The notes beneath the pieces were generated by a model. It was not told the origin of the DNA and did not search any database. It was given only the letters and a program-made list of their open reading frames with translations. From IMG/VR virus record IMGVR_UViG_2162886007_000004, positions 1 through 36,542 of that record: DNA of 36,542 nucleotides. One strand, given 5' to 3'. The position numbers and the translations under genes were made by a program. Source of the stretch: a virus. Positions 1 to 36,542 of this stretch are shown here, one piece after another (position 1 is the first letter of the stretch; each line of letters starts with the position of its first letter).

Positions 1-54
1 GAATAAAAAAGAGTGCCGTTTTATCCCATGTCTTAAAATGCGAATTGCGATAAC
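1..54. repeat. Terminal direct repeat from circular assembly (left copy)
   Basis: The first 54 bases are identical to 36489-36542. A gene crosses the join in frame once one copy is removed, so this is the overlap left when a circular molecule was assembled, not two biological repeats. The non-redundant genome is 36,488 bp. Confidence 0.95.
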
Positions 55-528
55 ATAAGCGATATTATAAATGTCCTCTTCGGCCTTTTTCCCGGTCTTG
101 CTGCGTCCTGATTTTGTTAAGCCATGTATTCCTTTTGCGCGGACCCAGTCAATTAAATTCATAAGAAGATCATGACCTGTTCCCGGGTTTTTACCTTTGG
201 CCCTGAATTGTGCTGCATAGGTTTTCCAGTCGGCCGGTAGTGTTGAAACATATTGTGCGGCATAACGTCCCGTTCCAAATTCAATAAAAGGCGCATAAAA
301 GGCATTGACTGTAATATGCTTTTCCAATAGTTTGGAATTATCGGGATTAATGGAAGCGCGTAAACCACCTAAATTAACCGGTGCCAGGTCTTTTGCTGTT
401 GTGGCGATATCTTTTGCGTTTTCGTTTAATACTTCATCGACCCTTTCAGCTAAAACCTTTTCCATCAACTTTAGTTTTTCGACGCCTTTTATTATTTCAG
501 CAATATCTATTGTGATCGAATTAGCCAT
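1..528 (-). CDS. HK97 gp10-like head-tail/tail component (5' part, continues over the join)
   Basis: The ATG is at 528-526 and the frame stays open for exactly 176 codons to base 1. On the circle it continues at 36488 and stops at 36417, giving about 199 residues. The protein has an N-terminal helix, then APVNLGGLRASI and FIEFGTG motifs, which are typical of the HK97 gp10/DUF family of head-tail or tail-completion proteins. It lies between the connector genes and the DUF3168-like tail terminator, the usual place for this family. Its start overlaps the stop of the upstream connector gene by 8 bases. The family is clear; the exact role in tail completion is inferred from position. Confidence 0.85.
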   Translation of the reverse strand, partial: MANSITIDIAEIIKGVEKLKLMEKVLAERVDEVLNENAKDIATTAKDLAPVNLGGLRASINPDNSKLLEKHITVNAFYAPFIEFGTGRYAAQYVSTLPADWKTYAAQFRAKGKNPGTGHDLLMNLIDWVRAKGIHGLTKSGRSKTGKKAEEDIYNIAYVIAIRILRHGIKRHSFLF

Positions 529-1198
529 AAACTATAACTTTATTATTTTGCTCCAGTGCCGGAATTAATCTTGTAAATACATACCTGAAACCACCGATTA
601 AAATAGTGCTCTCAAATACCTGGTCGGGTATTGCGCCCTGATTTGCCAGTGCATTAAACCAGGTATCTTTTTGAGTAAATGTTGCCGGGTATTTCAGCAC
701 TAAATAATTACCCACTGAAGCGGCTGTATAATCGGCATTTATATTACCTGTCGCCGTAAAATCTGCCTGCTGCTGGTAAGTAAATGCTTCCACATTGCCA
801 GCGTCGAAAGGTATAAGGCTCCAACCCCAGTAAACAGTTGATCCAGTAGGCGCCGGCGTTATTTGTTCAGCCCCTTCATTTGTTGTATATGCTTCAATAT
901 TTAAAAAGTTTTCGCGGCCCTCATTTTCGCGTATGATTGACTGAATAATCAGGTTACTACCCAGATAAACTATTTCATCCGTATTTATTAAGGGTCTGCT
1001 TTTTTCAGTGCGCACTTTTATACGAAATGCTTTTGTATAACTGATCTGTGCATTATCCAGTGTCTTGCTGCCGGAAGAGGTTTCTACCTTTGCCCAAATT
1101 GTCCATGATGATAAAGGAGACGCAATATTGCCGCCTGCCGGGTCCCGTGCGAACTCGTAGCGGTTTATTATTATGCGCCTGTTAAATTCACTTATCAT
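521..1198 (-). CDS. Head-tail joining protein (head closure) with extra C-terminal domain
   Basis: The protein has 225 residues. Residues 1-100 look like a phage head-tail joining/head closure protein (SPP1 gp16 type): it opens with an NRYEFARDPAGG-like strand, then short beta strands ending near INTDEIVYLG and a C-terminal strand pair. Family members are usually 100-120 residues. Here a further 120 residues follow, rich in aromatic and small residues (YWGWSLIPFDAG) and predicted beta. The ATG overlaps the stop of the gp6-like gene by four bases (ATGA). It probably seals the connector before the tail docks; the extension may be exposed on the neck. The assignment rests on the N-terminal half and gene order. 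Confidence 0.7.
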   Translation of the reverse strand: MISEFNRRIIINRYEFARDPAGGNIASPLSSWTIWAKVETSSGSKTLDNAQISYTKAFRIKVRTEKSRPLINTDEIVYLGSNLIIQSIIRENEGRENFLNIEAYTTNEGAEQITPAPTGSTVYWGWSLIPFDAGNVEAFTYQQQADFTATGNINADYTAASVGNYLVLKYPATFTQKDTWFNALANQGAIPDQVFESTILIGGFRYVFTRLIPALEQNNKVIVYG

Positions 1199-1707
1199 GT
1201 TACTCTTCTGTATGGTTTTAGTAATTTCTTTACTGCCGGGCTTAAACCGGTTCCTTCCTCTGTTTCGTCGCCCCTGTGCTCATATAGGGAAGCGACTTCC
1301 ATCAGGATCGCCGTTTTATATAGTTGCTCAAGATTAGCGGCGGATTCCCCGGCCGTATATTTTGCCCTTACTTCTGTACATGGATCCAGCGCCTTAAATT
1401 TTTCATATTTCAAGGTATATTCGACCGGTTCACCTGTATTGCTGTTTGTTACTTCCGTTATTGTATTCACCGGGCCATAAGGCAATCTTATTTCGTCCAG
1501 GCCAATAAAAAGAAATGCGGTAATGGTTCGCGGAATTAAAGACATGTTTAAAAAGCCTTCGCATAGTTGCCGCGCTGCAGTGATAAGCGATGTTAATAAT
1601 GTATCATCGTCGGGAACATCGATCTTTAGCCAGCTCTTTGCATCAGCCAGCGTCACCGGTTCCACGCCTTCAGCGGTAAATGTTTTATCAAGTAGCAGGT
1701 TATCCAT
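1195..1707 (-). CDS. Head-tail connector, gp6-like adaptor
   Basis: The protein has 170 residues when started at the ATG 1707-1705 (MDNLLLDKTF). The open frame runs further upstream, but this start overlaps the glycosyltransferase stop by only 8 bases, like other junctions here. The order EPVTLADAKSWLKID, DDDTLLTSLITAARQLCEGF and later ILMEVASLYEHRGD is the classic helical signature of the phage gp6-like/DUF3199 adaptor family, which forms a ring beneath the portal. The C-terminal KKLLKPYRRV end is also usual. It is followed by the head closure gene, as expected in HK97-type neck modules. Confidence 0.85.
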   Translation of the reverse strand: MDNLLLDKTFTAEGVEPVTLADAKSWLKIDVPDDDTLLTSLITAARQLCEGFLNMSLIPRTITAFLFIGLDEIRLPYGPVNTITEVTNSNTGEPVEYTLKYEKFKALDPCTEVRAKYTAGESAANLEQLYKTAILMEVASLYEHRGDETEEGTGLSPAVKKLLKPYRRVT

Positions 1708-2794
1708 TTTCAGAAATTTTTGGTTTGCGCCCTCTTTTTTTGACAACCACACCCGGACGCTCGATCGTTTTTTTTTCTTTTACCTGGCTTATTTCGCGCT
1801 TTTCCTGTACTGGCTCCGGTTCCTGCTTTTCCCTTATTGCCTCTTTGCCTTTTGCCTCTTGATTATTACTTTCCATAAACTTTAATAATTTATTAAGATC
1901 ATTTTTTCGATTGCGTTTTTTGCCCATGCTTACCACTTCATCATATATATTTTTATGATTTACCAGCATATTAATTGCCTCTTTAAATTCCTGTACATTT
2001 TGCCCGTTGCAGTAAGTCGCCGCATCGCCGCAATTTTCGTGAAGACCGCGCGTGTCGCTGCATATAACAGGAATACCGCTCGCCATTGCTTCACTTGCCA
2101 CCATTCCCCAGGATTCATAAACCGACGGCATTATAATGATGCGGGTATCATTGTAAATGGTTCTCATATCCTGTTGCGGGGCCATAAACTGGATATTGCG
2201 AAAGCTGTTTACCTGAATAATCTGCACATTATAGCCGCCCTTTATACCTAAAAACCGGTGCTGCGGCATCGCATCGGCAAGATGCTGCAATAACATGCCG
2301 CCCTTCTCTACTGCGCAATTAACGAGTGTAATAAACCGGCTGTAATAATGATCTATGTCATTAGCCCAGTAATCGCAATCAATAACAGGATGACAAACAA
2401 TAAAGGGAAGAGGTAAATTAAGCTCACCGGCAAGGGCTTCGGAATTATAAATAATATAATTATTTACCGGCCCGCTTAATAAATAAGGGTGAGGGTTGTT
2501 ATTATGCAGTAAATGGTAAAGCGGTTTATTGTGATACCATGCCAGGTTGATGGCGGTTTCAGAATTCAGTAAATGTGTGATGATCTTATCAGCCCAAACA
2601 TAATATTGATTAATGTCGCGTTTGTTGCTTACAACGCGGATGCCGCCATACTGATAACCATCGGTTTCATCATCAATACTCACAATAACGTCATGCCCAT
2701 TGTTTACCAGGTAAACGGCTATTTCGTGCAGGAACTTTTCAGCGCCCGCCAGCGTTTTTGGTAAGTAGTAATGTGCATGAATAAAGATTTTCAT
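1700..2794 (-). CDS. GT4-type glycosyltransferase with basic AT-hook-like tail
   Basis: The protein has 364 residues. It starts MKIFIHAHYYLPKTLAGAE, the N-terminal beta-strand and loop of GT-B fold retaining glycosyltransferases. The C-terminal Rossmann half carries the GT4 E-x7-E motif (ESWGMVASE, about residues 227-235) followed by MASGIPVICSD. From about residue 305 there is a low-complexity charged tail rich in K, E, Q and P that ends with KKRGRKPK, an AT-hook-like sequence. Such a tail is not part of the GT4 fold. The gene lies between the capsid and connector genes, so it should be expressed late; a virion protein or surface sugar is the likely acceptor, but the sequence does not name it. 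It overlaps the gp6-like gene. Confidence 0.88.
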   Translation of the reverse strand: MKIFIHAHYYLPKTLAGAEKFLHEIAVYLVNNGHDVIVSIDDETDGYQYGGIRVVSNKRDINQYYVWADKIITHLLNSETAINLAWYHNKPLYHLLHNNNPHPYLLSGPVNNYIIYNSEALAGELNLPLPFIVCHPVIDCDYWANDIDHYYSRFITLVNCAVEKGGMLLQHLADAMPQHRFLGIKGGYNVQIIQVNSFRNIQFMAPQQDMRTIYNDTRIIIMPSVYESWGMVASEAMASGIPVICSDTRGLHENCGDAATYCNGQNVQEFKEAINMLVNHKNIYDEVVSMGKKRNRKNDLNKLLKFMESNNQEAKGKEAIREKQEPEPVQEKREISQVKEKKTIERPGVVVKKRGRKPKISENG

Positions 2795-2989
2795 TTATTG
2801 TTTCTTATTACTTCTAATTTGCTGTAAATAAATATCTTCACTACGTATTTTTACTTCAAAATCTTTTGTAAGTTTTTTCATAAAATCTTCCTTAAACCGA
2901 ATCGGAATAACAGTATTTTTTAATTGCTCCCATTCATTCATCCATTCAATAACTGTTTCAATCTGTTCTGGTGTTAATTGCGTAGTCAT
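2795..2989 (-). CDS. Small hypothetical protein in accessory cluster
   Basis: A soluble, mostly helical protein of 64 residues (QIETVIEWMNEWEQLKN), ending in a lysine-rich tail. The ATG overlaps the stop of the upstream envelope gene (ATGA), and the stop directly abuts the glycosyltransferase start, so it is translationally tied to both. No family is recognised. A role with the glycosyltransferase is possible only by position. Confidence 0.7.
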   Translation of the reverse strand: MTTQLTPEQIETVIEWMNEWEQLKNTVIPIRFKEDFMKKLTKDFEVKIRSEDIYLQQIRSNKKQ

Positions 2990-3279
2990 TTATTGTTGTT
3001 TACAATTAAAAAGGCTATTGCCGTTAATATTAAACCCATTGTGTACCATGCCAGCGGTTTAAAATATAAATCTGAAGTCGTGTTAATTTGAACCTGTTTT
3101 TTACTGTATATTATCGAATCCCGGCCGCGCCCTGTGTCTTTTATTATAACCGTATGAAACGAATCTTTTTTTATTATCGTTGAATCAATCGCCGTTCCTG
3201 GTTTTCGTATTACTGCACAAGCGTTCCACGTGAAACATATAAGCACTAATATAATTGGCCTAAGGGCTGTCATCTTCAT
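2986..3279 (-). CDS. Small envelope protein with N- and C-terminal hydrophobic segments
   Basis: The first ATG in frame (3279) gives 97 residues; the frame extends only to a TTG upstream. Residues 6-20 (LRPIILVLICFTWNAC) form a signal or anchor with a cysteine that could be lipidated, though the lipobox is imperfect. A periplasmic-type charged stretch with repeated DS and II-KD patterns follows, and a second hydrophobic segment lies at residues 74-92, ending NNNK. Two anchors joined by a short linker are reminiscent of a spanin, which would join inner and outer membrane at lysis, but no homology is seen. It overlaps the DUF3820 gene by 20 bases. Confidence 0.6.
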   Translation of the reverse strand: MKMTALRPIILVLICFTWNACAVIRKPGTAIDSTIIKKDSFHTVIIKDTGRGRDSIIYSKKQVQINTTSDLYFKPLAWYTMGLILTAIAFLIVNNNK

Positions 3280-3493
3280 TTGCCATATCTTCAATCAGTT
3301 GATTATTTGCCGCGATCCTTTGTACTTCTTTAAGCAAACGGTTCAAATTATCTTCGATATATATTCTCAAATCACGGTAACCGCCCCATCTACGGTTGTC
3401 ATAAAGCCATAACAGGTAAGCCGCCGGAACATCACCCATTCTTAGCCCTTTATACTTGCCGAATGGCATCGGTGAATTATGATTTGTTATCAT
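3260..3493 (-). CDS. DUF3820 family protein
   Basis: The protein has 77 residues. MPFGKYKGLRMGDVPAAYL followed by LWLYDN is the hallmark of DUF3820 (also named putative quorum-sensing-regulated virulence factor), a small family frequent in phages and of unknown biochemical role. The C-terminal half is helical and acidic. The ATG overlaps the upstream methyltransferase stop (ATGA), giving a tightly coupled methyltransferase-DUF3820 pair. Confidence 0.85.
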   Translation of the reverse strand: MITNHNSPMPFGKYKGLRMGDVPAAYLLWLYDNRRWGGYRDLRIYIEDNLNRLLKEVQRIAANNQLIEDMANEDDSP

Positions 3494-4044
3494 CTTTTTA
3501 CATATTTGGCGATTGTCATTCTTTGTTGTAATTCGTCTTTTACCCGGCCATCTTTTAGAATAATAAAACCCCTATCGGCAAAATCTTCGGGCGTATAAAA
3601 AGAAAGATGCTTTTCCAGTTCATTACCATGTTCCGCGCCCTGTGCCACAAATTCGCCCGGTGTGCTTATCAGGAGTAGCCCGTTCGGTTTCAGATAAAGT
3701 TTAAGCGCATCGGCTATCGCCAGCCCCTCATTACGGAGAAAATGTTCTATCACATCCAAAAACAGGATCGTATCATAGCTGCCATAATTTTCAAACTCAA
3801 GCAAATGCGTTTTTATATCCCGGATATAAACCTTGTTGTAGTGCTGCCAATTGGGATTCTGATAATTATTAAAGCTTTCCACGCCTGTTAATAATACTTT
3901 TCTATCACCACCCAAATCACAATATTGCCTGATTACCGCCCCATAAAACCCGGTGCCACAACCCAGATCCAAAACCGTTAAAGGGTTCTTACTATTTAGT
4001 TCACATGCAATAATTGAAACAATGGAGAATGAAGAAATCGGCAT
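3490..4044 (-). CDS. Class I SAM-dependent methyltransferase
   Basis: The protein has 184 residues. Motif I (VLDLGCGTG) is at residues 24-32, motif II acidic region near the VESFNN strand, motif IV LFLDVIEH, and post-motif LLLISTPGE, all in the order of the Rossmann methyltransferase fold (Methyltransf_11/23 type). The short N-terminus before motif I suggests a minimal catalytic domain with no DNA-recognition part, so a small molecule, sugar or protein is a likelier substrate than DNA. It starts about 16 bases after a strong terminator behind the capsid gene, so it must depend on read-through or an unseen promoter. With the GT4 gene it may form a decoration pathway. Confidence 0.85.
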   Translation of the reverse strand: MPISSFSIVSIIACELNSKNPLTVLDLGCGTGFYGAVIRQYCDLGGDRKVLLTGVESFNNYQNPNWQHYNKVYIRDIKTHLLEFENYGSYDTILFLDVIEHFLRNEGLAIADALKLYLKPNGLLLISTPGEFVAQGAEHGNELEKHLSFYTPEDFADRGFIILKDGRVKDELQQRMTIAKYVKR

Positions 4045-4059
4045 CAGGCTTATTTTAAA

Positions 4060-4086
4060 AACCCCGGCAAAACCACCGCCGGGGTT
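4060..4086 (-). terminator. Intrinsic terminator after the major capsid gene
   Basis: AACCCCGGC (4060-4068) pairs perfectly with GCCGGGGTT (4078-4086), a 9-bp GC-rich stem. On the minus strand it is followed by TTTAAAA. It lies 30 bases after the capsid stop and would strongly reduce transcription into the methyltransferase and glycosyltransferase cluster. Confidence 0.85.
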
Positions 4087-4116
4087 CCTTTTACCAAAAA
4101 CAAAAGCAAGAAAGTA

Positions 4117-5256
4117 TTAATTAACTATGAAGGCATCAGTTTGCTCAATTACCAGTACCTCACGGGCTTCAACGCGAACAGTGATAAGGTTCTTTATTAC
4201 GTTATCCTGATCCTGCTCAAAGAATTCCACCTTTAGCGGATCTGCCACCGCAATTGTGGCATAAGTCCAGTCGCCGGTAATCGTTTTGCCTGTTGGAATC
4301 CAGCTTGTAGGATAGAATGGTATGCCCGCAATCCTGCTTGCGCCAAGTGCATCGGTAACGATCACACCGGGAGCACCATATGAAGCGCCTGCACCGCCTT
4401 TGACCAGCATCAACTCAGCCCATTTTGCATATGTGCCAACAATGCCATTTGGAACATAACCAGCACCGCCAAGTGAAGCGATATTATTGATTAATTGTTC
4501 TGCATAGTTTGCACCGGCTGCTCCTGGTGTGCCGGTTGCCACTGCTGCCAAATCACCGTAGAACTGTATATTTTCAGCTTTGGTAAAATCGCGCAATAAA
4601 AGACGCGGGAGCCATGTTTGAAGGAAAGGAAGATCCTGCAGCATTTGTTTTGTAATGCGCACATGACCGGCGATATAATCGGCTTTAAAATCCACCATGC
4701 CAATATTATAATCAAGTTGGGGTTTGGCCACATTTTCACCAACGCGGGAAACGCTGCCCGTAACGCCTGTTTCGCGGGGCAGGGTTATCCATCCCGTTTC
4801 AGTTCTTACTACTTCGCATAAGTCGCGGAAATTATAACCGGCGCTCCCTGTCTTTGGGGAAAAATCAAGATAGGAACGAACAGCGCCGCCGGTCAGGTGC
4901 GTTGCTTCGGTCATGATGGCCTTCATTTCAAAGGCATGACCTTTTCCTTTGCGGGTTGTGCGGATGCTGTCAAAGTTTTCTGCCAGTGCCTCACGCAGTT
5001 TATTCTTAAATGTTCCCTGGTCGCCGTCGGGCAGAGGTACGGCATCTTTGCGTTTTATCAGTTCATTTAATGCCTTTTGGTTGGCGTCATCGCGCTGATC
5101 TTTTGTTTGCTGCCACTCTTTAAAAGCGGCTTCGCTGGCTTCAAAATCGGCTTTTATTTGTTCAATGGTTTGTTTCTGTGAAGTAAAATCGCGCTGAATT
5201 CCTTTAATGCCGTCATGGATCGGCTGTAATTCGGGATCGATATTCGGATTGTCCAT
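4117..5256 (-). CDS. HK97-fold major capsid protein with N-terminal scaffold (delta) domain
   Basis: The protein has 379 residues. Residues 1-95 are a charged coiled coil (KQTIEQIKADFEASEAAFK), matching the delta/scaffold domain removed by the prohead protease. The mature domain begins after a basic stretch near residue 105-115 (RKGKGHAFEMKAIM). It contains the E-loop and spine-helix pattern of HK97 capsids (VRTETGWITLPRE, HVRITKQMLQDLPFLQTWL) and ends with an AREVLVIEQTDAFIVN strand. It lies directly after the protease and overlaps it by 44 bases in another frame. A strong terminator follows. Confidence 0.95.
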   Translation of the reverse strand: MDNPNIDPELQPIHDGIKGIQRDFTSQKQTIEQIKADFEASEAAFKEWQQTKDQRDDANQKALNELIKRKDAVPLPDGDQGTFKNKLREALAENFDSIRTTRKGKGHAFEMKAIMTEATHLTGGAVRSYLDFSPKTGSAGYNFRDLCEVVRTETGWITLPRETGVTGSVSRVGENVAKPQLDYNIGMVDFKADYIAGHVRITKQMLQDLPFLQTWLPRLLLRDFTKAENIQFYGDLAAVATGTPGAAGANYAEQLINNIASLGGAGYVPNGIVGTYAKWAELMLVKGGAGASYGAPGVIVTDALGASRIAGIPFYPTSWIPTGKTITGDWTYATIAVADPLKVEFFEQDQDNVIKNLITVRVEAREVLVIEQTDAFIVN

Positions 5257-6004
5257 CTTGCGGAAATTTAAAAAGTTGAATAATTGGTTTTGTATCCCAT
5301 CTATTCACCTTTGATTTGTTATCCGGCTTAAGTGGGGCAATCGTCCCGGCTTGAGTGGTTGCGTTTGAAAGGTCAATAATTGTTTGGAAAAGCTGTTTAT
5401 TGTAGATTAGTAAGCTTTCTATTGTTTCATCAGATATATCTGCATTAGTGCAAAATCTTTCTATAGCTACCTGTTTTTTTATCAGGTTATCAATATATAG
5501 TTTTTTGTCCTGTGCCTTCAGCCCGGTTACCGGTGTCAATGAATTAGCACCCCAGGCTGTGAGCGATGATCCTTCCCAAAGTTGCAACTCTGTTAGCTTT
5601 GTTACAGTTTCATCAGTAGTATCTTTTTCCCATTTAATCACGCGGTAACCTATTGAATGCTCCGTGATCAGTTCGCTTTCCACCATCTTTACAAATTCTT
5701 TACCGATCGTGTGCGATCCTATTTGTGATTCATAATAAAGCCCGGTAGTATCTTCTTTTAGTGTGAATATTTTGCCGAGTGGTTGCTCTGGTCTGTGATT
5801 CAATAAATGTTTTATACGGGGCTGCCCGCTATCCGGCCCGCGATCTGCAATGGTCTTTACATAAGCTCCCGGCATAATTATATCACCGTCAGAATCTTTA
5901 TTGCCGAAGGCGGAAAAATAACCGGTAACAATCCCTTTTTTGGAATCTGCATCTTTGAACGATGCGGCAAGAACAGCAGTTTTATAATTATAGATGTTTT
6001 CCAT
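5213..6004 (-). CDS. HK97-type prohead protease
   Basis: The protein has 263 residues from the ATG at 6004-6002 (MENIYNYKTA); the frame extends a further seven codons to a TTG that is unlikely to be used. The core SKKGIVTGYFSAFGNKDSDGD, LLNH (His70) and EHSIGY (Ser117) are the conserved elements of caudoviral prohead (herpesvirus-like) serine proteases, with His and Ser spaced as in HK97 gp4. It cleaves the capsid scaffold during maturation. The C-terminal 100 residues are a helical, poorly conserved tail overlapping the capsid gene start. Its promoter appears to lie immediately upstream. Confidence 0.93.
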   Translation of the reverse strand: MENIYNYKTAVLAASFKDADSKKGIVTGYFSAFGNKDSDGDIIMPGAYVKTIADRGPDSGQPRIKHLLNHRPEQPLGKIFTLKEDTTGLYYESQIGSHTIGKEFVKMVESELITEHSIGYRVIKWEKDTTDETVTKLTELQLWEGSSLTAWGANSLTPVTGLKAQDKKLYIDNLIKKQVAIERFCTNADISDETIESLLIYNKQLFQTIIDLSNATTQAGTIAPLKPDNKSKVNRWDTKPIIQLFKFPQDGQSEYRSRITADP

Positions 6005-6005
6005 T

Positions 6006-6026
6006 TTTGGGAAATGGTTTCCCAAA
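6006..6026. promoter_or_regulatory. Perfect 9-bp dyad at the capsid/protease start
   Basis: TTTGGGAAA (6006-6014), a 3-base spacer and TTTCCCAAA (6018-6026) form a perfect inverted repeat. It overlaps the TACATTTG box and ends two bases from the protease ATG. It could be an operator at the DNA level, or in mRNA a hairpin at the very 5' end that controls translation. Confidence 0.6.
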
Positions 6027-6030
6027 TGTA
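6023..6030 (-). promoter_or_regulatory. Candidate promoter (-7 box TACATTTG) for protease-capsid
   Basis: Read on the minus strand, 6030-6023 is TACATTTG, a full match to the Bacteroidota -7 consensus TAnnTTTG. The start site would be near 6018, about 14 bases before the protease ATG. No clear TTTG is seen at -33. A dedicated promoter makes sense because a terminator (6201-6235) separates these genes from the upstream late genes. Confidence 0.5.
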
Positions 6031-6074
6031 GAAATAATTTGTAAGGGTTGCTTAAAATTTAATTTGAGGTAAAG

Positions 6075-6096
6075 GGGCAGCGCAAAAACGCCGCCC
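6075..6096 (-). other. Hairpin in the gap before the protease gene
   Basis: GGGCAGCG (6075-6082) pairs with CGCCGCCC (6089-6096) around a six-base loop, with one position that is G.U on the minus strand RNA and A.C on the plus strand. It has only a short run of T after it on the minus strand, so it is a weak terminator at best. The rest of 6097-6200 holds no gene I can support. Confidence 0.4.
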
Positions 6097-6208
6097 GATA
6101 GTTAGCTAATCTGTGAATTAAACCCTTATGATTGATGTTGCTAAATTAGAAAGGAATTCTCACTTTTACTTTAAGACCCTTTTAAGTTGGGCAATGGCAT
6201 AAAAAAAG

Positions 6209-6235
6209 AAAGATAGCAGTTCGGCTACTATCTTT
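6209..6235 (-). terminator. Intrinsic terminator AAAGATAG/CTATCTTT
   Basis: An 8-bp stem (6209-6216 with 6228-6235) with a loop of 11 and, on the minus strand, CTTTTTTT directly after. It ends the antisense RNA of element copy 1 and also any late transcript from gp7. The same stem sequence is used at 9236-9262. Its right arm contains TATCTTTG on the plus strand, a possible -7 box for the peptide transcript. Confidence 0.75.
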
Positions 6236-6240
6236 GCTTT

Positions 6241-6330
6241 GTGAAACTGGAAATTCACGCTGGAAAGTTCAGTTTGAAATTGGAGATTTCATTTGAACTG
6301 ATAAAAGAGTTTATGGAAAAGCTCTTTTAG
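6241..6330 (+). CDS. Small amphipathic peptide, copy 1 (candidate type I toxin-like)
   Basis: A GTG-started frame of 29 codons plus TAG on the otherwise empty plus strand. The peptide starts MKLEIHAGKF and ends KEFMEKLF, with hydrophobic and charged residues alternating. A second copy at 9139-9225 on the minus strand encodes a peptide of the same length without gaps. Ten of 28 aligned positions are identical and about ten more are conservative, and both end in TAG. The box TATCTTTG (6229-6236) would place transcription start about at the GTG, implying a leaderless mRNA. The whole frame is buried in RNA secondary structure (6241-6367). The peptide homology is visible; function as a toxin is inference. 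Confidence 0.5.
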   Translation: MKLEIHAGKFSLKLEISFELIKEFMEKLF

Positions 6331-6367
6331 GCGTGAGGGGGCGGTTCGCCGCCCCTTCCGGTTTCAC
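6241..6367 (+). other. Multi-branched structured RNA/peptide element, copy 1
   Basis: Five stems can be drawn: P1 6241-6250/6358-6367 (10 bp), P2 6254-6261/6330-6337, P3 6266-6271/6294-6299 with 6275-6280/6286-6291, P4 6302-6312/6319-6329 (11 bp), and P5 6338-6344/6349-6355 (GGGGCGG/CCGCCCC, TTCG loop). P1 brings the 3' end back onto the first codons of the peptide frame. Four pairs are G.U when read as plus-strand RNA and would be A.C on the minus strand, favouring the plus strand as the folded molecule. Confidence 0.65.
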
Positions 6368-6374
6368 AAATATA
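6367..6374 (-). promoter_or_regulatory. Candidate -7 box TATATTTG, antisense RNA of copy 1
   Basis: Minus strand 6374-6367 reads TATATTTG, an exact TAnnTTTG match, directly at the outer stem of the element. Position and spacing mirror the better promoter of copy 2. No TTTG is found 19-21 bases upstream. Confidence 0.4.
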
Positions 6375-6401
6375 CAACTTTAAATAAAAAAATATTATTC
6401 C

Positions 6402-7241
6402 CTATAACTTTACCGGCAGCCCCCTTGCATCCCTGATAACATTAAAGCCTACTGTACAGCGGCATTGAATCACGTCACCCGGATCGGCTTTTGGATCGCC
6501 TGGCTGCATCACCTCATCAAAACCGCCGTTTAACATGGGTACTAAAAACGGCTGATCCATTGGAACCGTCTTTCCATCCATAGCAACATGACTATAATTA
6601 TCACGCGGAATCCTGCGCGTCCTATTATCGCGGGCAGCAATCCAAAGTTTTTCAGTTTCAAAGCCGGTCTTTTTAGCCCCTTGTACGGCTCCGAAGTTTG
6701 CAGCTTTTATTGTCTCCGTTCTTGCTATTACAATGGCACGTTTCGCCGGGAAATCATCTACAAGCATACTTTTTGCAACGTCCTGAATAGAACGGCCCGT
6801 TTGCTGTGCGTCAATCAACTGTTTTAGGATCCACTCTTTCATGGTGTCGTTTATCTCTGAAACCATGCTTAAATTATGCAGCCGGAAATATGCTTCTATT
6901 ATTGCAATCATTTCCTCATTGTAGCCTATTGGCATTAATGCTTTTTTGCCTTCAGCCTGCCGGGTCAACAGATCACCCTCTTTCTTTATTACCTGGTAAA
7001 TGCGCCCGCCCCAGATCCTGCCTGCATCAATATAAATATTTCTTATCGTTATCATAATACCGGAAGGCTTCAGCATGTTTGCATCTAATTGCGCAATTGC
7101 CCGCTGAATAGTAGGCTCATCCGTTGCATTGCGGATCATTTCTTTTAAGTTGGCATGGATCTTAGGTTTCCAGGCCTTTACGCTGGAAACGGTGAAGCGT
7201 TTGTAATTGGTGTAAAGGCTGGCAATGTCGGCGGCGTTCAT
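6402..7241 (-). CDS. SPP1 gp7/Mu F-like minor head (head morphogenesis) protein
   Basis: The protein has 279 residues. The C-terminal half carries the family's conserved core: an AIVIARTET helix, a KLWIAARDNRTR strand region, a DG-V-P-hydrophobic stretch and the closing cysteine pair in VIQCRCTVGF (about residue 263). This is the phage Mu F/SPP1 gp7 domain, a portal-associated protein thought to act in head assembly or DNA ejection. The N-terminal half is helical. It lies between portal and protease, as in many HK97-type phages, though separated from both by accessory DNA. Confidence 0.9.
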   Translation of the reverse strand: MNAADIASLYTNYKRFTVSSVKAWKPKIHANLKEMIRNATDEPTIQRAIAQLDANMLKPSGIMITIRNIYIDAGRIWGGRIYQVIKKEGDLLTRQAEGKKALMPIGYNEEMIAIIEAYFRLHNLSMVSEINDTMKEWILKQLIDAQQTGRSIQDVAKSMLVDDFPAKRAIVIARTETIKAANFGAVQGAKKTGFETEKLWIAARDNRTRRIPRDNYSHVAMDGKTVPMDQPFLVPMLNGGFDEVMQPGDPKADPGDVIQCRCTVGFNVIRDARGLPVKL

Positions 7242-7263
7242 AGGGTAAAGATAAAAATAAAAA

Positions 7264-7293
7264 AAGATGACGGGTCTCTACTCCTGTCATCTT
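7264..7293 (-). terminator. Intrinsic terminator of the secreted-protein gene
   Basis: AAGATGACGGG (7264-7274) pairs with CCTGTCATCTT (7283-7293), 11 bp with one G.U. On the minus strand it is followed by TTTTTTATTTTTAT. It lies 36 bases after the stop at 7329 and just before the gp7-like start. Confidence 0.85.
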
Positions 7294-7328
7294 CAGACTT
7301 TATACAAAAAAGTTTGCGGGGCTAATTA

Positions 7329-7820
7329 TTATAAATTTCGCCATTGCTCAAAGGTGTAACCAATATAATTCTTTGCTTTTATAATTTGCTGTTTATATGC
7401 TGCATATTGCGCCGCTTTTTCTATCGGGACATTCATTCCAATCTGTTCACCCAAAACGTTAGCATCAGTAATAATTATGTCTTTCATTACAATAAAAATA
7501 AAATTATCTTTTTTAGTGAAATAAAGGTTTGCATTCCATTTAAGAGCTTTTACAAAAGAAGATGTAATAAACTTCATATTACTCACGATTGCGCTGCTAT
7601 CTTCCACTATAATCCAATCGGTTATTTTGGTGCCCTTCTCCGATATATTCAGCCCATCGCTGTTAAATGCCACTACTGCTTTATTCAGCATTAATTTAAC
7701 CTGTAAGGGGAAATTGTTGTCTTTGAGAGAAACAGAATCTTTATAGATAAATTTTTCCTGTGCATTTACAATGCCCGCCGACAATAACAGACCGGCAACA
7801 ATAACAGCTAATTTTTTCAT
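7329..7820 (-). CDS. Secreted protein, DUF4468-like (candidate moron)
   Basis: The protein has 163 residues with a textbook signal peptide (MKKLAVIVAGLLLSAGIVNA, cleavage after NA-Q). The rest is an alternating beta/alpha protein (FIYKDSVSLKDNNFPLQVKL, YFTKKDNFIFIVMKDI) whose pattern resembles small exported Bacteroidota proteins of the DUF4468 type; that family link is tentative. It has its own promoter-like box (7854-7861) and its own strong terminator (7264-7293) inside the late gene block. That makes it a moron-like gene likely expressed in the lysogen. No structural role is indicated. Confidence 0.75.
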   Translation of the reverse strand: MKKLAVIVAGLLLSAGIVNAQEKFIYKDSVSLKDNNFPLQVKLMLNKAVVAFNSDGLNISEKGTKITDWIIVEDSSAIVSNMKFITSSFVKALKWNANLYFTKKDNFIFIVMKDIIITDANVLGEQIGMNVPIEKAAQYAAYKQQIIKAKNYIGYTFEQWRNL

Positions 7821-7853
7821 TTGATATTGAATTTTAAAGGTTTAATAAGGCCG

Positions 7854-7861
7854 CAAAGATA
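7854..7861 (-). promoter_or_regulatory. Promoter box TATCTTTG for the secreted-protein gene
   Basis: Minus strand 7861-7854 reads TATCTTTG followed by CGGCC, a strong form of the Bacteroidota -7 element. The start site would be near 7848, leaving a leader of about 28 bases before the ATG at 7820. No TTTG stands at -33. Confidence 0.55.
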
Positions 7862-7940
7862 AGCCCGGCAAAGGCTTTCCCCGGTTAAATAGTGCTGAAA
7901 GAAACGGGTTTAACAGTGTTAGTGTCGTTTCAAAATCTCA

Positions 7941-8261
7941 TTAAGCAGACTCTATCAACTCAAATATTTTTCTTTGATTGTAAATGGCAATTAACTCAAG
8001 CGTTCCGTCGTAATATGGAAAATTCCTTGCAAATACATCGCCGTTTGTCATCACGTTTATATGTACGCCCTCTTTTCTGTTTTCAGGACTTTCTTTCTGT
8101 AAAAAAAGTATGCTGCATAATAAATCTTTGTGCTTAAAATCACGGTAAATGGTTGTGCCGCCTATACTAACTGAATAGTAGTTTTCAAATTCACTCTCAT
8201 TTGTAAAATCAAGTGCTAATGATCCAATTTTTTTCGCAATTTCTTCTGATATGTATTTCAT
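7941..8261 (-). CDS. Hypothetical protein
   Basis: The protein has 106 residues and is soluble, with an N-terminal helix (SEEIAKKIGSLALDF) and then beta strands around a YYSVSIGGTTIYRDFKHKD region. I do not recognise a family. It is the last of four closely spaced small genes (9057 to 7941) downstream of element copy 2. It ends upstream of the moron promoter; 7862-7940 has no gene, only weak inverted repeats. Confidence 0.7.
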   Translation of the reverse strand: MKYISEEIAKKIGSLALDFTNESEFENYYSVSIGGTTIYRDFKHKDLLCSILFLQKESPENRKEGVHINVMTNGDVFARNFPYYDGTLELIAIYNQRKIFELIESA

Positions 8262-8269
8262 CCCATCAA

Positions 8270-8575
8270 TTATTTATCCGTTTCAATAGCAATTAATTCA
8301 CAGGCTTTTGTGTGCCCGGCTTCGGCCTGCTCCCAGGTTGAATACCTTTTCCGGTACCCACCATATTCGCCGCCAAATATCATTGTTTCAAATAATAGCG
8401 GGTCGCCTTCGTTATGGAAATCATGATCGATACTTAAAAATACCGTTGAAATTTTTACTTCACCAATTTTCGTTTGTCTGACCACTCTATTGACAGACTC
8501 AAAAAACCGGCCCCACTCATAAATATCAGCGGCTTCTTTCGGTTCTTTGCCATCTAAAATATAAAGTCCTAACAT
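8270..8575 (-). CDS. Conserved phage hypothetical protein
   Basis: The protein has 101 residues. The central run ISTVFLSIDHDFHNEGDPLLFETM, then GGEYGGYRKRYSTWEQAEAGH, matches a widespread small phage protein family that I know only as hypothetical (pattern TVFLGLDH...LFETMIFGG...RYxTWxxAExGH). The role is unknown. It lies 8 bases upstream of the next gene in the same small operon. Confidence 0.8.
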   Translation of the reverse strand: MLGLYILDGKEPKEAADIYEWGRFFESVNRVVRQTKIGEVKISTVFLSIDHDFHNEGDPLLFETMIFGGEYGGYRKRYSTWEQAEAGHTKACELIAIETDK

Positions 8576-8576
8576 A

Positions 8577-8780
8577 TCAATTATTTATCCGTTTCATAAT
8601 CTCATCCATATCAACGCTAATTTTAAGCGCATCAAAATTCACTATGTCGCCATTTTTATAGCGTTCAATCATTAGCCGTAACCGGCTGCGCTTTACTGTT
8701 TTTTCAAACTTCAGTTCATCACTTAATAAATCCTCATCGGTATAGGGAAAGGCGTAATTTAGTATTTCTTCGATCTGCAT
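8577..8780 (-). CDS. Small hypothetical protein
   Basis: The protein has 67 residues, is charged and helical (KFEKTVKRSRLRLMIERYKNG) and ends DEIMKRINN. No family is recognised. It is spaced 1 base from the next gene, so probably translated with it. Confidence 0.65.
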   Translation of the reverse strand: MQIEEILNYAFPYTDEDLLSDELKFEKTVKRSRLRLMIERYKNGDIVNFDALKISVDMDEIMKRINN

Positions 8781-8793
8781 AGTTTAGGGAGTT

Positions 8794-9057
8794 TTACCAT
8801 TTTGCAATTTTATCATTGTCTTTGTGCATCGTATCAGTTATCCATGACGTAAAAACCATTAGAAACCATATAAAAACACCGATCCATGAACAAATAGCAA
8901 CAAATATTGCAAATTTTCTTTCACCAACTGTCCACGGCATTGGTTTTTCATATGTCCGGTTTTTGTCTTTTATCCGCCACTGTTTGTATAAATAATACGC
9001 TAACGGAATTCCGGTTAAATAAATAAGGATACGCGTTAAAACATCAACTGCGGTCAT
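8794..9057 (-). CDS. Small membrane protein with two transmembrane helices
   Basis: The protein has 87 residues. Hydrophobic helices lie at about residues 4-22 (VLTRILIYLTGIPLAYYLY) and 48-70 (FAIFVAICSWIGVFIWFLMV), joined by a basic loop and followed by a charged tail. Size and topology would fit a class II holin, but there is no endolysin next to it. It is the first gene after element copy 2, which would lie in its 5' leader on the minus strand. Confidence 0.65.
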   Translation of the reverse strand: MTAVDVLTRILIYLTGIPLAYYLYKQWRIKDKNRTYEKPMPWTVGERKFAIFVAICSWIGVFIWFLMVFTSWITDTMHKDNDKIAKW

Positions 9058-9061
9058 AAAT

Positions 9062-9093
9062 TTTGAAGGTTTATAATTATTGCTTTAGATTTG
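9062..9093 (+). promoter_or_regulatory. Consensus promoter TTTG-N20-TAGATTTG on the plus strand
   Basis: TTTG at 9062-9065 and TAGATTTG at 9086-9093 are separated by exactly 20 bases, matching both boxes and the spacing of the Bacteroidota housekeeping promoter. The start site would be near 9097-9098, at the first base of the outer stem of the structured element. This is the best promoter in the capsid region and it points against all nearby genes. Confidence 0.7.
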
Positions 9094-9095
9094 CA

Positions 9096-9227
9096 GTAAA
9101 ATCGGGGCGGACGAAACCGCCCCAATCAGGGCAATTAGCTAAAAGAATTTGTCTAAAAACTCTTTCAGCACCTTCAAACTAACTTTAATAAGTAGCTTGA
9201 AGTTTTTAACCTTGATCTTGATTTTAC
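9096..9227 (-). other. Multi-branched structured RNA/peptide element, copy 2
   Basis: Stems equivalent to copy 1 are present in reverse orientation: P1 9220-9227/9096-9103 (8 bp perfect), P2 9210-9216/9125-9131, P3 9197-9202/9172-9177 plus an inner stem, P4 9157-9168/9139-9150 (12 bp with two G.U on the minus strand), and P5 9104-9110/9117-9123 (GGGGCGG/CCGCCCC). P1, P2 and P3 differ in sequence from copy 1 but keep pairing, which is compensatory change. P5 and part of P4 are conserved in sequence. Confidence 0.65.
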
Positions 9228-9237
9228 CACAAAACAA
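9139..9237 (-). CDS. Small amphipathic peptide, copy 2 (possibly start-defective)
   Basis: The frame ends with TAG at 9141-9139 and aligns without gaps to the peptide of copy 1. It has KIKIKVKNFK near its start and KEFLDKFF at its end, more cationic than copy 1. The GTG that would match the copy 1 start is out of frame because of two extra bases; the only start in frame is TTG at 9237. Either the copy is inactive or it uses that TTG. The shared peptide pattern and equal length support coding origin. Confidence 0.4.
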   Translation of the reverse strand: MFCGKIKIKVKNFKLLIKVSLKVLKEFLDKFF

Positions 9238-9262
9238 AGATAGCCGTCAAAAAGCTATCTTT
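9236..9262 (+). terminator. Intrinsic terminator AAAGATAGC/GCTATCTTT
   Basis: A perfect 9-bp stem (9236-9244 with 9254-9262), followed on the plus strand by TGTTTTTTAT. It ends the antisense RNA of copy 2. On the minus strand the tail is TGTTTTG, so it may also reduce transcription leaving the portal gene. Confidence 0.8.
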
Positions 9263-9279
9263 TGTTTTTTATACCTATT

Positions 9280-10734
9280 TTAATTAATCGGCGCAGGCAT
9301 TGAGAAGCTCAATTCATCAATCAGACTATAACCCTGCTTTACCAAAGGAAGATTCATGTTTTCATTATCAATGGCATCCCATTTGAAGAGCTCCCTCATT
9401 TCATTGCCTGTTGGCGTAATCGGTAAAGCTGCCAGCACATTGGCAAGCTGCTGGTAATCATCTTGCAATTCGGTAATGCCGCTTATATCCACATCAACAA
9501 ACCTTTTGCGCTTATCCGGCCAATTGGAGACGGCCACAAGTTCACTATTGAATTTATCGCGGAAGGTGTAGGCAAGGGGCAGGCAAATATTTGTGTACAT
9601 CTGCTTTATCATTTCCTTTACATTGCTTTCCGTTGCCGCTGCTTCACTATTAAACAGAATCGTAGAAATTCCACCGTAAATATTGCAAAGCCTTTTAAAG
9701 TCCATGTTTTGCAAACCGGAAAGTTCCATATCAGCCAGCTTTAGCCCGATAGGAATATAACCTTTTTCACCGGCGCTGAAGAATGGCGCTCCCTTATTCT
9801 CAGCTTTGCGGATATAAGAAAAAAAGTGTTGCCGCATGAGGTCTAAAGAATCCTGCGAAACCTCTTCATTGCCTAATGTCTTATCATAAACGATGCCGGG
9901 CAAACCGCCATTTTGCAGTTGTGAAACGCTGGCATCATCTGCACTGGTCAGCCGCGTTAATAACTTACGCGCTGGCACCAGCGGCGAAAGCCCGCGAAAG
10001 CGGGAATAATTACTCGTTGCATCATAACCATAAGAGTTTTCAGGGTTGAATTTTTTGATCTGTATAATATCATCCGGCGGTATGCTTTTATAAATCGATT
10101 TACCACCCACTATAAATTCATAGCTGGTCACACTTTGCGGATAATCGCGGCTAATATGCAGGATCACGTTTGAGGGCGGCAAGATATGTAATTCAATCAC
10201 AGCTCCGGCACTCCCACCCATATCGGGGCGGTATTTGTAAATAAACACCTCACCGCATAACAGGTAATAACAGAAAGCCGCTAAGAAAAATTCCTGCTGT
10301 GACTGGTAAGGGTTCGGCTTTGCCAACAGTTCCGCCAATGGATCCGTTTCGGGTGCTTCGTCCAATGCTTTTGCCTGCATTAGCATAATATCATAAATGC
10401 CTTTACTGCTGTAAAATTGGCGGCTGGTAAGGGTTCTAAGCTTCGCCGCCTTACGCTCATCTTTCTGGTAATAAGTATAAAACGGAATCAATGATGTTGT
10501 TTCGGCGATCTTATTCACAACGGCATAAACCTGGTCATTATTGATATAATTGTTTGCTGCACTTGCGGCGGTGTGATCGGGATAAATCGGCGGGTTTATT
10601 GCCCCACGTCCCCAAACCTGTTCTGAAAGCATAGCAGTTAGTGCGGGCGAAAATATATTTTGAATTGCTTTTAATTGCAGTTCGAGACCGGTTATTTTTC
10701 TTTTCCCGAAGAGGTCGGGTAGCAATATTTTCAC
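9280..10734 (-). CDS. Portal protein
   Basis: The protein has 484 residues and starts at GTG (KILLPDLFGKRK); the nearby ATG is out of frame and stops at once. The core has features of the HK97-type phage portal family: AAANNYINNDQVYAVVNKIAE, an EFFLAAFCYYLLCGEVFIYKY stretch, IIQIKKFNPENSYGY and GLSPLVPARKLL, then an N-G-G-L-P-G wing segment and a long stem/crown region. It forms the dodecameric DNA entry pore. It lies downstream of TerL as usual, with several small genes between them. Confidence 0.92.
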   Translation of the reverse strand: MKILLPDLFGKRKITGLELQLKAIQNIFSPALTAMLSEQVWGRGAINPPIYPDHTAASAANNYINNDQVYAVVNKIAETTSLIPFYTYYQKDERKAAKLRTLTSRQFYSSKGIYDIMLMQAKALDEAPETDPLAELLAKPNPYQSQQEFFLAAFCYYLLCGEVFIYKYRPDMGGSAGAVIELHILPPSNVILHISRDYPQSVTSYEFIVGGKSIYKSIPPDDIIQIKKFNPENSYGYDATSNYSRFRGLSPLVPARKLLTRLTSADDASVSQLQNGGLPGIVYDKTLGNEEVSQDSLDLMRQHFFSYIRKAENKGAPFFSAGEKGYIPIGLKLADMELSGLQNMDFKRLCNIYGGISTILFNSEAAATESNVKEMIKQMYTNICLPLAYTFRDKFNSELVAVSNWPDKRKRFVDVDISGITELQDDYQQLANVLAALPITPTGNEMRELFKWDAIDNENMNLPLVKQGYSLIDELSFSMPAPIN

Positions 10735-10779
10735 ATCTTTAAATTAAATTGAATGTAAATCTATATAATATATTAGCTT

Positions 10780-11037
10780 TCAGCCCTGAATTTTGTTATA
10801 GGCCTCACCCAGACAGGTGAACTCCCCGTAAGGGAAGAACTTTTTGATAAAATGTTGCTCTTCATATTGCATTGACCAATGATCTTTTCGCGGCATGTGA
10901 ACAGTCATAAAACTTGAAATGAATAGTTCCCGCGCCGCTACGCAATCGGGGGCAACAACGCGTACCCACCATGCCCGCATCGGTATGCCTTCGTTGTTGT
11001 AATGATTCTGTCCAAAGGTGAAATAGTAGTTGTTCAT
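10780..11037 (-). CDS. Hypothetical protein, terminase-portal interval
   Basis: The protein has 85 residues, is aromatic-rich, and reads like a single compact alpha/beta domain (YYFTFGQNHYNNEG, MRAWWVRVVAPDCVAARELF). The central segment resembles small phage proteins of unknown role in which a beta hairpin precedes an Ala/Arg-rich helix. I do not recognise the family. It ends 45 bases before the portal start. Confidence 0.7.
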   Translation of the reverse strand: MNNYYFTFGQNHYNNEGIPMRAWWVRVVAPDCVAARELFISSFMTVHMPRKDHWSMQYEEQHFIKKFFPYGEFTCLGEAYNKIQG

Positions 11038-11131
11038 GGTCGATAGATTGAGCGCTTTTATTTATTTTTTTTTGCTCGTATCCTTTTATTTTTTCTTTAG
11101 TCCAACTATAAACCTCATTTCCTTAATTAGT

Positions 11132-11206
11132 TATCTTTGTACCGCACTTTGGGCAATCTATTCGTGATCTATGACCTCACTCGTTGCGCAGGGTGAGGTT
11201 TTTAAA
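11132..11206 (+). ncRNA. Candidate short RNA with promoter box and terminator
   Basis: TATCTTTG (11132-11139), a full -7 match, is followed about 35 bases later by a 7-bp hairpin. ACCTCAC pairs with GTGAGGT, the last arm at about 11192-11198, with TTTTTAAAT after it on the plus strand. The RNA would be about 60 nt, in a region where all genes are on the minus strand. The interval 11041-11131 is T-rich with no gene. No -33 box is visible. Confidence 0.4.
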
Positions 11207-11414
11207 TACTTAATTTTTCAAAATATTCATCTATATATTCTTTAAGACTAAGCAACATTTTTTTACTTAGCTCCCGTTCTCCTTCATTGTCGTACTTTTC
11301 CGAGTCACGCAAAATCTCAAGCATAATATTAAATTCCCTCTTAGGAGGAATGGGAGGAACTAAAATTGGCCCAATGCGGGTATTGATATTTTTGTCTTTT
11401 CTTGACCAAAACAT
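11202..11414 (-). CDS. Small hypothetical protein
   Basis: From the ATG at 11414 (MFWSRKDKN) there are 70 residues; the frame continues upstream only to a TTG. A proline-rich stretch (PILVPPIPPKREF) is followed by a helical acidic/basic half (EILRDSEKYDNEGE). No family is recognised. Its stop is convergent with the plus-strand terminator at 11206. Confidence 0.6.
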   Translation of the reverse strand: MFWSRKDKNINTRIGPILVPPIPPKREFNIMLEILRDSEKYDNEGERELSKKMLLSLKEYIDEYFEKLSI

Positions 11415-11463
11415 AATTTTTCTTGTTTTCAATATGGTTAAGAGACTGACTCATTAAAATTGG

Positions 11464-11598
11464 CTATTTTGCCAATACAATAAGAAATGTAATTAAAAAT
11501 ATTGCAGCAACGATTAGTAACCCCATTTCACGATCGCATGTATCAATTTGAATGCCTATCGGCTTAGGCCGTATTTTGGGCTTTTCCTTTTCTGTCAT
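11464..11598 (-). CDS. Small single-span membrane protein
   Basis: A frame of 44 codons starting ATG at 11598 (MTEKEKPKIRPKPIGIQ) with a basic/proline N-terminus and a C-terminal hydrophobic helix (MGLLIVAAIFLITFLIVLAK), ending in a lysine. The topology fits an inner-membrane micro-protein; a holin-like or pinholin role is possible but unproven. A small ATTGGC/GCCAAT hairpin lies at its stop. Confidence 0.55.
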   Translation of the reverse strand: MTEKEKPKIRPKPIGIQIDTCDREMGLLIVAAIFLITFLIVLAK

Positions 11599-11640
11599 TT
11601 CTTTTTTCTTTTGGATAAGTAGGTTCACGGTTATTCATTT

Positions 11641-11889
11641 TTATTCACCGTTCCCGCCTTCCGTCTCAGGGGGGTAAATAGATTGATACAGCGCCTGAAT
11701 GTCGAGCGTATACTTATTAGCCGCCTCTACCATGTCTTTTGCGTAATCATGGGATTCCGTTTGAAATTCATCTGTAATACCTTCGAGAGTATCAATATAC
11801 TCTTCGGTTCTTACCCGGCTATCTTCTCTAAACTGATCGCTTAGCTTGCGCAACTCTTCGGCGAAGTTTACGCCTTGTTCTACTGACAT
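11641..11889 (-). CDS. Small helical hypothetical protein
   Basis: The protein has 82 residues and is highly acidic and helical (FAEELRKLSDQFREDSRVR, GITDEFQTESHDYAKDM), suggesting a coiled coil, and ends PPETEGGNGE. No family is recognised. It lies downstream of a terminator that follows TerL, so it needs its own promoter or read-through; none is obvious. Confidence 0.65.
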   Translation of the reverse strand: MSVEQGVNFAEELRKLSDQFREDSRVRTEEYIDTLEGITDEFQTESHDYAKDMVEAANKYTLDIQALYQSIYPPETEGGNGE

Positions 11890-11926
11890 AATATGTGTTT
11901 TTAATTGTGAATATTCAGGTTAAAAA

Positions 11927-11949
11927 AGGCGGCTGTTATTAAACCGCCT
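11927..11949 (-). terminator. Intrinsic terminator after the terminase unit
   Basis: AGGCGG (11927-11932) pairs with CCGCCT (11944-11949), and TTTTTTA follows on the minus strand. It lies about 170 bases after the TerL stop. The gap 11890-12118 otherwise holds only one possible micro-ORF. Confidence 0.75.
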
Positions 11950-11970
11950 CTTTGGTATCATCGCCTGCAT

Positions 11971-12075
11971 TTATCCGCCGGTTTCCTCGGCATCGTGATC
12001 AAGGCTACAAGCCGCCCGCCGGTTGTTACCTGTACTTTCTTCCGGACGCCATTCCCGGATATAGTCTAACATCAT
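11971..12075 (-). CDS. Possible micro-protein downstream of TerL
   Basis: An ATG frame of 34 codons (MMLDYIREWRPEESTG) ending DHDAEETGG, between the TerL stop and the terminator. It has good composition and fills the gap, but there is no homology support and no clear ribosome site. Confidence 0.35.
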   Translation of the reverse strand: MMLDYIREWRPEESTGNNRRAACSLDHDAEETGG

Positions 12076-12118
12076 ATTTTCAAATGCTATATCCTCGTTG
12101 TACAGACGGCAATTATTT

Positions 12119-13288
12119 TCAATAACTATAAACCAAAACCGTTTTAGGCTTATTCAGCCGCGTGTAAATGGCATAACGCATAGCGTCCAAAGCATGATCC
12201 ATAAACTTTACCGGCTCATCTAATACCCTTTCATCTTTATCAATCTTCCATTTGTAAGACTTGATTTCTTTAATTATATTAGTGCTGTTACGTGTTATGA
12301 ACAACGGGTAAGATTTTACCTTTTGAATCCCATCATAAACACTTTTCTCCGCGGGTAAAGCATAAAGCCCCATGCGCTTTATTTCTTCAATTGTCTTTGG
12401 CTCCGCTGCATCGCAATAGATGGGACACGACCGTGTTAAGCCGTATATCTTTATCACTTCGGTTAAATCATTCGTCGTTAATTTGGTTTCATAAAAGATT
12501 TCTTCCACGTAGATACACTTATCCCGGATGCCGACCTTTACCAGTGCTGAAGGGTTATTATAACCAAAGTCAAGACCGTAAAAAGTATCATCGCATTCGG
12601 GGAAATGGTCAACAAGCTGCCAATGAGTGTAGATCGTTGCCTGACTTGTGCCGCGCAGACCTAAGCCATAAACATTCCAAAGATTTATATCAGCATCTTT
12701 AAGGCTTTCGATCTCATCTACCATTTCTTTTGTAAGCTGCCTAAGGTTGTTCTTATACGTCGAATGTATGCACTTATTACCCGGCTTATCGGCGACCGCA
12801 TAACACCACGAATAAAGGTCAGCAGGGTTATAATCTAAAAATATCGTTTCATTGGTACGTATTGCTAACTGCATATATGTTTCCCGGCTAATAAGGTTCG
12901 CTTCATTAATCCAAAGTATATCACGCGACGGGCCGTGAACCTTACTGGTATCTTCAACGCCGAAAAATTCAATGTAGCTGCCGTTCGGGTAGTTATAAAC
13001 CTGGTCAGTCTTATTGAACCATTCATCGCGGTAAATGCCAGCGTTTTCGAGTACCTGCAGCACATCGCGCCGGGCGCCGCGTTTGAGGTGAGGCAGTGAA
13101 GGTGAAACGATAGTAATGCTTTTCTTTTCTTTGAGCGGTATGTAAAGCGAAAGCAATTGTGAAAGGCTAATCGTTTTGCTGCTTCGGCTGCTGCCTTCAT
13201 TCACAATAACGCGGTGTTGCCTGCTTTTATATGCTCTTAAATTAGCATCAAAAACGGGAGTGTGAATAAGTTCAGGCATCGAGTTCAT
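12119..13288 (-). CDS. terL: Terminase large subunit (PBSX/Terminase_3 type)
   Basis: The protein has 389 residues. The ATPase domain has a Walker A-like GSSRSSKT (residues 32-39) and Walker B ILWINEAN (124-131) with the catalytic Glu. The RNase H-like nuclease domain has GLDFGYNNP (Asp240), IYCDAAEP (Asp293) and DHALDAMRY (Asp364/Asp368). These match the PBSX-like terminase family, often linked to headful packaging. That fits a genome that assembles as a circle. It overlaps the preceding zinc-finger gene by 17 bases, so the two are probably coupled. Confidence 0.95.
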   Translation of the reverse strand: MNSMPELIHTPVFDANLRAYKSRQHRVIVNEGSSRSSKTISLSQLLSLYIPLKEKKSITIVSPSLPHLKRGARRDVLQVLENAGIYRDEWFNKTDQVYNYPNGSYIEFFGVEDTSKVHGPSRDILWINEANLISRETYMQLAIRTNETIFLDYNPADLYSWCYAVADKPGNKCIHSTYKNNLRQLTKEMVDEIESLKDADINLWNVYGLGLRGTSQATIYTHWQLVDHFPECDDTFYGLDFGYNNPSALVKVGIRDKCIYVEEIFYETKLTTNDLTEVIKIYGLTRSCPIYCDAAEPKTIEEIKRMGLYALPAEKSVYDGIQKVKSYPLFITRNSTNIIKEIKSYKWKIDKDERVLDEPVKFMDHALDAMRYAIYTRLNKPKTVLVYSY

Positions 13289-13811
13289 TATCTTCTCTGT
13301 TAAAAATAAATTCGTCTAATTCGCGGGTTTGCCGCCTCATTTCTGCATCCTCATAGTTTTTACTTCGCCATTTTTTCATACTTTCTTTTACTTGTTCTTT
13401 ATGTTCGGCATAATATTTTTTTTGTTTTTCAGCTATTTCTTTTTTACGAATACGATACCTTTTTTTTCTGCATTCTTTACATTCGTATGCCCCTTTGTTG
13501 AATTCATCTAATGGTTTAAGCAAGTTGCATTTATTACATTTCAGAAAGTCCCTTATCAGTGTTGCCCGCTTTTTATATTCACGCTTTATTTTATTTTCAT
13601 TTTTAATTGAGTAACGTTTTTTAGCTTTTTCTATAAGTTTTTCTTTGTGCGTCTGATAGTATTTTTTTCTTCCCTTAACCATTTCTTTTTTAAGGCAACT
13701 TTTGCATTTGCCTCGCAAGCCGTTTTTTTTGTTTTTATCATTCCAAAAATCAGTTACCGGCTTTTCTTCGCCGCATCCTTTACAAATACAAACTTTAATT
13801 TCTTCCATCAT
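13272..13811 (-). CDS. Double zinc-finger, coiled-coil protein between TerS and TerL
   Basis: The protein has 179 residues built from two repeats. Each has a Cys4 knuckle: first CKGCGEEKPVTDFW...CKSC at residues 9-40, then CNKCNLLKPLDEFN...CKEC at about 91-115. Each is followed by a long basic helix with a KKYYQTHKE or KKYYAEHKE signature. This zinc module is common in phage HNH/endonuclease VII-like proteins, but no HNH catalytic residues are visible. Overlap with both TerS (ATGA) and TerL suggests a role in packaging, perhaps DNA binding at the terminase. That role is an inference from position. Confidence 0.75.
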   Translation of the reverse strand: MMEEIKVCICKGCGEEKPVTDFWNDKNKKNGLRGKCKSCLKKEMVKGRKKYYQTHKEKLIEKAKKRYSIKNENKIKREYKKRATLIRDFLKCNKCNLLKPLDEFNKGAYECKECRKKRYRIRKKEIAEKQKKYYAEHKEQVKESMKKWRSKNYEDAEMRRQTRELDEFIFNREDNELDA

Positions 13812-14170
13812 TCCTTTACCGGCTCATCGCCGCTGTTTTTAAAGATGATTTGAATGTCTTTGCCTTCATTATCAGTAAAGCCTATTTCCTGCTTTTCAAT
13901 ATAGCCGCGTTTCTTACCCTTTGTCTTGAGGTAGAAGATAGTAGCGGCGATATTATCAGCTTTTACCTGTCTGTGTAAGCTGCTTTCAGCCATATCTAAA
14001 ACCAGGTCCCCAATTGCGTCAACTGCTTTTTTATATTCCGCATCTTCATTATACCAGCGGTAATGAGTTCGTCTTTCAATACCTGCCATTGTTGCAGCAT
14101 CAGTTACGATACCCAGAGTTTTTTCTAAAGCCTGGAGCATTGCTTTTTTATGTGTGACAGTTTGGGACAT
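13808..14170 (-). CDS. Terminase small subunit-like DNA-binding protein
   Basis: The protein has 120 residues. An N-terminal helix-turn-helix (LGIVTDAATMAGIERRTHYRWYN, about residues 19-41) is followed by a long helix and then the AATIFYLKTKGKKRGYIEKQE segment, found in the small terminase family typified by phBC6A51/DUF-type proteins. Two genes later comes TerL, as expected. It would recognise the packaging start site and load TerL. Confidence 0.85.
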   Translation of the reverse strand: MSQTVTHKKAMLQALEKTLGIVTDAATMAGIERRTHYRWYNEDAEYKKAVDAIGDLVLDMAESSLHRQVKADNIAATIFYLKTKGKKRGYIEKQEIGFTDNEGKDIQIIFKNSGDEPVKE

Positions 14171-14179
14171 AGCGTAAAG

Positions 14180-14314
14180 TTACTCATTGCTTTTCACCTT
14201 TTTCACCGCCTGTTTTTTCGCTACTTTAATAAGCTGTTCCTTTTGCAGTGCCGCCTTTTTCTGCGGGCTGCGGTTGAGGGCTTTTAATGCTTGTTTGTTT
14301 AGCTGTGTTTTCAT
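14180..14314 (-). CDS. Small very basic protein
   Basis: An ATG frame of 44 codons (MKTQLNKQALKALN) with a long lysine/glutamine-rich helix (KEQLIKVAKKQAVKKVK) ending SNE. It overlaps the end of the upstream frame by 89 bases in another phase. The upstream protein's tail in that overlap is low-complexity, so one of the two frames may be accidental. Net charge suggests nucleic-acid binding; nothing firmer can be said. Confidence 0.45.
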   Translation of the reverse strand: MKTQLNKQALKALNRSPQKKAALQKEQLIKVAKKQAVKKVKSNE

Positions 14315-14495
14315 TGTTGTTGGTTTTTGCCTTCCATCCGGCTTTAAATGCTGTTAGTAAAATATTTTTCCTAACAGGATTAAAAATATCATTTTCAAAC
14401 ATGATTGTCATATATCTGAGATACTCTGGTGTTCGCTTAAAATCTTCAAACGCTTTTAAAAATGCTTTTGAATATGCGGTTTTATCTTTTGTCAT
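14226..14495 (-). CDS. Small hypothetical protein
   Basis: The protein has 89 residues from the ATG at 14495, chosen because it makes an ATGA overlap with the upstream gene. Residues 1-55 are helical (AFLKAFEDFKRTPEYLRYM and ILLTAFKAGWKAK). The rest is polar low-complexity. The FKAGW segment resembles small phage early proteins of unknown role. Confidence 0.55.
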   Translation of the reverse strand: MTKDKTAYSKAFLKAFEDFKRTPEYLRYMTIMFENDIFNPVRKNILLTAFKAGWKAKTNNNENTAKQTSIKSPQPQPAEKGGTAKGTAY

Positions 14496-14692
14496 TGTTG
14501 TATTATTTTGTTTCTGCAAGCAGGACGAGCATTTGTGCAATCTACAATCGTTCCATCAATAGAATAATAGGCCTCGCTGCATAAGTGAATTAAATAAATA
14601 TTACATTTCGTGCATCGTTGCCAAAATGTGCCATTGTGCTTAAACGGTTTACTCCACTTATGTCTACCGTCGTTATTCTTTTCGTCTTTCAT
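14492..14692 (-). CDS. Small Cys-rich protein, zinc-binding candidate
   Basis: The protein has 66 residues. A W-x-K-P-F-K-H-N-G-T-F-W-Q-R-C-T-K-C segment with later Cys residues (HLCSEAYYS, DCTNARPAC) suggests a small zinc ribbon. ATGA overlap with the next gene. No family is recognised. Confidence 0.6.
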   Translation of the reverse strand: MKDEKNNDGRHKWSKPFKHNGTFWQRCTKCNIYLIHLCSEAYYSIDGTIVDCTNARPACRNKIIQQ

Positions 14693-14723
14693 GGTTGTTG
14701 TCAGATAGTTTTAATTAACAATT

Positions 14724-14855
14724 TTATTTCACCTTGAAAAACAGTAGTTGCAATACTTCCATTTCCTGTTTAAATGCTTCTATGAAAGATTTGGCATACA
14801 TATCGGCAACATAACCGAATGGCCTTTTCTTTTTAACTTTCTTTATTTTACCCAT
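14724..14855 (-). CDS. Small basic hypothetical protein
   Basis: From the ATG at 14855 (MGKIKKVKKKRPFG) there are 43 residues: a basic start and a helix (MYAKSFIEAFKQEMEVLQLL). This start overlaps the end of the membrane micro-protein by 13 bases. A longer version from 14921 is open but would overlap that gene almost completely. Confidence 0.5.
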   Translation of the reverse strand: MGKIKKVKKKRPFGYVADMYAKSFIEAFKQEMEVLQLLFFKVK

Positions 14856-14953
14856 TGTATGAATAGTTTTATTATGAAAACAATACCGGCAATCATTAAT
14901 ATTGCCGCAATAACAAGACATCCTCTTGGCATTATATCTCCATTACCTGTCAT
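14843..14953 (-). CDS. Single-span membrane micro-protein
   Basis: An ATG frame of 36 codons (MTGNGDIMPRG) with one hydrophobic helix (CLVIAAILMIAGIVFIIKLF) and a short basic end. The frame overlaps both neighbours by 11-13 bases, as in a translationally coupled series. A holin-like role is possible but unproven. Confidence 0.5.
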   Translation of the reverse strand: MTGNGDIMPRGCLVIAAILMIAGIVFIIKLFIQWVK

Positions 14954-15134
14954 GATTATTTACCTTAATAAGTGCTTGTAGTTTAATAAGAATATCATTG
15001 AACGCTGATGCTTTACCCAAATGATACAGCCCATTGAAATCGCTTTGCTCGGCTTTTGTATCATACACATCTTTTTGTTCCTTTAACCATTCAGTAAGTC
15101 TTTCTATTGTATGGGCTTCAGTTTCGTCTTTCAT
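14943..15134 (-). CDS. Small helical hypothetical protein
   Basis: The protein has 63 residues and is helical throughout (TIERLTEWLKEQKDVYDTK, LGKASAFNDILIKLQALIK). Pairs of helices like this occur in many small phage proteins. No function is recognised. Confidence 0.65.
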   Translation of the reverse strand: MKDETEAHTIERLTEWLKEQKDVYDTKAEQSDFNGLYHLGKASAFNDILIKLQALIKVNNHDR

Positions 15135-15170
15135 TGTTGTATCATTTTGTAAGTGTCACTCACTTGATTT

Positions 15171-17048
15171 TTAATGTCTCCTTCTCCAGATAATCAATAT
15201 CAGCGCGAAGCAACCAAACAGGAACACAAGTACAAACAGGATCACAATTGCGGTGTGTAAGCCCTCAATTGCCGCTCTTAGTTCATCTATTTGTTCCTGT
15301 AATTCAGCACCGGAACCGCCACCCGTTCGGGTAACGTTTTCAACTTCAACCATATCAACAAAAAGCGGCTTTGAATTGGTAACAACAATTTCAAAATCAC
15401 TGCCATATTTCAGGTGATTGCCTTTCACAAACCGGGGCGCCTGCATTGTTGCCGTTCTCCATTGCCCGCTATTGGTGTTAGTGATATTTGCCCGGTTATT
15501 GTTATAGCAGCGTATAAACCATTTAGCCGTTCCCGTGTCTTTGTAGGTAACAACCACGCGAATAATGTCGCGGTTATTTGTTGTTATCATTCTATCGTCA
15601 ATATCGAAATAAAGCGCCTGCCGTCCTTCGAATGATACCGGTGTCCGTGTTGCCCTGCCGTAGATACTGCCGTTATCAATCCTGTATTTGCCGGTTGAAG
15701 TTTCATGTGGTTTAACCTGTTTTATATTCAAATCATAGTTTTCCGATATATACCATGAAATGTCGTTATTATAATACCATCCCGGGGGTTTTGGTGTCCA
15801 GGCATCAACTAAAAACTGTGCGCCGGTTCGCTTTGTTATTTCAGTAATCCGGGCCTGATTGCGCCGGTTAATTGCCAGCCGTACGAGTCTTTGCTGCCGG
15901 TAAAATGTGTCGGGTGTTGTCTTTTCGATTTGCTTGCGGGCTGACCAGTATTGAGCATTATTATCGAATACTTGCCCGTAAATATTCACCGGATAATGAA
16001 TGCTGTCTAAAATATCAACTTTTGCGGCAAGAACGCAGAAGCCGCGCGATGCAAGGGCGGGCGTGTATTGGTCGTTATATTTTTGAATAAAGCGAATATA
16101 TTCTCCGGCGTTGGGGTCCGTGTCCCAAGAGTTCATAAAACGGAATAACCCCAACTTCATAAATATTCCGGCACGTACTGCTTCGAAGCGGTCTGAAGGG
16201 TAAGGGCTTTCCCGAACTGTTTCGTCCACTTCAGTAAACCATGTCGCGCGGGGCCAGTTTAGTTTAAATGTTTCGCCGTCTATCGGATATTGGTTTACTG
16301 CGTCCCAATGTTTAAGCGCTGCGTCAGGATAAGTGTTTGCATATTCTGATAACATGCTTCCATCATTTGCCGGATTAATCGCAAACTGAACATCTAAGCC
16401 CGTTCGTTTTATACAACGGGCAATAACATCTCCCATCGCTACGGTGTAATCTTTCCAAACTTGATCGGGTGTGACGTAGTGATTAAACCGTGAATTGAAA
16501 GGGATGCCCTTTATAGCTCCTAAATCGCCGGTACTGCCATAAGACGGGAAAATATATTTCAAGTGCTTTTTAACGCTGGCAAACCGGTCTGATAAGCTTT
16601 TCAGGGTGTCAATTAATGTGCTGTCATACTTGTTTGCATACTTCACATAATTCCCGGCGTAATAATCAGGCCAGGGGCCAAAGCGTCCTGCCGCGCCGCC
16701 ATCCGTGTTAAATGTGTCAACGCCTGCATAGTGGAGCCAAAGCGTTGAAGTGGTTCCGTTATTGAATGCGTTATCACCCTTCCAAAGCTGCAGCATCACG
16801 TCAAGCCCGCTATCACAAAGCAGCAAAACGCCTTCTTTCACAAAGGCATGTGAATAATCATTTGCTGAAGATTGATCTTTGCACCAGGGGACATTAAAGG
16901 AGATACCGGTATAACCAAGCTGTTTCCATTGAGTAATTTTCTTCTGATAAAACTTTGTGTTTTCAATGTTTGCGGAAAAGCCAAAAACTTCGGTTTGCGC
17001 CTGAAGGCAAAGAGGCAAAAAGGCAAAAAGCAGGTAGGTTAATTTCAT
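15171..17048 (-). CDS. Membrane-anchored glycoside hydrolase-like protein
   Basis: The protein has 625 residues. A signal peptide (residues 1-18, LLFAFLPLCLQAQ) leads into a TIM-barrel-like domain at about 20-370 with glycosidase features: an IFPSYGSTGDLG strand end, a possible acid/base position, and TWFTEVDE, a possible nucleophile Glu. A beta-sandwich of carbohydrate-binding style follows (about 430-575). After a Gly-rich linker there is a short coiled coil (ELQEQIDELRAAIEGLH) and a final transmembrane helix ending WRRRH. It should sit outside the inner membrane, tethered by its C-terminus. The catalytic residues are guesses. It starts in an ATGA overlap with an early gene and lies before the terminase. 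Confidence 0.65.
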   Translation of the reverse strand: MKLTYLLFAFLPLCLQAQTEVFGFSANIENTKFYQKKITQWKQLGYTGISFNVPWCKDQSSANDYSHAFVKEGVLLLCDSGLDVMLQLWKGDNAFNNGTTSTLWLHYAGVDTFNTDGGAAGRFGPWPDYYAGNYVKYANKYDSTLIDTLKSLSDRFASVKKHLKYIFPSYGSTGDLGAIKGIPFNSRFNHYVTPDQVWKDYTVAMGDVIARCIKRTGLDVQFAINPANDGSMLSEYANTYPDAALKHWDAVNQYPIDGETFKLNWPRATWFTEVDETVRESPYPSDRFEAVRAGIFMKLGLFRFMNSWDTDPNAGEYIRFIQKYNDQYTPALASRGFCVLAAKVDILDSIHYPVNIYGQVFDNNAQYWSARKQIEKTTPDTFYRQQRLVRLAINRRNQARITEITKRTGAQFLVDAWTPKPPGWYYNNDISWYISENYDLNIKQVKPHETSTGKYRIDNGSIYGRATRTPVSFEGRQALYFDIDDRMITTNNRDIIRVVVTYKDTGTAKWFIRCYNNNRANITNTNSGQWRTATMQAPRFVKGNHLKYGSDFEIVVTNSKPLFVDMVEVENVTRTGGGSGAELQEQIDELRAAIEGLHTAIVILFVLVFLFGCFALILIIWRRRH

Positions 17049-17284
17049 GGTTGGTTTTTTATTGTGCTATTCATTTTGCTTTGCACATGATCCAAAAAGA
17101 AAACAGGCAGCGTCTTTGACCAACTGATTTTAGTCTTATGTTTACGGTAAAGACTATCAACAACATTAGCTAAAAACGCTTCGCGGTCATTCAGTGTCAC
17201 GGTAGATTCAAAGTCAATCAATACCCTGTCAATAATTATCTTATCCAAAAACATTTCAAGAAACATAGCTGTAAAGATGTTCAT
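17045..17284 (-). CDS. Small hypothetical protein
   Basis: The protein has 79 residues. A hydrophobic helical N-terminus (FTAMFLEMFLDKIIIDRVLI) is followed by a charged helix (NDREAFLANVVDSLYRKHK). Not clearly transmembrane. It overlaps both neighbours (29 bases and ATGA) and so belongs to the early operon. No family is recognised. Confidence 0.6.
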   Translation of the reverse strand: MNIFTAMFLEMFLDKIIIDRVLIDFESTVTLNDREAFLANVVDSLYRKHKTKISWSKTLPVFFLDHVQSKMNSTIKNQP

Positions 17285-17969
17285 AATTCATTTTTTGCAG
17301 TTCCTTAAAGCAGGCTTCAATTGCCAGCTTTGTCGCGAAGTCGTAAAGATTACTTTGGCTGATTTCCGTTGCGCCAATTGCATCGCCTATCGCAATCGCA
17401 TCCCTTTTGCCGATCTTATTTTTGCCGCGTGAATCCCTGATTAGTTCCTTTGCCTCGTTTATAAAATGCTTTGGCATGTCAGGCGGTGCATTAAAATCTT
17501 TTACCAGCACCTGGAAGATAAAGCAGGGCAAAAGCTGGACATTAAGCCGCCCTTCGAGGAAAAGCATGTATTTATGCTCAATCAGCCCGCGACAATCGTT
17601 AAGGTGTTCCTGTGGCGAAACCAGCGGAATAGTTTGGGTAAACTGTTTTCGCTCCGCGTCAAACTTATCCGCCGCGACGGAAGCAAAGTATTTTTTTAAT
17701 ACCCGGTCAATAATGGCAATCGACATGCTGCCTGTAAAGTTTTCCTCACTGCCGAACTTCAGGAAAGCGGTTTCGATCTCGTCGTGTGAAATGCCGGGGT
17801 AGTCCATGCGAAGTTTTTTATTTAGCTGCCCGCAAAGTATGTTCATCATTTTTTCGCCTTTTGGCATGCGCCACCCGGTAATGGCATGAATTTTTACCAA
17901 TAGCTCATCCGTTAAAGATGCGGTGTAGTCTTTTAGCGGCGGCGGCTGTTTCTTCGTCTGTAAGATCAT
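17256..17969 (-). CDS. Hypothetical early protein, possible replication partner
   Basis: The protein has 237 residues and is mostly helical, with the blocks HAITGWRMPKGEKMMNILC, YPGISHDEIETAFLKFGS and FTGSMSIAIIDRVLKKYFA. I do not recognise a domain or an ATPase motif. It directly follows, and overlaps by 65 bases, the DUF4373 initiator-like gene. Helicase loaders or primosome partners are often in that position, but this is only positional. Confidence 0.65.
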   Translation of the reverse strand: MILQTKKQPPPLKDYTASLTDELLVKIHAITGWRMPKGEKMMNILCGQLNKKLRMDYPGISHDEIETAFLKFGSEENFTGSMSIAIIDRVLKKYFASVAADKFDAERKQFTQTIPLVSPQEHLNDCRGLIEHKYMLFLEGRLNVQLLPCFIFQVLVKDFNAPPDMPKHFINEAKELIRDSRGKNKIGKRDAIAIGDAIGATEISQSNLYDFATKLAIEACFKELQKMNYEHLYSYVS

Positions 17970-18534
17970 ACCAATGTTTTTGGCTGTTTAAAGAAGTATT
18001 ATTTTTATTATTTTCTGTTGTTTCCTCCGCGCTTTCTGGCTGTTCGCGCGTTTCATTTAATTTCATTTCATTTCTTTTTATTTCTTTTCTTTTCTTTTGT
18101 GCACTTTCCTCTGAGTTTACTTCGGGCTGGCTGGTAGTTTCCTCTGAGGAAATCAAATAGGACTCTAAAAGGGTACTTTTGCGATGAAGGGACGAACAAA
18201 CGTTTATAAACCTTTTTTGAATTCCTTTTGATGTGAGGATTTTATGCCGGGTGAACATTTCCTGCGAAAAAAAATCGCGTCTTAATGATTCATCAATGAT
18301 TGCCTGGATTTTTACACGTGTAATCATTTTACCCAAACCGGCGGCAAATAATATTTCTGCGTCCTCATCCCATTTTATAAAGGCACCATTCCGGTAAATG
18401 CGGCATAGCAGGATAAAGAGTATTGATGCAGCTATTAGCCCACATTTAGCCGTGATAAATCTTATCTTTTCATCTTCGAAGATGTCGGTGTCTACCGGGA
18501 AATAATCCAGCCCATTTTTCATCGGTCGCCCCAT
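17905..18534 (-). CDS. DUF4373/Lin1244-type replication initiator-like protein
   Basis: The protein has 209 residues. Residues 1-110 have the DUF4373 signature (KNGLDYFPVDTDIFEDEKIR, then FAAGLGKMITRVKIQAIIDE), a winged-helix domain related to DnaD-like replication initiators and common in Bacteroidota phages and mobile elements. A charged low-complexity linker (KKRKEIKRNEMKLNETRE) and a short C-terminal piece follow (WYDLTDEETAAAAKRLHRIFN). The linker DNA (18049-18107) is a pyrimidine/A+T tract. DNA at 18137-18191 is repeated at 26117-26171. Likely role: origin binding and loading of host helicase. Confidence 0.8.
   Translation of the reverse strand: MGRPMKNGLDYFPVDTDIFEDEKIRFITAKCGLIAASILFILLCRIYRNGAFIKWDEDAEILFAAGLGKMITRVKIQAIIDESLRRDFFSQEMFTRHKILTSKGIQKRFINVCSSLHRKSTLLESYLISSEETTSQPEVNSEESAQKKRKEIKRNEMKLNETREQPESAEETTENNKNNTSLNSQKHWYDLTDEETAAAAKRLHRIFNG
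18049..18107. other. Pyrimidine-rich repeat tract inside the initiator gene (origin candidate)
   Basis: The plus strand is a run of TTTCATTT, TTTCTTTT and similar short units, strongly asymmetric (T and C only, apart from a few A). It encodes the charged linker of the DUF4373 protein. Lambda-type initiators carry their origin in the same place. No clear DnaA-type or iteron sites were seen. Confidence 0.3.
18137..18191. repeat. Diverged repeat, copy in the initiator gene
   Basis: These 55 bases align without gaps to 26117-26171, with about ten differences (about 82% identity). Both begin with GTTTCCTC and share AAAAGGGTACTTTTGC. In this copy the sequence is coding and encodes LESYLISSEETT. 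Confidence 0.75.
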
Positions 18535-18869
18535 TACTGTAATATTTTTAATTCAATAATTTTCCTTACCTGTTCCCTAAGGTTTATGGTAATATCAAAA
18601 TTTGTTTGCGGGATCCCGGCAATAATGTTGAATTTAAACTCCTGGTAATACCGCAAAGCGTAGTCAACGGGTAGGTATTTCATAAGTATTGCCAGCGCCA
18701 ATTGTGCCGGCCCGCTGCCGCTGTAGCCCCAGTTAAAGCCATCCGGGGAGTGATTGCAAACGCCCTGTGAATAAACTGGGCTTAAATATTCACCGTTAAT
18801 AAAAACCTCGCGGCTTTCGATCTCGCCGGTTATGTTTACGGCTTCGGGGAGTGAGGAAAGAATGTTCAT
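18534..18869 (-). CDS. DUF6166 family protein
   Basis: The protein has 111 residues. The block HSPDGFNWGYSGSGPAQLALAIL is the hallmark of the DUF6166 family, small proteins of unknown role found on phages, plasmids and conjugative elements. The C-terminus is helical. The stop and the next start overlap by one base (TAATG), so it is coupled to the DUF4373 gene. Confidence 0.85.
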   Translation of the reverse strand: MNILSSLPEAVNITGEIESREVFINGEYLSPVYSQGVCNHSPDGFNWGYSGSGPAQLALAILMKYLPVDYALRYYQEFKFNIIAGIPQTNFDITINLREQVRKIIELKILQ

Positions 18870-18871
18870 AG

Positions 18872-19240
18872 TTAGTTCATTATTCGCGTTAAAAATGCAG
18901 GTATAAATTCCGCCTGTAAATCCACATATTTATCATAAGTTTCTTTAGGCCCGCAATAAAAGCAATGTACAATCGCATTTAATAAAGGTTGTGGTTTGAT
19001 GTAATGATTAACGATTATTGATTTTATAAGCCTCTGCCATGCGCTCCATTCACCCCAGCCCCAGCCAATCATAAAAACGGTACGATCACCTTTCATTAAT
19101 CGGCGTGTATGGTCGATGCCCGTAAACGGTATGCCGTCAATATATTCACCCTTACATTCCAGTTCGCCGGGAATAATAAAATGGATAAATAGTTTCCTCG
19201 TTTTAAAGTCTCCGAATATTTCTATTTTGGTGCATGGCAT
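18872..19240 (-). CDS. Hypothetical protein
   Basis: The protein has 122 residues with a beta-rich start (CTKIEIFGDFKTRKLFIHF), a GIDHTRRLMKG segment and a GWGWGEWSAWQRLIKSIIV block. The Trp-rich segment is distinctive, but I do not recognise the family. It lies in the early operon, 2 bases before DUF6166. Confidence 0.65.
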   Translation of the reverse strand: MPCTKIEIFGDFKTRKLFIHFIIPGELECKGEYIDGIPFTGIDHTRRLMKGDRTVFMIGWGWGEWSAWQRLIKSIIVNHYIKPQPLLNAIVHCFYCGPKETYDKYVDLQAEFIPAFLTRIMN

Positions 19241-19249
19241 ACACAGAAT

Positions 19250-19900
19250 TTAAAAAGGTAAGCCAGTCGGCGCATTATTATTGTCATTATTATTTTTATC
19301 TATAACATCATTTTTAAACAAGAGAAGCTGTGTCTTTAAAAGCTCCCGTTTAATTGGCTTTATCTTAAATAATTGTTTGTCTATTTGAATTATATAAGAT
19401 AGTGCGCAATAATATAATAATTCTTCAACCGGCACCGGCGTTGATACTGTTGTGTATCTTATTCCGTTATCCTGATTAATTGCATCAACAGTTCCATAAG
19501 TACTTAACCAATAATCTTTTTTATGTTGCCACGCCCTGCGCAACTGTTGCCAGGGTAAAAAAATTCCTATTTGAGAAGGAATAAAAACATAAAGCACATA
19601 ATCGATATAAAGATTTTCTTTTTCTATCCAGCCGGGCGTATTTTTTTCTTCACTGCTTTTGAATTCCAAAAGAACATCCGGCCATTGTTGACGCCTGAAT
19701 TTAACATCCAATCTTATCACCGCGTTATTATCAAGATAACAAAACCAATCAACGCCATCGCGTTGTGATTTTTTGCCCTTGTGATTTGGTTCACATATAA
19801 CAACATTTGGAAATTCCTTTTTTATTAAAGCCCGCACAAGAGCATCATTGTTGCTATTTTCAGCAAATTCCAAATCATTATGATAATTATTAAGTTTCAT
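19250..19900 (-). CDS. PD-(D/E)XK nuclease-like protein next to a DNA methyltransferase
   Basis: The ATG at 19900 (MKLNNYHNDLEF) overlaps the methyltransferase stop by 11 bases and gives 216 residues. Residues 47-70 have RDGVDWFCYLDNNAVIRLDV followed by KFR, a good match to the core of PD-(D/E)XK nucleases (Asp51, Asp65-x-Lys67). An LEF strand and PGWIEKENL follow. The C-terminal half is helical with an Asn-rich tail. It could be the cutting half of a small restriction-modification pair or, less likely, an exonuclease for RecT. No separate specificity domain is seen. Confidence 0.6.
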   Translation of the reverse strand: MKLNNYHNDLEFAENSNNDALVRALIKKEFPNVVICEPNHKGKKSQRDGVDWFCYLDNNAVIRLDVKFRRQQWPDVLLEFKSSEEKNTPGWIEKENLYIDYVLYVFIPSQIGIFLPWQQLRRAWQHKKDYWLSTYGTVDAINQDNGIRYTTVSTPVPVEELLYYCALSYIIQIDKQLFKIKPIKRELLKTQLLLFKNDVIDKNNNDNNNAPTGLPF

Positions 19901-20843
19901 TTCCCCATATCTCCCAGCCTTTGCGCTTATTACGCGCAAATAATTCTATTTTATTTCCTTCGAAAGCTGATTCAATCCAGTCATAATAAAAATCAGGTTT
20001 ACGCGAATGTTTTGTTCTTTGTTCTTTAAAAACACTTGCTAATCTATGTTCAGTATCAGGCGGCTGAAATTTACCTTTTGTGGCAACTATTAATAATTCG
20101 TGCTGCCCTCTAAACCAGTATCCCATCCCTATTATTTCTTTATCCCATACCGAATGTGTTTTGTATTGAAATTCCCATGCGGTAATTACTTGTAATGCTT
20201 CGCGTAATTTTGGTGCCGTTGCCCACATAAGTAATAGTGCATTTTCAGCGGTTTTCGGAATTGCCATTTTACATAATTCTTCTACCGTCATTGTAGGATA
20301 ATGATTTTCTATTTTCCTGTTATCTGTTTCAGCAAAATCATACTGCCATGGCGGATCTGCATAAATGATATTATAAATGCCTTCAGGTAGTTGAAGTGCT
20401 ATTTTGCTTTCATGCTTTGTATTGCGTATAAGGTTACGAAGTTCACGCGTAGTTAATTTCTCAGTATTTGCTTTTATTAGAAACTCTTCCATCTTTTCTT
20501 TTGGAAGGAATGCAGTTTCTTCGAAATGTGTGTATGTCAAATTGCGTGTATCCTTTCGGCGCCGAAAGGATTCTGTCATTTCGGCAACGCATTTAAATTT
20601 CCAAAGTGTTGATCTTTTTAAATCTGTATTTTCTTGTAATTGATCATAAATTTTCCCATCAATATAAAAGCCTTTTTTTGCACCAAATCGCACCCAATCA
20701 CCGATCCAAAGCTGCACACTACGATCAACTTTCGTTAATCCCTTTCCTAATTCCAACCATTCATTGCACGTAATACTTTCATTAATAGTCAGTCTATTAA
20801 TTTCAAATTTTGCCTTTTTATATTTTATCAATTCATTTTCCAT
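19890..20843 (-). CDS. MT-A70 family adenine DNA methyltransferase
   Basis: The protein has 317 residues from the ATG at 20843 (MENELIKYKK). The C-terminal half is an MT-A70 domain: catalytic DPPW at residues 163-166 (IIYADPPWQYDF), LLLMWATAPKLREAL and the FRGQHELLIVATKGK segment. The N-terminal 140 residues form a helical domain with a probable DNA-binding region (STLWKFKCVAEM) and a parB-like FRRRKDTRNLTYTHFEE. It methylates the N6 of adenine in DNA. A terminator lies just before its start. A perfect 22-bp palindrome lies inside the gene at 20550-20571. Confidence 0.88.
   Translation of the reverse strand: MENELIKYKKAKFEINRLTINESITCNEWLELGKGLTKVDRSVQLWIGDWVRFGAKKGFYIDGKIYDQLQENTDLKRSTLWKFKCVAEMTESFRRRKDTRNLTYTHFEETAFLPKEKMEEFLIKANTEKLTTRELRNLIRNTKHESKIALQLPEGIYNIIYADPPWQYDFAETDNRKIENHYPTMTVEELCKMAIPKTAENALLLMWATAPKLREALQVITAWEFQYKTHSVWDKEIIGMGYWFRGQHELLIVATKGKFQPPDTEHRLASVFKEQRTKHSRKPDFYYDWIESAFEGNKIELFARNKRKGWEIWGNET
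20550..20571. promoter_or_regulatory. Perfect 22-bp palindrome inside the methyltransferase gene
   Basis: ATCCTTTCGGC (20550-20560) is followed directly by its exact reverse complement (20561-20571). It encodes the ESFRRRKD segment. It could be an operator, a recognition or recombination site, or a cruciform; a palindrome of this length is rare by chance. Confidence 0.5.
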
Positions 20844-20858
20844 ACTCTTCAAATAAAA

Positions 20859-20887
20859 AGGCGGCTCCGCCCACACGGTAACCGCCT
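20859..20887 (-). terminator. Intrinsic terminator with an alternative hairpin before the MT-A70 gene
   Basis: AGGCGG (20859-20864) pairs with CCGCCT (20882-20887) and TTTTTATTTG follows on the minus strand. The same left arm can also pair with CCGCC at 20867-20871, so two folds compete, as in an attenuator. It is 16 bases before the methyltransferase start. Confidence 0.6.
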
Positions 20888-20937
20888 CTATTTAAACACC
20901 AATAAAATATGTTATGTTCTTCATACAATACCCGATT

Positions 20938-21075
20938 TTAAAAATCATTATCATCATCCTGTATTTCTTCAGGGTTCAGCATTTCCTCAATTCGTTTATC
21001 TTCAAAATATGAAGCAAGGGCAGATAAATAATGTTCCCGCGCTTCGTCGTCGTCAAAATGGTTTATTCGTTTCAT
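20938..21075 (-). CDS. Small acidic hypothetical protein
   Basis: A frame of 45 codons from ATG at 21075 (MKRINHFDDDEAREHYLSAL) ending in an acidic tail (EEIQDDDNDF). It lies between the RecT partner gene and the terminator before MT-A70. No family is recognised. Confidence 0.55.
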   Translation of the reverse strand: MKRINHFDDDEAREHYLSALASYFEDKRIEEMLNPEEIQDDDNDF

Positions 21076-21084
21076 ATTATTGAA

Positions 21085-21576
21085 TTATGATAGTGTTACT
21101 GCAATAGTTGTACTGCTACTTTTTGAGGGCGGATAAACTGTGCATATTTCGCCGGTCGTCTCATCGGTTATTACCATCCCCTGCACCGGGAACGATTGTA
21201 AAAGCTTTTGCCGCGCTTTTAGCTTTTCGCCGATTTCATCAGCCTGCTTTTGCAGGTCAAGCAAAACAGGATCATTACAATTACTATAATCATATTTAAC
21301 GCCCGCTTCGCGTTTCTGAAATGTCGCATTCATATACTGAAACGCTTTTGAACCGTACTTATCAGCCGCGTCAATCAGGCAACTTTTAAACTCATCATTA
21401 CCAGTTATTTGCTTTACAATATCTTCGGCACACTTCAATTGCAATTGAATTTTTAATGCATCTGTATTGCCTGCAAGCACCTTGCTTATCACGTCATCTG
21501 CAAAGGCCTTTCTTTGCGCTTTATCTGTCTCGAATAAGGCCAGTGCGTTGGTTGTTTGTACTACTTGTTTTTTCAT
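21085..21576 (-). CDS. Hypothetical RecT-neighbour protein
   Basis: The protein has 163 residues. The N-terminal half is helical (RKAFADDVISKVLAGNTDALK, CAEDIVKQITGND) and a second helical segment lies around LQKQADEIGEKLKARQKLL. I do not recognise a domain. It follows recT by 10 bases, so it probably belongs to the recombination unit. Confidence 0.65.
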   Translation of the reverse strand: MKKQVVQTTNALALFETDKAQRKAFADDVISKVLAGNTDALKIQLQLKCAEDIVKQITGNDEFKSCLIDAADKYGSKAFQYMNATFQKREAGVKYDYSNCNDPVLLDLQKQADEIGEKLKARQKLLQSFPVQGMVITDETTGEICTVYPPSKSSSTTIAVTLS

Positions 21577-21586
21577 TGTTTGGGGT

Positions 21587-22375
21587 TTAAGATTGTGCTA
21601 ATAAAGCTTCATACTTTGCTTTCATTTCATTTTTCAGCGTCGCAAATTCTACATCGTGCTGAAATAGTTTATACTTCTTCCATACCCGTCTTACGTCGTC
21701 CAAATCTTTGGCATGGTTCATTTCTTCCGCTGCCATCTCGAAGGTTGGGTTTGTGAAGCTATCAAACGCTTTACGGGGAGCGGCTGATGCTGTCATTCTT
21801 GTAACCGTTTCTTTTAAGGAATCCAGTTTATTTGCCGTAGTTTTTGCAATGGCGGGCTTTTCCACGACTTCAGCGGTCGTATCTTCCGTTTTATCTTCTT
21901 TGATATGTACATCAAACTCTTCAGGAGTGTAAACCGGCCCGGCAAATACATCAGCGCAAAACCATTTTACACCGTTACTCATTGCGCGGGCGAATAACAT
22001 GTTCTTAGGGAACCGGTCTAAGTTCTTTGTTCCGGCTTTTTTTGCATCTTCGATTGTAAAAGTGCTGGCACCTGTTATTTCGCCATCCTGGTAAAAGTCT
22101 ATTGAGCAAACCGTATCGGTTAATTCGGTCACCTTATAATCATATTTACCGGAACCTTTTACAGTAGATGCCATTAAGCCCGCGCCCAATGTTAATTTGC
22201 CCTGTATAATGTGGATCCCGTTCATGCTGGCAAAGGGCGGTATGCCGATCTCACGCCCTGCCTGTATCTTAACGATTGCCTGCGCCGCTGTTTTCACATC
22301 GGGGAACATCCCGCTTTCTGCAAAGGCTTTACCTATGCTGATAATGTCTGTATCGGAATATTTTTGTAGTTGCAT
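21587..22375 (-). CDS. recT: RecT-family single-strand annealing protein
   Basis: The protein has 262 residues. The core AIVKIQAGREIGIPPFASM, IIQGKLTLGAGLMASTVKGS and the NMLFARAMSNGVKWFCADV stretch match the RecT annealase family in Bacteroidota phages. The C-terminal third is a charged, less conserved region. It anneals complementary single strands in recombination or replication of phage DNA. No clear partner exonuclease of the RecE/YqaJ type is next to it. Confidence 0.85.
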   Translation of the reverse strand: MQLQKYSDTDIISIGKAFAESGMFPDVKTAAQAIVKIQAGREIGIPPFASMNGIHIIQGKLTLGAGLMASTVKGSGKYDYKVTELTDTVCSIDFYQDGEITGASTFTIEDAKKAGTKNLDRFPKNMLFARAMSNGVKWFCADVFAGPVYTPEEFDVHIKEDKTEDTTAEVVEKPAIAKTTANKLDSLKETVTRMTASAAPRKAFDSFTNPTFEMAAEEMNHAKDLDDVRRVWKKYKLFQHDVEFATLKNEMKAKYEALLAQS

Positions 22376-22377
22376 TA

Positions 22378-22581
22378 TTATTTGTTTTTAGGTTTTACGG
22401 TAAATTTTGCGATGGCATCGCGGTAAACATTTAATTCGTCTTTATAGTCTTTCAGGTAATAAGAGAATGTTATATGTCCCAGATGGTGCCAGTTATTTTG
22501 AAATATAATACCTTCGTTTCTTTCCACAACATAGCTACGCAAGCCGTCATTCATTACTATTTCCATTTTTTGATCGTTCAT
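22378..22581 (-). CDS. Small hypothetical protein
   Basis: The protein has 67 residues. A beta-like start (MEIVMNDGLRSYVVERNEG) with a WHHLGHITFSYYLKDY segment, and a basic end. No family is recognised. It lies just upstream of recT. Confidence 0.6.
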   Translation of the reverse strand: MNDQKMEIVMNDGLRSYVVERNEGIIFQNNWHHLGHITFSYYLKDYKDELNVYRDAIAKFTVKPKNK

Positions 22582-22601
22582 TTTATTTTGTTTTTTAGGG
22601 T

Positions 22602-23006
22602 TTAAACCGCTTGTCCGCGGTAATAGTGAAATGCGAGAATTTTACTTACTTCTTCATCCTGTCTTTCGTCCTGCTCCAACATGGCAGCAATACAGATAGC
22701 GTCATATTGGCTGAAACGGAAAGACGCTGTAAAGTCCTCAAAATTCATTTCTGTTAATATGCTATTATCGTCATCAATCGGCAATTCAAAGCTTACTATT
22801 AAGCGGTTGCCTACCTGGTATAGCTTGTAATCTTCAATCAGCCCGGCCCGCTGTAATATTTCGCATGTGCGTAGTGGTCGGAATTCAAAGAACTTTTCTT
22901 TGTCATCTACGATATAGGCCAGTTCCAGTCCCTGCGGGCTTAACCACGATTCATCGACTTTGATTAATTTTTTCAGGTCGAAAGTTGTCATTAATTTTGT
23001 GCTCAT
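22602..23006 (-). CDS. Hypothetical early protein
   Basis: The protein has 134 residues (start at the first ATG; a later ATG five codons in is also possible). A mixed alpha/beta protein with the blocks LELAYIVDDKEKFFEF and NSILTEMNFEDFTASFRFS, and an acidic DERQDEEVSK end. No family is recognised. A plus-strand terminator-like hairpin lies in its leader (23027-23051). Confidence 0.6.
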   Translation of the reverse strand: MSTKLMTTFDLKKLIKVDESWLSPQGLELAYIVDDKEKFFEFRPLRTCEILQRAGLIEDYKLYQVGNRLIVSFELPIDDDNSILTEMNFEDFTASFRFSQYDAICIAAMLEQDERQDEEVSKILAFHYYRGQAV

Positions 23007-23026
23007 TGTTTTGAAAATTTTAGTTA

Positions 23027-23051
23027 AAGCTGGTTGCCTCTCAACCGGCTT
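23027..23051 (+). terminator. Intrinsic terminator facing the early genes
   Basis: A 10-bp stem (23027-23036 with 23042-23051, one T.G) is followed on the plus strand by TTTTTG. All coding genes here are on the minus strand, so it would stop antisense transcripts. On the minus strand it would form a leader hairpin. Confidence 0.55.
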
Positions 23052-23057
23052 TTTTGT

Positions 23058-23222
23058 TTATAATGGTTTACAGTCGTCAATCAGTTCGGTAAGTATGTGC
23101 ATCTCTTCATTGCCTCTCATCCTGCCGCTATCATAATCAGCATCGGCCCGGTCATTAAAATACTCTACCAGTTCAGCGTAAAGGCTTTCGGGAATCGCTA
23201 TCATCTTTTCGGTTGTTGTCAT
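23058..23222 (-). CDS. Small hypothetical protein
   Basis: A frame of 54 codons from ATG at 23222 (MTTTEKMIAIPESLYAEL). A helical acidic protein with NDRADADYDSG and ending DDCKPL. No family is recognised. Confidence 0.55.
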   Translation of the reverse strand: MTTTEKMIAIPESLYAELVEYFNDRADADYDSGRMRGNEEMHILTELIDDCKPL

Positions 23223-23240
23223 AATTAAAGGGTTTATTTG

Positions 23241-23432
23241 TTATTGAGTAATGACATAGTTTTTTATTCTTTCCGGGTGTTCAATCACGATCTTGACAAG
23301 TTCAAAAGCAAACCAGTCAATAAATTTCTTTTTGGCTTCTGTCTTTTGTTCTTCGCTCATCGTGATTACTGGTTGTTCCTGAGCCATTGCTTTAATGCTC
23401 AATAATTTATCTACTTCAGGTTTTATTAGCAT
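23241..23432 (-). CDS. Small hypothetical protein
   Basis: The protein has 63 residues and is helical throughout (KKKFIDWFAFELVKIVIEH). Its start is 3 bases after the stop of the Cro-like gene. No family is recognised. Confidence 0.6.
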   Translation of the reverse strand: MLIKPEVDKLLSIKAMAQEQPVITMSEEQKTEAKKKFIDWFAFELVKIVIEHPERIKNYVITQ

Positions 23433-23434
23433 AA

Positions 23435-23662
23435 TTAAACGGTTTCAGGTTCGATGATTTCAGTTAACTGATCTTCCGGAACATTTAGGTATTTACTCAT
23501 TACAGCTAACACCGATTTTTGGGTAAACTTGTCCCAGTTATTATTATAAATATTGTAATTCATGGAGAAGATAGACAGCCCTAAAACATCTGCTATCTGT
23601 CCATATAGCAATGCGTTATCTTTTATCGCTTGCCTGTATTCAGGCTTCAATGTGTATTTCAT
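23435..23662 (-). CDS. Cro-like helix-turn-helix regulator
   Basis: The protein has 75 residues with a helix-turn-helix pattern (YGQIADVLGLSIFSMNYNI) and a C-terminal helical tail. It is the first gene of the leftward early operon, divergent from the repressor, which is the cro position in lambdoid switches. Size and position support a Cro-like role; the DNA target is probably in 23663-23794. Confidence 0.65.
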   Translation of the reverse strand: MKYTLKPEYRQAIKDNALLYGQIADVLGLSIFSMNYNIYNNNWDKFTQKSVLAVMSKYLNVPEDQLTEIIEPETV

Positions 23663-23739
23663 TGTGGTAAATTTTTATTTACTCATTTACTTAAATCAGT
23701 AAACTTTATTATTAATTTTGCTTCTAATCATTAGTTTTG

Positions 23740-23771
23740 CAAACTTATAATAAGTTATTATAATTTCCAAG
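23740..23771 (-). promoter_or_regulatory. Leftward early promoter CTTG-N20-TAAGTTTG
   Basis: Minus strand: CTTG (23771-23768), 20 bases, then TAAGTTTG (23747-23740), an exact match to TAnnTTTG with a near-consensus -33. Start site near 23736, about 70 bases before the Cro-like gene. Confidence 0.6.
23742..23756. promoter_or_regulatory. Operator candidate, 7-bp perfect dyad
   Basis: AACTTAT-A-ATAAGTT is a perfect inverted repeat of 7-bp arms around one base. It overlaps the leftward early promoter, so it is a likely repressor or Cro site. Further TTCTAAT and AATAACTTTAG copies lie nearby but are weaker. Confidence 0.55.
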
Positions 23772-23794
23772 CACTTCTAATAACTTTAGAATTT

Positions 23795-24163
23795 ATGCAA
23801 ATAATCGAAGAAGTAAAGAGTAAAATCAAATCCGATGGCATATCTGTTTTGACAATTTCTAAAGAAACGGGTATTCCTTCACCTCGCATATATAAATGGT
23901 TGGACGAAAAAGCAAACGCAAAACCCAGGCAAGCGGATGTGGCAGTTTTACAAAACTGGTTGGAAGGGGGGAAAAAAAAGGTATTAAGTGGAAAGCTATT
24001 CGATTTATATGCAATTCCGCCTAAGGATATTGTTTTTTTAATCGCTTTTCTTTTCCGGCGCGTCGCCCAGTTAGATCACGAATTCTCGGGTCTTTCTGAG
24101 GATGAGATTTTTGATGAAATGGTTCAAAAGGCTCAAGAGTTTTACGAACAAGAGAAGCAATAA
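23795..24163 (+). CDS. Putative lysogeny repressor (small HTH protein)
   Basis: The protein has 122 residues. An N-terminal helix-turn-helix (VLTISKETGIPSPRIYKWLDE, about residues 19-39) and a longer alpha-helical C-terminus (GLSEDEIFDEMVQKAQEF). No peptidase cleavage domain, so it is not a LexA-type cI. It is divergent from the Cro-like gene and next to the recombinase, the classic repressor position. Its start is preceded by AATAACTTTAGAATTTATG, almost the same as the recombinase leader. Confidence 0.7.
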   Translation: MQIIEEVKSKIKSDGISVLTISKETGIPSPRIYKWLDEKANAKPRQADVAVLQNWLEGGKKKVLSGKLFDLYAIPPKDIVFLIAFLFRRVAQLDHEFSGLSEDEIFDEMVQKAQEFYEQEKQ

Positions 24164-24529
24164 ATTCTATTCTTTTTTTTGATAGCTTTTCCATAACGGT
24201 GCTTTTTAAATGTTGTGGGGACAGGCTAAAATTGGTTCATAGGTACAAAATAAGCACGTGGAGCTAATTGTTAAAGCTTCAGGCTCCGGCGTGGTGCCTC
24301 GGTCAATAACAACGCCCCACGCGTTAGCGTGAAGCATAGTTGTTTTTGACCTGAAAACTTTGCCGGATTTGAAGCTAAAACAAGCTAAGCTAAAAATTTT
24401 CTATTGCCTTTTCGTGAACGAAAAAGAGTAATAAAAATAAACAAAATAATTTTTTATAATCAACACTACTATGCAATTATTTTATGCACATACCGACATA
24501 AAAATTAATCCTGATAAATAACTTTAATT
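24164..24529. other. Intergenic region with hairpins and attP candidate
   Basis: This 366-bp gap has no supported gene. It contains a hairpin at 24281-24299, the nested dyad at 24301-24351 (listed separately), an 8-bp dyad CTTTTCGT/ACGAAAAG near 24408-24426 and, at its end, AATAACTTTAATTATG, which leads into the recombinase start. The first part is T-rich after the repressor stop but has no convincing terminator stem. Confidence 0.5.
24301..24351. other. Candidate attP: 51-bp nested dyad
   Basis: The arms GGTCAATAACAAC (24301-24313) and GTTGTTTTTGACC (24339-24351) match at 12 of 13 positions as inverted repeats. Inside lies CACGC-GTTA-GCGTG (24318-24331), nearly concentric. Large serine recombinases use attP sites of about 40-50 bp with imperfect inverted arms close to the int gene, and the int gene starts 178 bases away. 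It could instead be an RNA hairpin. Confidence 0.45.
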
Positions 24530-26098
24530 ATGATCGCAGTAGGTTACGCAAGGTTAAGCGATAAAGATAGTAGCAGCAACAGCATTAAAAGCCAGATGCG
24601 CCGCATTGAAGAATATTGTGAGCGCAACAAACTAACCCTTTTAAAAATCTTTGTTGACGATGGCAAAAGCGGATGGACATTTGACCGCCCCGGCTTCATA
24701 GACCTGGAAAACTTTTGCAAGAAAGAGAAGTCGGTTCAATATCTTATCATTCCGCACTTTGACCGCTTCAGCCGCACAGATCCCATCGACGCAATGGTTA
24801 AGGAACGATATTTCCGCGACAAGTTGAATGTAAAAGTGTTGCAGGTGAGTGAGCCGATTGACCTGGATACCAATAACCCTACTTACGTAATCGTAAGGTT
24901 CATGCAGGCTTTTGCGAGCAATGAAGAACGCAATCGTATAGTTGACCGTACAATGACAGGAATGCGTTATAGCCTTACACAGGGTAGGTATTGTAGCATG
25001 GCTCCTTATGGCTATAAGAATAGCCGGGATGAAAACGGAAAGCCGCTGATTATTCCCGATGAGGAAAGGGCACATTTGATAAAGTTCATATTCAGGGAAT
25101 ACTTGCGCGGCAATGGTATAGAAGAGGTAAAGCGCATGGCTAAAGTAAATGGTTACACGCAAGGGGGTAAATCCGCAATAGCCAGGGTATTAACTAATCC
25201 GGTTTACGCCGGAATGATTAACGTGCCAGCATATAAGCACACACCGGCCAGGCTCGTAAAAGGCATTCACGCACCTTTAATATCAGAAAACGATTACTGG
25301 ATGACACAGGAAAAAATAACCGGCAAAAATCACCGCACCCATAACCGGGATGAGGTGCCGCTTCGTGGTGTTCTCCGCTGCCATTGCGGAAGATATATGA
25401 CAGCCGCCCCAAGCAAGGGCAAGAGCGGCAAACACTATTGGTATTACTTTTGCGAATCACACCGCAAAATAAACCTTAGCGCCAACAGGTTACATGCTCA
25501 ATTTGAAGATATACTGGATCATCTCAGCATCCCTGAAAATGATCTTATTATATTGCGCGATTCGGCGATACAGGAATTGAATAATTATATCAGCGACAGG
25601 ACAGGCGAATTAATGCGTATAGGTATACAGATAGAACATATTCAAAAGGCAATTGAAGCGATAGAAGAAAAATACCTGCTTCAGGCCGACATAACCCCGG
25701 CGATTTTCAACAAACTTGTAAAAGTAAAACGCATTGAGCTAAGCGAATTACAGGCAAAGCAGGCAGCATTAAAAACGGATACAGTAGAGCATTACAATCG
25801 TCTTTATTTCCTATTTAGTAAGCTTTCCGATCTGAAATCTCAATGGCTATCTTTAGACCTCACAGCCAAACAATTCTTTATTAAACAGGTGTTCGGGCTA
25901 AATCTCACTTACAGAGACGGGGTATATCGAACACCTTTTATCCATCCCCTGTTTGCGCTAAAAGGCTTATCTGATAGGGGTTTGCCGTTAGTGATAGAAA
26001 CAAAAACAGCTACCGAAGTAGCTGTTAATTTAGAATGTGCCCCAGGCGGGAACTTACTCGAACACCTGCTATCATTGGCCAATGTTTTTGCAGCATAA
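24530..26098 (+). CDS. Large serine recombinase (phage integrase)
   Basis: The protein has 522 residues. The catalytic resolvase domain starts GYARLSDKD with the likely nucleophile Ser10 and Arg8, and has the DRFSR motif at 78-82. The recombinase domain follows (HLIKFIFREYLRGNGIEEV, then GYTQGGKSAIARVLTNPVYAG). The zinc-ribbon domain has CHCGRYM at about 283-289 and a Cys in YYFCESHR near 308. A long coiled coil lies at about 355-440. The order and size are those of phage integrases of the phiC31/Bxb1 class. It integrates the circular genome at attB and, with a directionality factor, excises it. Its leader resembles that of the repressor gene. Confidence 0.93.
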   Translation: MIAVGYARLSDKDSSSNSIKSQMRRIEEYCERNKLTLLKIFVDDGKSGWTFDRPGFIDLENFCKKEKSVQYLIIPHFDRFSRTDPIDAMVKERYFRDKLNVKVLQVSEPIDLDTNNPTYVIVRFMQAFASNEERNRIVDRTMTGMRYSLTQGRYCSMAPYGYKNSRDENGKPLIIPDEERAHLIKFIFREYLRGNGIEEVKRMAKVNGYTQGGKSAIARVLTNPVYAGMINVPAYKHTPARLVKGIHAPLISENDYWMTQEKITGKNHRTHNRDEVPLRGVLRCHCGRYMTAAPSKGKSGKHYWYYFCESHRKINLSANRLHAQFEDILDHLSIPENDLIILRDSAIQELNNYISDRTGELMRIGIQIEHIQKAIEAIEEKYLLQADITPAIFNKLVKVKRIELSELQAKQAALKTDTVEHYNRLYFLFSKLSDLKSQWLSLDLTAKQFFIKQVFGLNLTYRDGVYRTPFIHPLFALKGLSDRGLPLVIETKTATEVAVNLECAPGGNLLEHLLSLANVFAA

Positions 26099-26116
26099 AC
26101 CCCCACCCAGCCCCCA

Positions 26117-26171
26117 GTTTCCTCCGAGGAAACTAAAAAGTACTCAAAAAGGGTACTTTTGCTACGAAGAG
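26117..26171. repeat. Diverged repeat copy downstream of the recombinase, with two dyads
   Basis: It aligns without gaps to 18137-18191 in the initiator gene (about 82%). Here it contains GTTTCCTC-C-GAGGAAAC (26117-26133), a perfect dyad, and AAAAGTAC/GTACTTTT, which may act as a terminator between the convergent recombinase and tail operons. Read on the minus strand it gives a fragment homologous to the DUF4373 C-terminal part (KSTLFEYFLVSSEETG), so it looks like the remnant of a second such gene. Confidence 0.7.
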
Positions 26172-26260
26172 ATACGTAGTCTATTAACAACTGTTTACGA
26201 AACATTACGTAATACACTAACGCCAGTTTACGAAAAGATACGTAGCAGGCTTTTTAAATA
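26162..26260. repeat. Three tandem 33-bp repeats
   Basis: Units start at 26162, 26195 and 26228, exactly 33 bases apart. Each begins with an 18-bp core of the form (C/T)TACGAA-n5-TACGTA(G/A), which is itself nearly palindromic. The units are otherwise diverged. The plus strand could encode an 11-residue repeat (VYETLRNTLTP, VYEKIRSRLFK), but no start supports it as a gene. Confidence 0.65.
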
Positions 26261-26261
26261 A

Positions 26262-26672
26262 TTACTCACCGCTCCCAACTTCCGCCCTTCCATTTTTCGG
26301 CTGCTTTAAATAAAGGTCTATCAGCACCCGGCAATCGGTGCTGCTATTCATATCAAGTATGCTTTCATCAATATGATTGTAACTGATTTCTACGGATTGC
26401 GTTTGTAGTTCCTGCAATTCCTTAAATGCTTCGGTAAATTCCATTGTGCCGGGTTTATACATTTTTAGCAATACCTGACCGTTTTGGGTTTCACCGTTCT
26501 GTTTATAAATGCCTTCAATAATTTCATTGGCCGGGGCAACCTTACGTTTTAGTTCATGCAGCAATTCATTAAGGCAAAGCTTCACCCTGATCTTTGCCGG
26601 TTGCCGTATAATATCGTTAAGTGTTTCAACCAACTGGTTGCAATCTGATACCGTGATCGTTGTTGTGTGCAT
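26262..26672 (-). CDS. Hypothetical protein after the tail spike
   Basis: The protein has 136 residues from ATG at 26672 (MHTTTITVSDCNQL); a longer frame uses only TTG. It is helical with a charged middle (RVKLCLNELLHELKRKVAP) and a beta-like C-terminus. It starts 8 bases after the tail-spike stop, so it is the last gene of the tail operon; a spike chaperone or accessory is possible by position. Confidence 0.6.
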   Translation of the reverse strand: MHTTTITVSDCNQLVETLNDIIRQPAKIRVKLCLNELLHELKRKVAPANEIIEGIYKQNGETQNGQVLLKMYKPGTMEFTEAFKELQELQTQSVEISYNHIDESILDMNSSTDCRVLIDLYLKQPKNGRAEVGSGE

Positions 26673-26680
26673 AGGTATTT

Positions 26681-29600
26681 TTAATTGCTTGCTATTATTA
26701 CCCAAATTGTCCCTGATAGAACTGCATAAATAGTTATATACTTATATTGAGTAGCTAATGAATAAGATGTTGCGCCGTCTATCGTATCGGAACCAGTGCG
26801 GGCAATGGTTATGGTGTTTGCCGTTGCGTCAATTCTTTTGAGAGTGTACATAATGCCAGCATTGGCCGATGATATTGCGGGCAATGTTATTGTTATGTTG
26901 GCGCTGGGCGCACTTGCAAGTATAACGCGCTGATTAATATTCAGCGTAGTATTTGAACTGATAAAGGCTGCAGGCCAGCTTGCATTTGTTCCAAATACAA
27001 TGCCGCCCGCATCTTTAATTGTAAACCAGTCTGTATTGTCTGCAGCATTACGGAAAATAAAAGCAGTCGCGGCTGCCGGTTGAAATATTACCCCGGTGCT
27101 GCTTCCCCGCCTCACAAAGTTATTTCCACCAAGTTTTATCTGAAATGTGTTGCCAACATCTAACCCGGCCGGGAAACTTGCCTGACTTGAGAATGATTTA
27201 ACACCAATAAAAGTCTGTGCTCCTATATTTACTAATCCTCTTGCTGTCGCTGAAGCATCCGGTAAATTAAAGGTATGTACACTTCCGCCGCTAACTATAC
27301 CAAAATCAGTTCCCGTTACTCCTGTAGCAAATGTTTGTGTTAATGCGGTCAGCGTGTTAAGGGTTGTTATGCCAGTTCCACCACCACCACCTGAAGGTGA
27401 TACCCACGCCGCGCCGTTGTAATATACAATAGCGTGATCGGTTAAAGAATAAATAGTAAGCCCTTCCGACGGTGTTGCAATTGCATCCCTTTGCGCATTT
27501 GTCATTCGCGGGAATAGTATTCCCTTTGTTACGCTTTCCAATGTTAAAAGCGCGGTTGCATCTATTGAAGCCGTACCGATTGCCACATAATCCTGTGGCA
27601 AATAACTATTCCCTGCTATTATTGTTCCCGCTGAATTTGAGATCATATTACCTATTACAGAAGTATTGCCACCGTCCGCGTCTTTATAAGCATGGGCAAT
27701 ATCGGCCATCCATTTTATACGGTTATTATGAACGGTAGAATTCTGAATACCATAAGCCGCCCCGCCGCCCCATTTCTTTAAAAACCATATCTGTATATTC
27801 TGTGAATCTTCCCATGCTATATTGTCAGCAATAACAACATCTGAACACGCATTTGCTGATATTGCTGCCGGGTTATAATTGGAGCGGGTATCAGTAGCGC
27901 CATCGCTCTTCTTCCCGTTTTTAAAGATTTGGTTACCTGAAACAATCGCTTTGGTAAAAGATATTGCAATCCCGCCATTACCATTTTGATAAACAATATT
28001 ACCTCTGATGATAATACCTGTGTAAGTTGCTGCGTCGTCTGTCGCAACATCAATACCATAAGCGCTATTATTGTGAATAATATTATTTTCAACTATTGCA
28101 TTTTTACTATTAAAAACATATATCCCCGCAAACCAATTGGGCGAAGTCGCATTTGTTTTAGCATAGCTTAATTCGTTGTGTCGTACACAAACGCCATTAC
28201 CACCATAAAGCCTAATATTATCACTGTTGTTATTTGTAACAAGACAGTGTTCTATTGTGCCGGTTGTAAGTGAATTTGAATAGCCAATGCCGCCGTTGCC
28301 GTTTGTATCAAATTTGCAGTAAGATGTGCTTGCCCTCGTTGAATTATTAAATTCAATGCCAAACCCCTGGCAGGCATAAGCATAAACATTATACACTTTA
28401 TTATTGTCACCCAAATAATAATATATGCCCTGTATTGACTGGTGCGAAGTTAAATCGGCGTGTCCCGTAGGGTTAGAATAAGGGTCAGGATTGTAAATAT
28501 TTTGATTTGACTGATTGCCACTAATTTCTAAATCATGAATACTTGTATTTACAACGGTTGCTGAATGTCCGTTAAAAATAGGATACCAATTAGTGTCTGC
28601 AAGAGTGCCGGTTAAATTATTGAATGTTGTAATGATGGTATTGCCAATGCCATCCCCAAAAATTTCAATATCATTTCGTAATTCAATCCCGCGTTTGTTT
28701 GTCTGCGAAGATGCTTTTAAAACGGAAGTCGTTACTTTATACGTCCCGGCCGGTAGATATATTTTATTCTTTGTTCCATCGTTAGCAATCGCGGCATTAA
28801 TCGCCGCCGTTGCATCTGTCGCCCCTGTATTATCCGCCCCGTAATCAGTAACGGCATTTACAATATCACCACCACCGCCTGTTAAATATCTTGCATCATA
28901 AGTTGCATAACCGCTTGCCCATTTTACAGCCGGGTTTGGATAAGTACCGGACAAATCACCGCCTGCGGAGCCTGAAGGAGTGCCGCCACCCGCCGCCGCA
29001 TTTATTGTCCACTCCGGGTTAACAGACAGCAATTGTGTTTTTGGCTCCGCAATAGTTATATTAGTTCCTGCATTAATAGTAATACTCTTACTTAACGCAA
29101 TAGGGTCTGTCTCGCCTGCGGGCGGCGGTGTCCCGCCCTGCAAAGTGATATAATCAAACCAGGCCCCTGATCCTGTGCCGGAAAAAGTTATCCTTATTTC
29201 ATCAAAATCAGCGGATAACCAGGGCCATACCGATAATGGAATAACAATATTTTGCCATGTATTTATATTTGTTCTTGTGAATCCGACAGAATTATTTAGC
29301 GCATAACCTTTTGTGGCAACATTTATTCCCGCTTTTCTGAAATTAATAGTGATATTGGAATTAGTCACCATTGCGGCTTTTAATTTCACGCGTAAATTAA
29401 TAATGCTGTAATTGCTTACCGGTTTTGTGCTGCCTGTTAATAATGATCTGAAATATTGCCCGTTTGTCCAGGCTCCTGCATCAATAGATTTTGTCCCGCG
29501 ATAAACATTAACCGTATTATCAAAATTTACTGTTATGCCGCTTGCTGTATGGCTCCATGCTTCGGTATTTTCATCATAAACAATTTCGATATTACCGGGC

Positions 29601-30193
29601 GGCGGAACCGTCGCCCCCGTCTTGACATTGATAACGGATAATACCAATTGTGTGTCGGCATCAATCAAATCAAAAGGAATTTCAGGATTTGCCGACGGTG
29701 TGCCTTCAACAACAAAATAATTGTCTGTATTATTAACACCAATAATATCATAACGGTCAAAAGTCGCGTTGCCGGGCGAAAGTGTTACCTGTCCCGCTGC
29801 ACTACTGCCATAAATGCCATTTATCAGGTAGGTTGCCGCTGTTATATCATAAATTAAGCCTGTACCGCTATAACTAACGCCACCACCCGAGAGTAGTCTT
29901 GTGTCAGTCCCTGCAATCACACTACCAATATTTTTTAGTACTAAATCATTGTCGCCCGTTCCATCTTTAAACCAGTATTCGTTTATAACCCCGCCCTCTT
30001 CAATAAAAGCCGAAACATGTCCCGTTCTGTAGTCAGGTTTATCTAAATAAGTCAGCACTTCAGCCGTTGAATTATAAGGCCGGTATTTAAATAATGCTTC
30101 ATCATAAAAATAGGATCTTGCATCAGTCGGATTTGCCTGCGCAATACCGAGTGCCTTATTTGTAACGGTATGAAGTGAAGGATTATAAGACAT
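26681..30193 (-). CDS. Tail spike/fibre with pectate-lyase-like beta-helix
   Basis: The protein has 1170 residues. The first 110 residues look like a tail-attachment module. A jelly-roll-like region occupies about 200-360 (GTKSIDAGAWTNGQYFRSLL). The central block starts at about 440 with NAVTDYGADNTGATDATAAI, the Pectate_lyase_3 entry motif. A long right-handed beta-helix follows with repeated N-x-hydrophobic-x-x-N turns (IVENNIIHNNSAYGIDV). From about 883 the end matches a C-terminal module common in Bacteroidota phage fibres (GILFPRMTNAQRDAI, then AWVSPSGGGGG). It should bind and perhaps cleave host surface polysaccharide. Confidence 0.9.
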   Translation of the reverse strand: MSYNPSLHTVTNKALGIAQANPTDARSYFYDEALFKYRPYNSTAEVLTYLDKPDYRTGHVSAFIEEGGVINEYWFKDGTGDNDLVLKNIGSVIAGTDTRLLSGGGVSYSGTGLIYDITAATYLINGIYGSSAAGQVTLSPGNATFDRYDIIGVNNTDNYFVVEGTPSANPEIPFDLIDADTQLVLSVINVKTGATVPPPGNIEIVYDENTEAWSHTASGITVNFDNTVNVYRGTKSIDAGAWTNGQYFRSLLTGSTKPVSNYSIINLRVKLKAAMVTNSNITINFRKAGINVATKGYALNNSVGFTRTNINTWQNIVIPLSVWPWLSADFDEIRITFSGTGSGAWFDYITLQGGTPPPAGETDPIALSKSITINAGTNITIAEPKTQLLSVNPEWTINAAAGGGTPSGSAGGDLSGTYPNPAVKWASGYATYDARYLTGGGGDIVNAVTDYGADNTGATDATAAINAAIANDGTKNKIYLPAGTYKVTTSVLKASSQTNKRGIELRNDIEIFGDGIGNTIITTFNNLTGTLADTNWYPIFNGHSATVVNTSIHDLEISGNQSNQNIYNPDPYSNPTGHADLTSHQSIQGIYYYLGDNNKVYNVYAYACQGFGIEFNNSTRASTSYCKFDTNGNGGIGYSNSLTTGTIEHCLVTNNNSDNIRLYGGNGVCVRHNELSYAKTNATSPNWFAGIYVFNSKNAIVENNIIHNNSAYGIDVATDDAATYTGIIIRGNIVYQNGNGGIAISFTKAIVSGNQIFKNGKKSDGATDTRSNYNPAAISANACSDVVIADNIAWEDSQNIQIWFLKKWGGGAAYGIQNSTVHNNRIKWMADIAHAYKDADGGNTSVIGNMISNSAGTIIAGNSYLPQDYVAIGTASIDATALLTLESVTKGILFPRMTNAQRDAIATPSEGLTIYSLTDHAIVYYNGAAWVSPSGGGGGTGITTLNTLTALTQTFATGVTGTDFGIVSGGSVHTFNLPDASATARGLVNIGAQTFIGVKSFSSQASFPAGLDVGNTFQIKLGGNNFVRRGSSTGVIFQPAAATAFIFRNAADNTDWFTIKDAGGIVFGTNASWPAAFISSNTTLNINQRVILASAPSANITITLPAISSANAGIMYTLKRIDATANTITIARTGSDTIDGATSYSLATQYKYITIYAVLSGTIWVIIASN

Positions 30194-30195
30194 TT

Positions 30196-30609
30196 CTATA
30201 TTATTTCGATTGTTAATGCTCCCGTTCCCTGCCCATCAAGTGAATACTCAAAATTCGCGTTATAGGTCGTTGGGGTGCTGATACTGGTAATAATAAAACT
30301 ACCGGTATATTTTTCACTGTTGCCGCCGTCATCAGTGCCTAAAAATGTAAACTGAAGCGGCTGCAATGTGATCTGCTTTTGACGCAAAACGGCAAGTGAA
30401 TAATTTATATCAAAACTTACCAGCCCCGCCGCTGATAAGGTAAAGGAAAGTTTCAGCCCTTTAAATGTTTTCCATATACCGGTTCCCAATGTTGAAGTTT
30501 CGCCAATGTCTGCCGTAGTTGTTAGCGATGCACTACGGGCGCAGGCTACCGGCTTATCCGTTCCCGCGTCCGGTATGGTAAACATCACATCTTTGCCGCG
30601 TACTGTCAT
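30196..30609 (-). CDS. Tail-tube-like protein at the tail tip
   Basis: The protein has 137 residues and is all beta (VMFTIPDAGTDKPVACARSAS, then LKLSFTLSAAGLVSF). The strand order is like the tail-tube fold of the major tail protein upstream, which has a similar start and an alternating beta pattern. It lies between the 768-residue tail protein and the tail spike, so it may be a tube-fold protein of the tip or a spike adaptor. Confidence 0.6.
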   Translation of the reverse strand: MTVRGKDVMFTIPDAGTDKPVACARSASLTTTADIGETSTLGTGIWKTFKGLKLSFTLSAAGLVSFDINYSLAVLRQKQITLQPLQFTFLGTDDGGNSEKYTGSFIITSISTPTTYNANFEYSLDGQGTGALTIEII

Positions 30610-30611
30610 TG

Positions 30612-32918
30612 TTATGTTTCTTTATAAATATAATTAAAGGAATAAGCTGCACTTATGTCTGCTTCGCCTGTCTGGTATATCTCCCAAAGTGTCACCTGGA
30701 ATATCTGCTCCATAAAGTTAATTTCAGTAACGCCCATAATAAAATTTAAATTAGGCAGCGTATCTATCTGAATAACATTCAATAGTGATATTAAATCTGT
30801 AAATTTTATTGAGCCTTCAATAATCGTTCGGGCTGTTGCCTGCATTTGTTGGCGTTCCAAAGTTGTTATGTCACCCAGGCGCCGCGTTTCAGTTAGTGCG
30901 CCGCGATGCCATGCTGAAGTTCTGGTAAAATATTTGTCGCCCACATCAGCGTCAAAAGCGGTTATTGCTGAAGTAAACAATGTACCCGGTATATTATTTT
31001 TACTTGTATCATCTATTAATATTTCCTGCTCCAGTTTACTTTTTACCTTTTCATTATATTCTGTTTTGTGCCGGTGTCCGGTAGTATCATCACGTTCATT
31101 TACGCGGGAAATGATCTCTAACTTTACCTGGTTCCAAACGGTTAATTGCCAGTTTGACGAGCCGCTGCTTGTTCCATGTGTTCCCCTGACCTCAATAGCT
31201 AAAACGCCATCTTTCGGGATAACAGGTAATTCAGCTTCCGCGCCTAAAATCGCATCAAAAGAAAATTGAAAATATTCTGTCTTTGGAGTGCTTGCCGGTA
31301 TTTCAAGATAATATCCAAAACCAAGATCCCAGTTAGCAACCGGAAAAGCCCCGTTAAATCTTGGTTGTTCTCCCGGGTTTTGAACGATGGTATAAAGTGT
31401 GCCATCTGTGCAAATCAAATTAATTCTTACCCAGAATTGTAAAGTCAATGCGTCGTCAATATCCATTTTAAACTGTAGGGAAAAATTAATTTTTGAACCC
31501 TTTGATACTTCCACGTCATTCAATCTAACGCCGCGCTGCGTGTCCGGCGGAACGCCGGGTGTTACAACATATCTGTCAACTTCTTTTTCCGGTGTCTGAC
31601 TGGTATCTGTAATAACGCGGATAGTTGAAGTATCCCCATGTGTATGTTTCCAAAATGGCGGAATCTCATAATCATCATTTCTAAAAACGCCGCTTGGAAA
31701 GGTGTTAAGAATATCTCCCGACGTTTTTAAATCAGTCCCAAATAATAAAACAACATCATTGTATTTAAAATTGTTTTCCACACTTTTAAAAGGGCGCAAT
31801 ATGGAGCGCGTTGCATCTGCATTAATAAAAAAGTTATTGCCATCAATAGCAATAGGAAAATTGGGCGCTAATGTTACAGCCGCCGGGGTGCTGAAATCTG
31901 CATTGTAAGCCGTTCCAGGTATTGCATTATTAAATAATTTCAGTTCAGGCCAGCGTATAATCCGCCATTTGCCGCCCGATTGCATAAGTGTGGAATTCAG
32001 CGGCATCAATATACTTTCAATTATCTCATAAAGATTTTGCCATTTGCCGCCGTCATCCTGGAATATATTGGAATGAAGCCGCGATTGTGCAAATGTGTTA
32101 GCGGTTGCACTGTCTGTCCTATCCTGTTCGGTATTCTCGTAAATATTGGAATAGATTTCAAAGGGCAATAAAAGCCCGGTATTAATCAATGCTGTTTGGA
32201 TATAGGTAAATAAAGAAAGCTTTGCAAGCGGGCTGTCGAATTTATATATCTCATAGTGCATACCTGGAAAAGTGCCATTTGCCGGAAATGATTCTTTAAT
32301 AATCAATGTTAAAATAACCGTTGAACTATTAAAATCAGCATCAATAATTGTATATCTGTTACCATCATAAATCAGTAATTGGTAATCACTAACCGGCATA
32401 TCAATAGTCCCTGAAGGCTGTGGTATTGCGATAGTATTTAAACCGGTGATTGTAACATCTGCTGTTGATAGTCTTACCAATGTCTTAAAATCAGCGGTTT
32501 TATAGCCCTCATCAAATGGAATATCTTTTAACAGTGCAAGATTATCAGTTGCTTTTAATGTTACAAGGTAGGGCGGATCTATAAAGGTTTCGCGGCAATC
32601 ATCCTGCACAATAAAGCCTGTCCAAAGTAACTGCCCTGATAAGTAGTGATAATAATTTACCTGCCAGGCTTCAGAATCCTCGTTGTAAAATGTACTTAGC
32701 GGTGTCGAGCCATCATTATAAAAGTTTATTGTTGCTTCACTTGCGCGGATGGGGTTTATTATGTCGTCATCACCGCTTTGATAGTTTAAAATAAACGGAT
32801 CCGGCCCGCCATCGAGAACAGGCGAAGTGCCGGTATAATCTTTTAAAAGAAGATGAACGGTGTAGCGTATATCTGCCCGCGAATAAAAGGTTATAATATA
32901 TCTTACACCGTAGGCCAT
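30612..32918 (-). CDS. Large tail protein (tail-tip/baseplate hub position)
   Basis: The protein has 768 residues, is beta-rich and has no transmembrane segment. The start (YGVRYIITFYSRADIRYTVH) and a segment with GYKTADFKTLVRL and DNLALLKDIPFDEG resemble large proteins that follow the tape measure in Bacteroidota siphophages. Their position corresponds to distal tail/tail-associated proteins. No hydrolase or peptidase motif was seen. It starts 3 bases after the tape-measure stop. Function by position only. Confidence 0.7.
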   Translation of the reverse strand: MAYGVRYIITFYSRADIRYTVHLLLKDYTGTSPVLDGGPDPFILNYQSGDDDIINPIRASEATINFYNDGSTPLSTFYNEDSEAWQVNYYHYLSGQLLWTGFIVQDDCRETFIDPPYLVTLKATDNLALLKDIPFDEGYKTADFKTLVRLSTADVTITGLNTIAIPQPSGTIDMPVSDYQLLIYDGNRYTIIDADFNSSTVILTLIIKESFPANGTFPGMHYEIYKFDSPLAKLSLFTYIQTALINTGLLLPFEIYSNIYENTEQDRTDSATANTFAQSRLHSNIFQDDGGKWQNLYEIIESILMPLNSTLMQSGGKWRIIRWPELKLFNNAIPGTAYNADFSTPAAVTLAPNFPIAIDGNNFFINADATRSILRPFKSVENNFKYNDVVLLFGTDLKTSGDILNTFPSGVFRNDDYEIPPFWKHTHGDTSTIRVITDTSQTPEKEVDRYVVTPGVPPDTQRGVRLNDVEVSKGSKINFSLQFKMDIDDALTLQFWVRINLICTDGTLYTIVQNPGEQPRFNGAFPVANWDLGFGYYLEIPASTPKTEYFQFSFDAILGAEAELPVIPKDGVLAIEVRGTHGTSSGSSNWQLTVWNQVKLEIISRVNERDDTTGHRHKTEYNEKVKSKLEQEILIDDTSKNNIPGTLFTSAITAFDADVGDKYFTRTSAWHRGALTETRRLGDITTLERQQMQATARTIIEGSIKFTDLISLLNVIQIDTLPNLNFIMGVTEINFMEQIFQVTLWEIYQTGEADISAAYSFNYIYKET

Positions 32919-32921
32919 TTT

Positions 32922-34829
32922 TTAATAACTCCGTCCCCGTCTTTGATTTGTTCGTGATTGAATTAAATAAAGATCATCGCCGCGCACCCTGGTTTCCAGT
33001 ACAACCACCTGTGGCCCGGTCTGCATAAATTCATTAAGGCGATCGAGAGGTATAATCGCCTCCGGCCCTTTTTCACCGATAAGTGCATGTATCGGCCCTG
33101 TAACAACGCCGCCCGTAGCCATTGGCGTTGCAGCTACACTATTTTTTATTACTTGTGCAAGTGCAATAAGTGCAACACCCGCCGCCGCTGCTACAACCGG
33201 GTTCAATGTCTTTATTGCTGTTTGTATTGCTTCCAGCCCGATTGCCAACCCTATCAACGTTTTGCCTAACGATTCCATAATACCAGCGACGGCATCAAAT
33301 ACCCCTGCAAATGGGTTGCTCTTACCACTTATTAAATTGCCAATAGCTTCACCAAATGCAGCCAAAGTATTTTCTACACCAGCTTCAATAGTTTTGCCAA
33401 AACCTTCATTAAATGCATCAGCAAGCTTTACGGCTGCCGTTCTTACATTTGAAGTTTCTGAAACAATTAATGATCCTACTTTTGGCATTTCTTTGCCTAA
33501 CGCCGCAATTTTATCGAGTATGGGCGGCAAATGTGTTATTTCTTCATTGACGGATTTAAAAGCAGTTCTTAATTCTTCTACAGCCTTTGCGGTTTCTTTT
33601 ATTTTTTCAGGTGCATCCGGTTTTATAATATCCGGCGTTTTTATCTTGCCGGTCAATTGTTCGACTTTTATCAATAACCCGGTTTGCTCAAACATTAATT
33701 GCGCCTTTTCATGGAAAATCCCTTTTATAGTTTCTTCTGATTTCCCTGTCAATTCAGAAAGGCGTTTAATTTTGTCCGAAGATAAAAGAGTGCTTTTTAA
33801 TAATACCTCGATTTCACTCCAATTCGCCGCTTGCAAGAAAGTAATATTATTGGTATCAATAAGCCGGCTGTTTAAAATATCCATTCTCGTTGAAATCTTT
33901 ACAAGCTTTGCATTAACGTCGTCAAGTGAAGCAAGCGCCGCTTTTGATTGCACCGACATATTTAGAGCATTAATATAGCCTATGTATGCCCTGGCAGTAG
34001 TATCAACAAGTCCTTTTTCTGTTTTTAACTGATTAAAATATTCCGGTGAAATCCTTATTAATTCTTCAACGGCTTTTTTCTTTTCATCGCGTGTTGCTGT
34101 ATCGCGCTGTAAAACAGAAATAAGTGTTTCGACTTTTGTTAATTCCTGCGTTGTCTGCTGTTCGGCTTTTTTCAATGCTTCGGCATAGACATCAGTTGCC
34201 TTTGCTGCCTCTTCCGTTTTCTTTGAAGAGCTAAAAAGCTTATCACCAAAAACAACAAGCAAAGACGAAACAACGGAAACGGCAACCCCGATACCACCCG
34301 CTCCCGATAATCCCGCCACCATCTGCTTTAGTGCGCCGCCCGCGCTGCCGCTTTCTTTTTGAAGGCGTTGAAAGCTTTCCAGCATCGGGTTAATATTGTT
34401 TGCTATTGCGCCGAAGTTTCCGCTTAACGCAACATAAGGTGAATCCTGTACTATTCTGCTAAAATCGGTAAGTGCCTGCCCTGCTCTATCAGTGCCCTTT
34501 TTTACATCATCCCCTACTTTAGATACAGCGGGCGTAGCTTTTACTTTTGTTAGCTGTGCCTCTAATTTTTTTAGCTGTTCTTCCAGCCGCTTTATCTGAT
34601 CTTCATATTGTTTTATCGGGCCTGTTTCAGGTACGGGAGCGGGTAATTTTAAAGCAGAAAGCGCCTTTATCTGTTCTTTTAAAAGGTTTATTTCATTAAC
34701 TAATGGCACAAGGTCGGCGGTGCCTTCTTTTCCCATTGAAGAAAAGCCCTGTGTTAATCTTTCAATTGCCGCCACCGCCTGCGATATGTCGGCACCGATT
34801 TTTATATCCATCGCGGCAACATCAGCCAT
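32922..34829 (-). CDS. Tail tape measure protein
   Basis: The protein has 635 residues. Long helical, heptad-like stretches (LVNEINLLKEQIKALSALK, KQYEDQIKRLEEQLKKLE) and two hydrophobic segments (GIGVAVSVVSSLLVVFG near residue 175; LIGLAIGLEAIQTAIKTL to VALIALAQVI near 530-565), which are typical of tape measures. With about 1.5 angstrom per residue the tail would be near 95 nm. It follows the chaperone pair. A GxGPEAIIPL motif near the C-terminus (EKGPEAIIPLDRL) is a familiar tape-measure end. Confidence 0.92.
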   Translation of the reverse strand: MADVAAMDIKIGADISQAVAAIERLTQGFSSMGKEGTADLVPLVNEINLLKEQIKALSALKLPAPVPETGPIKQYEDQIKRLEEQLKKLEAQLTKVKATPAVSKVGDDVKKGTDRAGQALTDFSRIVQDSPYVALSGNFGAIANNINPMLESFQRLQKESGSAGGALKQMVAGLSGAGGIGVAVSVVSSLLVVFGDKLFSSSKKTEEAAKATDVYAEALKKAEQQTTQELTKVETLISVLQRDTATRDEKKKAVEELIRISPEYFNQLKTEKGLVDTTARAYIGYINALNMSVQSKAALASLDDVNAKLVKISTRMDILNSRLIDTNNITFLQAANWSEIEVLLKSTLLSSDKIKRLSELTGKSEETIKGIFHEKAQLMFEQTGLLIKVEQLTGKIKTPDIIKPDAPEKIKETAKAVEELRTAFKSVNEEITHLPPILDKIAALGKEMPKVGSLIVSETSNVRTAAVKLADAFNEGFGKTIEAGVENTLAAFGEAIGNLISGKSNPFAGVFDAVAGIMESLGKTLIGLAIGLEAIQTAIKTLNPVVAAAAGVALIALAQVIKNSVAATPMATGGVVTGPIHALIGEKGPEAIIPLDRLNEFMQTGPQVVVLETRVRGDDLYLIQSRTNQRRGRSY

Positions 34830-35199
34830 TTGTTATGATTTTATGCTTTTGTAAAATATCTTCATATTCCTTTGATTGTTGAACTTGCTCACGCGGTCGC
34901 AATTGCTTTTTTATCGCTTCCCATGTTTCCGCGTCTATTTCGGGGCGCTCAATTTTCACAGCTTCTTTATCACCGGGCAAAGACCAGAATTCATTGCAAA
35001 ACTTCTGATAAGAAATATTTTTTACGAATGGCAAAACAGAAATAAATGATTGCATGCGGCGCTCATTGGATGCGGCATATTTGCGGCGGTTATATCCCTT
35101 TATCAGCGCCATAAATTCACGCGGCAATAACTGATAATATTCATGCGGCAAAAGCCCGATTTCACCAAAGATTATAGCGTGCGATTCTTCCAATGTCAT
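34822..35199 (-). CDS. Tail assembly chaperone, downstream part (GT-like extension)
   Basis: The protein has 125 residues, with an EEIGLLPHEYYQLLPREFMAL-like start and a charged tail. Its ATG overlaps the stop of the upstream chaperone (ATGA). The codons before its ATG continue in the same frame to the A9 run of the upstream gene, so it is probably made mainly as the C-terminal part of a -1 frameshift fusion of about 246 residues, the G/GT arrangement of lambda and HK97. Confidence 0.8.
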   Translation of the reverse strand: MTLEESHAIIFGEIGLLPHEYYQLLPREFMALIKGYNRRKYAASNERRMQSFISVLPFVKNISYQKFCNEFWSLPGDKEAVKIERPEIDAETWEAIKKQLRPREQVQQSKEYEDILQKHKIITNG

Positions 35200-35561
35200 G
35201 GCGTCGCTATCATCTTTTTTTTTGCATCTTCGGAAGGCTCCCCATTGGCGCGGTTAATTGTATGTTGATATACATTTGAATTTATAAACGTATCTTTTAT
35301 TTTTTCAAGAATACTGCCTTCAAATGCACCGCCGCTATTTTCATCTACCCATTCTAAAACATCCTCAAAAGTAAATTCCGGTTCAACCTGTTTCGCATAA
35401 GCATTGCCCAAAATGCCGCCATAAACAAGTGCTGTTATATAACGAACACCAGATACAGGAACGCCCTTTATCTCACCCATGCGCTCGATGGCATACATAT
35501 TGAACTTAAGCCCCGTCTTGCGCCCGCTGATTTCAATTTCAATATATCCGTTTTGCGTCAT
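35196..35561 (-). CDS. Tail assembly chaperone, upstream part (G-like)
   Basis: The protein has 121 residues. A GRKTGLKFNMYAIERMGEIKG start is typical of small chaperones between tube and tape-measure genes. The 3' end holds the slippery run (A9G at 35223-35214); normal reading stops with KKKMIATP. It probably wraps the tape measure before tube assembly. Confidence 0.8.
   Translation of the reverse strand: MTQNGYIEIEISGRKTGLKFNMYAIERMGEIKGVPVSGVRYITALVYGGILGNAYAKQVEPEFTFEDVLEWVDENSGGAFEGSILEKIKDTFINSNVYQHTINRANGEPSEDAKKKMIATP
35214..35223 (-). promoter_or_regulatory. Programmed -1 frameshift site (A9G)
   Basis: On the minus strand nine A are followed by G. Normal reading is GCA AAA AAA AAG ATG. 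A -1 slip gives AAA GAT GAT AGC GAC GCC and then the downstream ATG in frame, with no stop. Position and outcome match the G/GT chaperone frameshift conserved in long-tailed phages. Confidence 0.8.
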
Positions 35562-35983
35562 GGTGTTACCGTTTGCGTAATGTCGCCGGTTACGGTTATG
35601 GTTCCAGAAAACTGCCCCGCCTGCCCTTCATCATAGTTTTCACCATACCCGGAAAAATAACCTGTCCCGATTTTTACAAAATCGCCGCTGGTAGGTGTAG
35701 CGGGGCCTATCTTCCACCCAAAATTTGTCCTGTCCTGCCACAGATCAAATATATCAGGCGTGGAAACTTTACCGCTGCCTGGTACAAGCTCTGTAAATCC
35801 GCTTAATGTGATCGTGCTGGAAAGAGTGCCGGGGCTGCTGTCCGGCCCACAAAATGATGACGTATCATTTGTTTCTGTTGTGCCTGAAAAGCTGTGAGCG
35901 GTCAAACAAACAACGGTATCGTAAGCCGTTCCGCCTGCCGGATCGATTAATAAAAAATAGGTGTTAGCTGTGATCTTTGCCAT
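35558..35983 (-). CDS. Major tail tube protein
   Basis: The protein has 141 residues and is all beta: an N-terminal YFLLIDPAGGTAYDTVVCL strand pair, a TETNDTSSFCGPD loop and TLSSTITLSGF, ending FSGTITVTGDITQTVTP. This is the pattern of phage major tail proteins of the TP901-1/lambda V type. It lies between the tail terminator and chaperone genes, as expected, and its stop overlaps the chaperone start (ATGA). Confidence 0.85.
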   Translation of the reverse strand: MAKITANTYFLLIDPAGGTAYDTVVCLTAHSFSGTTETNDTSSFCGPDSSPGTLSSTITLSGFTELVPGSGKVSTPDIFDLWQDRTNFGWKIGPATPTSGDFVKIGTGYFSGYGENYDEGQAGQFSGTITVTGDITQTVTP

Positions 35984-35994
35984 ATTGGTAAAGT

Positions 35995-36420
35995 TTAAGT
36001 GTGAACAATTTTAAATCTGAATGTTATAAACCGGTTGATAAAGACAAAATTTTGTGTTGCAATGGCTTCGGTAACATTATCATTTACCATTTTAATACCT
36101 ATATTCTGAAATTCCGGCGCAAGATTTAGAACGGTCTGCTGATCTGGATATAAAGCCGCATAAATTGCCGCCGCTATTGTATTAATGTGGTTACCTGGAT
36201 TCGCTTGTGATTGTTTTGTAAATATGCTGATCTGTACCGCCGTTTCTGTATCGCTGCTGTGCATAGTGGAAACATCGGTATTGGCTATTGTATTAATGGT
36301 TATATATTCCGGTGTGTTTATTGTCGCCGGAAGATAATAAGCATAAACCGGAACGGGTGAAACCGCTGTTATTAACAGGTCATAAATCTTTTGCCTTAAT
36401 ATCGTGTTTACATCTTTCAT
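35995..36420 (-). CDS. DUF3168-like tail terminator/completion protein
   Basis: The protein has 141 residues. The order ILRQKIYDLLITAVSPVPVYAYY, SDTETAVQISIFTKQS and the INTIAAAIYAAL helix fits the DUF3168/gpU-like tail terminator family. Its ATG overlaps the stop of the gp10-like gene (ATGA). It caps the tail tube and joins it to the head. Confidence 0.8.
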   Translation of the reverse strand: MKDVNTILRQKIYDLLITAVSPVPVYAYYLPATINTPEYITINTIANTDVSTMHSSDTETAVQISIFTKQSQANPGNHINTIAAAIYAALYPDQQTVLNLAPEFQNIGIKMVNDNVTEAIATQNFVFINRFITFRFKIVHT

Positions 36421-36542
36421 GTTGTCAGGGATTTTATAACGGCTTCAACATTATCTAAAATAATCGGCCTTTGTTTTTCGTAGGCCGGGAATAAAAAAGA
36501 GTGCCGTTTTATCCCATGTCTTAAAATGCGAATTGCGATAAC
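36417..36542 (-). CDS. HK97 gp10-like protein, 3' part (continues from 528 over the join)
   Basis: The last 24 residues of the gp10-like protein end at the TGA 36419-36417, reading from 36488. The bases 36489-36542 repeat 1-54 and encode the same residues. The frame joins without a gap and overlaps the DUF3168-like start by ATGA, which is independent proof that the molecule is circular. Confidence 0.85.
   Translation of the reverse strand, partial: VIAIRILRHGIKRHSFLFPAYEKQRPIILDNVEAVIKSLTT
36489..36542. repeat. Terminal direct repeat from circular assembly (right copy)
   Basis: Exact copy of 1-54. See the left copy. Confidence 0.95.

Follow-up and report, generated by a model that had tools for sequence, protein, structure and literature searches.

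A small cassette occurs twice, in opposite orientations, in the phage DNA analysed here, and the question it raises is what the two strands of each copy encode. The window, meaning the whole stretch of 36,542 nt that was analysed, corresponds to a virus record and has an end repeat of 54 nt. Judged by its genes, which include those for a serine recombinase, an HK97-type capsid, a Mu_F head protein, a prohead protease and a portal, it represents a temperate siphophage, and its promoter type and phage relatives point to Bacteroidota as the host group. The minus strand carries nearly all of the genes. Copy 1 lies between the Mu_F gene (6402–7241) and the protease gene (5213–6025), and copy 2 between the portal gene (9280–10734) and an 87-codon gene (8794–9057), with minus-strand genes on both sides. 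A sequence-only reading had placed an antisense RNA gene on one strand of copy 2; we call this strand S (the plus strand for copy 2, the minus strand for copy 1) and its complement A. All sequences are metagenomic contigs, and the cassette is known from three sequence lineages only.

Table 1. Coordinates of predicted features of the two cassette copies in the window
Feature	Position	Strand	Details
S2 promoter	9062–9093	+	−33 box TTTG 9062–9065, N20, −7 box TAGATTTG 9086–9093; predicted +1 at 9098
S2 RNA	9098–9270	+	~173 nt; P1, GC hairpin H1, P2 enclosing H2 and H3, then terminator
S2 intrinsic terminator	9236–9270	+	9-bp stem and T tail
A2 peptide frame	9139–9228	−	GKIKIKVKNFKLLIKVSLKVLKEFLDKFF, then stop; no in-frame ATG or GTG at start
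A2 −7 box	9235–9242	−	TATCTTTG; also terminator 3′ arm; predicted +1 at 9230, GTG out of register
Copy 1 cassette	6198–6374	−	S1 −7 box TATATTTG 6374–6367; predicted +1 at 6362; RNA to ~6202; terminator 6235–6209
A1 candidate peptide gene	6241–6330	+	GTG at predicted +1; MKLEIHAGKFSLKLEISFELIKEFMEKLF, then stop
A1 −7 box	6229–6236	+	TATCTTTG; sets +1 exactly on GTG at 6241

The sequence-only reading had described strand S of copy 2 as a complete transcription unit facing the nearby genes, and the sequence bears this out. The promoter consensus was taken from PMC7366714 and PMC9723704, with the sigma-A TAnnTTTG box set at −12 to −5 (PMC9723704). Both proposed promoter boxes are present at N20 spacing, and the predicted +1 falls inside the outer stem, as had been claimed. 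The proposed 9-bp terminator (AAAGATAGC-N9-GCTATCTTT, 9236–9262) is followed by the T tail TGTTTTTTAT and ends the unit at ~9270, giving an RNA that opposes neighbours located exclusively on the minus strand. The promoter match alone is no evidence, because the full motif, found once in the window, has a chance expectation there of 1.23 (spacing 19–21) or 2.02 (spacing 18–22). It carries weight only via its context, since copy 1 and the related contigs L051 and L052 each have a TAnnTTTG box at the equivalent place, so that all four copies have a −7 box at the same position (TATATTTG, TAGATTTG and, twice, TAAATTTG). By eye, a TTTG −33 box at N20 spacing was absent from the other copies; nor was this box found in promoters of Flavobacterium johnsoniae, according to work cited in PMC7366714. 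Across the window, TAnnTTTG boxes numbered 24 on the plus strand and 10 on the minus strand against 48 expected in total, indicating depletion on the strand with almost all genes. Only two places in the window combine a perfect stem of 8 bp or longer with a strong T tail, namely the S terminators of both copies.

Strand S of copy 2 is predicted to fold into a multi-branch structure (−55.9 kcal/mol, z = −7.9) that none of 200 shuffles equalled. An RNA model built from copy 1 alone (R1) scored copy 2, on which it was not trained, at 52.4 bits; a second model (R2), which was trained on copy 2, scored it at 148.5 bits. R1 also matched L051 (966–1147) and L052 (7–188) at 55–56 bits (E ~1e-14). In a covariance-model-based alignment of the four sequences (A8), which was fitted to the structure of copy 1 and so favours the fold, 24 of 62 pairs had changed on both sides compared to 9.8 in shuffles and 1–4 with slid partners, and 0 of 500 shuffles reached any of five measures. 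Both the magnitude of the covariation and the controls with slid partners speak against an alignment artefact. Strand assignment of the fold was informed by its non-Watson–Crick pairs. Read on S, the core of copy 2, L051 and L052 contained five A.C pairs each and two, one and one G.U pairs, plus four to five other mismatches each. Since an A.C pair on S is a G.U pair on A, the core fold fits A better than S. Minimum-energy core folds of three sequences held 6, 7 and 5 G.U pairs on A compared to 0, 1 and 1 on S, with energies of −63.3, −59.8 and −54.4 on A and −51.1, −45.1 and −39.2 on S; z-scores of the two strands were similar once the terminator was included. The T tail of the terminator is on S, as are its G.U pairs in copy 1, L051 and L052. 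Because the G.U bias reverses between core and terminator, conservation concerns the A-strand RNA in the core and the S-strand RNA in the terminator. The fold proposed by the sequence-only reading is thus upheld by its z-score and by covariation, but the assignment of the core to S is not, as A provides the better fit.

Strand A contains a frame of 28 codons (KLEIHAGKFSLKLEISFELIKEFMEKLF in copy 1, KIKIKVKNFKLLIKVSLKVLKEFLDKFF in copy 2 and EIKLRVRNFKLSIKLSFRFIKELLDKFF in L051) that is open in all copies, without gaps, and stops at the same position (TAG, TAG and TAA, respectively). The frame is free of indels, whilst the flanks have them. Differences at the first, second and third codon positions were 15/5/17 between copies 1 and 2, and with L051 15/6/16–17 for copy 1 and 8/4/12–13 for copy 2. 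Columns were shuffled with base pairs as units, because compensated pairs could mimic a codon-position bias. In three pairwise tests, which share sequences and are not independent, peptide similarity went beyond these pair-preserving shuffles (p 0.0001–0.0003) and second-position changes were few (p 0.0007, 0.003 and 0.03). All three peptides display amphipathic periodicity, of beta type over residues 1–16 and helix type over residues 16–28; their charge varies (0, +7 and +5). None of the three has a transmembrane helix (GRAVY 0.07–0.35, best 15-residue mean 0.6–1.0), and comparison to Pfam and PHROG gave no family match. The proposed kinship of copy 2 with copy 1, and of the peptide frames opposed to them, is supported.

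How such a frame would be translated is less straightforward. In both copies, the predicted A start coincides precisely with a GTG; in L051, it lies near ATGATG. In copy 1, the GTG is in frame and would give a leaderless mRNA, making it the only one of four versions with an in-frame start. In the other three versions (copy 2, L051 and L052), the start triplet does not share the register of the conserved frame, which is the main weakness of reading the frame as a translated peptide. It was correctly noted beforehand that the copy 2 frame has no ATG or GTG in frame at its start; further upstream, within the −7 box of strand A, there is an in-frame TTG. However, the accompanying idea that copy 2 is a decayed toxin is too simple, given that its frame is protein-like relative to both copy 1 and L051. 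Nor is there any obvious sign that copy 2 lost its start recently, as L051 and L052 also have theirs out of register. For copy 2 and L051 we further considered programmed frameshifting, but inspection revealed no canonical slippery heptamer and the idea was dropped. The putative A-strand promoter has no −33 box, and its TATCTTT is at the same time part of the terminator stem; L051 has TATCTTTA. Most of the conservation of this −7 box is accounted for by the terminator stem, which makes the box weak evidence. No terminator was seen at the 3′ end of A.

Pairing between the strands was modelled for cognate and non-cognate partners. The S and A RNAs of copy 1 co-folded at −263.7 compared to −118.9 for the parts, a gain of ~145 kcal/mol, and their duplex was predicted at −251.8 kcal/mol. 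The suggestion that the copy 2 antisense RNA could act on copy 1 was not supported, as complementary runs between S2 and A of copy 1 were at most 9 nt and their co-fold (−115.6) yielded no gain over the self-folds (−115.6). A bare S2:A1 duplex was better than shuffles (−89.5 vs −46.4). According to these models, the two copies should be largely insulated from each other, unless loop-contact kinetics matter.

The distribution of the cassette was assessed by several searches. DNA pattern and portal searches of IMG/VR identified it only in two near-identical contigs of the same phage; five pattern-scan matches (L008 and L043–L046) lay inside genes and were dismissed as chance. A capsid-based scan recovered relatives at 36–69 % capsid identity. 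In L051, the cassette sits between the Mu_F and protease genes, as copy 1 does, and the L052 contig shows the protease side only. L050 has the terminator after its Mu_F gene (36 bits with R1) with the core missing, L053 carries a 2-kb set of other genes in the copy 1 slot, and L005 and L010 carry other small genes there. Slot content thus varies among relatives, and the cassette is therefore an accessory module of a variable slot, set among the head genes of a temperate phage operon. Within the peptide frame, L051 matches copy 2 at more nucleotides (62/87) than it matches copy 1 (49/87), even though copy 1 has the slot of L051, suggesting that sequence was exchanged between slots or that copy 1 changed faster. 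No relative in genomes emerged from a portal alignment. Searches with R1, the portal and the capsid, each against 395 Bacteroidota genomes, returned nothing; the R1 search scored six candidates per genome and had low sensitivity. Scanning 84,980 genomes for the peptide pattern gave 25 matches, all attributable to chance by context, and distant blastn and tblastn searches of phage and plasmid records returned nothing convincing (best tblastn match at chance level, E = 10).

Several further features of these slots and of the window were recorded. In L005, two small opposed frames (3526–3989, minus strand) fill the Mu_F/protease slot, indicating that it takes different opposed cassettes. In L050, a TnpB-type gene (OrfB_IS605, Cas12f1-like TNB; 441–1592, minus strand) is present on the opposite strand in the copy 2 slot after the portal gene; a link to TnpB guide RNAs was dropped, since by eye the end of this gene is unlike the cassette. 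Between copy 1 and the protease gene of the window there is a GC-rich hairpin, GGGCGGCG-TTTTT-GCGCTGCCC (~6079–6105, minus strand), of a kind resembling H1. Just upstream of the protease start is a palindrome, TTTGGGAAACCATTTCCCAAA (~6003–6030, minus strand), with variant forms kept in L049, L050 and L051. This palindrome, which is adjoined in the window and in L049 by TACATTTG, is a candidate operator of the capsid operon. A 57-nt direct repeat (18136–18192 and 26116–26172, 84 % identical) holds TTTCCTC-GAGGAAA and AAAGGGTACTTTTGC; its second copy begins 18 bp past the serine recombinase gene (stop at 26098), and the repeat could be an operator or an attachment-related site.

Our preferred reading, to which we give just short of an even chance, is that each copy is an antisense module organised like a type I toxin–antitoxin system, whereby S regulates a structured short mRNA, A. 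S would be a short RNA transcribed from a sigma-A-type promoter and ended by its intrinsic terminator, the hairpin of which would double as the start region of A. A would make, or would once have made, a short mRNA for a peptide of 28–29 residues comprising a beta-amphipathic stretch and then an amphipathic helix. The 5′ end of this RNA, including the GTG in copy 1, would pair with its own 3′ end in P1 and so stay silent. Given its full complementarity to the cognate A, S would base-pair with this RNA and destroy or block it. As the peptide start of copy 2 is out of register, this copy most likely yields mostly S and structured A RNA, with little peptide. Fold, covariation, strand bias, coding signature and terminator were computed; from these we infer transcription and translation of A and its regulation by S, and toxicity from the organisation alone, by analogy. 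An antisense pair is the simplest account of the fold, strand bias, frame and terminator together. More specifically, it is possible, if somewhat doubtful, that the cassettes represent a new type I family of Bacteroidota phages, in which one hairpin would serve both as terminator of the antitoxin RNA and as promoter region of a leaderless GTG mRNA, the peptide would be amphipathic rather than transmembrane, and the out-of-register start would be a recurrent silent state.

We also weighed explanations that dispense with a peptide or with the antisense relationship. The pair may be non-coding, with the fold of A, or of both strands, functional in itself, e.g. in adjusting the expression of head genes at operon junctions, with the frame as an untranslated relic. 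Three of the four versions lack an in-frame start, covariation is strong, and copy 1 and L051 are positioned between the Mu_F head gene and the protease and capsid genes, all of which favour this view. We nonetheless regard it as rather unlikely, given that copy 2 and L051, neither of which has an in-frame start, still share the coding signature when base pairing is held fixed, and that indels have accumulated in the flanks but not in the frame. Alternatively, S could merely be the structured 3′ end of the head operon, consisting of a terminator and an upstream stem-loop domain, and copy 2 a stray duplicate. Retention of the terminator by L050 at the equivalent place without the core, and the co-directionality of copy 1 and L051 with the operon, are in keeping with this, yet copy 2 opposes the operon from a promoter of its own and all four copies have a −7 box upstream of the core. 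A terminator also needs neither conservation of the core on A nor a protein-like frame, and we consider this explanation improbable.

As a third alternative, the cassette could be inert, a palindromic repeat or miniature mobile element with a second copy in inverted orientation; this would account for two inverted copies in one genome, for presence and absence among relatives and for the greater similarity of L051 to copy 2 than to the copy in its own slot. We disfavour it as very improbable, as compensated pairs, G.U bias on one strand and codon-position bias call for selection on RNA and protein, and no transposase gene was seen beside either copy.

Under the preferred reading of an antisense module, comparison to known systems is informative. 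A search of the window against Rfam gave no match above the gathering cut-off, and a permissive scan gave chance-level matches only. Relative to the usual features of type I systems, an overlapping antisense RNA gene with its own promoter and terminator is present by sequence in both copies and L051. The small gene expected of such systems (<~60 codons, with a start) is represented by the 28-codon protein-like frame, with an in-frame start in copy 1 only. Sequestration of the mRNA 5′ end, as in hok and aapA, is predicted from P1, which pairs the A1 GTG region with the 3′ end. The hydrophobic transmembrane peptide is lacking; such a toxin is usual but not universal in type I, with SymE and RalR differing (PMC12390103). 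The layout would work like hok/Sok or aapA/IsoA, but we do not file the cassette in any family, because a transmembrane helix is lacking and an in-frame start codon is confined to copy 1. It would share with these two systems a short mRNA in which the 3′ end closes off the 5′ end, an interaction that in AapA renders the full-length mRNA inert (PMC6733600), and a fully complementary antisense RNA with its own promoter. In contrast, no sequence relation to them is known, the cassette peptide is amphipathic rather than transmembrane, and the GTG lies at the extreme 5′ end (leaderless) without a Shine–Dalgarno sequence, with an in-frame start in one of four versions. TisB of TisB/IstR-1, a 29-residue amphiphilic toxin, is matched by the cassette peptide in length and amphipathic character (PMC8309996), although the N-terminal half of the latter has beta rather than helix periodicity, and the TisB antitoxin acts in trans with limited complementarity, whereas S is cis-encoded. 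Within Bacteroidota, seven putative type I-like pairs of Bacteroides thetaiotaomicron likewise combine Bacteroidota-type promoters, overlapping RNAs and a small frame (PMC7366714); these are chromosomal and are likened here by description, not by sequence. The DonS family of Bacteroides also comprises cis-encoded antisense RNAs (PMC7366714), but DonS represses susC-type genes and the cassette opposes no such gene. Type I loci were described in 2025 as known only from Proteobacteria, Firmicutes and Tenericutes, a restriction blamed on search bias towards known families (PMC12390103). If our reading is true, a covarying, protein-conserving phage pair with Bacteroidota-type promoters would offer a defined, testable example and a search seed of structure and peptide pattern, and a case of compact gene overlap in which the same bases hold fold, peptide, terminator and start region. 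In sum, the cassette resembles an antisense pair of the toxin–antitoxin style, from a family that has yet to be described.
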